Positions 1 through 51,967 of a DNA stretch of 51,967 nucleotides are shown piece after piece (positions within the stretch are counted from its first letter, which is position 1; each line of letters opens with the position of its first letter). The stretch covers positions 1 through 51,967 of the forward strand of contig NZ_JADEXG010000033.1 in the NCBI RefSeq assembly GCF_015207255.1, in the 5' to 3' direction. The stretch comes from Vasconcelosia minhoensis LEGE 07310. GTDB taxonomy: Bacteria > Cyanobacteriota > Cyanobacteriia > Phormidesmidales > Phormidesmidaceae. Under the pieces are notes generated by a model. It was not told the origin of the DNA. It did not search any database and saw nothing but the letters and a program-made list of their open reading frames with translations. A program made the position numbers and the translations under genes.

Positions 1-118
1 GCCGGTGGCGATGTCCATCGTTCAAGGCCGGCTGATTGGTCTGGCGCACTTCACGGTGGGCTATATCCTGACCTACGCGGCCTTCCTGATTGCCTCAACC
101 GCCAGTCGATTTGGCTAG
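1..118 (+). CDS. psaB: Photosystem I P700 apoprotein A2 (PsaB), C-terminal end only
   Basis: Partial gene cut by the window start; the first whole codon begins at base 2 and the TAG is at 116-118. The last 38 residues include the conserved [20 protein letters not shown] segment, which is the last membrane helix of PsaB, followed by a short tail ending in RFG. PsaB pairs with PsaA to form the photosystem I reaction-centre core in the thylakoid membrane and holds P700, the electron-transfer chlorophylls and the FX cluster. psaA would be expected upstream, outside the window. A terminator hairpin follows within 30 bases. Identification is firm because this C-terminus is nearly invariant in cyanobacteria. 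Confidence 0.95.
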
Positions 119-146
119 CGGCTAGGCATTCGGTTAAGCTAAAACG

Positions 147-177
147 AAATCCCCTGGGCTACGGCTCGGGGGATTTT
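147..177 (+). terminator. Rho-independent terminator after psaB
   Basis: An 8-bp perfect stem, AAATCCCC (147-154) with GGGGATTT (169-176), closes a GC-rich loop and runs into TTTT. It lies just downstream of the psaB stop and upstream of the convergent NUDIX gene, so it probably ends the psaAB transcript. Confidence 0.8.
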
Positions 178-210
178 ACTATGGATTGCGATCCTGCATC
201 TCAAACATGG

Positions 211-735
211 CTAAGAAAAGCAGGTATTTAGGCATTCTTGCATCACCGCCTGATGGTTGAAGGCGAGGTCCATTTCCAAAGCTTTGTCAACCTCGAACCA
301 GCGGGCTTCTAAAACTTCACCCTGGTCCACCTGCGGTTTGAGTAAAGGCAGGGCTGCATTACCTAAATGGAACATCAGCGGAAACTTCAGAGTGACATTC
401 TGGCGATAGCGCGGCAGACTGATAATGTCGTAGGGCTTTTCGATCGAGCCCTCGAATGGGTAGGCGCCCTTGAGCTGAGGAATATTGATCCCCAACTCTT
501 CCCAGACTTCGCGCACAATCGCTTCGGAGATCGTTTCGTCAAAGTCGAGATAGCCACCGGGTAAGCCCCATTTGCCCACCTCGTCGGGCAGGTCTGCCCC
601 CCGCTGACCCAGCGGCACGTATTTCTGATCATTCTGGACAAAGAATAAGACGGGCAGAACGGTAACGCTACGGCTGATCCAGCATTCCTTACCCTCGACG
701 ACGACACAGCGATTGGGCGTATTTTTAAATTTCAC
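211..735 (-). CDS. NUDIX hydrolase
   Basis: 174-residue protein with a complete NUDIX box: GGYLDFDE, seven residues, then REVWEELGI, at about residues 60-84. This fits the Gx5Ex7REUxEExGU signature whose glutamates bind the divalent metal. NUDIX enzymes cleave a nucleoside diphosphate linked to another moiety. The N-terminus has an RSVTVLPVLFFVQND strand typical of the fold. Substrate cannot be read from sequence; candidates are ADP-ribose, NADH or oxidised nucleotides. The gene stands alone and converges on psaB. The ATG at 733-735 is kept because the fold needs nearly all of the reading frame. Confidence 0.88.
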   Translation of the reverse strand: MKFKNTPNRCVVVEGKECWISRSVTVLPVLFFVQNDQKYVPLGQRGADLPDEVGKWGLPGGYLDFDETISEAIVREVWEELGINIPQLKGAYPFEGSIEKPYDIISLPRYRQNVTLKFPLMFHLGNAALPLLKPQVDQGEVLEARWFEVDKALEMDLAFNHQAVMQECLNTCFS

Positions 736-857
736 AGTGACGGTTGTAGTGGATTCAGTAAAGTGGCTGACAGAACTAGCAAATATCCATTCTGGTTCAA
801 TAGCCTATAGCAAACAGACCCTTCCAGAATACCGTTATTGCTCAAGCAGGCTTCTCC

Positions 858-1047
858 ATGCGCCGAGCGCTCTTAAAGTCACTCTATTTTTGCTTAGGGT
901 TGCTGATTGTGCTGACGAGTGGACTGTTGGCTCGATCAGCTAGAGGTAGCGGAGGGCTTTGCGGGGACGCGATTGCAGATTTTCTATCGGCTTCGTCAGC
1001 AGATTGGAGTGATCGCCCCGAGCGAAAGCAAAAACTTCTTTTCTTGA
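858..1047 (+). pseudogene. Possible frameshifted small membrane-protein gene
   Basis: This 350-base gap between the NUDIX gene and the YdcF-like gene holds a suggestive but weak coding signal. From the ATG at 858 one frame gives a basic start and a hydrophobic helix (SLYFCLGLLIVLTSGLLA). From about 919 the +1 frame becomes the more protein-like one (LDQLEVAEGFAGTRLQIFYR and then a helix-like stretch) and stops with TGA at 1045-1047. Joined, the two halves would make a membrane-anchored protein of about 60 residues with a single-base frameshift. I do not recognise a family. The alternative is that neither frame is coding. Confidence 0.3.
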
Positions 1048-1107
1048 GTTGGGAATGATAAAGTTCCATAGATCCTTTTGGTCTGAATGCCCTCCGGAAT
1101 CACCCCT

Positions 1108-1707
1108 ATGATACAAACCAACAAATCCGCGATCGCGCCTACCCATCGCCGCGCCCATTGGGGGCTACGCTTGGGGCTGCTAGCGCTGGCCGCACCGTTA
1201 GTTTGGTTTACCTATGGGCAAAGCCGGCTCTCCCAGCCCCACGTGGCGCTGGTGCTAGGGGGAGCCCCGGAACGGGAACAGTTTGCCGCCGAGTTTGCCA
1301 AGGCCCACCCCAATGTTGAAATCTGGATCTCGTCTGGCAGCAACCCTGAATATACCGAGTGGATTTTTAACCAGGCACAGATTCCGACCTCGCAGTGGCG
1401 GCTCGACTATAGTGCCGTAGATACCGTCACTAACTTCACGACCCTGATCGACGAGCTCAAGGCCGAGCAGGTCGAAGCTGTCTATCTGATTACGTCCGAC
1501 TACCACATGCGGCGGGCCAGCGTCGTCGCCAGAATTGTCCTAGGCAGTCAGGGAATTTACTTCAAGCCAGTCGCAGTCCCTACCCAGGCGGCTCCCAACC
1601 GCCCAGAGACCCTGGTGCGGGAGTTTCGAGACGGGGCGCGATCGCTGCTTTGGGTGTTTACCGGAAAAACCGGCTCTGAGCTGGGCCAGCGCTTAAGTAA
1701 GGGCTAG
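1108..1707 (+). CDS. YdcF-like (DUF218) membrane-anchored protein
   Basis: About 199 residues. A basic N-terminus and one membrane helix (LRLGLLALAAPLVWFTYG) are followed by a DUF218/YdcF core: VALVLGG strand-loop, WISSGSNPEYTEW, and YLITSDYHMRRASVVARIVLG. The family has a Rossmann-like fold and is linked to envelope processes (E. coli ElyC/SanA/YdcF), but the reaction is not settled. The start is set at the ATG at 1108; an in-frame ATG at 1087 would add seven residues, and the shorter form has a GGA motif about nine bases upstream. A paralogue of the same design lies at 44581-45234. Short family members like this often lack the longer linker of ElyC. Confidence 0.8.
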   Translation: MIQTNKSAIAPTHRRAHWGLRLGLLALAAPLVWFTYGQSRLSQPHVALVLGGAPEREQFAAEFAKAHPNVEIWISSGSNPEYTEWIFNQAQIPTSQWRLDYSAVDTVTNFTTLIDELKAEQVEAVYLITSDYHMRRASVVARIVLGSQGIYFKPVAVPTQAAPNRPETLVREFRDGARSLLWVFTGKTGSELGQRLSKG

Positions 1708-1856
1708 TCTCACCCGAGTTCTACTTGTTCTGCCTCTATCCTTTACCCATCGACGATGAGGGGTTAACGTTACACTATAAACGAAAAAATCAATTCACAA
1801 AAAAGTTAAGCTACGGCAGCTGATCAGCTGCTGGCCTAGCTGCACTGGTATTTTCT

Positions 1857-2597
1857 ATGTCATCTTCATCTGCACTGCAAGAACCCTACAGTCCTGCTCA
1901 GATCCGAGTTTGGCTGCGCGGGCTGCTAACGCTCGCCTGGGCCGACGGTCAGTTTGACGATCAGGAAAAAGAGCTGATCAAGGTCATGACTGATTCAGAG
2001 TTCGCGCCTAACCTGGAGCTTTCTTCTCTGGAGCCGATTGAGCCGGACGAGCTAGCGGCAGAGCTACATCTCGACCCTGAAGCTGCTCAAAATTTTCTGC
2101 GGATGGCCGTGATGGTCGCTTTGGCCGACGGCGTTTATTCCCAGGCCGAAGACGAAAAGCTGATGGCCTTCTGCCGGGCGCTGAAGCTAGATTCTGACGT
2201 GCTGGAATCGCTACAGTCCACCCTTTGTGATCTGAGCGCTGATTCCAGCGACGATCTCAGCCCCGAGCCCAGCCCCGACACTAGCGCGGCTCCCCCGTCC
2301 TCAGCCAAGAGTTCGCTTCAGCCGCCGGACCAGTCCGGCGTAGACCCGCTCAAGCCCGCCCGCGAATGGCTCGATCAGCTGGAAGTCAGCGATCCGCGGC
2401 TGGCTCGCTTTGTCTGCAAGCTGGTGCCTTCGCAGTGCCCCTTTGAGCGGGATGTGAAGCTCTTTGGCAAAAAAATCGTTCATATTCCGCCCATGTGTAA
2501 GATCAATCCGCTCTACGAACAGCTGGTTGGCCTGCGGTTTCGGGCCCTGTCTTACCTTGCTGATGACCGCGGCGAGGATGTGAGCGCATATCTCTAG
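1857..2597 (+). CDS. TerB-like domain fused to Mo-dependent nitrogenase C-terminal-type domain
   Basis: 246 residues in three parts. Residues about 13-125 look like a TerB/tellurite-resistance helical domain, with two acidic repeats LAWADGQFDDQEKELI and VALADGVYSQAEDEKL. Residues about 125-160 are a Ser/Pro/Asp linker. Residues about 163-246 match the Mo-nitro_C family of cyanobacteria: WLDQLEVSDPRLARFVCKLVPSQCPFERDVKLFGKKIVHIPP, CKINPLYEQL, then LRFRALSYLAD, with conserved cysteines in CKLVPSQCPFE and MCKINP. Despite its name, that domain is common in cyanobacteria without nitrogenase, and its role is unknown. No nif genes are present here. The gene is monocistronic or leads the FAD oxidoreductase 34 bases downstream. 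Confidence 0.82.
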   Translation: MSSSSALQEPYSPAQIRVWLRGLLTLAWADGQFDDQEKELIKVMTDSEFAPNLELSSLEPIEPDELAAELHLDPEAAQNFLRMAVMVALADGVYSQAEDEKLMAFCRALKLDSDVLESLQSTLCDLSADSSDDLSPEPSPDTSAAPPSSAKSSLQPPDQSGVDPLKPAREWLDQLEVSDPRLARFVCKLVPSQCPFERDVKLFGKKIVHIPPMCKINPLYEQLVGLRFRALSYLADDRGEDVSAYL

Positions 2598-2631
2598 CTC
2601 CAGGCGTCCGAGCGTCTGAGAGGGACTGCGA

Positions 2632-4425
2632 TTGGAAACACTCACGACAGAAGTGCTGGTCGTCGGTGGCGGCACCGGCGGCAGCGCGGCGGCGATTCAG
2701 GCGGCGCGGCGGGGAGCGCAGACGATCTTGGTGTCTGAATTTGGCTGGCTGGGCGGGATGCTGACGGCAGCGGGGGTCTCAGCTCCCGATGGAAATGAGC
2801 TGGCGGCGTTTCAAACCGGCCTTTGGGGCGACTTTCTGCGGCAGCTGCGGCGGCGGCAGCCGGGAGGTCTGCACCACGGCTGGGTCAGCTTTACGACCTA
2901 TGAGCCCGCCGTGGGCGCGGCGATTTTTGCCGACTGGGTGAAGGCCTTGCCCAATCTGAAATGGCTGGCGGGGCATCGGCCTCGGGCGATGCTGCGGCAG
3001 GGCGATCGCGTCGTCGGGGTCCGGTTCGATCAGCTGACTATCCAGGCCCAGATGACCGTAGACGGGACTGAACTCGGCGATTTGCTGGCTCTGGGAGCCG
3101 TTTCCTACCGCTGGGGCTGGGAGCCGCGATCGCGCTGGCAGGAACCCAGCGCGCCAGTCTCCTTGGACGACCCCGCCGATCCGCTCTATGCCCTGACCCA
3201 GCGCTATCCTGTTCAATCCCCGACCTGGGTTGCGGTGATGCAGGACTACGGCGCCGCGGCGCCGATGATTCCGGCGGCTCGGACGCCGGAAGATCGGTTC
3301 GCGGGCGCTTGGGACGGCTACGGCCCCGAGCGCTTCCTCAACTACGGTCGGCTGCCGGGCGATCGCTTTATGCTCAACTGGCCGCAGCAGGGCAATGACT
3401 ATGGCGTTGGCCTAACGCGGCTGGTCGAGTCTGAGGCCGCCCGGCGGGACTATGGCCGAGCCGCGATCGCCCACAGCCAGTCCTTTGCCCGCTATATTCA
3501 AACCCAGCTGGGCCAGCGCTATGGACTGGCCAGTACGGCGTTTCCCAGTTCGCCAGATGGCCTGGGGGGCGGCGCCTTTGCGCTGATGCCCTACTATCGC
3601 GAGAGCCGCCGGGTGCAGGGTCTCACGACGGTGCGGGAGCAGGACATTTTGCCCATGGCCGGGGGGCAGGTGGCGGCGCTGCCGGTGAATGCGCAGGGGC
3701 AAGTGAGCGCGATCGCGATTGGCAACTATGCCAACGATCACCACTATCCCGGCTTTGACCTGCCGCTCACGCCCAAATCCCTGCGCTGGGGAGGCCGCTG
3801 GACCGGCACCCCCTTTACCATTCCCTACGAGGCGTTAATTCCGGCTGAGGTAGATGGCCTGCTGGTCTGTGAGAAAAATATTTCAGTCTCGCACATCGCT
3901 AACGGGGCTACCCGCCTACAGCCGGTCGTGCTAGGGATTGGCCAAGCCGCGGGAATGGCCGCGGCCCTCTGTCTAGAGCAGGCCTGTCAGCCGCGTCAGC
4001 TGCCCGTCCGCCAGCTCCAGCTAGCTTTGCTGCGCGATTCCTCCGCCCCGGCAGCGATTGTCCCGCTATTTGATCTGCGGTTGGAACAGCCGCAGTGGCA
4101 GGCCCAGCAAATCATCTACTTGGATAATCCCGACCGCTATCCGCTGACGGGTCACTGTGAATTGAGTTCGGATTTGCCTAGCCTTGAGCCCGCGGTTGGG
4201 AACTTTACCGGGACTTTTCATGCCGCTGGTCACCAAAGCTATCGGTTTGTGCCGTCCGCAGCGGCAGAAATTCCGCCTCAGGGCTGTGGACTAGTCACGC
4301 TTGAACCATCCGTAGATAGGGCTTTTCAGGCTTTGACAGCGGCTCAACCGGTGAAGCTTCACGGCCATTGGAACCCGTCTGGCGAATGGCTGGTGGTTAG
4401 CCACATCGACGGTTTCTCAGCCTGA
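2632..4425 (+). CDS. FAD-dependent oxidoreductase (FAD_oxidored family)
   Basis: 597 residues starting at TTG (2632-2634), preceded by GAGAGGG about eight bases upstream. The N-terminal dinucleotide-binding motif is TTEVLVVGGGTGGSAAAIQA at residues 4-25, followed by WLGGMLTAAGVS, typical of the FAD_oxidored (PF12831) group where an FAD-binding fold is joined to a large substrate domain. The C-terminal part has GLLVCEKNISVSHIANGATRL and GIGQAAGMAAAL, which close the FAD site. The substrate is unknown. Homologues are usually annotated only as FAD-dependent oxidoreductases. It follows the TerB/Mo-nitro_C gene on the same strand with a 34-base gap, so co-transcription is possible. Confidence 0.85.
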   Translation: METLTTEVLVVGGGTGGSAAAIQAARRGAQTILVSEFGWLGGMLTAAGVSAPDGNELAAFQTGLWGDFLRQLRRRQPGGLHHGWVSFTTYEPAVGAAIFADWVKALPNLKWLAGHRPRAMLRQGDRVVGVRFDQLTIQAQMTVDGTELGDLLALGAVSYRWGWEPRSRWQEPSAPVSLDDPADPLYALTQRYPVQSPTWVAVMQDYGAAAPMIPAARTPEDRFAGAWDGYGPERFLNYGRLPGDRFMLNWPQQGNDYGVGLTRLVESEAARRDYGRAAIAHSQSFARYIQTQLGQRYGLASTAFPSSPDGLGGGAFALMPYYRESRRVQGLTTVREQDILPMAGGQVAALPVNAQGQVSAIAIGNYANDHHYPGFDLPLTPKSLRWGGRWTGTPFTIPYEALIPAEVDGLLVCEKNISVSHIANGATRLQPVVLGIGQAAGMAAALCLEQACQPRQLPVRQLQLALLRDSSAPAAIVPLFDLRLEQPQWQAQQIIYLDNPDRYPLTGHCELSSDLPSLEPAVGNFTGTFHAAGHQSYRFVPSAAAEIPPQGCGLVTLEPSVDRAFQALTAAQPVKLHGHWNPSGEWLVVSHIDGFSA

Positions 4426-4660
4426 GTCGGGGATCGAGTATGCCAATCTTGATAGACTAAATCCTGTCTGCAGTCGCCTGAGTTGGACTGCCGTTGGACT
4501 GGCGTTGGACCGGACGGGGCAGACGAATAGTGGGGGTTGTCTGTACTGTTCTACAATTAGCAATAGGGCAATTGGCAGTAGGGAATCCTGACGCTGGTGA
4601 TTAGGTGGTTCCGGGCTCGCTTAGGCAACCGTCAGCTGTCCTAGCCTAGTCAAGAGCGGC

Positions 4661-4906
4661 CTAAGCCATCTGACTCCAAGCCTGGGCGACAATCTCACTC
4701 AGCAGATAGCGAACATCGCTCTCCAGCAGCGCATCTTCTTCTAGCAGCTCAGCCGTCAGCTCGTCTAGCGACTGACCTTTGGCCCGGGCGGTCTGAATAA
4801 CGCTGAGAATGGCGTCGGCAATATGGTCTTCGCTGACGTAGTCGCCAGTGGAGCTTATATCAGTAGAGCTTACATTTTGTAGGGCATTGAGAGCAGTGTG
4901 GGCCAT
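4661..4906 (-). CDS. Small conserved-type hypothetical protein
   Basis: 81 residues, acidic and largely helical, with no signal peptide or membrane helix. The middle and C-terminal parts (HIADAILSVIQTARAKGQSL, ELTAELLEEDALL, VRYLLSEIVAQAWSQ) look like a soluble helical bundle. I do not recognise a family. It is a plausible gene because the frame fills a 600-base gap and has strong amphipathic periodicity. The 235 bases between it and the upstream convergent oxidoreductase contain three imperfect GTTGGAC repeats (about 4482-4512) and nothing else evident. Confidence 0.6.
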   Translation of the reverse strand: MAHTALNALQNVSSTDISSTGDYVSEDHIADAILSVIQTARAKGQSLDELTAELLEEDALLESDVRYLLSEIVAQAWSQMA

Positions 4907-5048
4907 TGGGGTTTAAGGTGAGAGGCAGTCGGGTTGGGGGCAGCAATATGAACCACTGAAGGATCAAATGTCTCGGAAGTGTAGCGTATTCTAGACGGTT
5001 GCGTCACAAATTTTTAGACTATGCCGTCAAGTTTAATATCCCTTCATA

Positions 5049-7157
5049 ATGAAACAGCTCCTCTATTTAGAAGTTCCTACCCCCGATCTCGAAGCGGTCA
5101 GAACCTGGCTACAGCGAGTCTTTGTGCTCCCTGCCGGAGACCGGGTCGTCACCCCCGACGGGATCCGGATAGAATTCCCGACCGCCTACCCAAATTCTGC
5201 TGGCTCTCCCAGGGCTGAACTATCGCTATTTGTCTGGTCGGTGCAGCGCACCACCTACCTGAAGGTCTTTCGGCATTCAGCGACGCGGCTGCCTCGGGAA
5301 AGGCATCTTCTTTTTCAGCTTAAGCAGCAGCTACAGCAGCAGCTACAGCAGCAGTTTCCACCTCAGTACCCTGCCCTGCCGCCGATCGGGCAGCAGCCCA
5401 TATTCGAGGCGCTGGCCCCCTACTATCCGCTGACGGTGAAGTATTTTCGCAAAATGCCCGACGGCGAGGCCGATCTCAGTCGCGTTTACTGGTGGGAAAA
5501 GCGCTGGCGAGAGTCGGTTCGCCAGCCTGAAACGCCCCAGCAGGTACTGTTTAAGCCAGATGAACTGCCATCTGAGCCGCTGCCGGTAGCGACTCAGGCG
5601 GCAGAGCGCTTTTCCGGGTACGACCTGATCTACATCGGCGGAGCGCTGGGGGTGATCCATGCGGCGGTGATGGCCAATCTGGGCTACCGGGTATTGCTGG
5701 TAGAGCGGCTGCCGTTCAGCAAGATGAACCGCGAGTGGAATATCTCTAGGGATGAGTTTCAGAGCCTAATTGACTTGGGCCTGTTTACGCCAACAGAGTT
5801 TGAAACGCTGATTGGGCGAGAGTATCGAGACGGGTTTAACAAGTTTTTTGATGCCAACAATCCCGCCGTCGCCAAAGCGCCGGTCCTGCATACGCCGACG
5901 GTTCTCAATATCAGCCTGAACTCGGAAAAGCTGCTGCGCCTCTGTGGTGAGAAGCTGCGGGCGGCGGGCGGTACCATCTGGGATCAGACCGACTTTTGCT
6001 GGGCTCAGATTCAGCCAGACGGCGTCGATGTGCACACCCGCGATCGCGCTGCCGACCGGCCCCGAATTGCCTCCGGGCGGCTGCTGATCGATGCCATGGG
6101 GTCGGCCTCGCCGATTGCCTGGCAGCTCAACGGCGGTCGCGCCTTTGACAGCGTCTGCCCAACCGTGGGCGCTTCGGTCGAGTCTGGCTTTGACCCTGGC
6201 GTTTGGGATTCGGCCTATGGCGATGTCCTGTTCAGCCACGGCGACATTTCGCGGGGGCGGCAGCTGATCTGGGAGCTGTTCCCGGGACAGGGCAAGGAGC
6301 TGACGATCTACCTCTTTCACTACCACGAAGTCCATCCTGACAATCCGGGCTCGCTGCTGGAAATGTACGAGGACTTTTTTACGATTTTGCCAGAGTACCG
6401 CCGCTGCGACGTCGATCGGCTAGTCTGGCGGAAGCCGACCTTTGGCTATATCCCGGGTCACTTTAGCGTGGGCGATCGCGATCGCTGTGTCGCCTATGAC
6501 CGGCTGCTGGCCCTGGGAGACGCCGCCTCGCTGCAGTCGCCGCTGGTATTTACTGGATTTGGCTCGCTGGTGCGCAACCTGGCTCGACTGACGGAGCTGC
6601 TTGACATTGCCCTGCAGCACGACCTGCTCCAGGCCCGCCATCTCAATCAGATTCGCGCCTTTCAGAGCAATGTCGCGATTACCTGGCTATTTTCCAAGGG
6701 CATGATGGTGCCCACTGGCCAGACCCTGCCACCCGAGCGGATTAACGCTATGCTCAATACCTTTTTTGGGATCTTGGCGGGCGAGTCGCCAGCGGTCGCC
6801 GATCGGTTTATCAAGGACCGTGGCACCTGGCTGGACTTCAACCGGATGGCGCTGACCGCAGCCTACCGCAATCCGGCCCTGCTGGGATGGATTTGGCAGC
6901 TGGCGGGGCCGCGCGATCTGCTGCGCTGGGTGGGCAGCTATCTGCACTTTACCTGGATGGCTCTGCTCAGCCTACTGCTGGGCTGGCTGCCGGGCTGGAC
7001 GCAGCAACAGACCTGGTTACGGAAGCGACCGGCCCTGTGGCTGTGGCTGCGCAGTCAGGGCTATCGCTTTTCTTACGGTTTGGGTCGGCCTACCCCAGTA
7101 GTCCAATCGATTCAGCCACCGGGCGCGATCGCGACTCCAGTTGCCACCAATCGCTAG
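5049..7157 (+). CDS. cruA: CruA-type lycopene cyclase family flavoprotein
   Basis: 702 residues. A roughly 190-residue N-terminal region with a Gln-rich helix (residues about 82-98) precedes an FAD-binding Rossmann fold at about 192-222 (YDLIYIGGALGVIHAAVMA). Next come the family motifs REWNISRDEFQSLIDLGLFT, LLIDAMGSASPIAWQL, GDAASLQSPLVFTGFGSLVR and an amphipathic/hydrophobic C-terminal region (LHFTWMALLSLLLGWLPGW). These are features of the CruA/CruP group. CruA cyclises lycopene to gamma- or beta-carotene at the thylakoid membrane; the paralogue CruP is linked to carotenoid/oxidative stress. I favour CruA because of the GFGS and REWNIS context, but CruP cannot be fully excluded. The start codon at 5049 lacks an obvious Shine-Dalgarno sequence. 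Confidence 0.75.
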   Translation: MKQLLYLEVPTPDLEAVRTWLQRVFVLPAGDRVVTPDGIRIEFPTAYPNSAGSPRAELSLFVWSVQRTTYLKVFRHSATRLPRERHLLFQLKQQLQQQLQQQFPPQYPALPPIGQQPIFEALAPYYPLTVKYFRKMPDGEADLSRVYWWEKRWRESVRQPETPQQVLFKPDELPSEPLPVATQAAERFSGYDLIYIGGALGVIHAAVMANLGYRVLLVERLPFSKMNREWNISRDEFQSLIDLGLFTPTEFETLIGREYRDGFNKFFDANNPAVAKAPVLHTPTVLNISLNSEKLLRLCGEKLRAAGGTIWDQTDFCWAQIQPDGVDVHTRDRAADRPRIASGRLLIDAMGSASPIAWQLNGGRAFDSVCPTVGASVESGFDPGVWDSAYGDVLFSHGDISRGRQLIWELFPGQGKELTIYLFHYHEVHPDNPGSLLEMYEDFFTILPEYRRCDVDRLVWRKPTFGYIPGHFSVGDRDRCVAYDRLLALGDAASLQSPLVFTGFGSLVRNLARLTELLDIALQHDLLQARHLNQIRAFQSNVAITWLFSKGMMVPTGQTLPPERINAMLNTFFGILAGESPAVADRFIKDRGTWLDFNRMALTAAYRNPALLGWIWQLAGPRDLLRWVGSYLHFTWMALLSLLLGWLPGWTQQQTWLRKRPALWLWLRSQGYRFSYGLGRPTPVVQSIQPPGAIATPVATNR

Positions 7158-7164
7158 CCTGCTA

Positions 7165-8736
7165 TCAGTCGGAGCTGGCTTTTTTGGGAAAGCTGGGTAA
7201 CTCTACCGCTGCCAGTGAGGGCACGCGCTTTTGGGGCCGTAGTGGATAGACGACCGGAGCCGGTGATGAGGTCGCCTCTGATGCCATCACCGCTGGGTCC
7301 GCGCTAGGCCGAGCTCGAGCAGCGGCAGGCAGGCTCGGTTCGGTCGCTGGCACCTGGGCAGATACTGACTGAGGTGATGCCGACTGGGGCGGATCTGGCA
7401 GCGATGTGAGGGGCTGGCCCCAGGGAGAAGGTTCGGTAAACGGGCTCGGCGGCGGGCTGCTAGCGCTGGGCCCGGCGGCGGGTACCGTCTCAAAGGCGGC
7501 TTCAACGGCTTCAGCGAGTGGCTCAGGTAGCGGCTCCGGCGCAGGTGTGGCAGCGGCTTCAGCCAGCGGCCGGGCAGCAATCGGATCGGATTCTATGGAA
7601 TCCTCTAGCGCATCTGCCGACATCCCTAGTTCCGACTTGGCGATCGCTGAGCTGTCAATCACCCGTTCCAAATCTTGCCACAGCTGGATCTCTGCTTCCG
7701 GGTCGAGGGGTTTGGGCTCGGACATGGCCGGAGCTTCGTCTGGGGTTGGCTGTGCGCGCGAATTCAGTCCTCGGATCAGCGATTCCAAATGGGAGTCAAC
7801 TGGCTCAAACGGAGCCGAGTCCAAGGCCCAGGGCTGAATCCGCTGGGCTTTTGGCATCGTGACTGGGGCCGGGCCAGTCACCGCCGGCTCGACGGTAGCG
7901 GTCTCTTCCCCAAGGAGCGAGCGCTGGGATGAGGCATTCAGCGACTTTTCCAGAGCAACTTTGAACTGGAGAGTGTAGCGCTGCTGCCGCTGTAGGCGCG
8001 ATCGCAGATCGCGACAGGCCGCTTCGGCATGGATCAGCGTTTGAGACTGCTCGCCATGCTGCTGCTGGACCAGGGCACATTCTCGCTCCAGCTGAGCAAT
8101 CCGGTCCTGGCTGACGCTCAGTTCAGTTTGCAGGGTTTCATTCAAACGCTGCTGCCGCTTTAGCGCCTGCTCAGCCGTATCGAGCTCGCTGACCAGCTGG
8201 GCAATCTGATGCTGTGCCGCCCGGGTGACCTGGTTCTGCTGTACGCCAGCCGCATTGTGGCTCTGCTGGGCCCGTTCAATTTCAGACTGGAGAGCAGTTT
8301 GGGCGGTTTCGAGGGCAGCTTCGAGCTGCGTCACCCGACCCAGCAGCACATCGTTACATTCGTTCAAATCCCGTACCAAGCTGAGCAATTCGGCCTCACG
8401 GCCAGGGGTTTGGCCAGCGGCTGGCTCTGGAGTGCCGTGAAGCGGGGCAGAGGGTGGGGCAGACTGCTCAGATTCAGGCAGGGCGCCAGGAATATCGTTG
8501 AGGCTGATGGCGTTCGGAAACTCAATCACCTGCCAGTCTGCTTCGCTGTCGGGCGTCCCCTTTTTGCCGGAACCGGTTTCACCGGACCTATTCAAACTGG
8601 ACCCATTTAAACTATCTCCCTTTTGGTCGGGGCTATCGGGCGATTGTCGGATTTGCGTCGGCTCGGGTGATAAATCCGCCGCTCGATTGACCGCAGGATC
8701 AGATTGGGGCATGGTTGAAGGCTGATGTTCGCTCAT
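7165..8736 (-). CDS. Coiled-coil, low-complexity protein of unknown function
   Basis: 523 residues from the ATG at 8734-8736; an in-frame ATG at 8820 would add 28 residues of less conserved type. Residues about 1-110 are polar and Pro/Ser-rich. Residues about 115-270 form a long coiled coil starting LLSLVRDLNECNDVLLGRVTQLEAAL and ending LQRQQRYTLQFKVALEKSL. The rest is Ala/Pro/Ser-rich and probably disordered. The coiled-coil start and the QRQQRYTLQFK end occur in a cyanobacteria-restricted family I recognise only as hypothetical. There is no membrane helix. A cytoplasmic scaffolding or structural role is a guess. The gene converges on cruA with only seven bases between the stops. Confidence 0.7.
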   Translation of the reverse strand: MSEHQPSTMPQSDPAVNRAADLSPEPTQIRQSPDSPDQKGDSLNGSSLNRSGETGSGKKGTPDSEADWQVIEFPNAISLNDIPGALPESEQSAPPSAPLHGTPEPAAGQTPGREAELLSLVRDLNECNDVLLGRVTQLEAALETAQTALQSEIERAQQSHNAAGVQQNQVTRAAQHQIAQLVSELDTAEQALKRQQRLNETLQTELSVSQDRIAQLERECALVQQQHGEQSQTLIHAEAACRDLRSRLQRQQRYTLQFKVALEKSLNASSQRSLLGEETATVEPAVTGPAPVTMPKAQRIQPWALDSAPFEPVDSHLESLIRGLNSRAQPTPDEAPAMSEPKPLDPEAEIQLWQDLERVIDSSAIAKSELGMSADALEDSIESDPIAARPLAEAAATPAPEPLPEPLAEAVEAAFETVPAAGPSASSPPPSPFTEPSPWGQPLTSLPDPPQSASPQSVSAQVPATEPSLPAAARARPSADPAVMASEATSSPAPVVYPLRPQKRVPSLAAVELPSFPKKASSD

Positions 8737-9146
8737 AGCTGCTGTAAGTGGGCAGTATTTAACCGCGACCGGGGGATTGAAATTCTTTAAAAATGAACGG
8801 GATAGATTCAGGTGGGCCAACCGCGATCGCTACTAGCAACTCGCTAATGCTGACTTATGAAAAATTAGTACCACAGAAATTCCAATCTGGAGGGCAATCG
8901 CCGACAATCCATCGCAATTTCCGTAGAAATGCGTACGTATAGCCTGATTAAAGCGGTGACAAATAGCCGATCTCGTTAAATATCCTCAATCGCTTTTGTG
9001 TAGATATCAATTATTTTTAGTCTATCGAGTTTGAATTCCAGGTTCAAGCACCGCTTCAGAAAACATAAATAAGGCTTCTTCATTAGTCCGTTTATACTAC
9101 TGCTGAAGCGGTCCCGCTAGTCATGGAACCGGGGTCACTCAATAGG
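8737..9146 (-). other. Intergenic region upstream of the coiled-coil gene
   Basis: About 410 bases without a convincing gene. It is AT-richer than its surroundings and contains one HIP1-like site near 8822. It should hold the promoter of the minus-strand gene at 7165-8736 and the 3' region of csaB. I see no hairpin terminator, repeat or open frame worth naming. Confidence 0.5.
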
Positions 9147-10208
9147 TTATTGAAACGCCTCAATGAGAAAATCTTGATGCATCAAAGCGCGGTCTAGGCG
9201 CGACTGGATTTGGTCGGCGGACAGGGGGTCACCGTTGGCGTAGCACTGTAGCCAGGCCTGACTCAGGGTGCTAGCGTCACTGGGCAGAGCAGGTAGCGTT
9301 GACTCACCCGGCTGAGCTAGCGTCCAGGCGGGCAGGTCTAAAGCCTGCACGATCTGCTCGACCTTAGGATCATAGCTAATCGCAAAGCAGCGGCACCCTT
9401 CTGCGGCCGCCATCACCAGCGCGTGAAAACGCATCCCTATCGTCATCTCAATCCCCCGAAAGACGCCCTTCAGCTGCTGGGGACTGGTCGGCGTGAGAAT
9501 CGCATGGGGGCCGGTCAGGCGCGCCGCGATCGCGTCTGCAATCCCCCGATCTTTGATCGGCTGAAACGGCAGCAAAATCAGGCAAACCTGGGTTGCTTTT
9601 TGAAAGTTCACCAGGGCCTGAATGATGACTTCTTGCCGCTCAGGGCTGAGCTGGGGATGGGCGCGCAGCGCCACCGCTACCCGAGGCGCGGGCAGATTCC
9701 AGAGCTGGGGCACCGGCTTCGATGCCAAGGCCCAGACCGGGTCCGGCGCAAGCAAGCAGGGTAAATTCCAGTCGCTTAGCAGCTGGGCCGAGGCGCGATC
9801 GCGGACGCTAATTCCCTCACAGCCTCGCAGCGCCAGCCGGGCCAGCCAGCGGCTCGACGGTCGCCTCAGCGGCCCAATGCCCTGCGCCCAGGCCACCGTC
9901 TTTAGCCCCATCAGCTGGGCCAGCTGCATCAGCCCGCCGTAGTACAGCGGATTGATCGCGCTGGTGGCGTCCTGCATCAGGCTGCCGCCGCCCCAGATAA
10001 AAAACTGCGACTGCCGTAGCGCCGACCAAACCGCCGGCAGCGACTTGCGCTCGACCGCCTCCACGCCGTAGCGCTGGGCCGTCTCGGCTGGATTCCCCGA
10101 CAGCACAATCGGCGTTACCGGCGACGGCAGCATTTGTAGCAGCGTGGCCAGCAGCGCCTCATCGCCGCCGTTGCCCATGCCGTAATAGCCACAGAGGACT
10201 GCTCGCAT
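9147..10208 (-). CDS. csaB: Polysaccharide pyruvyl transferase CsaB
   Basis: 353 residues, the usual length for CsaB. It begins MRAVLCGYYGMGNGGDEALL, the hallmark N-terminus of this family, and has WGGGSLMQDATS at about 94-105, VAWAQGIGP at about 124-132, and the C-terminal GMRFHALVMAA segment. CsaB-type enzymes transfer pyruvate from PEP as a ketal to a cell-surface polysaccharide. In bacteria with S-layers this anchors SLH-domain proteins to the secondary cell-wall polymer; cyanobacteria carry it for the same presumed reason. The gene is alone on this strand, divergent from DUF2499 with a 71-base gap that must contain both promoters. Confidence 0.88.
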   Translation of the reverse strand: MRAVLCGYYGMGNGGDEALLATLLQMLPSPVTPIVLSGNPAETAQRYGVEAVERKSLPAVWSALRQSQFFIWGGGSLMQDATSAINPLYYGGLMQLAQLMGLKTVAWAQGIGPLRRPSSRWLARLALRGCEGISVRDRASAQLLSDWNLPCLLAPDPVWALASKPVPQLWNLPAPRVAVALRAHPQLSPERQEVIIQALVNFQKATQVCLILLPFQPIKDRGIADAIAARLTGPHAILTPTSPQQLKGVFRGIEMTIGMRFHALVMAAAEGCRCFAISYDPKVEQIVQALDLPAWTLAQPGESTLPALPSDASTLSQAWLQCYANGDPLSADQIQSRLDRALMHQDFLIEAFQ

Positions 10209-10279
10209 TCGCTGCCTTCGTCAATCGTTCGGGAACACCTTCTAGAATAGAGGCTGCTGGCGGTCGTTTTGGTGAAGGT

Positions 10280-10591
10280 ATGAATGCCCTTTCGATTCCA
10301 ACCTGGATGGTGCATGTCTCTAGCGTGGTCGAGTGGATTGCGGCCATCTGGTTTATCTGGCGCTTTGCCGAGGTCAGCGGTGAGTCGGCCTGGAAGGCGC
10401 TGTCCTTTGCTATGCTGCCTGCCCTGGTCAGCGCTATGTGCGCCTGCACCTGGCACTTTTTCGACAATCCGACCTCGCTGAACTGGCTGGTCACCACCCA
10501 GGCGGCGATGACCGTTGTCGGCAACTGCACCCTCTGCGCTGCGGCCTGGTGGATCTGGCGGGCTCGCAGGGCTCAGGAGTCCCATGACTAA
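10280..10591 (+). CDS. DUF2499 (Ycf49-like) membrane protein
   Basis: 103 residues with about three membrane helices: VHVSSVVEWIAAIWFIWRFAE, WKALSFAMLPALVSAMCACTWHFF and WLVTTQAAMTVVGNCTLCAAAWWIW. The opening MNALSIPTWMVHVSSVVEW and the CTWHFFDN motif are characteristic of DUF2499, conserved in cyanobacteria and plastids (Ycf49-like). The function is unknown, with a thylakoid or envelope location likely. The stop overlaps the start of the next gene by eight bases (ATGACTAA), so translation is probably coupled. This two-gene arrangement with DUF3593 is a recurring cyanobacterial pair. Confidence 0.85.
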   Translation: MNALSIPTWMVHVSSVVEWIAAIWFIWRFAEVSGESAWKALSFAMLPALVSAMCACTWHFFDNPTSLNWLVTTQAAMTVVGNCTLCAAAWWIWRARRAQESHD

Positions 10592-10916
10592 AGAAAATCT
10601 CTTCGCCCTTTCCCTATTTCCCTACCTGGGTTTTCTCTGGTTTTTGACCAAGTCTGGCCAGACGCCCCGGCTGGCGCTGGTAGGCTTTTATGTGCTGCTG
10701 ATCTTTGTCGTCGTCACCATCCCAGCGGGGATCTATGCTAAGCAGGTCTACGGTCAAGAGCTGGCTAACGTGGACTGGCTCCACGGCAGCGCGGAATCGT
10801 TTCTGAGCCTGTCAAATATTTTGGTTGTGCTGGGCTTTCGGCAGGCGGTGATGCAACGTACAAAGCCTACCCCAGACCGTCCCGCAGATAGCTCGGCAGA
10901 CAAGCCCTCAGCCTGA
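10584..10916 (+). CDS. DUF3593 membrane protein
   Basis: 110 residues starting at the ATG at 10584, which overlaps the upstream stop; AGGAG at 10575-10579 supports this start. Helices are LFALSLFPYLGFLWFLTKS, LALVGFYVLLIFVVVTIPAGIYA, and a weaker one around ESFLSLSNILVVLGFRQ. DUF3593 proteins occur in cyanobacteria and plants next to DUF2499, and the two are probably partners in one membrane complex of unknown role. The last nine bases overlap the convergent VOC gene. Confidence 0.85.
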   Translation: MTKENLFALSLFPYLGFLWFLTKSGQTPRLALVGFYVLLIFVVVTIPAGIYAKQVYGQELANVDWLHGSAESFLSLSNILVVLGFRQAVMQRTKPTPDRPADSSADKPSA

Positions 10917-11285
10917 CGAGCTGGACTGGTGCAGGATTAACCGATTGCCAGCGGGGTCGTAGGCGTAGATTTCCTGCCCGTGGGAGGCGCTGATGATCGG
11001 ACCGGGCGGCTGACCGAGCTGGGTGAGATGCGCGATCGCGCGTTCCAAATCCGCTACTTCAATACACAAACTCAGTCCGCCGCTCGACGCCGCTGCAAAC
11101 TCCTGAGCGCTGTCGGCTTTGGGTTTAAAAATCCCCAGTCGCAGACCCGGCAGCTGAAACTCGGCATAGACCTGCACCTGATAGGGCTGGGGCTCCTGCC
11201 CTAAAAGCTGGCTGTAGAAGGTCACAATCGTTTCAAACTGCTCGCTCGCCAGCGTCACCAGGGCGCTCTGACAGAAAGCACGCAT
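10908..11285 (-). CDS. VOC-superfamily (glyoxalase/bleomycin-resistance fold) protein
   Basis: 125 residues from the ATG at 11283-11285; a GGAG motif sits 11 bases upstream, while the alternative ATG at 11306 adds seven residues. The pattern is one VOC module pair: VTLASEQFETIVTFYSQLLG at the start, GLSLCIEVADLERAIAHLTQ in the middle and IYAYDPAGNRLILHQ at the end. The expected metal ligands (His/Glu/Gln) are only partly present, and the E in FQLPGLRLGIF position is not clear. The family includes glyoxalase I, dioxygenases and antibiotic-binding proteins, so the substrate is unknown. It converges on DUF3593 with a nine-base overlap of coding ends. Confidence 0.75.
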   Translation of the reverse strand: MRAFCQSALVTLASEQFETIVTFYSQLLGQEPQPYQVQVYAEFQLPGLRLGIFKPKADSAQEFAAASSGGLSLCIEVADLERAIAHLTQLGQPPGPIISASHGQEIYAYDPAGNRLILHQSSSSG

Positions 11286-11475
11286 GGGGATCTCATCTCC
11301 AGTCATTAGCCTATATCCCAGGACAGAAATTTTTCCTTCATCGGGGCGGCCTGAGGTTGCCAGGCTTGTAGGGGGAATGAGGCTACGCTAACCTTTAAAG
11401 CGAGAATTATGCATCGCCTGGTTCAAAGTCCGCCGCGGCTGAACCGACTGAGCAGTAAACAGAGGATCTTAAATT

Positions 11476-12555
11476 ATGGTTGCCACCTCATCATCCAAAA
11501 CGATTGCCGACTGGCTCGGCAGCGAAGCCGATAGCCTGCTGGGCTATACCGCTAAGGTCGATAAGGGGCAGTTACACCTCCCTAGCTCAGACTGGGTGGA
11601 GCGGATTTTTGCCCAGAGCGATCGCAACCCTCAGGTGCTCCGCAGCCTGCAGCAGCTCTACAGCACGGGCCGCCTGGCCAATACCGGCTATCTCTCCATC
11701 CTGCCGGTCGATCAGGGCATCGAGCATTCGGGCGCGGCCTCCTTTGCGCCGAACCCAATTTATTTTGATCCTGAGAACATTGTGAATTTAGCGATCGCGG
11801 GCGGCTGCAATGCGGTTGCTACCACCCTGGGCGTTTTGGGGATGACTTCGCGCCGCTACGCCCACAAGATTCCCTTCATTGTTAAGCTCAACCACAGCGA
11901 GCTACTGAGCTACCCCAGCGAATATGATCAAACCCTGTTCGCCTCGGTAGACCAGGCTTGGGATTTGGGCGCCGTTGCGGTTGGGGCCACGATCTACTTT
12001 GGCTCTCCCGAATCGACCCGCCAGATTCAAGAAGTCAGCGCCGCCTTCTCCCGCGCCCACGCCCTGGGGATGGCGACGATTCTCTGGTGCTACCTGCGCA
12101 ACGATGTCTTTAAGCAGGATAAAGACTACCATCTGGCCGCTGACCTTACCGGCCAGGCTAACCACATTGGCGTCACTATCGAAGCCGACATCATCAAGCA
12201 GAAGTTACCCCAGGTGAACAACGGCTACGGCGCGGTCTCTAAAGCCATCGGCGAACGCTACGGCCGCACCGATGAGAAGGTCTACTCCGAACTCACCACC
12301 GACCACCCCATCGACCTCACCCGCTACCAGGTGCTCAACTGCTACGCGGGCCGGGCAGGTTTAATCAACTCCGGCGGCTCCTCCGGTGACAACGATTTTG
12401 TAGACGCCATCCGCACCGCCGTGATCAACAAGCGGGCTGGGGGCTGCGGGCTAATCTCAGGTCGCAAAACCTTCCAGCGAGACTTTAAAGAAGGGGTCAA
12501 GCTATTTCACCTGATTCAAGATGTCTACCTTTCAGATGAGGTAACAGTTGCTTGA
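11476..12555 (+). CDS. fbaB: Class I fructose-bisphosphate aldolase, FbaB type
   Basis: 359 residues, full length. Near-identical motifs to E. coli FbaB run throughout: [22 protein letters not shown] at about residues 62-83, [46 protein letters not shown], and [20 protein letters not shown] near the end with the phosphate-binding GG loop. It cleaves fructose-1,6-bisphosphate to DHAP and glyceraldehyde-3-phosphate through a lysine Schiff base, so it serves glycolysis and the Calvin cycle. Many cyanobacteria also carry a class II enzyme elsewhere. AGAGGA upstream of the ATG fits a ribosome-binding site. It stands alone. Confidence 0.93.
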
Positions 12556-12745
12556 TGAAAGACAGTGTTTGAAATCAAGGGAGCTTGACGATTCTATAGA
12601 CATTGGCATTTTGACACTGCTCTAGTCGGAACCCTATGAGCAACTGCTGCGCTCGCTCAATCCGATAGTTTTTGCTGACCTGAACGACTTCACTCGTTGT
12701 CCGGCCAAAAATTCTACACTAAGCAAGTAACTCGACCCGACTCCC

Positions 12746-13405
12746 ATGCTGCTCGAACCGACCCAGCGCACCAAGCTAGACGAAACCAGCGACACCTCAT
12801 TCTATAGCGCCCCCCGCTTTGTCACCCACGTAGACGAGGGCTTCATCCAGCAGCTAACCGACCTCTACCGGCAGCGACTTCAGCCTAACAGCCGAATTTT
12901 TGACATGATGAGCAGCTGGGTCTCCCATCTGCCCGACGATGTTACCTACGAATGGGTCGAAGGCCACGGCCTCAACCAGGCAGAGCTGGCCCGCAATCCT
13001 CGCCTGGATCACTACTTCGTTCAGAACCTCAACGAAAATCAGGCGCTGCCACTAGAAGACGGCTCCTTCGATGCGGTACTGAATGCGGTCTCAGTCCAGT
13101 ATTTGCAATACCCCGATAAGGTCTTTGCCGAAATCTATCGCATCCTCAAGCCAGGCGGCATTGCCATCGTCAGCTTCTCCCACCGGATGTTCTACCAAAA
13201 GGCAATCTCCGCCTGGCGCGATGGCACAGAGGCTAGCCGGGTCAACCTGGTCAAACGCTACTTTCAATCCGTCCCCGGCTTCAGTACGCCAGAAGTCATC
13301 GCTAATCCCGCCAGCGCTCCCGCCTTCCTCCAGATGCTGGGAATGGCGGGCGGCGACCCCTTCTACGCCGTTATCGCGGAGCGGATGGAGCCATTGGTAA
13401 AATGA
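12746..13405 (+). CDS. SAM-dependent methyltransferase (class I, Methyltransf_11 type)
   Basis: 219 residues. The SAM-binding fold is recognisable although motif I is degenerate (NSRIFDMMSSWVSHLP rather than a GxGxG loop). Post-I and later motifs are better: HYFVQNLNENQALPLEDGSFDAVLNAVSVQYL and VFAEIYRILKPGGIAIVSFS at about residues 88-145. The substrate is not deducible. The N-terminal extension (FYSAPRFVTHVDEGFIQQL) is typical of a cyanobacterial and bacterial subgroup. The upstream 190 bases show no strong promoter that I can name. Confidence 0.8.
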   Translation: MLLEPTQRTKLDETSDTSFYSAPRFVTHVDEGFIQQLTDLYRQRLQPNSRIFDMMSSWVSHLPDDVTYEWVEGHGLNQAELARNPRLDHYFVQNLNENQALPLEDGSFDAVLNAVSVQYLQYPDKVFAEIYRILKPGGIAIVSFSHRMFYQKAISAWRDGTEASRVNLVKRYFQSVPGFSTPEVIANPASAPAFLQMLGMAGGDPFYAVIAERMEPLVK

Positions 13406-13479
13406 GCGATCGCGCTTAATAGTACAATAGCTGTCAATTTAAATCTTCGACTCGGATTTTTGGTGAATGCGACAGATAG

Positions 13480-13809
13480 ATGAAGTTGCCCAACGGAGAA
13501 GCTGCGGTTATTCCTATGGAAAAGCTCACAGGTTATTGTCTAAATCCCAATCACCCTTCTGGTAAACATAAAGCTAGAGTTTTCGCATCAGCATTGGGGA
13601 TCACAGCTGAGAATGCAGGCGATCTGCAAGAATTAATTGCAGAAGCTGCTATTGAGGGTGAGGTTATTCAGCAAGACAGAACTGAGTTTGGTCAATTGTA
13701 TAAGGTTGATTGGACAATACCTGGTCAAGTTCCTATTGTTTTACGCACGCTTTGGGAACTGACAACAGCTCAATCTAATCCTCGTTTAGTTTCTGCATTC
13801 ATTAGGTAA
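13480..13809 (+). CDS. DUF6883-domain protein, possible toxin-like partner of DUF4926
   Basis: 109 residues. It opens MKLPNGEAAVIPMEKLTGYC, then LNPNHPSGKHKARVFASALG and a C-terminal IVLRTLWELTT segment, the signature of DUF6883. Members often stand next to DUF4926 genes or at the C-terminus of large polymorphic toxins, which suggests an effector/immunity-type relation, but no activity is established. Conserved polar residues (N22, H24, H29, K30) could form an active site. The gene is visibly AT-richer than its neighbours, a sign of recent transfer. The next gene starts four bases after the stop. Confidence 0.75.
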   Translation: MKLPNGEAAVIPMEKLTGYCLNPNHPSGKHKARVFASALGITAENAGDLQELIAEAAIEGEVIQQDRTEFGQLYKVDWTIPGQVPIVLRTLWELTTAQSNPRLVSAFIR

Positions 13810-13813
13810 GTTT

Positions 13814-14074
13814 ATGGAAAGTTTGTCAGCCCTTGATACCATCGCAAACTTGCAGACAATTAGCCGCGATAGGCTCACTCTGGTAGAGCCGGAATATGAG
13901 TCCATTCAAGTGCTACCTATCGGACAAGTCGGCACTATTCTTGAGGTGTATCCCGGTGAGCTGCCTCGCTACCTGGTTGAATTTTCTGACCGTCAGGGGC
14001 GGGAATATGCTATGGCGGTGCTAAGATTCGACGAAATTCTGGCTCTTCATTACGAACTGAGCTTATCCAACTAA
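13814..14074 (+). CDS. DUF4926-domain protein, likely partner of the DUF6883 gene
   Basis: 86 residues. The core VLPIGQVGTILEVYPGELPRYLVEFSDRQG at about residues 32-61 is the small beta-barrel pattern of DUF4926, seen in short proteins encoded beside DUF6883 or other toxin-like genes. It has no membrane helix or DNA-binding motif. The N-terminal 25 residues are an extension. By position (four bases after the DUF6883 stop) it forms a two-gene operon. It may be an antidote or regulator by analogy, which is inference only. Confidence 0.75.
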   Translation: MESLSALDTIANLQTISRDRLTLVEPEYESIQVLPIGQVGTILEVYPGELPRYLVEFSDRQGREYAMAVLRFDEILALHYELSLSN

Positions 14075-14127
14075 ACCTTTACAGCGTTGTATTGTTGTAT
14101 CATTAACGAACGTTCTTAACACTTCCA

Positions 14128-14472
14128 ATGAAGCTTCGCTATCTGATTGCTTCTACAGTCGCGATGGCTCTTTTAATGCCGACGACGACGGGATGGCATC
14201 GGGTTAGGCTGCTGGCGACCCGGCACTGTGCGCACTGCTATTTTCGCTGGGCCAAATTTAGCCATGTAGACCTGAGCGGCGCTGACCTGCGGAATGCCGA
14301 CCTGCGAGGCGCCAGGTTTGATTCAGTCAACCTAACCGGCGCTGACCTGAGCGGTGCCAATCTGCGGGGAGCCCGCCTCAATCAGGTAATTTTGAAAGAC
14401 ACCAACCTCTGCGGTGCAATCATGACAGATGCGGTTAAGTCTTCCGTAGGCTGCACCTACGGGCATCTATAG
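14128..14472 (+). CDS. Secreted pentapeptide-repeat protein
   Basis: 114 residues. A signal peptide or anchor (LRYLIASTVAMALLMPTTTG, cleavage near residue 22) precedes about 12 pentapeptide repeats of the A(D/N)Lxx kind, such as VDLSGADLRNADLRGARFD and LTGADLSGANLRGARLN. These form a right-handed quadrilateral beta-helix. Cyanobacteria have many such proteins, usually with unknown function. Here the signal sequence suggests the lumen or periplasm. Two cysteines flank the repeats (CAHC near residue 32) and two lie near the C-terminus, so disulfides are possible. Confidence 0.85.
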   Translation: MKLRYLIASTVAMALLMPTTTGWHRVRLLATRHCAHCYFRWAKFSHVDLSGADLRNADLRGARFDSVNLTGADLSGANLRGARLNQVILKDTNLCGAIMTDAVKSSVGCTYGHL

Positions 14473-14612
14473 AGGCTGCGGCAAGACTATTGTGGAATCT
14501 GAAAATCCTCATAAGTAGTCGAACAAAATTAATTGCACATTTTTTACAAAGAAGAGCCTGATTTCATGCCGAGTCTGTCAAGGCATCTATCCCAGAAGCG
14601 TCAGTGGTTAAG

Positions 14613-14638
14613 AGATTCCTCGCTATGCTCGGAATGAC
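14613..14638. repeat. Small dispersed palindrome-like repeat (ATTCCTCGCT..CGGAAT type)
   Basis: The stretch reads GATTCCTCGCTATGCTCGGA followed by ATGACA, an imperfect palindrome of a kind found scattered in intergenic space in many bacterial genomes. Only one copy is in the window. It lies in the 229-base gap between the pentapeptide gene and the ATPase gene, which otherwise holds nothing clear. Confidence 0.35.
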
Positions 14639-14701
14639 AATTCCTTCTATGTAAATTTCAATGCTCAGGTACTTAAGTGGGTCAGCTTAATATTCTAGCT
14701 G

Positions 14702-17700
14702 TCATAAACTGAGTGTCGGGCGAGATTGGGCTGCTCTGGCTAACACTTCCGATTCGTCTAAGGGACTGGACGGGTGATAGGAAAAGCATAGGGGCGTGAG
14801 AATCTTTATTGGTGGCGTCAGAGTTTCCGAGACTGCATAAAACTGTCCTTTTTGCAGTGTAGCGATATCATGGCCGTCGCCGCCTCGCTGGCGGAGCTGA
14901 TCTTGCACAACGTTGATGGCCGAGGGAGAATTGGCCCGGCCATAGAACTGGGTCGAGCAGTTGGCGATGATATTATGATCGATGCTTTTGGGGGCTTGGG
15001 TTGCGAAAATGAGTCCTAAACCGTACTTGCGGGCCTGGGCGACTAGGCGAGAAAGGCTCGATTTACAGGGGGTGGATTGCTGCGAGGGGATAAAGTCTTT
15101 CGCTTCGTCGATCACCAGCAGTCCCCTGAGCGGCTGTCCGGGAAGGACAGGAATTTTCTTAATCCAGGTGAATAGCGTCATTGCCAGCTGATTCAGGAAC
15201 TGCTGCTGCTGCGTTAGGCCGGGCAAGCCGATGAGGCTGATGATAGAGAGCCGAGTGACTGGGGCATTAATTCCCAGGAGAACCGCCGGGTCGAGCGGGG
15301 CACCGCATTGGCGTAAAAGAGGATTATTGGCGATTTCGGCATTCAGCAAGTCGGCCATCTCTCTGGCTCGCTTGGGGGCATTGGCAATATTTCCGGAAGC
15401 CTCAGCGGGTAGCTCATTTAAGAATTCTGCCAGCCGCTCAAGGTTGCCGCCGCCGCTTTCCGCAAAATACTCCAGCGCATTTCTCAAAATTCCGCGTTTA
15501 ATTTTGGCCGAGGCTGCCCGTCCCGGCGCGACGATATCTTGTAGGCTGTCTCGGGCCATATCAATAGCCTGATTGAGCTCGTCAGCGTTATCTGAAAGGG
15601 CAGAAAAGTTGGGTAGCGGGTCCAGATTCATCGGATTACCGCCTTCGCGGCCCGGTGTCCAGATGACAGTGTTCGTCTGCTGGTGATAGCGTTCTGCTTT
15701 CAGCCGGTCTTGCTCAGTCCAGATACTGGGAGCGGTGGGCCAGCGATCGCCCATTCGAGACAGGTCATTGGCGCAGTCGATGATAATAGCCGGAATCCCC
15801 TGAAGCGCGGCTTCTTCCACCAGCCGCCTGACCAGCACGGTCTTACCCGTGCCGCTGCCCGCAAGCACCACGGTATGTTTAGTCAGCGACTCCAGCGGAA
15901 TGGATACGGTGTCTCCAACCTGGCTACCGAAATAGCGACTACCGATTGGTAATCCATTCAATCCAGCTTCTGAATCCGCACGATGCTCGGGTTCTCGATC
16001 GGAGGATGCTGAGGCTCCCCTGCCTGAAGAAGGTGCTTCATTCTTCTGGGGCCAGTCGGCACTGAAATCTGTTTCTATCAGTCCAGTCGTTTGAGCAGAC
16101 CCATTCTGGTGGGTGGTGACTGAACTAGTAGCAGCATCAAAGAACCAGCTCACTGTCTCTTGCATAAAGGCTAGCTGAGAGACGGGTCGTTTTTGCCGGA
16201 GCCAGCTCTCAAAGTCGGGTAGATTCTGCGCTTTGAGCTGATGCAAGGCCCCAATGACGCGCAGCTGATCTGAGGACGGATAGGCCAGGATGCCGCCTGC
16301 CTTTGAAAACTCCTGGGTTAGCCGCTGCGTCGCCGCTCCACCCGGAACGTCATGGGTTCTGATCAGCATTAGCCGCCGAAAGCTCAGCGCCTGGTCGATG
16401 CCAGCCGTCGTCATCGCGGCTTTCAGGCGAGTGCGATAGGCAGCATGGTGAGAACGCTGTAATGCTCGGAGGCACAGATGCTTTTCGCGATCGCCTTCTG
16501 CCCGGTAGACCAGCCGCAACCGCGCATGGAGCTGCGGATAGTTTTTGCCTCCTGGAAAATCGATATCCACAAGCGAATCGATGCTGTCTGCCGTGGGATT
16601 TTCTCTAATCAGGCACTCACCGGCAGTCTGTAGCCACTGGCCGAGAATATCATCTTCGTGACCTTCTTCAACGGCCTGGCTGATTTCAAGATTTTTCTGA
16701 ATGGATTGAAATTTCTGCTCAATGGAATTAAAGTCATGATTAATAACAGTCTTCGGCTCTGTTCTCGTAAATGAACGAAGCTCTGTAATTTCTGCGTTTG
16801 CTAAACACCGCTGGCGATGCTGCTCACAGCGCTGCAAAATTTTTCTGGGCGTCTGTCCCTGGGCCGCTTCGAAAAAGTCAGGGTGGAAAGGCCAGGTTGG
16901 GTAGGGTGGTTCAAGCTGATACTGTTGATAGGCGACTTGCAAACGCGATGCAATCAGTCGCGTCGCAATGTCCTGTTGAGAAACTGGCAGTAGCATTATC
17001 GGGACTTTGAATCGATCCTGAAAGGACCGTACCACCTTCTTACAGAGCATATCCCAGGTGATGCGTAGGCATGAGACGATGGTCAGCGTTTTTGAAGTGC
17101 TCTCGTGCAGCGCCATTAAGCCACCGCCGATCCCTTCAATGATCGACTGTGAAACCTGCTGTTCTAAGACAGTACTTTCCTCAGTAGAAGCACCGCTGGC
17201 ATAGCAGTGCTGAGCGACAATCGAATCGATCTGGTCCAACGCCAAAATCCAGTGAGATTGAAGGCTCAAAATCCAGGATAGCCCTTTCACAATCTCGCTT
17301 AAGTTTGTCTTTAACGCAGTTTTAAACCCAAACTGCTGCTTAGCAGATGGCTCAATCTCTAGACCGCTGAGCCAGGAATATCCAATATCTGAGAAGCCGA
17401 AATCATCCGAGTTGAGTAGTAACAAAGCTCTAATCACGTCCTGGTACTGACTAGTAGCATTTCTATCCTTCTCACTAACTGCCTTCAAAACCGCATTAAT
17501 ACCCTTGTTTAGCACTTCAGCAGAGAGATCAGATATTTGCTCAGCAGAGACATTGTGACGACCGGTCAGATCAACTAAATACTTGACAATCCGTTTCAGT
17601 TGAAACTGCGAAATTCCCTCTTCGCTATCTTCTCGCAGAGAGCTGATATAGCCTTGTAGAACGGTTTCCCAAAAATAGCGGACATCGGTCATATCCACCA

Positions 17701-17980
17701 AAACAAAGCCAATTCCCTGGGCCATTGCCTGCTGACGAATGGCCGACAGTAAATGGGTTTTCCCAGTCCCCGGATCCCCACCAACAACCTGCCCTAGAGG
17801 CGACTCAGCGCTATTGGATGCCTGGAGCTGTTTAGCGGCGGTGATGATCTGAGATCGCGCCTGTCCATGCAAATCACTAATGTCAAACGCGGGCGGATTC
17901 CAGATGCTTTTGACGTGAGTCGTCCAGCTAAAATCGACGGTTTGCAGCGCTTGCAGAAATTTGTCAGACCCAGCGAGCAT
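14702..17980 (-). CDS. Double-ATPase protein: AAA/ORC-like domain plus HerA-like (DUF87) domain
   Basis: 1092 residues. N-terminal module: Walker A GGDPGTGKTH at 67-76 and Walker B ILALDQID at 245-252, with an ORC/AAA-like layout. Residues about 400-650 form a linker region of unclear fold. C-terminal module: HerA/DUF87 Walker A AGSGTGKT at 707-714, strand IIIDCANDLS, Walker B LLVIDEAKDF at 954-963 and sensor FATQAPKSID at 992-1001. HerA-type ATPases form hexamers that pump or unwind DNA, usually with a nuclease partner. It is the last gene of a tight minus-strand operon, two bases after the winged-helix gene, with a DUF559 nuclease gene at the head. That context suggests a DNA-targeting defence or repair machine. 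No exact family name is known to me. Confidence 0.8.
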   Translation of the reverse strand: MLAGSDKFLQALQTVDFSWTTHVKSIWNPPAFDISDLHGQARSQIITAAKQLQASNSAESPLGQVVGGDPGTGKTHLLSAIRQQAMAQGIGFVLVDMTDVRYFWETVLQGYISSLREDSEEGISQFQLKRIVKYLVDLTGRHNVSAEQISDLSAEVLNKGINAVLKAVSEKDRNATSQYQDVIRALLLLNSDDFGFSDIGYSWLSGLEIEPSAKQQFGFKTALKTNLSEIVKGLSWILSLQSHWILALDQIDSIVAQHCYASGASTEESTVLEQQVSQSIIEGIGGGLMALHESTSKTLTIVSCLRITWDMLCKKVVRSFQDRFKVPIMLLPVSQQDIATRLIASRLQVAYQQYQLEPPYPTWPFHPDFFEAAQGQTPRKILQRCEQHRQRCLANAEITELRSFTRTEPKTVINHDFNSIEQKFQSIQKNLEISQAVEEGHEDDILGQWLQTAGECLIRENPTADSIDSLVDIDFPGGKNYPQLHARLRLVYRAEGDREKHLCLRALQRSHHAAYRTRLKAAMTTAGIDQALSFRRLMLIRTHDVPGGAATQRLTQEFSKAGGILAYPSSDQLRVIGALHQLKAQNLPDFESWLRQKRPVSQLAFMQETVSWFFDAATSSVTTHQNGSAQTTGLIETDFSADWPQKNEAPSSGRGASASSDREPEHRADSEAGLNGLPIGSRYFGSQVGDTVSIPLESLTKHTVVLAGSGTGKTVLVRRLVEEAALQGIPAIIIDCANDLSRMGDRWPTAPSIWTEQDRLKAERYHQQTNTVIWTPGREGGNPMNLDPLPNFSALSDNADELNQAIDMARDSLQDIVAPGRAASAKIKRGILRNALEYFAESGGGNLERLAEFLNELPAEASGNIANAPKRAREMADLLNAEIANNPLLRQCGAPLDPAVLLGINAPVTRLSIISLIGLPGLTQQQQFLNQLAMTLFTWIKKIPVLPGQPLRGLLVIDEAKDFIPSQQSTPCKSSLSRLVAQARKYGLGLIFATQAPKSIDHNIIANCSTQFYGRANSPSAINVVQDQLRQRGGDGHDIATLQKGQFYAVSETLTPPIKILTPLCFSYHPSSPLDESEVLARAAQSRPTLSL

Positions 17981-17982
17981 AG

Positions 17983-18648
17983 TTAATTTTGGATATAAAT
18001 AAAGTACCGTTTTTCGCCATCGCCCAGATCAATGGCGGCCTGCTCATCCTCAGGGCCAATGTCCTGGGGATATTCCATGGGCATTAGATATATTTCCCCG
18101 GACCGCTGCATTGATCGAAGCGCATCGTCGAGAGATTGAGGTTCAACGGGCTTAAAATGCTGGCGCAGCTGCTTTAGGCGGATGCCGAGGCCAGCGCTAT
18201 TCTGACTGGCCTGCGCATAGGCTTTACGAATTTCATCTTTTAGACTATCGGGCTTGGGGATTTCGGCTGGGGGCGGTTCGATGCTGACTTCGGTGGAGGC
18301 TGAGTCTGCCAGCAGGTCTGCGATGGGGATATTGTGCGATCGCAGATAATGCCCCAGCTTCATCAGCAGCGTTTGAAAAACCGGGATTGCCGTAGTCGCC
18401 GTGGCTGGGAACTTCACCGTAAAGTCTTCTGACCCAATTCGCTCAGATACCCAATCCCAAGCTTTATCTTCGAGGACAAGATGCTTGGCCTGACCGCGTT
18501 TCTCCAACCGAATCAGCCCCGTATTGACCAAAGTACGGCGCTCCGTTGGATTCAGACCAGGCTTGACCTTGGACATCATCGGCTCGTCGCCCGTAATCAG
18601 GAGGTTCCAAATCACTAACTCCTGTTTGGGCTTCAGCGGCTCATTCAC
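17983..18648 (-). CDS. Winged-helix-like accessory protein of the ATPase/nuclease operon
   Basis: 221 residues, no membrane helix. Residues about 5-70 (KPKQELVIWNLLITGDEPMM, LNPTERRTLVNTGLI, HLVLEDKAWDWV) have the helix-turn-strand rhythm of a winged helix. Residues about 155-221 (LGIRLKQLRQHF, SLDDALRSMQRSGEIYLMP, then a beta hairpin ending RYFIYIQN) look like a second one. Between them lie a helix and a Pro-rich linker. I do not recognise a named family. It sits between the nuclease gene (13-base gap) and the ATPase gene (two-base gap), so it is probably a DNA-binding or adaptor subunit of the same complex. Confidence 0.7.
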   Translation of the reverse strand: MNEPLKPKQELVIWNLLITGDEPMMSKVKPGLNPTERRTLVNTGLIRLEKRGQAKHLVLEDKAWDWVSERIGSEDFTVKFPATATTAIPVFQTLLMKLGHYLRSHNIPIADLLADSASTEVSIEPPPAEIPKPDSLKDEIRKAYAQASQNSAGLGIRLKQLRQHFKPVEPQSLDDALRSMQRSGEIYLMPMEYPQDIGPEDEQAAIDLGDGEKRYFIYIQN

Positions 18649-18661
18649 ACAGTTACCTCAC

Positions 18662-19741
18662 TCAATGTCTGTTGGCAAAGTCGGTTGGCAAAGACAGTTG
18701 ACGGCGACGGTAGCGCACCACGTCGCGGATTTTTTCGACAGCGACCTCCACATCGGCCATGACCTGATCGTGGGGCAGCCTCAAGACAACGTAGCCGCTG
18801 ATTAACAGTTCGTAATCGCGCTGCCGGTCTTGAGCAAACCCAAACTGATTGCCATGATGGCGATACCCGTCTATTTCCACTACGACTCGGCCTTCCGCCC
18901 AGAGTAAATCTACTATGTACGGGCTCAGTTTCACAGTTTTGACGGACTGATTGAAATGAAATAGGGTTGCTAGCTCAGTATCTTTGGCCAGCCACTCCGC
19001 CAGCTTTTGCTCACCAGGGCTAAACGGATGCGGCTTGCCGTGAATGGGGAATACGGTGTGCTTGGCCTCTACCGCCTGGGGTGAAGCAACTGACGCAGCA
19101 GTTGAAGCAAATCGATTTGCTCCATAGAGCACCGAATCTAGTTCGCTGGCCGTTGATAAGTCTTCAGAGATAAATAGGGCAATCCGAGCCTGGGACTGGT
19201 CGGCCAGCCAGCTGACAGCTTTGGCCAGCCCCAATAGTCGATGTTCTAAAGGGGCAGTGTCCTCGATCACGATGGCCAGCACCAGGCAGGCCGGGTCGAT
19301 GGCAAGGGAGAGCTGAGCCAGCTGCAAGCCGTGGGGAAAAGCCTTCAGCACAGGTATCTTTCCTTTCTGATGAGCCCTTAAGGCGGCTTTTAGCCAAGGT
19401 TGACACAGCCCCTCAAGCTTTTCCTGAAGTGCTAAGGCACTGTACCGATTTAGCAGGGCATCTGTCGCTGTATTATCTGAACTCACAAATGAACCCGGCT
19501 GGTACCAGTCTGGCCACAGCTCAAATGCCACCTCGGCAAGCGTGGCAACAATGTCCTCAATCATTTGCGCTTGCTCTGGCAGCTGCTTCCAGGTCTGCGT
19601 CACGACTCGGCAGTTGTGAACCGGTTCCCAGTCAGCCGAGAGGAGCTGGCCCAGAGCATCTACCGCACTACCGCAGAGAAATGTTTGCACATGGCCGGGC
19701 TGAAGCGAAGTCAGGGCTTTGTTTAAGGCGCATTCAGACAT
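18662..19741 (-). CDS. DUF559/Vsr-like endonuclease-domain protein
   Basis: 359 residues. The C-terminal 120 residues carry a PD-(D/E)xK-type nuclease core: GEQKLAEWL (E244), SPYIVDLLW (D278), VVVEIDGYRHH (E289, D291) and DRQRDYELLISGYVVLRLPH at 305-324. This is the DUF559 layout related to the Vsr mismatch nuclease. Residues 1-230 are a helical and alpha/beta region I cannot assign; CLVLAIVIEDTAPLEHRLLG and QARIALFISEDL look like strands of a second alpha/beta fold. It is the first gene of the three-gene operon, and translation of the set is likely coupled. The probable role is to cut DNA chosen or translocated by the HerA-like ATPase. Confidence 0.8.
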   Translation of the reverse strand: MSECALNKALTSLQPGHVQTFLCGSAVDALGQLLSADWEPVHNCRVVTQTWKQLPEQAQMIEDIVATLAEVAFELWPDWYQPGSFVSSDNTATDALLNRYSALALQEKLEGLCQPWLKAALRAHQKGKIPVLKAFPHGLQLAQLSLAIDPACLVLAIVIEDTAPLEHRLLGLAKAVSWLADQSQARIALFISEDLSTASELDSVLYGANRFASTAASVASPQAVEAKHTVFPIHGKPHPFSPGEQKLAEWLAKDTELATLFHFNQSVKTVKLSPYIVDLLWAEGRVVVEIDGYRHHGNQFGFAQDRQRDYELLISGYVVLRLPHDQVMADVEVAVEKIRDVVRYRRRQLSLPTDFANRH

Positions 19742-19884
19742 CGAGGGCAGAAATTAGGCACTTATCCAGTATGACAAGACCCAATCCAGCTGACGACCGC
19801 AATTCTTCGCTATTGTCACTTGGCCAGCTCTAAACGATCCGCGATCACATTGTCCCAGCAGTTCGTTCCATAGCAACCTCCAGG

Positions 19885-20280
19885 TTAAGTTTCGACGACC
19901 TGGGTTGAAAGTCCTACAGTCTTACCGTCTTCAGTCCGGCCTAGAATGTAGACCTCAATTTCGACCGTACCCACTCGATAGACCCTTGGCTCGGCTAGGT
20001 TAGCCTGAAGCAGGCTGACCAGCTGGCGATAGCGATTTACTCGCTCGGCCTCAGCGGCATCGTGCCAGTCTCTGGCTGCGATCGCCGATGCAAAAAACTG
20101 CTCCAGCGACTCTGTTTCTACCGGCGTGTCAGCTGGTCGGCCGATATGGGCGAGCAGCTGTGGGGGGCTCAGCGGCGCATCCCAGCAGACCGACGTTAGG
20201 GGATAGTCGGTTTCACTCGACCAGAGCAAGTCTTGGCAGACGGACTGAAGCTGGAGCACCAGGCTTTCAGCAGTCGGCAT
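19885..20280 (-). CDS. nuiA: NuiA-like nuclease A inhibitor
   Basis: 131 residues. It follows the Anabaena NuiA pattern end to end: LLWSSETDYPLTSVCWD early, FFASAIAARDWHDAAEAERV in the middle, LLQANLAEPRVYRVGTVEIE and the C-terminus GLSTQVVET. NuiA blocks the sugar-non-specific nuclease NucA by filling its active site with its C-terminal residues. No nucA is in this window. Start chosen at the ATG at 20278-20280, with GGGAG eight bases upstream; the longer frame to 20343 is less likely. It is on the same strand as, and 143 bases upstream of, the DUF559 nuclease operon, so it may be read into that operon. Confidence 0.88.
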   Translation of the reverse strand: MPTAESLVLQLQSVCQDLLWSSETDYPLTSVCWDAPLSPPQLLAHIGRPADTPVETESLEQFFASAIAARDWHDAAEAERVNRYRQLVSLLQANLAEPRVYRVGTVEIEVYILGRTEDGKTVGLSTQVVET

Positions 20281-20412
20281 GGCCATAGCTCCCATCTGAA
20301 ATTTTCGGCTGGGTTCCCTCAAAGGATACAGGTTTCTGTCCATCGGGCTGATTATGCTTCGAATGGCGAATATTATATTCGCTCACTCTGTAGACCTGTA
20401 TTCTAAACTCCC

Positions 20413-21876
20413 GTGCGCATTCTCATCTGGTACCGTAATGACCTCCGCCTGCATGACCATCAGCCCCTGCACCGAGCCCTAGAGGCGCACTCTCAGGTCA
20501 TACCAGTGTACTGCTTTGACCCGCGCCAGTTTGGGCAGACCGCGTTTGGCTTTGCGAAAACGGGGGCCTATCGGGCTGAGTTCTTACGGCAGAGCGTGGC
20601 CGACCTGCGGCAGGCCTGGCGCGATCGCGGCAGCAATCTACTCATCCGTCGGGGCCAGCCTGAGGACGTCATTCCAGAGTTGGTGCAGCGCCTCGATATT
20701 GACGCCGTCTACGGATCCGAAGAGATTACAGCGGAAGAAAAAGCCATAGACCAAGCGCTGATAGACCAGTTCAAGGCGCTACAGGTGAGCTATCAGACCT
20801 ACTGGGGCGCGACGCTGTACCATCCGAACCAGCTGCCGTTTGACCTAGCCGACCTGCCGGATGTTTTTACCCAGTTTCGCCAGGCGGTAGAGAAGTCCAG
20901 CCAGGTCTCTGAGACCCTTCCTACGCCCGAGCGCCTGCCGGCGCTGCCGGAGGATATCGACCCTGGCGAGCTGCCAGCTTTAGAAGATTTAGGACTGGAA
21001 CCCAAGCCAATCGATCCGCGGGCAGTGCTGCCATATCAGGGCGGCGAATCGCAGGGTTTTGAGCGGCTCCAGCATTATTTTTGGCAGGCTGACCAGCTCA
21101 AGTTCTATAAAGAAACGCGCAATGAAATGCTAGGCGCTGACTATTCTTCAAAGTTTTCGGCCTGGCTGGCGCTGGGCTGCCTGTCGCCCCGCTATATCTA
21201 TGAGCAGGTGCAGGTCTATAAAGCCAACCGCGTGAGCAATAAATCGACCTACTGGCTGGTGTTTGAGCTGCTTTGGCGCGACTTTTTTCGGTTTGTCTGC
21301 GCCAAATTTGGCGATCGCGTTTTCTATAAGTCCGGCATTCGCGGCCTAGACATTGACTGGAAACAGGACTGGGAACGCTTTGAGAAATGGCAGCAGGGCA
21401 AAACGGGGTTTCCGCTGGTCGATGCCAACATGCGAGAAATTGCTGCAACAGGCTACATGTCCAACCGGGGTCGCCAAAATGTGGCCAGCTTTCTCACCAA
21501 AAATCTGGGCATCGACTGGCGCATGGGGGCAGAATGGTTCGAGTCGCTGCTGATCGACTACGACGTTTGCAGCAACTGGGGAAATTGGAACTATGTTGCT
21601 GGGGTTGGTAACGATGCTCGCGGCTTCCGCTACTTCAACATTCCCAAGCAGTCAAAGGACTACGACCCCGAAGGCGAATATGTCAAACACTGGCTGCCCG
21701 AACTCAAGCCAGTCCCGGCCTCAAAGGTTCACAAACCCTGGCAGCTTTCTAGCGAAGAACAAAAGCGCTACGATGTTCGCTTAGGCGTAAACTATCCCAA
21801 CCCAGTCGTAGACCTAGAAAAGTCGTTCAAGGCAAATGAGAAAGTCTATACGGCTGCTCAAGAGAGAGCGGCTTGA
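20413..21876 (+). CDS. Cryptochrome/photolyase, CRY-DASH type
   Basis: 487 residues starting at GTG. N-terminal antenna domain: LIWYRNDLRLHDHQPLH, followed by the CRY-DASH marker FGFAKTGAYRAEFLRQSV near residues 46-63. C-terminal FAD domain: WLALGCLSPRYIYEQV, LLWRDFFRFVC, NMREIAATGYMSNRGRQNVA and GIDWRMGAEWFESLLIDYDV with the CSNWGNWNY motif. CRY-DASH proteins bind FAD and MTHF and repair cyclobutane dimers in single-stranded or looped DNA. Synechocystis Sll1629 is the reference. The gene is divergent from nuiA and convergent with the amidase. Confidence 0.92.
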   Translation: MRILIWYRNDLRLHDHQPLHRALEAHSQVIPVYCFDPRQFGQTAFGFAKTGAYRAEFLRQSVADLRQAWRDRGSNLLIRRGQPEDVIPELVQRLDIDAVYGSEEITAEEKAIDQALIDQFKALQVSYQTYWGATLYHPNQLPFDLADLPDVFTQFRQAVEKSSQVSETLPTPERLPALPEDIDPGELPALEDLGLEPKPIDPRAVLPYQGGESQGFERLQHYFWQADQLKFYKETRNEMLGADYSSKFSAWLALGCLSPRYIYEQVQVYKANRVSNKSTYWLVFELLWRDFFRFVCAKFGDRVFYKSGIRGLDIDWKQDWERFEKWQQGKTGFPLVDANMREIAATGYMSNRGRQNVASFLTKNLGIDWRMGAEWFESLLIDYDVCSNWGNWNYVAGVGNDARGFRYFNIPKQSKDYDPEGEYVKHWLPELKPVPASKVHKPWQLSSEEQKRYDVRLGVNYPNPVVDLEKSFKANEKVYTAAQERAA

Positions 21877-21934
21877 GACAGTATTGGTCTGAATTCAAAC
21901 AGCGTTGTTCTCAATAAAGCTAAGCTGAGTCAAA

Positions 21935-23698
21935 CTACTGTTCCGCTAACCAGGCTTCAATCCCATCGGTAAGGGCATCGGCCAGCACCCGCTGCGAATC
22001 GGGGTCGGTAATCCATTCAAACTCTTCCGGGTTGATCATAAAGCCCAGCTCCAGCAAAACGGCGGGGGCGACGGTGGGGCGGGTGAGAGCGAGATTGTTC
22101 CAGAAGACGCCATAGGAGGGGCGGTCTAGGGTCTCTACTAGATAGTCGTGGAGAAACGCAGCTAGGTCGTGGGCCTGGGGGTTGTACCAGAAGGTACCGA
22201 TGCCAGTGGTGTTGAGCGCGTCGCCGGCGTCGGGGAGGGCATTGTAGTGGAGGCTGAGAGCCAGCGTGGGTTCCGTCTGTTCAATGATGGCGACGCGGTC
22301 GGCAGGGTAGAGGTCATCGTCGCCTTCGCGGGTCATCACGACACTAGCGCCACGTGCCTGGAGGCGATCGCGTAGTAGCTTTGAGACAATCAGCGCTACG
22401 TCTTTTTCAGGATAGCCGGTCGGGCCCCGCGCTCCCAGGTCTTGATCACTGCCGTGGCCGGGGTCGAGCAGAATCGTGGTGCCCTGGAGCGGCGATCGCG
22501 CTTCCTCTGGCCCATGCCGCAGCGATAAAATCAGGCTGGTGCCCTCATAGCGCAGCTTGTAGCCCCACTGCTGGTCGGTCTTGAAGTGAAAGGTATAACG
22601 AGCCCGATCGGGCAGCACAGAATTGAAGTCCATTCGCTCGACCATGGGGTCGTTTGAGAAATAGATGGTGTCGGTCTGAGGCGTTGTGTTATGCAGCGTT
22701 AGCGTTAGCGTCTGACTATCCTGCTCAACCGAGACGGGAACGGGTACCTGGAGCGGAAAGATGACCTCAGTCCAGCCGGGCACCTGCTGCGATCGCACCC
22801 CGCGAATCGTCGTTCGCGGCGGCACCGGACTAATGGTGATCTCCGTCTCACTCGACTTAATCCAGCCGCCGTAGTCCAGCCGCAGCCATTCGCCCTCGCG
22901 ACCGGTGACGGCGGCCCGGGTGCCCCGGGGCAGGGGGGTAATCCGAGAGTAGCTGGTGCTGGGGCCGGTGCGGGCGATGCCCGATTCAACCGTAACTTCG
23001 GCCACTTCGAAAGTCGTCGGCGAGAGAATGCTGACCACGCTAGGGCCAGGCGTGTTGACCGTTTGACCCTGGGCCGTCAGCACGAACTGAGGAATGCCTA
23101 ACTCACCGGGAGCATTTGCCGTCGCACAGCCCGCATACTCGGTCGCGCTCACCTCGACCGGGGCGGTTTGGTCCGTCAGGACAGCGGAATTCGGCGGCAG
23201 CGCCACCTGGTTGGTCTGCGGCTGGAGGGGGATCTGCTGCGAGCCGAGAGTAACGAAGACCTGGGCCTGGGGCGTTGCGATCGCGCTAAAGCAAATTAGC
23301 TCGCCCGGCAGTCGGGCAATATCGGTCGCAGGCATCAGTGTCTCGGCGGCAAAGCCGACCCCTTCTGGCTGCGGTGGCTGGTCTGCCAGGCGAGTAATCG
23401 TTAGCAACAGGGTTTCATCGCCCTGGGCTAGCGTAAACTGATTTTCACCCACCGCCAGCGGCAGGGTCGGTGCAAAGTGGCCGTCCTCACTGCGGTTTTC
23501 GATCACCTGACCGTTGATCGTTACGGGCTGGTCGGGGGAGGCAGTACCGATGAAGAAAATCCGGTCGGCGACCGTCTCATGCTGGTCGGGCGGATAGGCG
23601 ACGAATAGGGAGGACTGGGCGAAGCTAGGCATCATTACGGCTACCGCCTCCACCGTCCCCAGAACACCGGCCCCAATTAACCGACCCAAATACCCCAT
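21935..23698 (-). CDS. Secreted N-acetylmuramoyl-L-alanine amidase (Amidase_3)
   Basis: 587 residues with a signal peptide (cleavage near SFAQS, residue about 28). Residues about 215-275 form an SH3-like cell-wall domain (VEVTVESGIARTGPSTSYSR, GEWLRLDYGGWIK). The catalytic Amidase_3 domain is residues about 405-585. Zinc ligands are visible: H in LLDPGHGSD, E in PTGYPEKDVAL, H in ALSLHYNALP, plus the catalytic E in PAVLLELGFMINPEEF. It cleaves the amide between MurNAc and the peptide in peptidoglycan, with roles in cell separation or septal-junction formation. The middle region (about 290-395) resembles an AMIN-type binding module. Confidence 0.88.
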   Translation of the reverse strand: MGYLGRLIGAGVLGTVEAVAVMMPSFAQSSLFVAYPPDQHETVADRIFFIGTASPDQPVTINGQVIENRSEDGHFAPTLPLAVGENQFTLAQGDETLLLTITRLADQPPQPEGVGFAAETLMPATDIARLPGELICFSAIATPQAQVFVTLGSQQIPLQPQTNQVALPPNSAVLTDQTAPVEVSATEYAGCATANAPGELGIPQFVLTAQGQTVNTPGPSVVSILSPTTFEVAEVTVESGIARTGPSTSYSRITPLPRGTRAAVTGREGEWLRLDYGGWIKSSETEITISPVPPRTTIRGVRSQQVPGWTEVIFPLQVPVPVSVEQDSQTLTLTLHNTTPQTDTIYFSNDPMVERMDFNSVLPDRARYTFHFKTDQQWGYKLRYEGTSLILSLRHGPEEARSPLQGTTILLDPGHGSDQDLGARGPTGYPEKDVALIVSKLLRDRLQARGASVVMTREGDDDLYPADRVAIIEQTEPTLALSLHYNALPDAGDALNTTGIGTFWYNPQAHDLAAFLHDYLVETLDRPSYGVFWNNLALTRPTVAPAVLLELGFMINPEEFEWITDPDSQRVLADALTDGIEAWLAEQ

Positions 23699-23862
23699 CC
23701 TCTCGCCTCAAACCCCGTCGAAACCATGCCCTAAATCGCAGCCTTCAAGGAAGACCGCAGAAGACCTCATAATCGCACATCCTGAAGATTTTACATCCTC
23801 AGGACTGCTTTCTAAAAATTCTGTACGAGCTACCGCTGCCCGTGGCAAAGCTTGCTAGCATC

Positions 23863-25419
23863 CTATCCCGGGCCGAAGACAAAACGAGTAGTCGTTGAAA
23901 TAGCCATGACTAGGGCTAGCCCCCAGGCTACAAATAAAGCTATCGAAACTCTTTCTAATGCGGGCCGCCCTGCCGCTTCTCGATGGAAATTAAACGGTAG
24001 GAAAAAGAGGTTGTTAAATTCTTCTACGTAGCGCCTTTTGTTAGGATTTCTATCAATGCATCGCTCAGAAAAGTCATTGGCCAGGCAAGCTATGTTGGTC
24101 AAACGCTGACCTAAACGAAACTCTAGGCGAGACCCTGGCATACCCACCTTAGTCTGATAGATCTCCAGGTTGGGCTCCATCGTAACGGAGGTAATCTGAA
24201 CCGCGATCGCGACTGCAACAATCCCCCGCAGCAGCCAGCGAGTCCACCCTTGAGTCGATAGAAGGACCTGTATGAAGAAGGCTAAAAGTGGAATTAGCAA
24301 TAGGTGAACGGAGGTCACGTGAAATCTAGACCCCCAGGCAGTCCCTCCATGCCATATGAGTCGGCTGGTAAGAGCCATATGTAAGCCCAGATTAAAGATT
24401 CCACAGATCAAATACCATTGCATGTAAGGAGAAAATTTTTTCCAACAGACAATTCCCAAAATCAAGCAAGGGATGAGAAAAGGGTCGTAGATAAAAATAC
24501 TTCTGGCGGGTGAGAAGAGGGTATCTAGAATCCCGACGTGAGGCGGGTTTAGCAAGGGATACCCCGGGGGAAGCTGAGGGAGTCCTGACCACATTGGATC
24601 GCTCAGCTGCTGCTGCTTTTCTACGATTTTTCCAGTCACCCAGAAGCTGCCGTAGCGCACGTAATTAATTGTTTGGCTCAGCAAGAATAAAGGCATAAAG
24701 CCAGCTATCCACAGCCTCACCGCTTTAAAGACTTTGAGCCTGTCGCGGCTTTGGTAGGCTACGCAACCTACGAGAAATAGCAGTACGGTCAGCACGTGAA
24801 AAACACTGGTAAAGCGGATGAGGAATGCGCCACCCAGGGCCAACCCGCTGCCGAGGGCCAACTGAGGGCGACCGCGCCGAATAAAAGCCAGGGCGGCTGC
24901 ATAACCGATTGTGACGAAGAGCAGCAGCTGATTATTCTGCTGAGGAATCTGGGCATAGTGAAAAACCGTCGTGCCCAGTAGCCAGGTCAGGCTCGTGAGG
25001 GCAGCAATCCGTTCCTCAAAACCAAAAAGCCGCAGCAGCCAGAAACCGGAAACTACGGTAGCGACATTGAGGGGGACGAAGACTAAAAGCTGAACGGCCA
25101 AATGCCGCAAATCTTCCAATGCCAAGGCGGGGAACCATCGATGCAGCTGAGTTCCCACCCAGTCGCCCGGCAGCATCAGCAAAGACTGGCCTACGTCAAA
25201 GGATATATAACGCTCATCCCCCTCTCCGCTGACCCCAAAACGAATGTCTCCTCGTACCTTGGGGGCGTCGTTAGGGGGAATAGAAACTTCTTCAGTTCCC
25301 GTCCACCAGGCATGAGCCATCTGCAACCTGAGGGATGTATCCAACCCGACATAGGTTCCTGGATTAATTACGATAATCCACAGCCAGGCAATCAGAGCTA
25401 TTTTTGCAGCAGTTTTCAT
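23863..25419 (-). CDS. Polytopic membrane protein, GT-C glycosyltransferase-like
   Basis: 518 residues from the likely start MKTAAKIAL; an upstream in-frame ATG at 25470 adds 17 residues. About 10-12 membrane helices are visible, for example LIAWLWIIVINPG, LAVQLLVFVPLNVATVVSGFW, LLLFVTIGYAAALAF and LLLIPLLAFFIQVLL. A first periplasmic loop with GLDTSLRLQMAHAWWTG and a charged DE cluster resembles the GT39/PMT class. Those enzymes use polyprenyl-phosphate sugars on the outer face of the plasma membrane. I see no decisive motif, so glycosyltransferase is a tentative call. The gene is single. Confidence 0.6.
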   Translation of the reverse strand: MKTAAKIALIAWLWIIVINPGTYVGLDTSLRLQMAHAWWTGTEEVSIPPNDAPKVRGDIRFGVSGEGDERYISFDVGQSLLMLPGDWVGTQLHRWFPALALEDLRHLAVQLLVFVPLNVATVVSGFWLLRLFGFEERIAALTSLTWLLGTTVFHYAQIPQQNNQLLLFVTIGYAAALAFIRRGRPQLALGSGLALGGAFLIRFTSVFHVLTVLLFLVGCVAYQSRDRLKVFKAVRLWIAGFMPLFLLSQTINYVRYGSFWVTGKIVEKQQQLSDPMWSGLPQLPPGYPLLNPPHVGILDTLFSPARSIFIYDPFLIPCLILGIVCWKKFSPYMQWYLICGIFNLGLHMALTSRLIWHGGTAWGSRFHVTSVHLLLIPLLAFFIQVLLSTQGWTRWLLRGIVAVAIAVQITSVTMEPNLEIYQTKVGMPGSRLEFRLGQRLTNIACLANDFSERCIDRNPNKRRYVEEFNNLFFLPFNFHREAAGRPALERVSIALFVAWGLALVMAISTTTRFVFGPG

Positions 25420-25596
25420 CTGAATCACCGTTGCTAATGGATGAATTAGGATTCTGCAAATCTTCGCCAATAGTCTAGCATTGGTTATAAGCTGAGTACG
25501 CTTTCCCGGCTGCCAGCCCGTCTTTAAAACATTAATATTAGCAATGGAAGCGCGATCGCAAATAGTGAAATATGGGGCTGGGTTAGTCTACACTTT

Positions 25597-26070
25597 ATGC
25601 AAACATTATTAGCGACCTTCGGTGCGGGCTGTTTCTGGCATACCGAAGCCGCCTTTCGGCAGCTGCCCGGCGTCATTCAAACCTCGGTCGGCTATATGGG
25701 CGGCCATTTTGAGAACCCCTGCTACCTAGACGTGCTCTCGCGGGTCACCGGCCATGCTGAAGTTGCCCAACTTGAATATGACCCAACCCAGATTAGCTAC
25801 GCAGCGCTGCTCGACAAATTTTGGCAGATTCACGACCCGACCAGCCTCAACCGCCAGGGTGCCGATCGCGGCGAGCAGTATCGGTCTGTAATTTTTTGCC
25901 ATACGCCCGAGCAAAAAAGGATAGCCCAGCAGGCTAAAGCCGAGCTAGACCGCTCTGGCCGCTACGCTCAGCCGATTGTCACTCAGATTGAACCTGCCGG
26001 TGCTTACTGGATCGCCTCAGAAGAGCATCAGCAGTATTTTGAGAAGCAGCGGCAGACGCTACAGTCATAA
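25597..26070 (+). CDS. msrA: Peptide methionine-S-sulfoxide reductase MsrA
   Basis: 157 residues, the usual length for a compact MsrA. The catalytic motif [12 protein letters not shown] starts at residue 9 with the nucleophilic cysteine at 12. [13 protein letters not shown] follows, then [23 protein letters not shown] and [11 protein letters not shown], all hallmark segments. The C-terminus (EHQQYFEKQ) is typical, and no additional resolving cysteines cluster at the end, so recycling probably uses thioredoxin through another route. It reduces methionine-S-sulfoxide in proteins. It stands alone after a 126-base gap. Confidence 0.94.
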
Positions 26071-26157
26071 TTCCTTCTGCTCGAATGGTGAAGACAGCCT
26101 ACCGGCTCATTTGCCATCAAGAAGCTGATTGTTGACAGCCATGCTCATCTCTTCAAG

Positions 26158-26262
26158 TTATCGATAGTTTGGAGCGAGAATACGCTCGAACACGCGCCAG
26201 TCGTCGCTGTAAGCTGGCTCGTTGGAAAAGTCAGCAGGGCGACGCCCATACTGCTTACGAAA
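26158..26262 (-). pseudogene. C-terminal fragment of an unidentified gene joined to the Uma2 remnant
   Basis: Immediately downstream of the Uma2 remnant, a different minus frame reads FRKQYGRRPADFSNEPAYSD, then DWRVFERILAPNYR and a TAA at 26158-26160. It looks coding but is not Uma2-like that I can tell. It may be the last 35 residues of another deleted gene, fused by the same deletion. I do not recognise the family. Confidence 0.3.
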
Positions 26263-26264
26263 TT

Positions 26265-26456
26265 TCTATTTCCAGTGTCTGAAAAAGCAGGCGGTATCAC
26301 GATGACCTCTCCGCTGGACGCCCGCTCAATCCGGAGCTCTCGGTTTGCTTTGCAAAACGTATAGAACTGAGTCTCGGTCATCGTGGCCTAGGGCAGCAGC
26401 GAGGACACATCGACCGTCAGCGGCATCGGGTCGGATTGAATGATCAAGCTAGTCAT
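26265..26456 (-). pseudogene. Uma2-family (DUF820) endonuclease remnant
   Basis: The minus strand from the ATG at 26454-26456 reads MTSLIIQSDPMPLTVDVSSLLP, then a TAG at 26388-26390, then in the same frame MTETQFYTFCKANRELRIER, SSGEVIVIPPAFSDTGNRN. This is the N-terminal quarter of an Uma2/DUF820 protein, a PD-(D/E)xK nuclease-like family expanded in cyanobacteria. The stop codon and the loss of everything after TGNRN mean the gene is dead. The catalytic part is gone. Confidence 0.7.
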
Positions 26457-26621
26457 CGCAGCAGTTCTGAGCAGTGTTCGGCCTGCGACAATTCTATCAA
26501 AGCTGTGCGGTCAGATGATGTCTTCCGTCGGCTGCGATCGCGCCCCGAGAAGATCCCGCCGGTCAGGGCTGCCGGCATCTGAAAGATATAATGGGTAAGC
26601 ATACGCCGCAAGCCTAAGCAC

Positions 26622-27500
26622 GTGACCATTCAGCTTCAGCTCAAACCGCCTCTAGGCTATCGACCCCAGGCCGAGGATATTAGTTCAGCCGCAGACCTGC
26701 TAGATTTTTATCTGCTGCGACAGCGTACAGGATTGGAGCGGCTGCAGATGGCAGCATCTTTAATGCGGGGTGCCCGAGCCCTATCACTTCAGTGCCTACG
26801 CCGTCAGTTTGGTGACCTATCGCCTCCAAGCTTTGCCCGTAAGCTGGCAGAAGCCTGGCTTCAGGAAGACTGTCCGACCAACTATATTCCCGATGGTTCT
26901 GAAATGACCTGGATACAGGATTCGACTGAGCTGGCGACGCAGCTCCACGGCATCTTTACATCTGCAAATATTCCCTACTACATCACCGGTGGCGTAGCCG
27001 CGATTGTCTATGGAGAACCGCGTACGACCAGAGATTTAGACGTGGTGATTTCAGTTTCGTCGGATGACCTAAATCGACTGGCTGCTGTGCTGGAAGAGTC
27101 TGGTTTTTATGTTCCGGGTGTTGAAGATGGGGGAATGGGGCAGATGCAGACGCTGCAAATCACCCAGATTGAAACCATCTCACGGGCTGATTTAATGATC
27201 GCCGGTACCGATGCGTACGAACGGCTCAAGTTTGAGCGGCGGCAGCGATGTCCGTTTCCCGGCGGGACTGAGGTGTATGTCGCTTCAGCGGAAGATATCA
27301 TCTTGAGCAAACTTCGCTGGGGACAGCAGAGCCAGTCGGAGAAGCAGCGGCGAGATGTGCTGGGCGTGTTGAAGATTCAGCAGGAGCGGTTAGACTATGC
27401 GTATTTGGTTCGACTAGCCGCTCAGCTGGATTTGTCGGATGTTTTAGCAAGCGCTGCCCGGGAGGCTGGAGTTCAAGGATTGATGACGACTGAGATCTAA
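26622..27500 (+). CDS. Nucleotidyltransferase-fold protein (MNT/AbiEii-like)
   Basis: 292 residues starting at GTG. The C-terminal two-thirds have the NTase signature [20 protein letters not shown], then LDVVIS, i.e. GG...RxTxDxD at about residues 115-140 with two metal-binding aspartates, followed by [20 protein letters not shown] and a helical [11 protein letters not shown] segment. This resembles DUF6036/AbiEii-like stand-alone NTases, several of which are toxins or housekeeping enzymes. The N-terminal 90 residues are helical ([20 protein letters not shown]) and not assigned. No HEPN or AbiEi-like partner is adjacent. The stop overlaps the convergent ABC ATPase gene by four bases. Confidence 0.75.
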
Positions 27501-28282
27501 TGCAAAATCTGGGATAGAAACTGCTTAATTCGCTCTTCTTCAGGATTGTTAAAAAACTTGTCTGGCGTGGTATCGGTCACCAGCTCTCCTTCAGCCAGAA
27601 AGATAATTCGATCGGCCACCTCTCTGGCAAATCCGACTTCGTGAGTCACGCATACCATGGTCATCCCCGACTGGGCTAGCTTTCTCATCACGTCCAGCAC
27701 CTCTCGCACCATCTCCGGGTCCAGGGCCGAGGTTGGTTCGTCAAACAGCATGACTTTGGGCTCCATGGCCAGGGCGCGGGCGATCGCGACCCGCTGCTGC
27801 TGCCCGCCAGACAGCTGACCGGGGTATTTATTCGCTTGGGGGGCAATGCCGACCCGCTCTAGCAGCTCCATCGCCTGAGCTTCGGCGTCATCCTGGGATA
27901 GCCCCTTGAGATGAATCGGCCCCAGGGTCACATTCTTGAGAATGGTCAGGTGAGGAAACAGATTGAACTGTTGAAACACCATGCCTACCTCCCGCCGGAT
28001 CAGCTCAATTCCCTTTTGGTTGTGGGAGATTTCGGTGCCGTCAATTTCAATTTTGCCTTCCTGATAGGGTTCCAACCCGTTAAAGGTGCGAATTAGGGTA
28101 GATTTTCCTGACCCAGAAGGCCCCATCAGTACGACCACCTCACCCTTATTGACGGTCAGGCTGATGCCTTTTAGAACATGAAAGTCGTTGTCGTACCGCT
28201 TATGTACCCCTTTGGCGATGATAATTGCCTCTGGATCGCGGGCTACCGTAGCAGCATTCGTTTCGGGCTGGGAGTAGGTCAT
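27497..28282 (-). CDS. Polar amino-acid ABC transporter ATP-binding protein
   Basis: 261 residues from MTYSQPETN; the frame extends 13 residues upstream to 28321, but the ATG at 28280-28282 fits better. Walker A is [21 protein letters not shown]-loop [15 protein letters not shown], signature [16 protein letters not shown], Walker [13 protein letters not shown], and the H-loop THEVGFA. This is the GlnQ/HisP class, which powers import of polar or basic amino acids. It is the last gene of a four-gene operon with two permeases and a binding protein. The closest cyanobacterial analogue is BgtA of the N-II system. Confidence 0.92.
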
Positions 28283-28330
28283 CGTTATAATCTCTTTGGC
28301 TGACTGAATTGCGAAGTTCAATAGGCAAGT

Positions 28331-29236
28331 TCAGGTGGAGGCAATATCCTCCGGCAGAGGTTCTCCAAACCAGGTGACTGACATTTCGTTCAGACGCCCC
28401 GACTGCTTTAGGTCGGCGATGATGGCGTTCACTTCCTCTAATAAAGGCTGGTCATTTTCTCGGACGCCGACATAGCAAGGAGAGTCTTTGAGAATAAACT
28501 TACTCTCAATCTGCTGGTCTGGATTGTCTTGAATGAGTCTAGCCGCGACGACATTGCCGGTTGCGATCGCGTTGACCTGACCCGAAACCAGTGCGGACGC
28601 GGTTAGGCTGTTGTTGGCATAGCGCTTGATGTCTACATCGAAGCCGCCTTCCTCCACTAGCCGGGATACCTCCAGATCTTCAAGCGCTCCCTGGGCTACG
28701 CCGATGGAATAGCCATCCAAATCCTCAATCGATTTAATCGTTAGATCGGGGCTGCCATAAACGCCAGAGAAGAAGGGAGCATAGGCTTCTGAGAAATCAA
28801 TAATCAGGTCGCGCTCTTCGTTTTTACCCAGGCTAGAAATAATCATATCCACCCGACCGGTCTGGAGGAATGGGATTCGATAGTTGCCGACCACTGGAAT
28901 GACTTCAGCGTCAGCCCCCAGTCCCTCGGCAATCGCCCTGGCCATCTCAATGTCATAGCCAATCGGCTGCATTCTAGGAGAAACGAATCCAAACGGCGGG
29001 AAGTCGGCGGGAACGGCGACCCTGACCTTTCCGGTCGATTCAATCGTTGCTAAGGCGGACTCAGCCGGAGCAATATTAGCAATATCCTCAAGCTGTAAGG
29101 GCTCCACCGAGCTGGTAGCGGACTCTTCTCCAGAACAGGCCGCAATGCCTACCGTCAGAAAGAGGCTGAGGCAGAATAGCGCGGCCATCCGGGGCAGCCC
29201 TTTAGGAAACATTGCCCTGAGCAAATCAGCTACCAT
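28331..29236 (-). CDS. Amino-acid-binding lipoprotein of an ABC importer (SBP_bac_3)
   Basis: 301 residues. The start at 29236 has AAGGAG eight bases upstream. The signal peptide ends in a lipobox (VGIAAC, Cys34), so it is a lipoprotein. The mature part has VRVAVPADFPPFGFVS, GYDIEMARAIAEGLGADAEV, RVDMIISSLGKNEERDLIIDFSEAY and a second lobe with IGVAQGALEDLEV. This is the periplasmic binding-protein fold of polar amino-acid importers (PAAT). It delivers the ligand to the two permeases encoded upstream. Ligand preference (acidic, neutral polar or basic) is not certain. It lies 48 bases upstream of the ATPase gene. Confidence 0.9.
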   Translation of the reverse strand: MVADLLRAMFPKGLPRMAALFCLSLFLTVGIAACSGEESATSSVEPLQLEDIANIAPAESALATIESTGKVRVAVPADFPPFGFVSPRMQPIGYDIEMARAIAEGLGADAEVIPVVGNYRIPFLQTGRVDMIISSLGKNEERDLIIDFSEAYAPFFSGVYGSPDLTIKSIEDLDGYSIGVAQGALEDLEVSRLVEEGGFDVDIKRYANNSLTASALVSGQVNAIATGNVVAARLIQDNPDQQIESKFILKDSPCYVGVRENDQPLLEEVNAIIADLKQSGRLNEMSVTWFGEPLPEDIAST

Positions 29237-29319
29237 TTTTGACGCTCCTTTCTTCTCATCCGCTTAACTTCCTGCTTAGATCGCAATCCCAATCCTGAAC
29301 CATTCGTTTTTGCTGACGC

Positions 29320-29970
29320 TTACTTGTAAGCAAACTGCCTTTCTAATCGCTGGCTCCAGGCCGACAGCGGGTAGCAGAGGGCAAAATAGATAATTCCCGC
29401 CAGACCAAAAATTAGCAGCGATTGCAGGGTCACATTATTGATGAGCGCCGCGGCCCTAGATAGCTCAGTAAACCCAATAATTGAGGCCAGCGATGTGCCC
29501 TTAATCACCTGTACTAAGAAACCCACCGTCGGCGCGATAGACAGCTTCACGGCCTGAGGCAAGATAATCAGCCGCAGCTGCTTAAAGTAGCCAAAGCCAA
29601 TCGCAGCGCCAGCTTCCCACTACCCCTCGGGAACGGCCTGAATCGAGCCGCGCCAGATTTCGGCGAGAAAAGCGCTGGTATAGGCAGTCAAGGCAACGGT
29701 GGCAGCCTGTAACGGGGATAGGTTAAAGCCGGTAATGACCGACAGCCCAAAGAACGCTAGGAACAGCTGGAGCAGTAGGGGCGTTCCCTGAAAAAATTCA
29801 ACATAAACCCAGCTGATGGCTTTCAGCCATTTCACCGCAGAAATGCGCATGAGGGCAATCACAAATCCCATAACACCGCCGCCAATGAAGGCAATCAGTG
29901 ACAGAATAAGGGTCCATTTCGTAGCAATCAGAAGATTGAGAAAGATGCGTGGAATTGTAAAGCCGTCCAT
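29320..29970 (-). pseudogene. Amino-acid ABC permease interrupted by an in-frame TAG
   Basis: The full frame would encode about 216 residues, the standard length for a HisM/GlnP permease. Residues 1-116 (MDGFTIPRIFLNLLIATKWT up to SIQAVPEG) end at a TAG (29620-29622). Reading continues in the same frame as WEAGAAIGFGYFKQLRLIIL, PQAVKLSIAP and onward to FAYK. The stop replaces a residue that is normally Gln at the start of the EAA loop, the coupling motif to the ATPase (QWEAAxxxG). One CAG-to-TAG change would explain it. It could be a true nonsense mutation, a sequencing error or readthrough. The other operon genes are intact. Confidence 0.85.
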
Positions 29971-29985
29971 GGGGTGGCAGATTCC

Positions 29986-30660
29986 TTATTTACGATACTT
30001 TGCGAACTCGAAAAAGCGGAGCTCGATTAGATAGGCCAGCGCTTTCACAATCCAGACAATGGCCAAATACATCAACGCAATCGTGAAGTAAATTTCAAAG
30101 CTGCGGAAGGTGCGAGAGTTGAGATAGTTGCCCGCATAGGTCAGATCTTCTGCGGCAATCTGAGAAACAACGCTGGTAAACAAGACGGCCAAAATCACCT
30201 GACCAATTAGCGCCGGATAGACGTTGGCCAAAGCCGGGGGAATAACAATATGTCGAAAAACCGCCAGCTTCTTAAACCCAATGGCTAAACCGGCCTCAAT
30301 TTGGCCTTTAGAGATGCTCTCTACGCCCGCTCGCACAATTTCGGTTGAATAGGCCCCAAAGTTAATCGCTAACGATAGGATAGCGGCCTGTTCGGCAGAG
30401 AGCGTCAGCCCCAAGCTCGGTAGGCCAAAGAAAATAAAAAATAGCTGAATCAGGTAAGGCGTATTACGAATGACCTCGACGTAGGCCAGGGCAATGCCGT
30501 TCAGCAGCGGATTGCCAGAGGTTCTAAACAGCGAGCCGATGACGCCAATGATGAGGCCAAACGCGATCGCGAGTAGGGACATCTTCAGGGTCAACCAGGC
30601 CCCTGATAGAAGCAGCCCAAAATTGTCAGCAATGACTGAAAAGTCGAACGAGTATTCCAT
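29986..30660 (-). CDS. Amino-acid ABC transporter permease (HisM/GlnP family)
   Basis: 224 residues from MEYSFDFSVIADNFG; the frame upstream to 30762 is not conserved-like and is dropped. Membrane helices are MSLLAIAFGLIIGVIGSLF, LAYVEVIRNTPYLIQLFFIF, AILSLAINFGAYSTEIVRAG and LIGQVILAVLFTSVVSQIAA. The EAA loop is KGQIEAGLAIGFKKLAVFRH, which docks on the ATPase. It is the first gene of the importer operon, 15 bases before the interrupted second permease. It forms the heteromeric channel of a polar amino-acid importer. Confidence 0.9.
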   Translation of the reverse strand: MEYSFDFSVIADNFGLLLSGAWLTLKMSLLAIAFGLIIGVIGSLFRTSGNPLLNGIALAYVEVIRNTPYLIQLFFIFFGLPSLGLTLSAEQAAILSLAINFGAYSTEIVRAGVESISKGQIEAGLAIGFKKLAVFRHIVIPPALANVYPALIGQVILAVLFTSVVSQIAAEDLTYAGNYLNSRTFRSFEIYFTIALMYLAIVWIVKALAYLIELRFFEFAKYRK

Positions 30661-30850
30661 AAGTGAGCAGCTGCTCGATTGAGCCAACGCCTGCGGAAGA
30701 TGACCCATTTGTAGGGAGTCTATGCGACAAGTTCTGTGATGCCGGATACCAATTTTTCCCACATCCTTACCGGGTCAGAAATTGACCCGTCTCTAGGGGA
30801 AACGTTTGGGTGTCCTGACAGAGAGACAGCAAAGATAACCCGACTTGAGG

Positions 30851-31387
30851 TCAAATCAGCCGGGCTTCGCTGATCAGCAGGACGCCGACAATGCCGCCGA
30901 TAAACAATCCTAAAAAGCAAATTCCGGCTAGCACCCAGGCACTGCGCCAGCGGCTAAACACATCCACAAGCCGATCGCCGGCCCGGGTCCCGACGACGGT
31001 CGCGATCGCGGTCAGCAGGATGACGCCTAGATTGACCAGTCCAATCGTCAATGCTAGCGACTCCAGGCTCACCTGGCCTAGCTGATCCGTCCCGGCATAG
31101 TTGCCGGCGACCGCCAGCGCCACGACCAGTCCACCCGCGCCCAAACAGGCTAGCCACACCGCCCCGCGCACTTGTTCGGGCCTGAGTCCAGTCAGCGATC
31201 GCGGTCCCGCCAGCGCCAGCGCCTGTAGTAATGTTCCAACTAACGCTAGCGGCCACACCCAGAAGGGGGCGGCGAAGGCCGACAGGATCAGCCCCGCGAT
31301 CGCGTATAAAATCACCACCACGACCAATAGCGCCCAGGGCAGCCTCCGTCCGCCCCGCCGCTGCCGTCCCCATCCCCGCAGCCTCAT
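30851..31387 (-). CDS. DUF3611-like integral membrane protein, unknown function
   Basis: 178 residues with a very basic N-terminus (MRLRGWGRQRRGGRR) and five likely helices: ALLVVVVILYAIAGLIL, PFWVWPLALVGTLLQALALA, GAVWLACLGAGGLVVALAVA, LALTIGLVNLGVILLTAIAT and WVLAGICFLGLFIGGIVGVL. The pattern resembles DUF3611/TIC21-like small proteins of cyanobacteria and plastids (VNLGVILLTAIATVVGTRAG...LVDVF), but I am not certain. It is separate from the ABC operon by 190 bases and precedes narM on the minus strand's downstream side. Confidence 0.5.
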   Translation of the reverse strand: MRLRGWGRQRRGGRRLPWALLVVVVILYAIAGLILSAFAAPFWVWPLALVGTLLQALALAGPRSLTGLRPEQVRGAVWLACLGAGGLVVALAVAGNYAGTDQLGQVSLESLALTIGLVNLGVILLTAIATVVGTRAGDRLVDVFSRWRSAWVLAGICFLGLFIGGIVGVLLISEARLI

Positions 31388-31458
31388 CTTCTTATCCCTT
31401 TACACTCCCGCTACGCTTCACCCGCTCCCCGCAACTCTCAACACTTAACTCTCCACAC

Positions 31459-31917
31459 TTACCCCCTCAACCCAAACTCCTTCACCGCCGGCAGGAAATT
31501 TCGATTCTCATGGCTCGACCGACTCAGCTTAATCAATGCAAACCGCTGTAGCGGCGTCAGTTCTGCCCACTGCTCAACCGGCAGAACAATTTCATGGGCC
31601 CGAGCCTGCTCACGCACCACCTCGGGGACGGTCGCCGGGTCGAGCCAGGGTGGATGTGGCTCAATCTCAAGCGATTTGGCCGGTGCCCCAGCCTGCTGCG
31701 TGACGAACTCCTGGAGCTGCTGCCGATAGCGTGTCACCTCTGCCGCAGATTGGCAGGGCTGCTGCACCAGATGCTGCTTTTGGGCCGGGGTGAAGTGGTT
31801 CCAATGCTCAAGCTTGAGCTTAACGCCGCAGGTATCGAGCTTCAGCCTCACCTGCATGGGTACGCAGCGCAGTGAATCGATAAAGTCTTGCTCGAACTGA
31901 AAGAAAGGCTCGGACAT
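31459..31917 (-). CDS. narM: Nitrate reductase associated protein NarM
   Basis: 152 residues from MSEPFFQFE; an upstream in-frame ATG at 31953 adds 12 residues. The opening FFQFEQDFIDSLRCVPMQVR, then LKLDTCGVKLKLEHWNHFT, and the later PCQSAAEVTRYRQQL and ALIKLSRSSHENRNF match the nitrate-reductase-associated family (Nitr_red_assoc). In Synechococcus elongatus, narM is required for nitrate reductase activity, probably for cofactor insertion or enzyme maturation. narB is not in the window. I found no clear NtcA site (GTA-N8-TAC) upstream. Confidence 0.88.
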   Translation of the reverse strand: MSEPFFQFEQDFIDSLRCVPMQVRLKLDTCGVKLKLEHWNHFTPAQKQHLVQQPCQSAAEVTRYRQQLQEFVTQQAGAPAKSLEIEPHPPWLDPATVPEVVREQARAHEIVLPVEQWAELTPLQRFALIKLSRSSHENRNFLPAVKEFGLRG

Positions 31918-32384
31918 GATCGCAGTCATCAAGGCAAACGGCTTGCTGGTCATTATTGTAGACAGGAAACGGCCCGCCGCTGAAGCTGATTTCGGGACCG
32001 CGCTTCGCCTTCAGATTAGGTCAGCGTAGGGAGGATAGAGGCCGCTAGCGGATTATCGCTCGATAAAAGTGCGACTAAAGGCGGACGTTCTCGGAATCGA
32101 TAGCGGCTAATGTTAAATAATGTTGCTAAGCCGTTCCCAGACGACGAAGGCTCAAGGTCTTTCACGACCTGCACCTTGACTGCTTTGAGAAGTTAAGCGA
32201 CACTTACCTAAACGATTGCATCGGCTCATAGGGATAATAATTTAAGTAAAGTTTCTCTATGAATTGACTCGGCAGTTCTCGAAATGCTTAGCCTTTGGAA
32301 AAGCCTTTCCAGAGCTGCTGGCAAGAGCCGCTAGGCTGATGAGTTCGCTAGGCTGATGGAGATTTCAGAGGTGTATCACCTAAT
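31918..32384. other. Intergenic region between narM and the DUF2997 gene
   Basis: About 470 bases with divergent genes on either side, so it should contain both promoters. It is AT-richer than the genes. A near-perfect pair of GCTAGGCTGATG(A/G) copies sits about 32331-32358, just upstream of the DUF2997 start. A loose inverted pair GCCGCTA...TAGCGGC (32041, 32101) is also visible. No open frame looks coding. Confidence 0.45.
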
Positions 32385-32600
32385 ATGGAAACTTTAGAAT
32401 TTGTGATTTATCCCGACGGTCGGGTCAAAGAGCTGGTCACTGGCGTCGTGGGTCGGTCCTGCGCTGAAGTGACTCAGGCTATTGAGGCCCAGCTCGGTCA
32501 GGTGATGTCCCAAGAAAAGACCGCTGACTACTACAACCAGGCTACCCAGGCCGATTCAGTATCCGCCCAAACGTCTCACCTATCCTACAGCAGCTGGTAG
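32385..32600 (+). CDS. DUF2997 small protein
   Basis: 71 residues. It opens METLEFVIYPDGRVKELVTG, then GRSCAEVTQAIEAQLGQV, the whole core of DUF2997, followed by a polar tail. These small proteins are conserved in cyanobacteria and in some plastid lineages and stand next to ycf35 and a ferredoxin. The function is unknown. It leads a plus-strand cluster, 80 bases upstream of ycf35. Confidence 0.88.
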   Translation: METLEFVIYPDGRVKELVTGVVGRSCAEVTQAIEAQLGQVMSQEKTADYYNQATQADSVSAQTSHLSYSSW

Positions 32601-32680
32601 CTGTATCCCGTTTTCACTGCTCTATTTCCCTGTTCACTGTTCCTTGCCAAAACTCATTTACGACCCTAAAACATAGGAAA

Positions 32681-33073
32681 ATGTCTCACTTTAGTCAGAT
32701 TAAAACCAAGCTTCGTAACCTTCCTTCCCTCCAGGCAGCCCTGACCGATGTCGGTTCTAAATGGCAGGCCGGTCCTCGCGCTGTTCGGGGCTACCAGGGC
32801 CAAACCGAGATGGCTGAGGTCGTGATCGAGCAGGCCAATGGCTACGACGTCGGGTTCAAGCGCAATCAGCAGACCGGCGATTATCAGCTGGTTGCCGATT
32901 TGCAATACTGGCAGCAGCCGCTGTCGGTAGACGGTTTCTTAAACCAAGTTACTCAGCGCTATGCCTACCATACGGTGCTGAGTGAGACCGCGCAGCAAGG
33001 CTTCCAGGTCGCTGAGCAGACGGCGAGCGAAGATGGCTCTATTCGTTTGGTCCTCCAGCGCTGGCACGCTTAG
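32681..33073 (+). CDS. ycf35: Ycf35 (DUF1257) protein
   Basis: 130 residues. MSHFSQIKTKLRNLPSLQAA opens the protein, with the middle YDVGFKRNQQTGDYQLVADL and the end LNQVTQRYAYHTVLSETAQQ, all typical of Ycf35/DUF1257. It is encoded in red-algal plastids and in nearly all cyanobacteria. Its role is unknown. The fixed neighbourhood with DUF2997 and a [4Fe-4S] ferredoxin suggests a shared redox-linked function. A hairpin (33095-33126) follows and may partly end transcription before the ferredoxin. Confidence 0.9.
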   Translation: MSHFSQIKTKLRNLPSLQAALTDVGSKWQAGPRAVRGYQGQTEMAEVVIEQANGYDVGFKRNQQTGDYQLVADLQYWQQPLSVDGFLNQVTQRYAYHTVLSETAQQGFQVAEQTASEDGSIRLVLQRWHA

Positions 33074-33094
33074 CCCGCTTTTTCGTCTTATGGA

Positions 33095-33126
33095 GGGTCT
33101 TTCGCTGAGCTGGAAGGCCCTTTTCT
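33095..33126 (+). terminator. Likely Rho-independent terminator after ycf35
   Basis: GGGTCTTTC pairs with GGAAGGCCC (with G-U pairs) around a short loop and runs into TTTTCT. It sits in the 80-base gap between ycf35 and the ferredoxin gene, so it could attenuate rather than fully stop the transcript. Confidence 0.55.
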
Positions 33127-33153
33127 ATTAGACCACCTACCTTTTTTCGGATT

Positions 33154-33579
33154 TTGAATAATCAAGATTTTAAGCGTACGGGTTTAGAGCCAGAGCTGGG
33201 CAGCCAGCTCAGGGAGGGCGAGGCCCGCTCGGGTTTAGAGCCAGAGCTGGGCGGAAACCTGCGCCAGCAGGGTATCTATGTCGATGAGTTGACCTGCATT
33301 GGCTGTAAGCACTGTGCCCACGTTGCCCGAAATACGTTCTACATTGAGCCAGACTACGGCCGGGCTCGGGTCGTCCGTCAAAATGGCGATTCTGAAGCGC
33401 TGGTGCAGGAAGCTATCGATACCTGCCCGGTTGACTGCATTCACTGGGTGGACTATACCGAGCTGCGGCAGCTAGAAGCTGAGCGGCAGTATCAGGTGAT
33501 TCCAGTCGTGGGCTTCCCCGTTGAAAAGGCCGTAATCGCAACTCAGCGGCGTCGCAATGCGCGACGTGCTCGCAGCTAG
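33154..33579 (+). CDS. [4Fe-4S] ferredoxin of the ycf35 cluster
   Basis: 141 residues starting at TTG (33154-33156). The cluster ligands are LTCIGCKHCAHVARNTF (C-x2-C-x2-C at about residues 48-54) and DTCPVDCIHWV at about residues 89-99, a single-cluster bacterial-type ferredoxin. The N-terminal 35 residues contain two copies of a GLEPELG motif, and the C-terminal 40 residues are a basic tail (ATQRRRNARRARS). It transfers low-potential electrons; the partner is unknown. Homologues lie beside ycf35 in many cyanobacteria. Confidence 0.87.
   Translation: MNNQDFKRTGLEPELGSQLREGEARSGLEPELGGNLRQQGIYVDELTCIGCKHCAHVARNTFYIEPDYGRARVVRQNGDSEALVQEAIDTCPVDCIHWVDYTELRQLEAERQYQVIPVVGFPVEKAVIATQRRRNARRARS
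33180..33252 (+). repeat. In-frame direct repeat in the ferredoxin N-terminus
   Basis: A 22-base stretch (33180-33201) recurs exactly at 33231-33252, an offset of 51 bases or 17 codons. It encodes GLEPELG twice. Because the repeat is exact at the DNA level, the duplication may be recent or kept by conversion. Confidence 0.85.
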
Positions 33580-33607
33580 CTTTAAGCGGGTTTTCTCAGC
33601 TTTCAAC

Positions 33608-34738
33608 TTATTCAGCCGCGACCTGGACCCGGCCGTCAGGCTGTAGCTCTACGCGCAGCGTTAGCGGCTGCGCCTGAGGCAGCGGCGAGAAGGCAGGATT
33701 TTCGGGATTGGGTAAGGCGATGCGATCGCGGTAGGCTGCTGCCTCACCGCTCACCGCGCCGAAGGCGGCAATCGAGCCGTCAGGGTTCAGCTGGAGCTGA
33801 TAAATCAGCGGCTGGTCGGTCTGGTTGGCCTGCCACTGGGCCTGAAAATACTGCTGGACCTCGCGCGTCGTTTCCAGCAGCTGTAGCCGAGCGCTGCCGC
33901 TGCTGTCCGGCTCGGCCTCTGCCAGGTTGTCTGCCAGGTTAGAGGAGGCGATATCGCCGGCGGCAGCTTCCGACTCAGCCGCAGTAGGGCCGACTGGGGC
34001 GTTGGGTGGTCTGGTTGGGCTAGGGATAACCCGGGTTTTGAGTTCTGGCTTGGTCGGTTGAGGGGTCGGTCGGGGGGCTGGAGCCGCTGCACGCTCTGAG
34101 GCGGCTGTGTCGGTTTCTGGTTCGGCTCCCAGCGTGAATGGAGGAGCTGTCGGCAGCGCTTCGGCGCTTTCAGCTGGGGCCGACTCTTCAGCGGCCTCCT
34201 GATTGGCGATCAGTGCCGACTGACGAGGCCAAAATGCAGCGGCAACGCCGACTGCCAGCAGCAGCGAGGCCGCCGACCCCATCCATAGCGCCAGGGGCCG
34301 AGGCGCACGGGCGGAAACTGCGGTTCTGGTGCGCGGGGGCAGCGCTGCCAGCTGTTGCTCATACTGATCGAGAACACTAGCAATGTCACAGAGATGAAGG
34401 TGGCTCAGCGATCGCAGCTGGCCGCCGATAATCGGCTGGGGAGCTGCACCTGGGGGGTGGCCTAAATTTAGTCTAAAGCTGCCGCTGTCGGTAACGCGCA
34501 GTCTGGGTAAAACGAGCCGGGTCTGGATGGTCTGCTGGACAGTCTGACTCAGTTCTTCTAGCTGACTAAGGCCGCCCTCGGCGAGCAGCAGGGGAGCTGT
34601 CGCTTCCGTGCTCAGCCATAGGCGAAACCGCAGCCGCTGGACGACCGGCTGGGCAGTCCAGCGAGAAAGGACTGAATTCTGGCCGATCACTTCAAGGATG
34701 CAGGTTTCAGTACTAAAACGCTGGGGAGCTATGGCCAT
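33608..34738 (-). CDS. DUF4335-domain protein with one membrane helix
   Basis: 376 residues. Residues about 8-140 match DUF4335: FSTETCILEVIGQNSVLSRW, LRFRLWLSTEATAPLLLAEG, LHLCDIASVLDQYEQQLAAL. A single helix follows (LALWMGSAASLLLAVGVAAAF at about 152-172), then a Pro/Ala/Glu-rich region, and a C-terminal domain (about 285-376) with VQQYFQAQWQANQTDQPLIY and LTLRVELQPDGRVQVAA. It is probably a thylakoid or plasma-membrane protein of unknown function restricted to cyanobacteria. It converges with the ferredoxin gene, with 28 bases between the stops. Confidence 0.78.
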   Translation of the reverse strand: MAIAPQRFSTETCILEVIGQNSVLSRWTAQPVVQRLRFRLWLSTEATAPLLLAEGGLSQLEELSQTVQQTIQTRLVLPRLRVTDSGSFRLNLGHPPGAAPQPIIGGQLRSLSHLHLCDIASVLDQYEQQLAALPPRTRTAVSARAPRPLALWMGSAASLLLAVGVAAAFWPRQSALIANQEAAEESAPAESAEALPTAPPFTLGAEPETDTAASERAAAPAPRPTPQPTKPELKTRVIPSPTRPPNAPVGPTAAESEAAAGDIASSNLADNLAEAEPDSSGSARLQLLETTREVQQYFQAQWQANQTDQPLIYQLQLNPDGSIAAFGAVSGEAAAYRDRIALPNPENPAFSPLPQAQPLTLRVELQPDGRVQVAAE

Positions 34739-34843
34739 TGGGTCACTCAGAGGGAACCTGGGAACACTCGGGAAGACTCTCTTAAGATAGCGATAGTTTT
34801 AGAGGATGAAGCAGGGTTACTAATTTTGTAACTGACTAGGTGA

Positions 34844-35779
34844 CTAGGATTCTTCGTCGAGCGGTCGATGGGGCGGTACAATCACGCGGTAGTCCGCATC
34901 GTATACGCCATCTGGACCCATTTGGCGGTCCGCATCGTCTGCCTCATCGGTACGGCGGGCTGACCGCTCGGGACTCTCTTCTTCCCAGTCTTCCTCCCAG
35001 TCTGATGAGGCTGGGTCACCGACCCGGTTGTAAGCCGACTCATCGTAATCCGAATAGTCCGACTCGCTGTAGGCCGACTCGTCATAGCCTGACTGATCCG
35101 GATTGTAAAGATTATTATCCCGGTAAGTCTGCCGGGGCCGCTGCTCAAGCTGATCGTCATCGGTGCGATTAGCCCCGTCCCAGCCGGCTTCCTCCTCCTC
35201 CCAGCCCTGATCGATCTGGTTGACTGTAGCGTCGGCTGAGTCAGCCTCTCGGCCAAAAAAGCGGCCTGAGCGGGGAGGCTCAGCTGAGGCTGGCTGCTCC
35301 CAGCTATCCCAGCGTTCGGGCGGCCTGAAGCTCTCCCAGTCGGCCGCATCGCGATTTTGGGGTGCCGGGCGAACGGGCTCCGTTGCCGCCACCCGGTCAG
35401 AGGCCGGGGCGGCAGGCGGCTGGGGCGGCTGGTCTGACGGGCGGTCAGAGGAAAGGTCTGAATATCTATTGTCTGAAGGCTCTGGCGAGCTTTGCCAGCC
35501 AGCCGTCTCAGTTGCTGCTGAGCGCTCGTCGCTGGGGTAGGGAACCCGCCGTCCCATGGGGCGGTAGCCGCTACGGGGCGGCTGGCCTAGGTTAACTAAC
35601 CAAAAAATCAGCAGGGTGCAAATTGCCCCAACTGCGATCGCGCCTACTAGCCAGAGCGCCAGCGGCAGCGACCCTGTGGGTGTGCCCAAAACCACCAGCG
35701 GCAGCGAAAGCGAAAGATTTTGCAAGGCCAGGATCACCAGTGCGACCACAACCAGACCGAGAACAATCAGGCGAGGCAT
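34844..35779 (-). CDS. LapA-like (DUF1049) membrane protein with acidic repetitive tail
   Basis: 311 residues from MPRLIVLGLVVVALVILALQ; an upstream extension to 35851 is not supported. Two helices (residues 2-18 and about 39-63) with LSLSLPLVVLGTPTGSLPLA between match the LapA/DUF1049 unit. The rest is long, acidic and low in complexity, with repeats such as DESAYSESDYSDYDESAYN near residues 225-245. LapA proteins act in lipopolysaccharide or envelope assembly in some bacteria, but cyanobacterial members are uncharacterised. Only four bases separate it from ubiX upstream, so it belongs to the rnr-ubiX operon. Confidence 0.72.
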   Translation of the reverse strand: MPRLIVLGLVVVALVILALQNLSLSLPLVVLGTPTGSLPLALWLVGAIAVGAICTLLIFWLVNLGQPPRSGYRPMGRRVPYPSDERSAATETAGWQSSPEPSDNRYSDLSSDRPSDQPPQPPAAPASDRVAATEPVRPAPQNRDAADWESFRPPERWDSWEQPASAEPPRSGRFFGREADSADATVNQIDQGWEEEEAGWDGANRTDDDQLEQRPRQTYRDNNLYNPDQSGYDESAYSESDYSDYDESAYNRVGDPASSDWEEDWEEESPERSARRTDEADDADRQMGPDGVYDADYRVIVPPHRPLDEES

Positions 35780-35783
35780 GGGG

Positions 35784-36419
35784 CTAGCCGTCCCAACGGC
35801 GTAGGGGTACACAGTCAATAGATAGCTGATCGAGGGCCCGGGCGACCACAAAATCGACTAAATCTTCAATCGACTGAGGCTGATGATACCAGGCGGGAAT
35901 TGCCGGCACGACTCGCACCCCCGCCTCGGCCAGGGCGGTCAAGTTACGCAGATGGATCAGGCTCAGCGGCGTTTCTCGCGGCACTACAATCAGCGGCTTG
36001 CCTTCCTTCAGCTGAACGTCTGCGGCTCGTTCTAGCAGGTCAGAACTGAGGCCGTTGGCCAGCTTCGCAACCGTACCCATGCTGCAGGGCATGACCACCA
36101 TTCCAGCCGTTCGAAAAGAGCCGCTAGCGATGCGCGCGCCGACATCCCCCCAGGGATGACATTGGAGCTTCCCGGCTGTCTCGATGCCCGCCTGCTGTCG
36201 CCAAAATAGGGCCTGCTGCTTCGGCTCAACCGGCATCCGGGTTTGGCATTCTTTTTGCCAGACCTGATGGGCTGCCCGAGAGGCGACCAGCTCCACCGCA
36301 TAGTCGGCGGCGAGCAAATGGGTCAGCGCCCGTACCGCATAGATCAGTCCCGAAGCGCCGCTGACGCCTAAAATTAACGGTAGCCGCGGCCGGGCAGAAG
36401 CGCTGAGGCTATTCCTCAT
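35784..36419 (-). CDS. ubiX: Flavin prenyltransferase UbiX
   Basis: 211 residues from MRNSLSASARPRLPL. The core begins LILGVSGASGLIYAVRALTH (the GxSGASG phosphate-binding loop), with VVMPCSMGTVAKLANGLSSD and RAADVQLKEGKPLIVVPRET later, and PAIPAWYHQPQSIEDLVDF near the end. UbiX joins a dimethylallyl group to FMN to make the prenylated flavin used by UbiD decarboxylases. In cyanobacteria this supports plastoquinone or other ring decarboxylation. The start at 36419 overlaps the RNase stop by 11 bases. Confidence 0.92.
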   Translation of the reverse strand: MRNSLSASARPRLPLILGVSGASGLIYAVRALTHLLAADYAVELVASRAAHQVWQKECQTRMPVEPKQQALFWRQQAGIETAGKLQCHPWGDVGARIASGSFRTAGMVVMPCSMGTVAKLANGLSSDLLERAADVQLKEGKPLIVVPRETPLSLIHLRNLTALAEAGVRVVPAIPAWYHQPQSIEDLVDFVVARALDQLSIDCVPLRRWDG

Positions 36420-38802
36420 CGTCGCCATAGCGATCGTCTTGGCCATTGACGTCATCGTCGCCATGCTCGCCGTTGCCGTTACCGTCGTCTTCATCATCGT
36501 CGAGCGCCTGACTACCGCCGCCCACCGCTTCTAAATCGATTTGCTGACGGTAGTAGTCTACGCTCTTCACCTTGACCTCGACCCGATCCCCCAGCCGGTA
36601 CTGCTGCCGGTTTTTACGACCGACCAGCTTGTGCTGCCGCGAGCGGTATTCGTACCAGTCGTCCTTGAGCGAGCTGACGTGGACTAGGCCCTCGACCAGC
36701 AGCTCTTCGAGCTCGACAAAGAAGCCATAGGACTGTACCCCAGTAATCAGGCCGTGGAAGACTTCGCCCGTGTGGGCCTGCATGAAGGCAGCCTTCTTCA
36801 GCCCTTCCAGGTAAGACTCGGCTTCCTGGGCCAGGCGTTCGCGCTCGGTCAGATGGATAGCGGCTCGCGTCAGCTGGTCTTCGAACGCATGCTGCACGTC
36901 AGGCGGCAGCACGCTCCAGTTGATCTGACCGTGGCAAGAGCTGTGGCGTAAGTCAACCCGATCTTTAGAGCGGGTCGAGCGGCGATCGCGGCCTTCGTTA
37001 AAGACCGCATGCAGCAGCCGGTGCACCAGCAGGTCGGGGTAGCGCCGCACGGGGGAGGCAAAGTGGGTATAGGCATCGTCGATGGCCAGGCCAAAATGGA
37101 TGCCGGGCTGGGCGCTGTAGGCCGCTGGTTTAAAGGTTTCTAGCAGCAGGTAGGTCAGCACCTTTTCGGCTTTAGACTCGGCAAACTGTTCGGTAAACTT
37201 GCGATAGTCTCGGGGATAGACTTCCTCTTCCTCGGCCAGCTGCAAGTCTAAGCCCATGTTATTGGCCATCTTAATCAGGTCCTGCGCATCGCTCGGGTCG
37301 GGGGTGCGGTGGACCCGGTAGACAGCGGGTAGACCCAGCGCCTGCAAGTGTTTCGCGACCAGATGATTGACGAGCAGCATCAGCTCGGTGACGATTATCC
37401 GCGCGGGCAGCTGCGCAGAAACCACCATCGCGCCCAGCGCCCCTTCGTCGTCGTACTGAAACTTAGGCGAGAGGAACTGCGCTAGCTCACTATCGGCTTC
37501 GGGCGGCAGCGCGTGGTCTGGCAAGTTGAGGTCAAAGGCACCCCGCTCGTGGCGCTGCTTGCGGACGGCCTGACTGACGGCAAAGAGCTGGTCTAGCAGT
37601 TCATAGACTGGCTCAAAGGATTTGAGTTCCTTCGGCTTTATGCCTAGTTCAGCCAGCTGCGCCTTGTCCTGGCGGGCCAAAACGGCCTGGGCCTGCTGAT
37701 AGTTCAGCCGGTGGTCAACCTCGACCACGCTGGGCTGAAACTCATACTCCAGCACCTGCCCGGTCTGGTCGAGCGTCACCAGCACCGAGATCGCCAGCCG
37801 CTCTTTGCCGGGCAGCAGTGACCCCAGGGCGTTAGGCAGCGGCGGCGGCAGCATCGACACGACCTCATCGCCAAGATAGACAGAGGTGCCGCGGCGGTAG
37901 GCATCGCGGTCGATGGGGTCGCCATCTCTAACGTAAAAGGAAACATCGACGATGTGGACGCCCAGACGCCAGTGCCCCTCGTCGGTTTGTTCCAAACTCA
38001 GGGCATCGTCGGTGGCTTTAGAGTCCGCTCCGTCGATGGTGAGGGTGAGCTGCTGGCGCAGATCGGTGCGGCCTTTGAGGTCGGCTTTGCGGATTTTGTT
38101 GGGGAGCGATCGCGCCGCAATGAACACCTCTTCGGGAAAGCTGCGGGGCAGGTCGTACTTGCAGTAGACGATATCAATATCGGAGGCATCCTCAGCATCG
38201 CTGCCCAAAATTTGTGCAACGCGACCCTGGGGCGGGTGCTGACCGAGGGGGTAGCGGGTAATCTCAACGTGAATGAGGTGGTCAATGGCCTGACTCAGGT
38301 CAACGTCGCCCGCCGTCAGGTCTAACTCAAACAGCAGCCGATCGTCCAGTGGCACCGCCTGATAGCTATCATCGGTAGCTTTTACCCGAGCCAGCACCGA
38401 GGCGTTGGCCCGTTCTAAAATGAGCTTGACTTCCCCTTCGGGACTGCGGCGGCGGCTGCCTTCTTTCGTCACCTTAACCAGAACGCGATCGCCGTTCCAG
38501 GCCGTATTCAGCTGGCTCTCGCGGACGTAGATATCATCGGCGCTTTCCTCGTCCTGAATGGCGAAGCAAAAGCCTTTGCTAGAGCAGCGCAGCTTGCCCT
38601 CAATCACGTCTTCTTCGGCAACGCGGCGATATTTGCCTCGCGCTTTCTCCACTACTTGAATGCGCTCTAGGGCATCTAGAGCAACCTGGAGATCTCTAGA
38701 GCTGCTTTCATCCTTGCAGCTGAGTTTCTTTTCGAGGGTTTTAACGGTAACGAGCTTATCTTCCGACAGATTGGCCAGGAGGGAAGCAATTGAAAAATCC
38801 AT
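36409..38802 (-). CDS. rnr: Ribonuclease R/II-family exoribonuclease (RNB)
   Basis: 797 residues from MDFSIASLLANLSEDK. Order: an N-terminal helix-turn-helix-like region, cold-shock domains (KLRCSSKGFCFAIQDEES), the RNB catalytic domain from about residue 255 (LTIDGADSKATDDALSLEQT, which supplies the metal-binding aspartates, then GVHIVDVSFYVRDGDPIDRD), HFASPVRRYPDLLVHRLLHA, and an S1 domain near residues 670-760 (GEVFHGLITGVQSYGFFVEL). It degrades RNA 3'-to-5'. The C-terminus is an acidic Asp/Gly/Asn tail of about 30 residues. R versus II class is not decided by sequence alone. Confidence 0.9.
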   Translation of the reverse strand: MDFSIASLLANLSEDKLVTVKTLEKKLSCKDESSSRDLQVALDALERIQVVEKARGKYRRVAEEDVIEGKLRCSSKGFCFAIQDEESADDIYVRESQLNTAWNGDRVLVKVTKEGSRRRSPEGEVKLILERANASVLARVKATDDSYQAVPLDDRLLFELDLTAGDVDLSQAIDHLIHVEITRYPLGQHPPQGRVAQILGSDAEDASDIDIVYCKYDLPRSFPEEVFIAARSLPNKIRKADLKGRTDLRQQLTLTIDGADSKATDDALSLEQTDEGHWRLGVHIVDVSFYVRDGDPIDRDAYRRGTSVYLGDEVVSMLPPPLPNALGSLLPGKERLAISVLVTLDQTGQVLEYEFQPSVVEVDHRLNYQQAQAVLARQDKAQLAELGIKPKELKSFEPVYELLDQLFAVSQAVRKQRHERGAFDLNLPDHALPPEADSELAQFLSPKFQYDDEGALGAMVVSAQLPARIIVTELMLLVNHLVAKHLQALGLPAVYRVHRTPDPSDAQDLIKMANNMGLDLQLAEEEEVYPRDYRKFTEQFAESKAEKVLTYLLLETFKPAAYSAQPGIHFGLAIDDAYTHFASPVRRYPDLLVHRLLHAVFNEGRDRRSTRSKDRVDLRHSSCHGQINWSVLPPDVQHAFEDQLTRAAIHLTERERLAQEAESYLEGLKKAAFMQAHTGEVFHGLITGVQSYGFFVELEELLVEGLVHVSSLKDDWYEYRSRQHKLVGRKNRQQYRLGDRVEVKVKSVDYYRQQIDLEAVGGGSQALDDDEDDGNGNGEHGDDDVNGQDDRYGDDEE

Positions 38803-39241
38803 GTAGCGATGGGTCCTTAGATTGGGATTAGATGAGTTGGTCGGCGAAAACCCACCTGCAGACATTTAACAGACATTGGGCGAACATTGCACCGGCTGAA
38901 ACAGGCCAGACTAACGGGCCAAAGGCGACAGGCTAGAGGCGACAGGCCGAACTCTGCTCCACGCCCAGCCGAATTGCGCTAGCCGCAGATGACCTCAGGC
39001 TGACGGTTGAAAACGTCTTCCGCAGAATCAATCAAGTTGGGATGTATCGCGTCGATTATCCCTTTCCAGAAGCCCTTCCGGAGGCTTAAAGCCCTGGTGC
39101 TTGCGAGAGTCTATAGGCCCAACTCTCTCTATCGTTCCGCAAGGGGTGGAAAACTGTCAAATTTTTTGTCTAATTTTCCGGTCATTTCCCTTTAGACCGG
39201 TCATTTCCCTTTAGATTTGAGAGGATTCCGCTGCTCCCGAC
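38803..39241. other. Intergenic region between the RNase gene and phoU
   Basis: About 440 bases, both flanking genes on the minus strand. It holds the promoter of the RNase operon and the 3' end of phoU. It contains short GGCGACAGGC(T/C) repeats near 38926-38948 and the 19-base tandem repeat listed separately. A 62-codon plus-strand frame (39007-39195) does not look like a protein. Confidence 0.45.
39178..39215. repeat. Exact 19-base tandem repeat downstream of phoU
   Basis: CCGGTCATTTCCCTTTAGA occurs twice without spacing (39178-39196 and 39197-39215), 27 bases before the phoU stop on the other strand. It has no dyad of its own. It could be a polymerase-slippage repeat or a protein-binding direct repeat. 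Confidence 0.85.
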
Positions 39242-39955
39242 TCAAAACCGCTCACCTGTGACGACGTAGGTCACCCGGCGGCCCACGTTAGTCGCATGGT
39301 CGGCAATTCGCTCCAGCGCCCGAATCACCAGAACCATCAGGATCACTGGCTCGACGATGCCAGTTTCGCAGGGCGACTTGACCAGGCGCTGATAAAGTCG
39401 GGCGTAGTCATCATCAACCGCATCGTCTTTCCGTTTGATCTCCCGGCCGGCGACCGAGTCTAGCTCTGAAAGTGAAATCAGGCACAGGGCGACCATGGAG
39501 CGACAGCGGTCGAGCATGACCTGAACCTCGTCCATGCAGTCGGGCACCGGGTAGGGAAAGAGCTGAATAGCCGAATTGCCAATGCTCTTGGCGTAGTCAC
39601 CGATCCGCTCCAGGTCGCGGATCATCTGCATGAAGGTGCTGACCAGCCGCAGGTCTTGAGTGACGGGGGCCTCTAGATTGAGCAGGTTAACACAGTCTAC
39701 TTCGATCTGACGATAGAGCTGGTCAATTTGCTTGTCCTGAATCGGAATTTTACGGGCGGCTTCCAGGCTGCGATCGCACAGGGCCTCCCGCGCCAGCAGA
39801 CAGGAATTTTCGACCAAAGCGCCCATTCTCAGCACGTCGTGCTGGATACGCATAATTTTCCGATCGAGGCTGGGGCGCTGGGGCTGCGGCTGTCCCGAAC
39901 CTGAGCTAGACGGTTCGACAATGCCGTTGGTCGTGTCTGAGGAGGGAGTCGCCAT
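39242..39955 (-). CDS. phoU: Phosphate-signalling protein PhoU
   Basis: 237 residues from MATPSSD; an ATG at 39976 would add seven. After a polar tail, two PhoU repeats of three helices each are visible: LDRKIMRIQHDVLRMGALVE, EVDCVNLLNLEAPVTQDLRL, MQMIRDLERIGDYAKSIGNS and the second copy ending VIRALERIADHATNVGRRVT. The metal-binding E/D-xxx-D motifs (DLERIGD, ALERIAD) are intact. PhoU links the Pst phosphate transporter to the histidine kinase and represses the Pho regulon when phosphate is sufficient. pst genes are not in the window. Confidence 0.93.
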   Translation of the reverse strand: MATPSSDTTNGIVEPSSSGSGQPQPQRPSLDRKIMRIQHDVLRMGALVENSCLLAREALCDRSLEAARKIPIQDKQIDQLYRQIEVDCVNLLNLEAPVTQDLRLVSTFMQMIRDLERIGDYAKSIGNSAIQLFPYPVPDCMDEVQVMLDRCRSMVALCLISLSELDSVAGREIKRKDDAVDDDYARLYQRLVKSPCETGIVEPVILMVLVIRALERIADHATNVGRRVTYVVTGERF

Positions 39956-40073
39956 TGCTATATCAGCCAATATCATCGGGGAAAACTGCTACGGGCATCT
40001 TGCAGGGAGCGACGGGGCAAAATCTGGCGCAGAATTTTGACGGTGCAGCCAACAGTCAGCGAACGCAGCGGAC

Positions 40074-40091
40074 GCTGTTAAAGTTTGTAAC
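40074..40091 (-). promoter_or_regulatory. HLR1-like element (possible RpaB site) upstream of psaM
   Basis: On the minus strand the site reads GTTACAAACTTTAACAGC. The first half fits the HLR1 half-site (G/T)TTACA(A/T)(A/T); the second half has three mismatches. Photosystem I promoters in cyanobacteria often carry HLR1 sites bound by RpaB. It lies about 80 bases before the psaM ATG. A TATAGAAT -10-like box (about 40137-40144) and a palindrome AGAATTAATTCT lie in between. Confidence 0.35.
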
Positions 40092-40172
40092 AGCTGTTGG
40101 CGTAGCCCTCGCGTTTTTTACCATTTTGCAGAATCATTATAGAATTAATTCTCATACGATGGGGAAACCTCT

Positions 40173-40268
40173 ATGTCTTTATCAGATACTCAGATCTTTG
40201 TCGCACTAGCTGTTGCGCTCATCCCGGGATTTCTAGCTTTGCGCCTATCTACCGAACTCTATAAGTAA
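40173..40268 (+). CDS. psaM: Photosystem I reaction-centre subunit XII (PsaM)
   Basis: 31 residues, too short for most gene callers. The protein starts [20 protein letters not shown] and ends [11 protein letters not shown], the near-invariant PsaM sequence with one membrane helix. PsaM sits at the trimer interface side of the photosystem I monomer near PsaI and PsaL, and supports trimer formation and stability. The ATG at 40173 and TAA at 40266-40268 give the standard length. A strong terminator follows 80 bases downstream, so it is likely monocistronic. Confidence 0.96.
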
Positions 40269-40347
40269 ATTAGATCAAGTAAAGTAGGTCAGGCCCGAAC
40301 GCTCTGTACTCATCTGTACTCAGTAGACGCCGGGCTCGTGCCCACTT

Positions 40348-40384
40348 AAATAGCCCCTCCCGCATCGCTTGGGAGGGGCTATTT
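40348..40384 (+). terminator. Strong terminator after psaM
   Basis: A 14-bp perfect stem pairs AAATAGCCCCTCCC with GGGAGGGGCTATTT around a nine-base loop. It lies 80 bases after the psaM stop. Because the A/T arms are symmetric, it could act in either direction, but psaM is the only nearby upstream gene. Confidence 0.85.
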
Positions 40385-40448
40385 AATGGTGGTTAAAGCA
40401 TTCAATTGGACATTTCTATCAGAAATGCCAAAAAGCTGCTGAAAGATC

Positions 40449-40571
40449 GTGAAAAAAATAGGCTTTGCCCCCATAATGATGGCGGCTGCGGTTGAGCCCA
40501 GGCCAGCGGCAGCCATCATATATATCCTTGGCATACCCCTGGTCATCGCCTTTGGTAATTGCCTCTTGTAA
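40449..40571 (+). CDS. Possible 40-residue membrane peptide
   Basis: A GTG-started frame (40449-40571) reads MKKIGFAPIMMAAAVEPRPA, then AAIIYILGIPLVIAFGNCLL. A basic N-terminus and a terminal hydrophobic helix are plausible for a small thylakoid subunit, but I match it to no known psb, pet or psa peptide. An alternative ATG lies at 40476. It ends 17 bases before the next gene. It may be chance. Confidence 0.25.
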   Translation: MKKIGFAPIMMAAAVEPRPAAAIIYILGIPLVIAFGNCLL

Positions 40572-40588
40572 TAGGTAGATCCTTTTCT

Positions 40589-40990
40589 ATGACTGCTGTT
40601 AGACGTACCGATTTTTTACAGCCCTCACCTCAGCCCCGCCCTGTCCCGTCGCAGCGGCGCGCCTATCGTGCTAAAAGGCGGCTCCATGTCGGGGCGCGGC
40701 GGGCTGCGGCGATGGAAGTTTCGGTCAAGCTGACGGTCAATTTGGTGCTAGCGGTGATTGCCGGAACGACCATTGCCAAGCTGGTGCCTTACTACCAGTC
40801 TCAGCAGAGCCGTCTCGATGTGCTGCAAACGTCAGTCCAGCTTTCTCAGCAAGAAAATGCCAAACTATGGGCCAGCTTCAGTCGCAGCTTTGATCCCGCC
40901 CAGGCGGGCCTGATTATGCAGGAGCAGAGCGGTCGCGAGTCGCCCAATCAAAGACCGGTGATTTGGCTTAAACCAGCTGCTGAGGAATAA
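40589..40990 (+). CDS. Small single-helix membrane protein, cyanobacterial hypothetical
   Basis: 133 residues from MTAVRRTDFLQP. A basic, Arg-rich first 45 residues (QRRAYRAKRRLHVGARRAAA) are followed by one helix at about 49-67 (VSVKLTVNLVLAVIAGTTIA), a coiled-coil-like stretch (QSQQSRLDVLQTSVQLSQQE) and a polar tail ending RPVIWLKPAAEE. The layout resembles the hypothetical slr-type small proteins kept in cyanobacteria, perhaps a cell-division or membrane scaffold protein; this is not established. Confidence 0.65.
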   Translation: MTAVRRTDFLQPSPQPRPVPSQRRAYRAKRRLHVGARRAAAMEVSVKLTVNLVLAVIAGTTIAKLVPYYQSQQSRLDVLQTSVQLSQQENAKLWASFSRSFDPAQAGLIMQEQSGRESPNQRPVIWLKPAAEE

Positions 40991-41116
40991 TCATCCGAAC
41001 CCGGCGATCGTTTTCAAGTGATGCGGGTCGAGCCCAAGGCGATGGCAGGCGGTTTACAGTCGGCGCTTTACAATCAGAGAAGAAGCGTTTCAAACCGTCA
41101 TTCCTGAGAAGCTGCC

Positions 41117-42853
41117 GTGTCCCCACCGCTCGATCACTCTGATTCTGCTCCCGACAATCCGACCTTTCAGTTCGACTCGGTTGAGTCGGCGCTGCTCGAT
41201 TTGGCGGCGGGTCGCTCGATTGTAGTAGTGGATGACGAAAACCGCGAGAACGAAGGCGACGTGATCTGCGCTGCGCAGTTTGCCACACCCGACATGATTA
41301 ACTTTATGGCGGTGGAGGCGCGAGGGCTGATCTGCCTAGCCATGACTGGCGAGCGGCTGGATGCCCTCGACCTGCCGCTGATGGTGAGCGGCGGCGCGTT
41401 TGAAGACGAGAACGAGCAGACCGCCTTTACGGTCAGCATCGACGCTGCGCTGAAATGGGGCGTCACGACGGGAATCTCCGCTGAGGACCGGGCCCGCACT
41501 ATCCAGGTGGCGATCAACCCGGAAGCCCAGCCTCAGGATTTGAGGCGGCCGGGTCACATCTTTCCGCTGCGGGCAAAGCCGGGCGGTGTGCTGAAGCGGG
41601 CCGGGCATACTGAGGCCGGGGTAGACTTGGCCAAGCTGGCTGGGCTTTACCCGGCGGGCGTGATCTGCGAAATTCAAAACCCTAACGGCTCGATGGCGCG
41701 GCTGCCAGAGCTGGTGGCCTATGCCCGACGACACCGGCTAAAGCTGATCAGCATTGCCGACCTGATTAGCTATCGCCTCCAGCACGAGCGGCTGATCCAG
41801 CGCCAGGCCGTGGCCGAGCTGCCCACCCAGTTTGGCCAGTTCCAGGTTTATGCCTATCGGCATCAGCTCGACGGCTCGGAGCATATTGCCCTGGTTAAGG
41901 GCGACCCGGCGACTTTTCAGTCTGGGCCAGTGATGGTGCGAATGCATTCGGAATGCCTGACTGGGGACGCTCTGGGATCGCTTCGCTGCGACTGCCGGAT
42001 GCAGCTGCAAGCGGCGCTGAAGATGATTGACAATGCCGGCCGGGGGGTGGTGGTCTATCTGCGGCAGGAGGGTCGCGGCATTGGCCTAGTCAATAAGCTC
42101 AAGGCCTATTCACTCCAGGATATGGGCTTAGATACGGTGGAAGCCAATGAAAAACTCGGGCTGCCGGTAGACCAGCGCAACTATGGTATGGGAGCCCAGA
42201 TTCTGCTCGACCTCGGCGTCCGCCAATTTTGCCTGATTACTAACAATCCTCGCAAGATTGCTGGGCTCAAGGGCTATGGTTTAGAGATGGTCGATCGGGT
42301 GCCGCTGCTGATTGAGGCCACCTCCTACAACGCTGGCTATCTGGCGACTAAGGCCCGGAAGCTGGGGCACCTGCTGCTGCAAACCTATCTGGTGACCATT
42401 GCGATTCAGTGGCGCGAGCCCCCTGCCCGCCCATCTCGCCGCTATGAACGGCTGGAAAAGCTGCGCTATCTAGCCCGGCAGCACGGACTGCTGCTGCAAG
42501 AGGAAGCCCGGCCGGTGGCGGTGGCGCTATTCGACCGGGCATCGCTGATTTTTCACCTTGGCCTTGACCAGGCCAAGCTAGCCGCCCAGGACTGGTATCG
42601 GGAGCCCGACCATCCCTACGTAGGCGCGATCGCGGCCCTGCTCGACGAGCTATCCAGCTGGCCTGACCTGCACCAGCTGGAATTTTTAATCTCCTCCGGC
42701 AGCGACCCCTTCACCCAGCTCCAGGTGAGGCTCGATCGGCAGGTCTTTAGCTGGCCTAGCGACGACGCGGCGGCGGTGAGACCCTCAGACCTCTGCCGGG
42801 ATTTGGAAATGCAGCGGATTTATGTTTTCTCCCGGCACGGGGTCAACGAATAA
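41117..42853 (+). CDS. ribBA: Bifunctional riboflavin enzyme RibBA
   Basis: 578 residues starting at GTG. Residues about 15-215 are 3,4-dihydroxy-2-butanone-4-phosphate synthase: GRSIVVVDDENRENEGDVIC, and RPGHIFPLRAKPGGVLKRAG then HTEAGVDLAKLAG. Residues about 235-425 are GTP cyclohydrolase II with zinc ligands HSECLTGDALGSLRCDC and catalytic YLRQEGRGIGLVNKLKAY. A C-terminal extension of about 150 residues follows, as in other cyanobacterial RibBA proteins. It makes both precursors of lumazine in riboflavin synthesis. It ends 11 bases from the convergent Ctp stop. Confidence 0.95.
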   Translation: MSPPLDHSDSAPDNPTFQFDSVESALLDLAAGRSIVVVDDENRENEGDVICAAQFATPDMINFMAVEARGLICLAMTGERLDALDLPLMVSGGAFEDENEQTAFTVSIDAALKWGVTTGISAEDRARTIQVAINPEAQPQDLRRPGHIFPLRAKPGGVLKRAGHTEAGVDLAKLAGLYPAGVICEIQNPNGSMARLPELVAYARRHRLKLISIADLISYRLQHERLIQRQAVAELPTQFGQFQVYAYRHQLDGSEHIALVKGDPATFQSGPVMVRMHSECLTGDALGSLRCDCRMQLQAALKMIDNAGRGVVVYLRQEGRGIGLVNKLKAYSLQDMGLDTVEANEKLGLPVDQRNYGMGAQILLDLGVRQFCLITNNPRKIAGLKGYGLEMVDRVPLLIEATSYNAGYLATKARKLGHLLLQTYLVTIAIQWREPPARPSRRYERLEKLRYLARQHGLLLQEEARPVAVALFDRASLIFHLGLDQAKLAAQDWYREPDHPYVGAIAALLDELSSWPDLHQLEFLISSGSDPFTQLQVRLDRQVFSWPSDDAAAVRPSDLCRDLEMQRIYVFSRHGVNE

Positions 42854-42864
42854 GCGCCCGGGCT

Positions 42865-44229
42865 TTAATTGTGCCCGAGCTGCTGTCCCAGCTGCTGCAC
42901 TGGGGGGGACAGGGGGGCAGTCGCGGCCGCCTGCTGCCGCTGTGCCACAACCGGCTCCAGCGCCCTAACCGCCTGCACAAACTGGGGATCGGCGGCGGTG
43001 CCCAATAGGGTCGGGTTGCGGGAGAGCGCCTGCTGCTGGTCGTCGGTTAGGCTGATTTCCACGTCGGGCGTGATCCCCTGCTGGCTGATGTCGGTGCCGG
43101 CTGGAGTGTAATAATGAGCCACGGTTACCGCAATTCCAGAGCCATCGGGCAGCCCATGCAGGGACTGCACCAGCGCTTTACCAAAGGTAGGATTGCCCAC
43201 AACGACAGCCCGATTGTGATCCCGCAGCGCCCCGGTCAGAATTTCGCTGGAGCTGGCTGACTGACCGTTGACTAGGACGGCAAGTGGCAGGTTAGTAATG
43301 TCGGTGCGGTTGGCCGAAATGACCTCGCTATGGCCATCGCGATAGACGGTGCTGACAATCGTTCCTCGGGGCAGCAGCATGCGCCCGATGTCGATGCTGG
43401 CATGCAGCAGACCGCCCGGATTACCGCGCAGGTCGAGGACAAATGCCTCAGCCCCCTGCGCGCTTAGCCTGCTGATGGCGCTCTGCATCTGCTCGGCCGC
43501 GTGGGCGCTAAACTCAGTCAGGCGAATATAGCCCACCTGCACATTCCCCTGCTGCTGAAGCTCTGAGGTGACGGCGGCTACCTGGAGCTGCTCGCGGGTG
43601 AGAATCATCGTGTCTTGCTGGCCGGTTTGGCTCCGCTTTAGCGTCACCGTCACCTGCGAACCCTGCTCGCCGCGAATCAGCTGGGAGACGCCCTCCACCG
43701 TTAAATTTTCGGTGGAACGGCCATCGATCATCAGAATCTGGTCTCCAGCCTGGATGCCCGCCTGCTGGGCCGGTGAATCGGGCAGCAGGTCTAGTACGAA
43801 GATATCGCCGCTGCTGGGCTCGCGACGCAGCTGTAGGCCAATTCCCGAAACTTCCCCTGAAGTCTGCTCGGTGAGGCTGGCATACTGCTCTGGCTCGAGA
43901 AAGCGGGTGTAGGGGTCCTCAAGCCTTCTAAGCGCTCGCTTGAGCTCGTCGTAGGCCGCCTCTGGAGAGCTATAGTCGCGGCCGAGCAGCTCTTGCCGCA
44001 CCGCGAGCCAATCGACCCGATTAAAGGAGGTATCGACATATTCTCGATAGACAATTTGCCAGGCTTCATCTAAAACGGCTTTGGGACTGTTCTCAAACGA
44101 AGCCTGGGCGGGATTAGGGGAGGTTAAGACAGCTGCTCCAATTGCCACTGGACCAGTCGGCAAGAGCAGCGCCGCAGCAACGCCAGCGGCAAAAGGATTG
44201 AGGAAAGCCGGAACGCGAATGGATTTCAT
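42865..44229 (-). CDS. Carboxyl-terminal processing protease (S41, Ctp family)
   Basis: 454 residues with a signal peptide-like N-terminus (FAAGVAAALLLPTGPVAIGA). A short N-terminal helical domain (VLDEAWQIVYREYVDTSFNR) precedes a PDZ domain at about 115-205 (SGEVSGIGLQLRR, SPAQQAGIQAGDQILMIDGR), then the S41 protease domain: RLTEFSAHAAEQMQSAIS, FVLDLRGNPGGLLHASIDIG and the catalytic Ser in NGQSASSSEILTGALRDH with the Lys in NPTFGKALVQS. Ctp enzymes cut C-terminal tails; CtpA matures photosystem II D1. Whether this is CtpA, B or C is not certain. Confidence 0.9.
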   Translation of the reverse strand: MKSIRVPAFLNPFAAGVAAALLLPTGPVAIGAAVLTSPNPAQASFENSPKAVLDEAWQIVYREYVDTSFNRVDWLAVRQELLGRDYSSPEAAYDELKRALRRLEDPYTRFLEPEQYASLTEQTSGEVSGIGLQLRREPSSGDIFVLDLLPDSPAQQAGIQAGDQILMIDGRSTENLTVEGVSQLIRGEQGSQVTVTLKRSQTGQQDTMILTREQLQVAAVTSELQQQGNVQVGYIRLTEFSAHAAEQMQSAISRLSAQGAEAFVLDLRGNPGGLLHASIDIGRMLLPRGTIVSTVYRDGHSEVISANRTDITNLPLAVLVNGQSASSSEILTGALRDHNRAVVVGNPTFGKALVQSLHGLPDGSGIAVTVAHYYTPAGTDISQQGITPDVEISLTDDQQQALSRNPTLLGTAADPQFVQAVRALEPVVAQRQQAAATAPLSPPVQQLGQQLGHN

Positions 44230-44580
44230 TTAGGCAGCCAGAGGAATTCAAAATAGAGCAGCAGTCGTCCTGCCAGTTAGACTTAGCCAGCGGACCTGGG
44301 TAGATGCGGTATAGATAAACACCGGAAGCTACGGATGGTGGGCGGTGTAGGGGTTTGTCTAAGGGGGCTTCCCCCATAACTTAATCAATTAAATCGACTC
44401 CGTAAATAGGGGCGTCCGGAAGAAATGAGGCGGATTTCAACGATTTTGCTTAAGCATGGCAAGATCAGGGCCTTAAATGTGCTCCAGCATACGGAAATAC
44501 CGGCTGAAAGACTAGCTTTCGCCGAAAGCCGGCTAGATTCGGTAAACTTTATTGAACTAAAGTTCGTTTTTATTGCCGGA
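44230..44580. other. Intergenic region between ctp and the second YdcF-like gene
   Basis: About 350 bases with divergent genes on either side. A GGGGGCTTCCCCC hairpin lies at 44365-44377, with AT-rich sequence after it. The plus-strand YdcF frame is open back to 44425, but the residues before Met 44581 show no signal or domain. No other gene is evident. Confidence 0.45.
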
Positions 44581-45234
44581 ATGAATTTACGTAAGCGAAG
44601 CAGGCGGCGGTGGGTCAGGCGAGCTTTGCTGGGGCTGGTTGGGCTGGTAATGGTCAGCGCGATCGCGAACTTATTTCAACTGCGAGCGGCAGCGGCTCGC
44701 CCGGTAGATGCATACCTGGTCTTGGGCGGCAGCATCCGCCGAGAGATCTACATGGCCGAGCAGGCGATCGAAGTCCCTATTCTGATCTCAAGCGGCTCTG
44801 CGGACCCCTGCATTCGGATTCTGTTTGAGCGAACCGGTGCTCCTCTGTCCCAGGTCTGGCTAGAGAAATGCGCTCGCTCAACGCTGGGAAACTATGCCTT
44901 TGGCCTGCCGATTCTACAGCGCTGGCGGGCTCGCCATGTGCGGCTGGTAACTTCGGCGTCTCACCTACCTCGAGCCCTATGGATGGCACAGATTTTGCTC
45001 GGTGCCCACGGCATCTGGGTGGAGCCCGACCTAGTCACTGAGCAGGGCGTCCCTGGCAATCAGGAATCGCCCTTTAAGACCGGCCTCGACTTGGCTCGCA
45101 GCCTAGGCTGGGCCATCGTCAGCCAGATCTATCAGCCCGACTGTGCCCAGGTCGTCCGCCTAAGCGACGTCAGCCTGGCCGACTGGCAGGCGCAGGGCTT
45201 CGTCTGTGAGCACCAAGGCGACATTGAGTCGTAG
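44581..45234 (+). CDS. YdcF-like (DUF218) membrane-anchored protein, second copy
   Basis: 217 residues from MNLRKRSRRRWVRR. One helix (ALLGLVGLVMVSAIANLF) anchors the DUF218 core: VDAYLVLGGSIRREIYMAEQ, VPILISSGSADPCIRILFER, LGNYAFGLPILQRW, and VRLVTSASHLPRALWMAQIL with a final VEPD strand. Compared with the gene at 1108-1707 the plan is the same (VLGG, ISSGS, TS.xHxxRA) but the sequence is diverged, so they are old paralogues. The upstream open frame to 44425 is not supported. Its last 29 bases overlap the frame upstream of the creatininase start. Confidence 0.8.
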   Translation: MNLRKRSRRRWVRRALLGLVGLVMVSAIANLFQLRAAAARPVDAYLVLGGSIRREIYMAEQAIEVPILISSGSADPCIRILFERTGAPLSQVWLEKCARSTLGNYAFGLPILQRWRARHVRLVTSASHLPRALWMAQILLGAHGIWVEPDLVTEQGVPGNQESPFKTGLDLARSLGWAIVSQIYQPDCAQVVRLSDVSLADWQAQGFVCEHQGDIES

Positions 45235-45283
45235 ATCATTTCAACAGCTGTCAACATTGGCCCACCCGAGCCAGAACTCATTT

Positions 45284-46090
45284 ATGCATGGCTACATTCC
45301 CCCTGAGCGGTTCTTCCCCTATCTCACCTGGCAAGACGTCGATACGCTATTGGACAAAGCGCGAGCGATTATCATTCAGCCGGTAGGGGCGGTAGAGCAG
45401 CACGGGCCGCATCTGCCGCTGATTGTCGATGCCGCCATTGGCGCTGCCGTGGTTGGGCAGGCCCTGCATAAGCTAGAGGCAGGCATCCCGGCCTACTGCC
45501 TGCCGCCGCTTTGCTACGGCAAGTCCAATGAGCACTGGCACTTTCCGGGAACGGTGACGCTCTCGGCCCAGACGCTGATGCTGATGCTAACAGAAGTAGC
45601 AGAGAGTCTTTACCGGTCTGGCTTTCGCCGGTTAGTTTTGGCCAATTCCCACGGCGGCCAGCCGCAGGTGCTGGAAATTGTCGCCAGAGACCTGCACCAG
45701 CGCTACAGCGATTTTGTAATTTTCCCCCTTTCAGTTTGGCAGGTGCCGCACGCGGCGGCAGACCTGCTCAGCCCACAGGAGCGATCGCAGGGTATCCACG
45801 CCGGAGACGCAGAAACCAGCGTCATGCTATCGCTGCTGCCTGACCAGGTGCAGATGACTCGAGCCGTGAAGGAGTACCCCAGCGGCCCGCCTGCCGACAG
45901 CCTGCTCAGCCTAGAGGGCAAGCTACCCTTTGCCTGGACCACCCGAGACCTGAGCGCCAGCGGCGTTGTGGGCGACCCGACGACCGCTACCGCTGAGAAG
46001 GGCGATCAGATGCTGGCGATGCTGTCAGACGGCTGGGTTGAGGTACTGCGGCAGATCTATCAGTTTCAGCTGCCGTCACCTGAATTGTAA
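45284..46090 (+). CDS. Creatininase-family amidohydrolase
   Basis: 268 residues from MHGYIPPERFFPY; the frame is open back to 45206 within the upstream gene. Metal-binding motifs are VGAVEQHGPHLPLIVDAAIG (Glu, His, Asp), ANSHGGQPQVLEI (His) and GIHAGDAETSVMLSLLPD (Glu), the creatininase/MftE/FapyD set. The family hydrolyses amide or cyclic ureide bonds, including creatinine and formamide intermediates in F420/riboflavin and mycofactocin pathways. The substrate here is not known. It sits 49 bases after the YdcF-like gene, so the two may be co-transcribed. Confidence 0.86.
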   Translation: MHGYIPPERFFPYLTWQDVDTLLDKARAIIIQPVGAVEQHGPHLPLIVDAAIGAAVVGQALHKLEAGIPAYCLPPLCYGKSNEHWHFPGTVTLSAQTLMLMLTEVAESLYRSGFRRLVLANSHGGQPQVLEIVARDLHQRYSDFVIFPLSVWQVPHAAADLLSPQERSQGIHAGDAETSVMLSLLPDQVQMTRAVKEYPSGPPADSLLSLEGKLPFAWTTRDLSASGVVGDPTTATAEKGDQMLAMLSDGWVEVLRQIYQFQLPSPEL

Positions 46091-46175
46091 TTAGGCCGCG
46101 CTGACGCGGTTTCATCGTGGGCATAGCGATCTAACACTGGGAATACAGGCCCCAAGGGTACGAAACACGGCCACT

Positions 46176-46205
46176 AAAAAGCCGGGGGCATGCCCCCGGC
46201 TTTTT
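46176..46205. terminator. Bidirectional terminator between creatininase and sbtB genes
   Basis: A perfect 30-base palindrome: AAAAAGCCGGGGGCA followed directly by its complement ending CTTTTT. With a four-base tip it gives a 13-bp stem with A and T tracts on both sides, so it can end transcripts from both strands. It sits between convergent genes, as expected. Confidence 0.92.
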
Positions 46206-46224
46206 AGGTCTGCGTCGTCTCAAT

Positions 46225-46602
<378 letters not shown>

Positions 46603-46692
46603 TCAGGAAAACGGCAGCACAGCGCGAGATCGCGCCGATTTAGCTGCGTTGGTCGCCAGGCGAGAGCACCGGCAGACCATGCCCCTCTAGGT

Positions 46693-47808
46693 TCAGCCGC
46701 CTAGCGTCTGAGCAAGCCCGATGAAGAGCGGTATTCCTATGGCAATCGCAATTGGTGTGCCGATGGCCGTGGATGAGCCGATGTAGGCAGAGGGATTAGC
46801 CGACGGGATACCACCTCGCAACGTGGGCGGCCCTGAGATGTCTGAACTGGAAGCGGCAATGATGGCTAAGAGCGCGACGCCACCAGGACTGAATCCCGTG
46901 GTGATGTGGGCAATGTAGCCGAGACCAAAGGCAATGAACCCGTGCAGCAGCGGGGCCACTAGGGCATATACAGCATACCACTGGGCCACCTTGCGCAGTT
47001 CACCAAGCCTTGCCCAGGCCTCCATACCCATAACCAGCATCAGGATCGAAAGCAGACCACGGAAGAGGGGCTCATAGAAGCTCTCAAAGACACTTTCCGG
47101 ACGGGTTAGCAGGCCTAGAGCGAGGCCGATTAGCAGTGCCGATAGGGCAGAGCCTTGGAGACTATCCTTAATGATGGGCCATATCTTCACCCGGTCGTCT
47201 GCGGAACCGCCCGGCTCGCTGGCATAGCCACCTGTGGAACCGCCCGGCTCGCTAGCATAGCCGCCTGAGGCAACAGCTTCTTTTTTTAGATATGCCTCAT
47301 TTTTGAGATACTTGTCGCGCTTCCGCTTGCGGGTATAAATGCTGGCCAAGACGATTGCCGTCACGAGTGCTGGAATGTCCATGAAGGGATAGAGAGCGCC
47401 AGCCCAGGCCTCGTATTCAATGCCTTGCCCTTCCATGACCGTTATCCCAGCGGCGAGGGTAGAGCCACTTACGGCCCCGAACAAGCCCCCGGTTGCAAGG
47501 GCATCTACGGTTCTAATGCCCGGCATCTTGGCCAGCGTCACGCTCGCGATGAACACGATCAGGATCCCGGTTATCACAGCGAACAGCGCGGGCAACAGCA
47601 TCTCCGCTATATTGGCATTGCGGATCGCAATGCCGCCGCTCAAGCCGACTTTAATGAGCAGCATAAAGACGATGAACTTATAGATCGCATCTGGAATTGC
47701 CAGTCGGCTACCGAGGGCAGCAACGACTATACCGCCAAGCAAAAAGCCGAGGGTTGGGGATTGCAATTGCGACCCGAATTTCGTCAAAAAATCGGCTAAA
47801 AAATCCAC
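46693..47808 (-). CDS. sbtA: Sodium-dependent bicarbonate transporter SbtA
   Basis: 371 residues starting at GTG with AAGGAGG nine bases upstream. About ten helices in two inverted halves: TLGFLLGGIVVAALGSRLAI, KVGLSGGIAIRNANIAEMLL, FGAVSGSTLAAGITVMEGQG, FMDIPALVTAIVLASIYTRK and later ALLIGLALGLLTRPESVFES, LRGGIPSANPSAYIGSST. It imports HCO3- with Na+ and is the high-affinity carbon-limitation transporter. The cytoplasmic loop between the halves (about residues 160-210), where SbtB docks, carries a duplicated GGYASEPGGS segment. sbtB follows on the same strand. Low-carbon induction through a LysR regulator is known for the family. Confidence 0.95.
   Translation of the reverse strand: MDFLADFLTKFGSQLQSPTLGFLLGGIVVAALGSRLAIPDAIYKFIVFMLLIKVGLSGGIAIRNANIAEMLLPALFAVITGILIVFIASVTLAKMPGIRTVDALATGGLFGAVSGSTLAAGITVMEGQGIEYEAWAGALYPFMDIPALVTAIVLASIYTRKRKRDKYLKNEAYLKKEAVASGGYASEPGGSTGGYASEPGGSADDRVKIWPIIKDSLQGSALSALLIGLALGLLTRPESVFESFYEPLFRGLLSILMLVMGMEAWARLGELRKVAQWYAVYALVAPLLHGFIAFGLGYIAHITTGFSPGGVALLAIIAASSSDISGPPTLRGGIPSANPSAYIGSSTAIGTPIAIAIGIPLFIGLAQTLGG
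47203..47268 (-). repeat. 33-base tandem duplication inside sbtA
   Basis: Two adjacent 33-base units (47203-47235 and 47236-47268) match at 30 of 33 positions. They encode GGYASEPGGST and GGYASEPGGSA in the central cytoplasmic loop of SbtA. The unit is a whole number of codons (11). Confidence 0.88.
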
Positions 47809-47817
47809 GTTGTAATT

Positions 47818-47824
47818 CCTCCTT
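47818..47824 (-). promoter_or_regulatory. Strong ribosome-binding site of sbtA
   Basis: AAGGAGG on the minus strand, nine bases before the GTG start at 47808. It is close to the full anti-16S complement and supports the GTG start over later in-frame codons. Confidence 0.8.
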
Positions 47825-48429
47825 GAATCAGATATTAAGGGTTAGGACGGTAGGCAGGCGTGGCCGCGAATCCTGGGTGGCTGGCTCCACGCATCCGGTT
47901 GAGCAGCGAGCCAACCCGCCACTCCATTATTTTGGGCTTATTGCCCTTGGTTGCCGCTTCACTTTCACTCCCCCAAGTAGAAAGAATAGAGAGGCTTAGA
48001 AGCTTTTTAAAAAGACCAACGACGGCCCATGACAACCTATAGACAGAAGTCTATCTAAACTTCAATTTCTATGTAGCTAAATCTATCTTATTTTGTTCCT
48101 CGATAGATCGTTTTACCTGCTGATCATAGAGAAAAATAGCCAATGTCAAATATAAACTAAGCTTATGTCTAACTCTTTGCCAATATTCTTCGCTAATGTA
48201 AACAGGGAACTGTCTAGCGATAGAAGATATGGGACCACTGCGATCGCGAGTCCACCTAGAGCACCCGTTTCGAGACACCAATCGAGTTTCGGATGTCTAG
48301 TCCCTCTCCGGACTGACCCAGTTAAACCCTTAGCGATCTACCTAACTTGGCTAGACCTATGGGTAAGCGACTTAGGTCCGATCGCACTTGCCGATCAGAC
48401 CTAAGTCGCTCTGTCTATGAATTATTGTT
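47825..48429. other. Long leader/intergenic region upstream of sbtA
   Basis: About 600 bases with no convincing gene on either strand, AT-rich near 48040-48170. It should hold the sbtA promoter and operators. CTATCT motifs recur near 48048 and 48085. A series of inverted repeats occupies 48299-48410 (see below). I could not pick out a clear NdhR/CmpR site. Confidence 0.45.
48354..48410. repeat. 13-bp perfect inverted repeat with a competing half-arm
   Basis: AGCGACTTAGGTC (48366-48378) and GACCTAAGTCGCT (48398-48410) form a 13-bp perfect dyad with a 19-base loop that contains CGATCGC. A third copy of the arm core, GACCTA at 48354-48359, could pair with the same TAGGTC (48373-48378), so two exclusive hairpins are possible. 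Confidence 0.75.
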
Positions 48430-48459
48430 AAAAAAAGTAGGGGTGGGAGGCACCCCTAC
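48430..48459 (-). terminator. Terminator of the histidine-kinase operon
   Basis: On the minus strand GTAGGGGTG and CACCCCTAC form a 9-bp perfect stem with a five-base loop followed by seven T residues. It lies about 290 bases downstream of the kinase stop at 48748, leaving a long 3' region that might hold a small RNA. Confidence 0.88.
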
Positions 48460-48747
48460 GCTTACACAGGAGCCTATTGAGGCAGTTGAGACAATGCCGC
48501 GAGAAATTATTCTCGCTGTGGAAAGCGTGTCAGTGTCCATAGGATACTGAGCATCAATGATTGGCTTAAATCAATTATTGATTGTTTTTCCATTAGTTTC
48601 AGTCTATCTCAGAATGCTGCAAAATATCGGCGGTTTCACCTTGTTTAGATAAAACCTAGCAATCTGCTCTATAAGCAACGTTTTTCTGGATGCCCTCTTC
48701 GCACGCTTTGGGCTAACCCGTGCTGTCCATGAATTTAGGAAAGGGAT

Positions 48748-50010
48748 TTAGGAAAGCGACAGCGGCAGCCTGACGGTAAATATGCTGCCCCGGTTGAGTC
48801 GGCTGCTGACGGAGATTTTGCCCTGCTGCAAGTCTACGAACTGTTTGACAATGTTTAGGCCCAGGCCCGTACCGGGAATGTTGCTGACGTTTTTTCCCCG
48901 GTGGAAGGGTTCGAACAGATGGGGCCGATCGTCTGGAGGGATGCCGATACCCTCGTCCTGCACTTTGAAAATAGCCTGATTTAAACGCTTTGAGAGCCGC
49001 AGCTCTATGGGCTTATGATCGGGGGTGTAGCGGACGGCATTGTGCAGAAGGTTAGTGAGGACAGACCTCAGCAGCCGTTCATCCAGATCGGCGATCATCT
49101 GCCGACTCTGACTGGAGAAGCGAATCGGCTGTTCGGAACGGGCGTAGCTGTTTTCTTCAATCAGGGTTTGACAAAACTGGACTAAATCAAGCGGCTGGGG
49201 TCGGACGGAGAGAATTTTTTCTTCGATCTTGCCAATCACCAGAATGTCGTCGATCATCTGGGTCATGCGCTCTACATTGCTTTTGATGTTGAGCAGATAG
49301 TCGGACTTTTGCTCGGGCGTGAACTGGGCGTCGTAGCGATTCAGCGAAGAAACAGACAGGGCAATGTTGTTGAGCGGATTGCGAAATTCGTGGCAGACCA
49401 TAGAGGTGAAGCGCGATCGCAGACTATTCATCTCTTTGAGCCGCTGATTTGCCTTAAACAGCTCAGCTGTCCGGGCCTGGACCTTCTGTTCTAAGTCTGC
49501 ATTGGTTTGGTGTAAAACGGCCTCGGCCCATTGGCGTTCCGAAATGTCTCGAAAGGTGACCACTGCGCCAATCAGCTGCCCGGTTTCATCATGCAGCGGC
49601 GTGCTGATGTACTCGACGGGAAAGCTGCTGCCATCCTTCCGCCAGAATACCTCGTCGGTAACCCGGCGGACGCTGCCGTCGCGAAAGGCCTGGTAGATGG
49701 GGCAGTCCTCCCGGGGATAGGTCTGCCCGTCGGCATGGGAGTGATGCAGCACCGCATGCATGGACTGCCCAATGAGCTGATCGATCTCCCAGCCAATCAT
49801 ATTGGCGGCGGCAGGGTTGACAAAAGTCACATTCCCCTGCAAGTCCAATCCGTAGACGCCCTCGCCGACCGCGTTGAGAATGAGATGGTGCTGCCGTCGC
49901 AGGGTCGCGAGTTCTTGATTGGGCTGCGCGGACTGGGACGGCAGCCAGTAGTACTGCTGCGATTCACTCGGTTCTAGGCCGCCCGCATCTGATCGATCAG
50001 AGATTGGCAT
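48748..50010 (-). CDS. PAS-domain sensor histidine kinase
   Basis: 420 residues, no membrane helix. A PAS domain covers residues about 40-155 (GEGVYGLDLQGNVTFVNPAA, WRKDGSSFPVEYISTPLHDE, VVTFRDISERQ). A coiled linker leads to the HisKA dimerisation domain with FTSMVCHEFRNPLNNIALS (phospho-His near residue 206). The HATPase domain has LTNLLHNAVRYTPDH, DEGIGIPPDD and GTGLGLNIVKQFVDL, all ATP-binding boxes intact. It is cytoplasmic and senses an unknown signal. The gene overlaps the end of the preceding membrane-protein gene by 14 bases. Its likely partner is the divergent response regulator at 50713. Confidence 0.9.
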   Translation of the reverse strand: MPISDRSDAGGLEPSESQQYYWLPSQSAQPNQELATLRRQHHLILNAVGEGVYGLDLQGNVTFVNPAAANMIGWEIDQLIGQSMHAVLHHSHADGQTYPREDCPIYQAFRDGSVRRVTDEVFWRKDGSSFPVEYISTPLHDETGQLIGAVVTFRDISERQWAEAVLHQTNADLEQKVQARTAELFKANQRLKEMNSLRSRFTSMVCHEFRNPLNNIALSVSSLNRYDAQFTPEQKSDYLLNIKSNVERMTQMIDDILVIGKIEEKILSVRPQPLDLVQFCQTLIEENSYARSEQPIRFSSQSRQMIADLDERLLRSVLTNLLHNAVRYTPDHKPIELRLSKRLNQAIFKVQDEGIGIPPDDRPHLFEPFHRGKNVSNIPGTGLGLNIVKQFVDLQQGKISVSSRLNRGSIFTVRLPLSLS

Positions 50011-50533
50011 CGCGCTTGCCTGGATGCCGCAGCTGACGCATCATCCACTCTCCTAGCCGCCAGCCAAATGCACCCGCCATCCCGGCTGCGATCGCCAGTC
50101 CCCCAATCTGCCAGGGCTGGGTCAGGAGCTCGGCAAACTGCCCACCCAGCATCAGTCCAGCACTGACTAAGCCAATGACTGCGGCACTGACAAAAAACAC
50201 GACCGTTGCCAGGAGTCGATTTCTGCTAGACCGATAGTTACCGCGAAAAAACACGACGGCTTCCGTCAATAGAGTTGTCAGCACGAGATAGAGCGTAATC
50301 GCTGGCGAAATTGGCATGAGCAAGAGCGCTAATGGCAAAATCATCAGCGCTACGCTGCCCCGGTGCTTCAGCCTAGCCATGCCCCAGTTGAGAAAGATGC
50401 CGCCGATAGGTGCCCAGGCAACCAGTTCTAGGAATGGGGGTACCAACTTACCAATCACAAAAACAGACGCCACCATTCCGAAGGTCATGAGCGCAGCAAA
50501 GCCATAGTCTCGTAGCTGCCAGGGGGACTTCAT
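49997..50533 (-). CDS. Small polytopic membrane protein, possible ECF S-component-like
   Basis: 178 residues with five or six helices: GFAALMTFGMVASVFVIGKL, VAWAPIGGIFLNWGMARLKH, SVALMILPLALLLMPISPAI, LLATVVFFVSAAVIGLVSAG and QIGGLAIAAGMAGAFGWRLG. The plan resembles the MptD/Trep_Strep group of putative ECF-transporter substrate-binding components, but no motif settles it. The 14-base overlap with the kinase gene implies coupled translation and perhaps a joint sensing role. Confidence 0.6.
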   Translation of the reverse strand: MKSPWQLRDYGFAALMTFGMVASVFVIGKLVPPFLELVAWAPIGGIFLNWGMARLKHRGSVALMILPLALLLMPISPAITLYLVLTTLLTEAVVFFRGNYRSSRNRLLATVVFFVSAAVIGLVSAGLMLGGQFAELLTQPWQIGGLAIAAGMAGAFGWRLGEWMMRQLRHPGKRDANL

Positions 50534-50712
50534 CGCAAATTAGACTCAATACCACTTCAATACTGTATCAACTGGTCGGCAAAATATTTGGAAATGGGCC
50601 CAGCTGGATCTTCTCTGTGCCGTAAAGCGTCAACCCATTCTTTTGTAGCGCAGCATACTAAAGCCGAGGCTTGAACCCTCTAAGAATGAGGTGGGTCAAT
50701 CAGAACGCATCG

Positions 50713-51507
50713 ATGGCTAAAAAAATTCTGGTAATCGAAGATGAAGCCCAAACCCGCGGAATGTTTTTGCGCTGTCTGGCCTTCGAAGATTTTCAAGCCT
50801 TTGGGGCTGAAAACGGCGTTGTGGGCGTTGAGCTGGCCCGGACCCATCTGCCCGACCTGATCGTCTGCGACATTATGATGCCTGACATGGACGGCTATGC
50901 AGTGCTGTCAACGCTGCATCAGGCCCAGGAAACGGCTTCAATTCCGCTGATTTTTCTCACCGCTAAAGCGACCCTGGCAGACCTGCGCAGCGGCATGTCC
51001 TTGGGTGCCGATGACTACCTGACTAAACCCTGCACAATAGAACAGTTTTTAGCCGCTATTACAACTCGACTAAAACGCAAAGCGGCTCTTGCGAACCCCC
51101 TTCACGCCGCTCCAGAAAGCCAGCCTAACCAAGCTGAAGTATCTCCTAATGCGGCGGTTTCACCGCCCGAACCAGAATCTATCTTTCCCCACTGCCCGCA
51201 GCTTAATTCAGTCTTTGAGTTTATCGAACAACATTATCAAGAACCGATCAATATTGACGCGGTTGCTGCCGCAGCGGGATACTCTTCGCCCTATCTAACC
51301 CATCTGCTACATACCCAGACGGGCCGTACGATCAAGCGCTGGATCATTGAGCGGCGAATGGTTCAGGCTCGATTTCTATTAGCAAATACGGACCAGCCGA
51401 TCAGAGCAATTGCCGAAGCCGCAGGCTATAGCGATGCGGGCTATTTCAGTCGTCAGTTTCGCAAAATGCATTCTATGACACCACAAACCTGGAGAGAAAA
51501 GCTGTAG
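50713..51507 (+). CDS. Response regulator with AraC-type DNA-binding domain
   Basis: 264 residues from MAKKILVIEDEAQTRG; the frame is open to 50671 but this ATG fits the receiver domain. The REC domain has the acid pair VIEDE (E9, D10), phospho-acceptor D53 in VCDIMMPDMDGY, T in IFLTAKA and K in LTKPCTIEQF. After a linker, residues about 165-260 are an AraC HTH: EPINIDAVAAAAGYSSPYLT and PIRAIAEAAGYSDAGYFSRQ, then FRKMHSMTPQTWR. It is a DNA-binding regulator phosphorylated by a kinase, probably the one encoded divergently 179 bases away. Confidence 0.92.
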   Translation: MAKKILVIEDEAQTRGMFLRCLAFEDFQAFGAENGVVGVELARTHLPDLIVCDIMMPDMDGYAVLSTLHQAQETASIPLIFLTAKATLADLRSGMSLGADDYLTKPCTIEQFLAAITTRLKRKAALANPLHAAPESQPNQAEVSPNAAVSPPEPESIFPHCPQLNSVFEFIEQHYQEPINIDAVAAAAGYSSPYLTHLLHTQTGRTIKRWIIERRMVQARFLLANTDQPIRAIAEAAGYSDAGYFSRQFRKMHSMTPQTWREKL

Positions 51508-51606
51508 CTAATCTAACCGTTTTTTCTCTAACTCGCCGCTCCCCAAAAATATCGAAAGAAAGTTCAGTCAGCTGTCCCGAAAACGTCCAATGTAATTCTT
51601 TTTAAG

Positions 51607-51661
51607 GCCTGATAGATTACGAAATAACAGCCGATAGCCTGTCAAAGTCAGCCTATCAGGC
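51607..51661. repeat. 9-bp inverted repeat between the regulator and the insertion element
   Basis: GCCTGATAG (51607-51615) and CTATCAGGC (51653-51661) flank a 37-base loop about 100 bases after the regulator stop. It might be a weak terminator. No T tract follows. Confidence 0.45.
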
Positions 51662-51707
51662 ATTGCTCTAGTAGCATGAATCAGGACGCTATGGTTTTTA
51701 CTTCTTC

Positions 51708-51967
51708 GGGGCTTTGTTGCACAAATCGTTCGATAGGCAGTTGTGATGAGCAAGAATGAATCGATACGGTTGAGATAATAGTCGAAGTAAGGGAGAGCAT
51801 GAAAAGCCGCTACCGCATCTGCAACTGGTCAGAGTATCATGCCGCCTTGGAGGCCCGAGGGAGCCTGACCGTTTGGATAGATGAAGGGGTGCTGAGCGCC
51901 TGGAAGAACAAGCAAAAGACTGGCAAGCGAGGCGCGTCGAATACCTACAGTGACCTAGCGATAGAGA
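51708..51967 (+). mobile_element. IS5-family insertion sequence, left part only
   Basis: GGGGCTTTGTTGCACAAATC, beginning near 51708, is the typical terminal inverted repeat of the IS5/IS1031/IS903-like group. An IS5-type transposase start follows 91 bases later. The element runs off the right window edge, so its right end, target duplication and length cannot be read. Confidence 0.82.
51799..51967 (+). CDS. IS5-family transposase, N-terminal part
   Basis: 56 codons seen before the window ends. GGGAGAG sits just before the ATG. The protein begins MKSRYRICNWSEYHAALEAR, then GSLTVWIDEGVLSAWKNKQK and TGKRGASNTYSDLAIE, matching the N-terminus of IS5-group DDE transposases (RYxVxNWxEYxxxLxxRGxL). 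The catalytic DDE residues lie beyond the window. No frameshift is seen so far, so it may be active. Confidence 0.85.
   Translation, partial: MKSRYRICNWSEYHAALEARGSLTVWIDEGVLSAWKNKQKTGKRGASNTYSDLAIE

Follow-up and report, generated by a model that had tools for sequence, protein, structure and literature searches.

A DUF559-armed three-gene operon of Vasconcelosia minhoensis as a putative fused variant of the predicted ORC-HerA capture class

Introduction

HerA-NurA, HerA-DUF4297, and HerA-Sir2 are two-gene systems whose effectors have folds other than that of the nuclease described here and which contain neither an ORC module nor an adaptor. A wider class was predicted computationally by Rakesh, Aravind and Krishnan (NAR 2024; PMC10853773), whose main text combines an Orc/CDC6 ATPase, an inactive REase, an active REase, a HerA/FtsK motor, and a wHTH component “in single or multiple polypeptides.” As laid out there, the active REase comes from one of two families, one of which also occurs in AbiJ, and the inactive REase is inserted after the AAA core and ahead of a C-terminal wHTH; fusion of a 3'-5' exonuclease to the motor is mentioned as well. 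The same text gives DndFGH a restriction nuclease and a wHTH protein beside its HerA/FtsK motor. SspFGH, a three-gene restriction module with the Walker A protein SspF and the FtsK-like SspH, has been found experimentally to be anti-phage and relies on phosphorothioate self-marking by SspABCD (PMC8092258). In BREX, the ATPases BrxC and BrxD are described as ORC-clade AAA+ proteins (PMC12839542). Capture systems of the ORC-HerA kind are so far computational predictions in the literature we found, with no experimental study among the matches listed.

Here, we analyze an operon of Vasconcelosia minhoensis LEGE 07310 within a stretch of 51,967 nucleotides of contig NZ_JADEXG010000033.1, referred to below as the window. 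Like the class of PMC10853773 as its main text presents it, the operon brings together an Orc-like AAA+ ATPase, a HerA/FtsK motor, a nuclease, and a small adaptor; it differs from that presentation in its DUF559 nuclease, a family not named there, and in carrying ORC and HerA on one chain. From its sequences, we read it as a fused, DUF559-armed variant of this class. A first-pass annotation of the DNA had called the operon a candidate undescribed system, which in the broad sense is not supported, since the published predicted class already groups components of these kinds. The narrower claim that it matches no named system stands for PADLOC 2023 and NCBIfam, neither of which has a model naming the trio system. 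DUF559 is absent from the main text of PMC10853773, although the trio may stand in its supplement, and our literature search found no paper with both DUF87 and DUF559.

Results and Discussion

Three tightly packed genes recur as a unit

The operon consists of three minus-strand genes for a nuclease (18662-19741; 359 aa, ATG start), an adaptor (17983-18648; 221 aa, GTG start), and a double ATPase in which an ORC-like AAA+ module is fused to a HerA-type module (14702-17980; 1092 aa, ATG start). They are separated by gaps of 13 and 2 bases, so that reading frames, lengths, and spacing all agree with the tight operon drawn in the first-pass annotation. The same trio stands in the same order at all eight loci where a full-length ATPase relative was found. 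Five are in cyanobacterial genomes (one locus being split by a contig end and another having its ATPase interrupted by a transposase gene), and the others are in Nonomuraea, Methylobacterium, and Tsukamurella, with ATPase identities of 32 to 36%. Order and strand are common to three phyla. The trio is thus a real three-part unit, and the outcome that would have spoken against the earlier proposal, homologues lying for the most part away from a conserved neighborhood, did not arise. Between Heron Island J and PCC 7375, the two most similar loci, dN/dS of the trio genes is 0.13, 0.19, and 0.12, the adaptor showing the highest value in this one well-measured pair.

The neighboring NuiA gene (19885-20343) was considered as a fourth member and rejected, as the flanks listed for the remaining cyanobacterial loci do not contain it. 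Neither the flank listings nor a clustering of the loci, based on simple longest-ORF gene calls, yielded a fourth gene common to them. Scans for promoter-like sites (2 found versus 4.0 expected) and terminator-like sites (7 versus 5.5) added no evidence.

The nuclease and both ATPase modules keep their catalytic residues

On the minus strand, the nuclease comprises an N-terminal region (residues about 1-240) and a C-terminal DUF559 core (18707-19021, residues about 241-345). Pfam places DUF559 (PF04480) at residues 269 to 342 (E of 7.3e-12), scoring 45.6 bits where the cut-off is 20.6, which makes the protein a member of this family, and a profile of seven sequences matches PDB entry 3hrl, labelled “Endonuclease-Like Protein” (E of 1.6e-8). 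E244, D278, E289, and D291, which had been singled out at the start as the nuclease core, are identical in all seven aligned homologues, and the core residues H295, D305, R306, and D309 are likewise invariant. Both the core and the nuclease fold thus proved well chosen, and the DUF559 protein is apparently an active PD-(D/E)XK-like nuclease. AlphaFold2 models of the nuclease and the ATPase, each built from four sequences before three distant homologues had been aligned, were unusable (mean pLDDT of 43.3 and 34.9, respectively).

The ATPase, also on the minus strand, begins with an ORC-like AAA+ module (16781-17923, residues about 20-400) containing the P-loop G68-T75, D249-Q250-x-D252, and R323-F324. 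A middle domain (16136-16708, residues about 425-615), in the position of the inactive REase of the published class, and a variable, gappy linker between the two ATPase modules (15956-16135, residues about 616-675) lead to a HerA/FtsK-type motor module (14726-15955, residues about 676-1085) with the P-loop G708-T714, D958-E959, R984, and Q995. The two P-loop modules lie where the first-pass annotation had placed them, with Walker A motifs at 67-76 and 707-714 and Walker B motifs at 245-252 and 954-963. Pfam recognizes AAA_22 at residues 65-125 (E of 1.4e-10), AAA_16 (E of 1.9e-8), and, in accord with the proposed HerA/DUF87 kind of the second module, DUF87/HerA at residues 691-800 (E of 3e-9); HerA structures are matched by the ATPase profile with an E of 2.1e-11. 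The first module is, from these matches, AAA+, and its operon company and BrxC/BrxD-like matches would place it in the ORC clade. The first P-loop is kept in all six aligned rows that reach that region, while D249/D252, the second P-loop, D958/E959, R984, and Q995 are kept in all seven aligned ATPases. Judged by position, R984 would be the arginine finger and Q995 the sensor-1 of the HerA module. The N-terminal half thereby supplies the Orc/CDC6-type AAA+ ATPase of the class in PMC10853773, and the motor displays the features given in its main text, namely, Walker motifs, an arginine finger, and Q at sensor-1.

This conservation bears on whether the chain might be an alarm rather than a machine. 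In an abortive-infection system, a two-ATPase sensor would free the DUF559 nuclease, host DNA would be destroyed, and the infected cell would die, with no selective pumping and cutting of the invader's DNA. Such behavior would suit the breadth of the DUF559 family, which has no obvious specificity domain, as well as the weak scores of the ORC-like module (in the window or the Methylobacterium protein) with STAND/NACHT-type models; moreover, a motor without a linked self-mark would need to be kept off host DNA. However, a pure sensor would not need the R984, Q995, P-loop, and D958-E959 that are fully conserved here, and we consider this alternative unlikely.

An adaptor-ORC core is shared with operons bearing other effectors

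The adaptor of the window has no Pfam match up to an E of 1. Its profile aligned with those of the adaptors of two other kinds of cyanobacterial operons, types B and C, at 91% and 96% in hhalign, with scores of 49 and 65. None of 18 decoys, made up of 12 unrelated families and 6 reversed profiles, scored above 20, and by this comparison the three kinds of adaptor are homologous. The winged-helix fold put forward in the first-pass annotation is the least secure part of the picture. It is indirectly supported by this homology and by two sub-threshold winged-helix matches, DUF6293_C in the Methylobacterium relative (0.0011) and SelB-wing_2 in one type B adaptor (0.05). Against it, two other relatives match unrelated, non-winged-helix families just as weakly, and in PDB the profile finds a glutamate racemase first (0.13), ahead of the MarR-type ZitR (0.15). 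We take the adaptor as a putatively winged-helix-like protein that probably binds DNA.

The ORC-like module aligned with the type B and type C ORC-like proteins at 99.7% and 99.5%, in a comparison in which one unrelated decoy family reached 76.5%. The middle domain (425-615), a candidate inactive REase, aligned collinearly with its type B counterpart at 4.3% with a score of 23.7, the best decoy scoring 18.7, and with type C at 0.2% with a score of 13.9, under the decoys.

As fractions of selected loci, not prevalences, the type B arrangement (adaptor-ORC-DUF1802/Mrr) was found at 18 of 19 fetched cyanobacterial loci and the type C arrangement (adaptor-ORC-FtsK) at 14 of 20 loci fetched from HerA-model matches, the domain names resting on one representative of each type. 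The 19 loci were N-half matches of the ATPase, the best-scoring plus a few lower ones, with the type A genome being extra; at the exception, L056, ORC is the sole gene of the set, and two of the 18 (L040 and L053) have a split ORC frame. Among the 14 type C loci, a contig edge truncates one and an additional gene interrupts another, and three loci of that survey had been chosen for a gene proximity already visible in the searches. The type B nuclease scores 20.9 bits with Mrr_cat, just below the cut-off of 21.0. The type C representative matches SspH (9.5e-66) and SspF (3.2e-5) in PADLOC, and in type C relatives the motor is fused to a 3'-5' exonuclease, an arrangement mentioned for the published class in its main text. 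Distant cyanobacterial relatives thus keep the adaptor-ORC pair while their effectors differ, which suggests a common adaptor-ORC core with exchangeable nucleases.

Comparison with named defense systems

With SspFGH, the operon has in common a three-gene layout, a Walker A protein, and an FtsK-like protein. The SspH match of the type C representative led us to consider the window operon as an SspFGH system, which was rejected in that PADLOC gave no SspF or SspH match with an E of up to 1 for the window proteins. As to phosphorothioate modification genes, the DndC model exceeded its cut-off in none of the five trio-bearing cyanobacterial genomes, with sub-threshold matches in three. A HerA/FtsK motor alongside a restriction nuclease is also the likeness to DndFGH, but DndH is far larger and multidomain, and the PADLOC models of DndH match the window ATPase only weakly (E of 0.004 and 0.036). 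The pairing of a HerA-type motor with an effector partner recalls HerA-NurA, HerA-DUF4297, and HerA-Sir2, but Pfam found no NurA, DUF4297, or Sir2 domain in the three window proteins, and the HerA models of NCBIfam match the ATPase far under their cut-offs. Weak BrxC/BrxD matches in the ATPase (E of 0.00032 in Pfam and 2.4e-5 in PADLOC) recall BREX, whereas PglZ, PglX/BrxX, and BrxL are missing from the operon and the scanned flanking proteins. MADS was rejected despite a PADLOC mad8 match of 4.5e-32, because that model is unspecific: it matches 386 of 386 genomes, 14 of 14 controls, and an ABC transporter at 4.7e-24. The operon gave no other mad match; a small methyltransferase in the neighborhood has one weak mad2 match (3e-4).

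Patchy distribution in ordinary surroundings

The trio occurs in 5 of 63 genomes of the order and in 2 of 386 genomes of the phylum sample. Its distribution beyond cyanobacteria rests on a plasmid collection, where three of the six matching records hold a full-length ATPase relative and three match the HerA end only. Phage genomes, queried with the Methylobacterium protein, and viral contigs contained no relative of the ATPase. GC3 is lower than that of the neighbors for all 12 trio genes at four loci, and the ATPase gene of PCC 7375 is broken by a transposase gene within it. The flanks of the loci are ordinary and not those of a defense island. No linked modification gene is common to the flanks compared, while N6-methylase genes elsewhere in four of the five trio-bearing cyanobacterial genomes may provide an unlinked self-mark.

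Flanks poor in defense genes might instead speak for a HerA-NurA-like machine that repairs the host chromosome or processes its ends and is not aimed at invaders. HerA-NurA has been reported in DNA end resection (PMC12977600), and the weak matches to HerA repair helicases in NCBIfam would be in line with such a role. Yet the patchiness (5/63), the lower GC3, the scatter over three phyla, and the broken copy make a housekeeping role a poor fit, and we regard this explanation as improbable.

Patchiness, GC3, and plasmid records are signs of horizontal spread and could also mark part of a mobile element, in which an ORC/TnsC-like ATPase and a TnsA-like nuclease would work in transposition or plasmid transfer and not in host defense; in the main text of PMC10853773, the ORC/CDC6 family takes in transposase ATPases, and HerA/FtsK motors pump conjugative DNA. 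However, a Pfam scan of 10 window-flanking proteins revealed no transposase, recombinase, or relaxase, the clustering and flank listings show no fourth gene common to the loci, and the transposase gene of PCC 7375 disrupts the ATPase from within. A mobile-element role therefore appears very unlikely.

A predicted intercept-and-pump mechanism

By their sequences, the DUF559 nuclease, the adaptor of the related operons, and the ORC-linker-HerA chain are inherited together, and we infer a role in defense. With a probability of roughly 60%, we take the operon to encode an anti-invader system that has three components, runs on ATP, and belongs to the predicted ORC-HerA “capture” kind. This reading is favored by the ordered trio at eight of eight loci in three phyla, by the invariant nuclease and ATPase sites with dN/dS of 0.12 to 0.19 in the most similar pair, by the homology of the ORC module and adaptor to type B and C operons that bear other nucleases, and by a component list agreeing with that in the main text of PMC10853773. 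The patchiness, low GC3, one transposase-broken copy, lack of a common linked modification gene, and DndC count of 0/5 also argue for it, whereas the ordinary flanks, the weak profile matches of the putative winged helix and inactive REase, and the N6-methylase genes elsewhere in 4/5 genomes argue against it.

In the capture reading, the adaptor and ORC-like module would load the complex onto foreign DNA or onto DNA in a particular state, that is, DNA that is just entering, is being replicated, or has free ends. The HerA module would form a ring and pump the DNA, and the DUF559 nuclease, docked via its own N-terminal region, would cut it as it is threaded. Since neither a methylase nor any other modification gene is linked to the operon, what spares self would probably be DNA state or topology and not a mark of the operon's own making.

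It is tempting to speculate further, though we hold this extension doubtful, that the operon is a stand-alone restriction system in which a tethered ORC loader and a HerA pump act as two stacked motors feeding a dedicated DUF559 nuclease, the invader being recognized by DNA state alone, without modification. An effector-swapping adaptor-ORC chassis would then exist in several armed forms in cyanobacteria and beyond, the trio among them. Being compact (three genes in 5 kb), constant in composition over three phyla, and endowed with clear catalytic residues that can be mutated, the trio would offer a practical test of intercept-and-pump defense without a modification mark.

Organization and conservation of the three-gene operon

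The three minus-strand ORFs at 14702-19741 of the window (contig C130 of a 5.26-Mb genome) encode a 359-residue nuclease (19741-18662), a 221-residue adaptor (18648-17983), and a 1,092-residue double ATPase (17980-14702), separated by 13 and 2 bases, as the first-pass annotation had described. The DUF559-like nuclease and the two ATPase modules proposed there were likewise borne out: Pfam DUF559 matches residues 269-342 of the nuclease above its curated cutoff (E value of 7.3e-12), and the ATPase matches AAA_22 at 65-125 and DUF87, the HerA module, at 691-800. The adaptor had no Pfam match up to an E value of 1. Since promoter-like and terminator-like patterns showed no clear excess over shuffled sequences, the operon call is based on spacing, strand, and conservation.

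The nearest relatives of the operon are found in Leptolyngbya-like cyanobacteria. ATPases closely related to that of the window (59-64% identity) are encoded by Leptolyngbyaceae cyanobacterium RM1_1_2, Leptolyngbya sp. Heron Island J, Leptolyngbya sp. PCC 7375, and Nodosilinea sp. P-1105, and the order nuclease-adaptor-ATPase is kept in the first three. In PCC 7375 the ATPase gene is broken by a DDE transposase gene (locus L035, 12931-14828), the remaining trio genes being intact. In G411, the genome taken as Nodosilinea sp. P-1105, a contig end divides the operon: one contig end carries the nuclease, the adaptor, and ATPase profile positions 7-170, and positions 168-1093 lie on another contig. 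Beyond cyanobacteria, Nonomuraea gerenzanensis, Methylobacterium aquaticum, and Tsukamurella tyrosinosolvens each encode a full-length ATPase (tblastn identity of 33-34% at 92-99% coverage; 32-36% identity in the alignment), and in three more records the match is confined to the HerA end. Directly upstream of all three full-length genes, profiles made from the cyanobacterial proteins identified the nuclease (E ≤ 8.4e-18) and the adaptor (E ≤ 1.9e-12). Contrary to the refuting outcome set out in the first-pass annotation, the homologues lie in a conserved three-gene neighborhood, with the trio present at all eight loci of full-length relatives; its parts are conserved and co-inherited.

In T. 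tyrosinosolvens NCTC13231 (L114, 5937-15716), the trio lies within a run of ribosomal protein genes, where it stands between rplN and rpsQ together with an adjoining VapB-PIN pair and a DEAD-box helicase. The PLSDB records NZ_LT559118.1 and NZ_LR134464.1 are deposited as plasmids; they look chromosomal, since one measures 11.85 Mb and the other has ribosomal protein genes.

At the residue level, E244, D278, E289, D291, H295, D305, R306, and D309 are identical across seven aligned nucleases. In the ATPase, the first P-loop is invariant in all six rows that reach that far, and D249-Q250-x-D252, R323-F324, the second P-loop, D958-E959, R984, and Q995 are invariant in all seven; a gappy, variable linker separates the two modules. 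Judging from their positions, which agree with the HerA/FtsK clade description in PMC10853773, R984 and Q995 probably represent the arginine finger and the Q sensor-1. Among 27 gene pairs compared for dN/dS, synonymous sites were saturated in 20. The most similar pair, Heron Island J and PCC 7375, gave 0.13 for the nuclease, 0.19 for the adaptor, and 0.12 for the ATPase ahead of the break, and two further unsaturated adaptor pairs gave 0.15-0.16. For the nuclease, window versus Nonomuraea gave 0.40 (dS of 2.2) and Nonomuraea versus Tsukamurella 0.69 (dS of 1.0). Four more DUF559-type stretches lie on contigs C49, C51, C54, and C147 of the window's own genome, with the match limited to the nuclease core.

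Distribution and genomic setting

The ATPase is present in 5 of 63 genomes of the order (E up to 1e-100). In a phylum sample of 386 genomes, 70 match some part of it; both modules were matched only in the window's genome and in the cyanobacterial genome G215, the others, among the matches listed, showing one module. The GC3 of the trio genes is below the mean of neighboring ORFs for 12 of 12 genes at four of four cyanobacterial loci, including the window (0.55-0.59 versus 0.66; SD, 0.06), PCC 7375 (0.33-0.35 versus 0.49; SD, 0.06), and, less clearly, RM1_1_2 (0.42-0.49 versus 0.55; SD, 0.04). The phage genomes and viral contigs searched gave no match.

Flanking genes are unremarkable and differ from locus to locus: aldolase, methyltransferase, photolyase, and amidase in the window, MnmG and a short-chain dehydrogenase in RM1_1_2, and an ABC transporter and a subtilase in Nonomuraea. 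Thirty selected flanking proteins from seven loci were scanned with PADLOC in three sets of 10. The first set had no match, the second a single weak mad2 match (3e-4), and in the last an ABC transporter, a subtilase (IetS, 2.6e-12), and a DEAD-box helicase matched general ATPase, protease, and helicase models; these proteins lend no support to a defense-island setting. The trio looks mobile and self-contained.

Two side observations concern the window itself. A NuiA nuclease-A-inhibitor-like gene (19885-20343, minus strand; Pfam, 8.3e-43) precedes the nuclease gene by 143 bases in the same orientation; it is probably unrelated to the trio, since it does not appear in the flanks listed for the remaining cyanobacterial loci. 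At 13480-14074 (plus strand), adjacent small genes for DUF6883 (3.2e-26) and DUF4926 (9e-11), spaced by 4 bases, are possibly a separate two-gene module.

Related operons with a probable shared adaptor-ORC core

Many cyanobacteria encode distant homologues of the ATPase N-terminal module, and neighbor clustering revealed two recurrent operons. Within locus sets picked by matches to a component, type B (an adaptor of ~227 aa, an ORC-like protein of ~640 aa, and a ~490-aa protein) was found at 18 of 19 fetched loci and type C (an adaptor of ~277 aa, an ORC-like protein of ~680 aa, and a ~865-aa protein) at 14 of 20. The type B ~490-aa representative carries DUF1802 (6.1e-38) and Mrr_cat marginally below cutoff, and the type C ~865-aa representative carries 3'-5' exonuclease, PDDEXK_1, FtsK_alpha, and FtsK domains. 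In profile comparisons, the window's ORC module matched types B and C at 99.7% and 99.5%, with one decoy family reaching 76.5%, and its adaptor at 91% and 96% (scores of 49 and 65 versus at most 20 in 18 decoys). In a first round limited to four cyanobacterial sequences, the corresponding values were 99.3%, 98.7%, 86.7%, and 65.9%. The ATPase middle domain is collinear with type B at a similarity below significance and scored under the decoys for type C. From these profile similarities, we read the window trio (type A) and types B and C as a single adaptor-ORC core whose effectors can be exchanged; the fusion of ORC to HerA and the DUF559 nuclease effector set the window type apart.

Type C motor-nuclease homologues also occur without adaptor and ORC genes (L091, 6837-9473, with exonuclease, PDDEXK_1, FtsK_alpha, and FtsK domains; L092, 6620-9241). 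In two cyanobacterial genomes, the type B ORC gene is split into two ORFs (L040, 9033-11009; L053, 7839-9778), perhaps as decaying copies.

Relation to known systems and proposed mechanism

The first-pass annotation held that the operon matches no named system. This stood insofar as the operon has no SspH or SspF match and its mad8 match does not indicate MADS; it did not stand for the parts list, which PMC10853773 publishes in outline. The HerA/FtsK capture systems described there unite Orc/CDC6 ATPases with one inactive and one active REase, HerA/FtsK, and wHTH, carried on one or several polypeptides; in some the motor bears a fused 3'-5' exonuclease, as in type C, and in others a helical bundle is inserted into HerA/FtsK. 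PMC12839542 restates the same theme for BREX-related systems. The window operon agrees with this parts list, with the inactive REase and winged helix standing as candidate features; the main text of PMC10853773 does not mention DUF559. In the literature searched, no paper named both DUF87 and DUF559, and none of the 12 mentioning DUF559 was, by its title, on such a system.

By design, the nearest tested three-gene relative is SspFGH (PMC8092258); the type C representative matches the SspH and SspF models, whereas the window operon does not. DndC was above cutoff in none of the five trio-bearing cyanobacterial genomes (weaker matches in three). N6-methylases occur at other loci in four of the five, so a self-mark from an unlinked locus may exist; G215 had neither DndC nor an N6-methylase at E up to 1e-10. 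The window ATPase matches the PADLOC mad8 model (PADLOC-DB PDLC04140) at 4.5e-32, but the model is unspecific: at E up to 1e-8 it matches every one of 386 cyanobacterial and 14 control genomes, and it also picks up an ABC transporter (4.7e-24), so that a lone match is no evidence of MADS. Its strongest match in that genome scan (4.7e-45) falls at the C-terminal end of a 1,848-aa protein from a member of the same family as the window's organism (L087, 8747-14293, minus strand), which has no Pfam family up to an E value of 0.001 and adjoins a 1,030-aa ORF resembling, by eye, a protein kinase.

In the scheme we consider most likely, adaptor and ORC-like module would select DNA and load onto it, the HerA module would pump the loaded DNA, and the DUF559 nuclease would cut it. 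We infer that the proteins form a complex, that a ring assembles, that DNA is chosen and pumped, and that the system acts in defense. An alarm-type nuclease, a repair function, and a mobile-element function each appear less probable than this load-pump-cut scheme.

The three-gene nuclease-motor system is real and conserved, and apparently mobile. We regard the window trio as a variant, new in form, of a predicted class. Although its parts list has already appeared in outline, the compact fused form makes a good test case.
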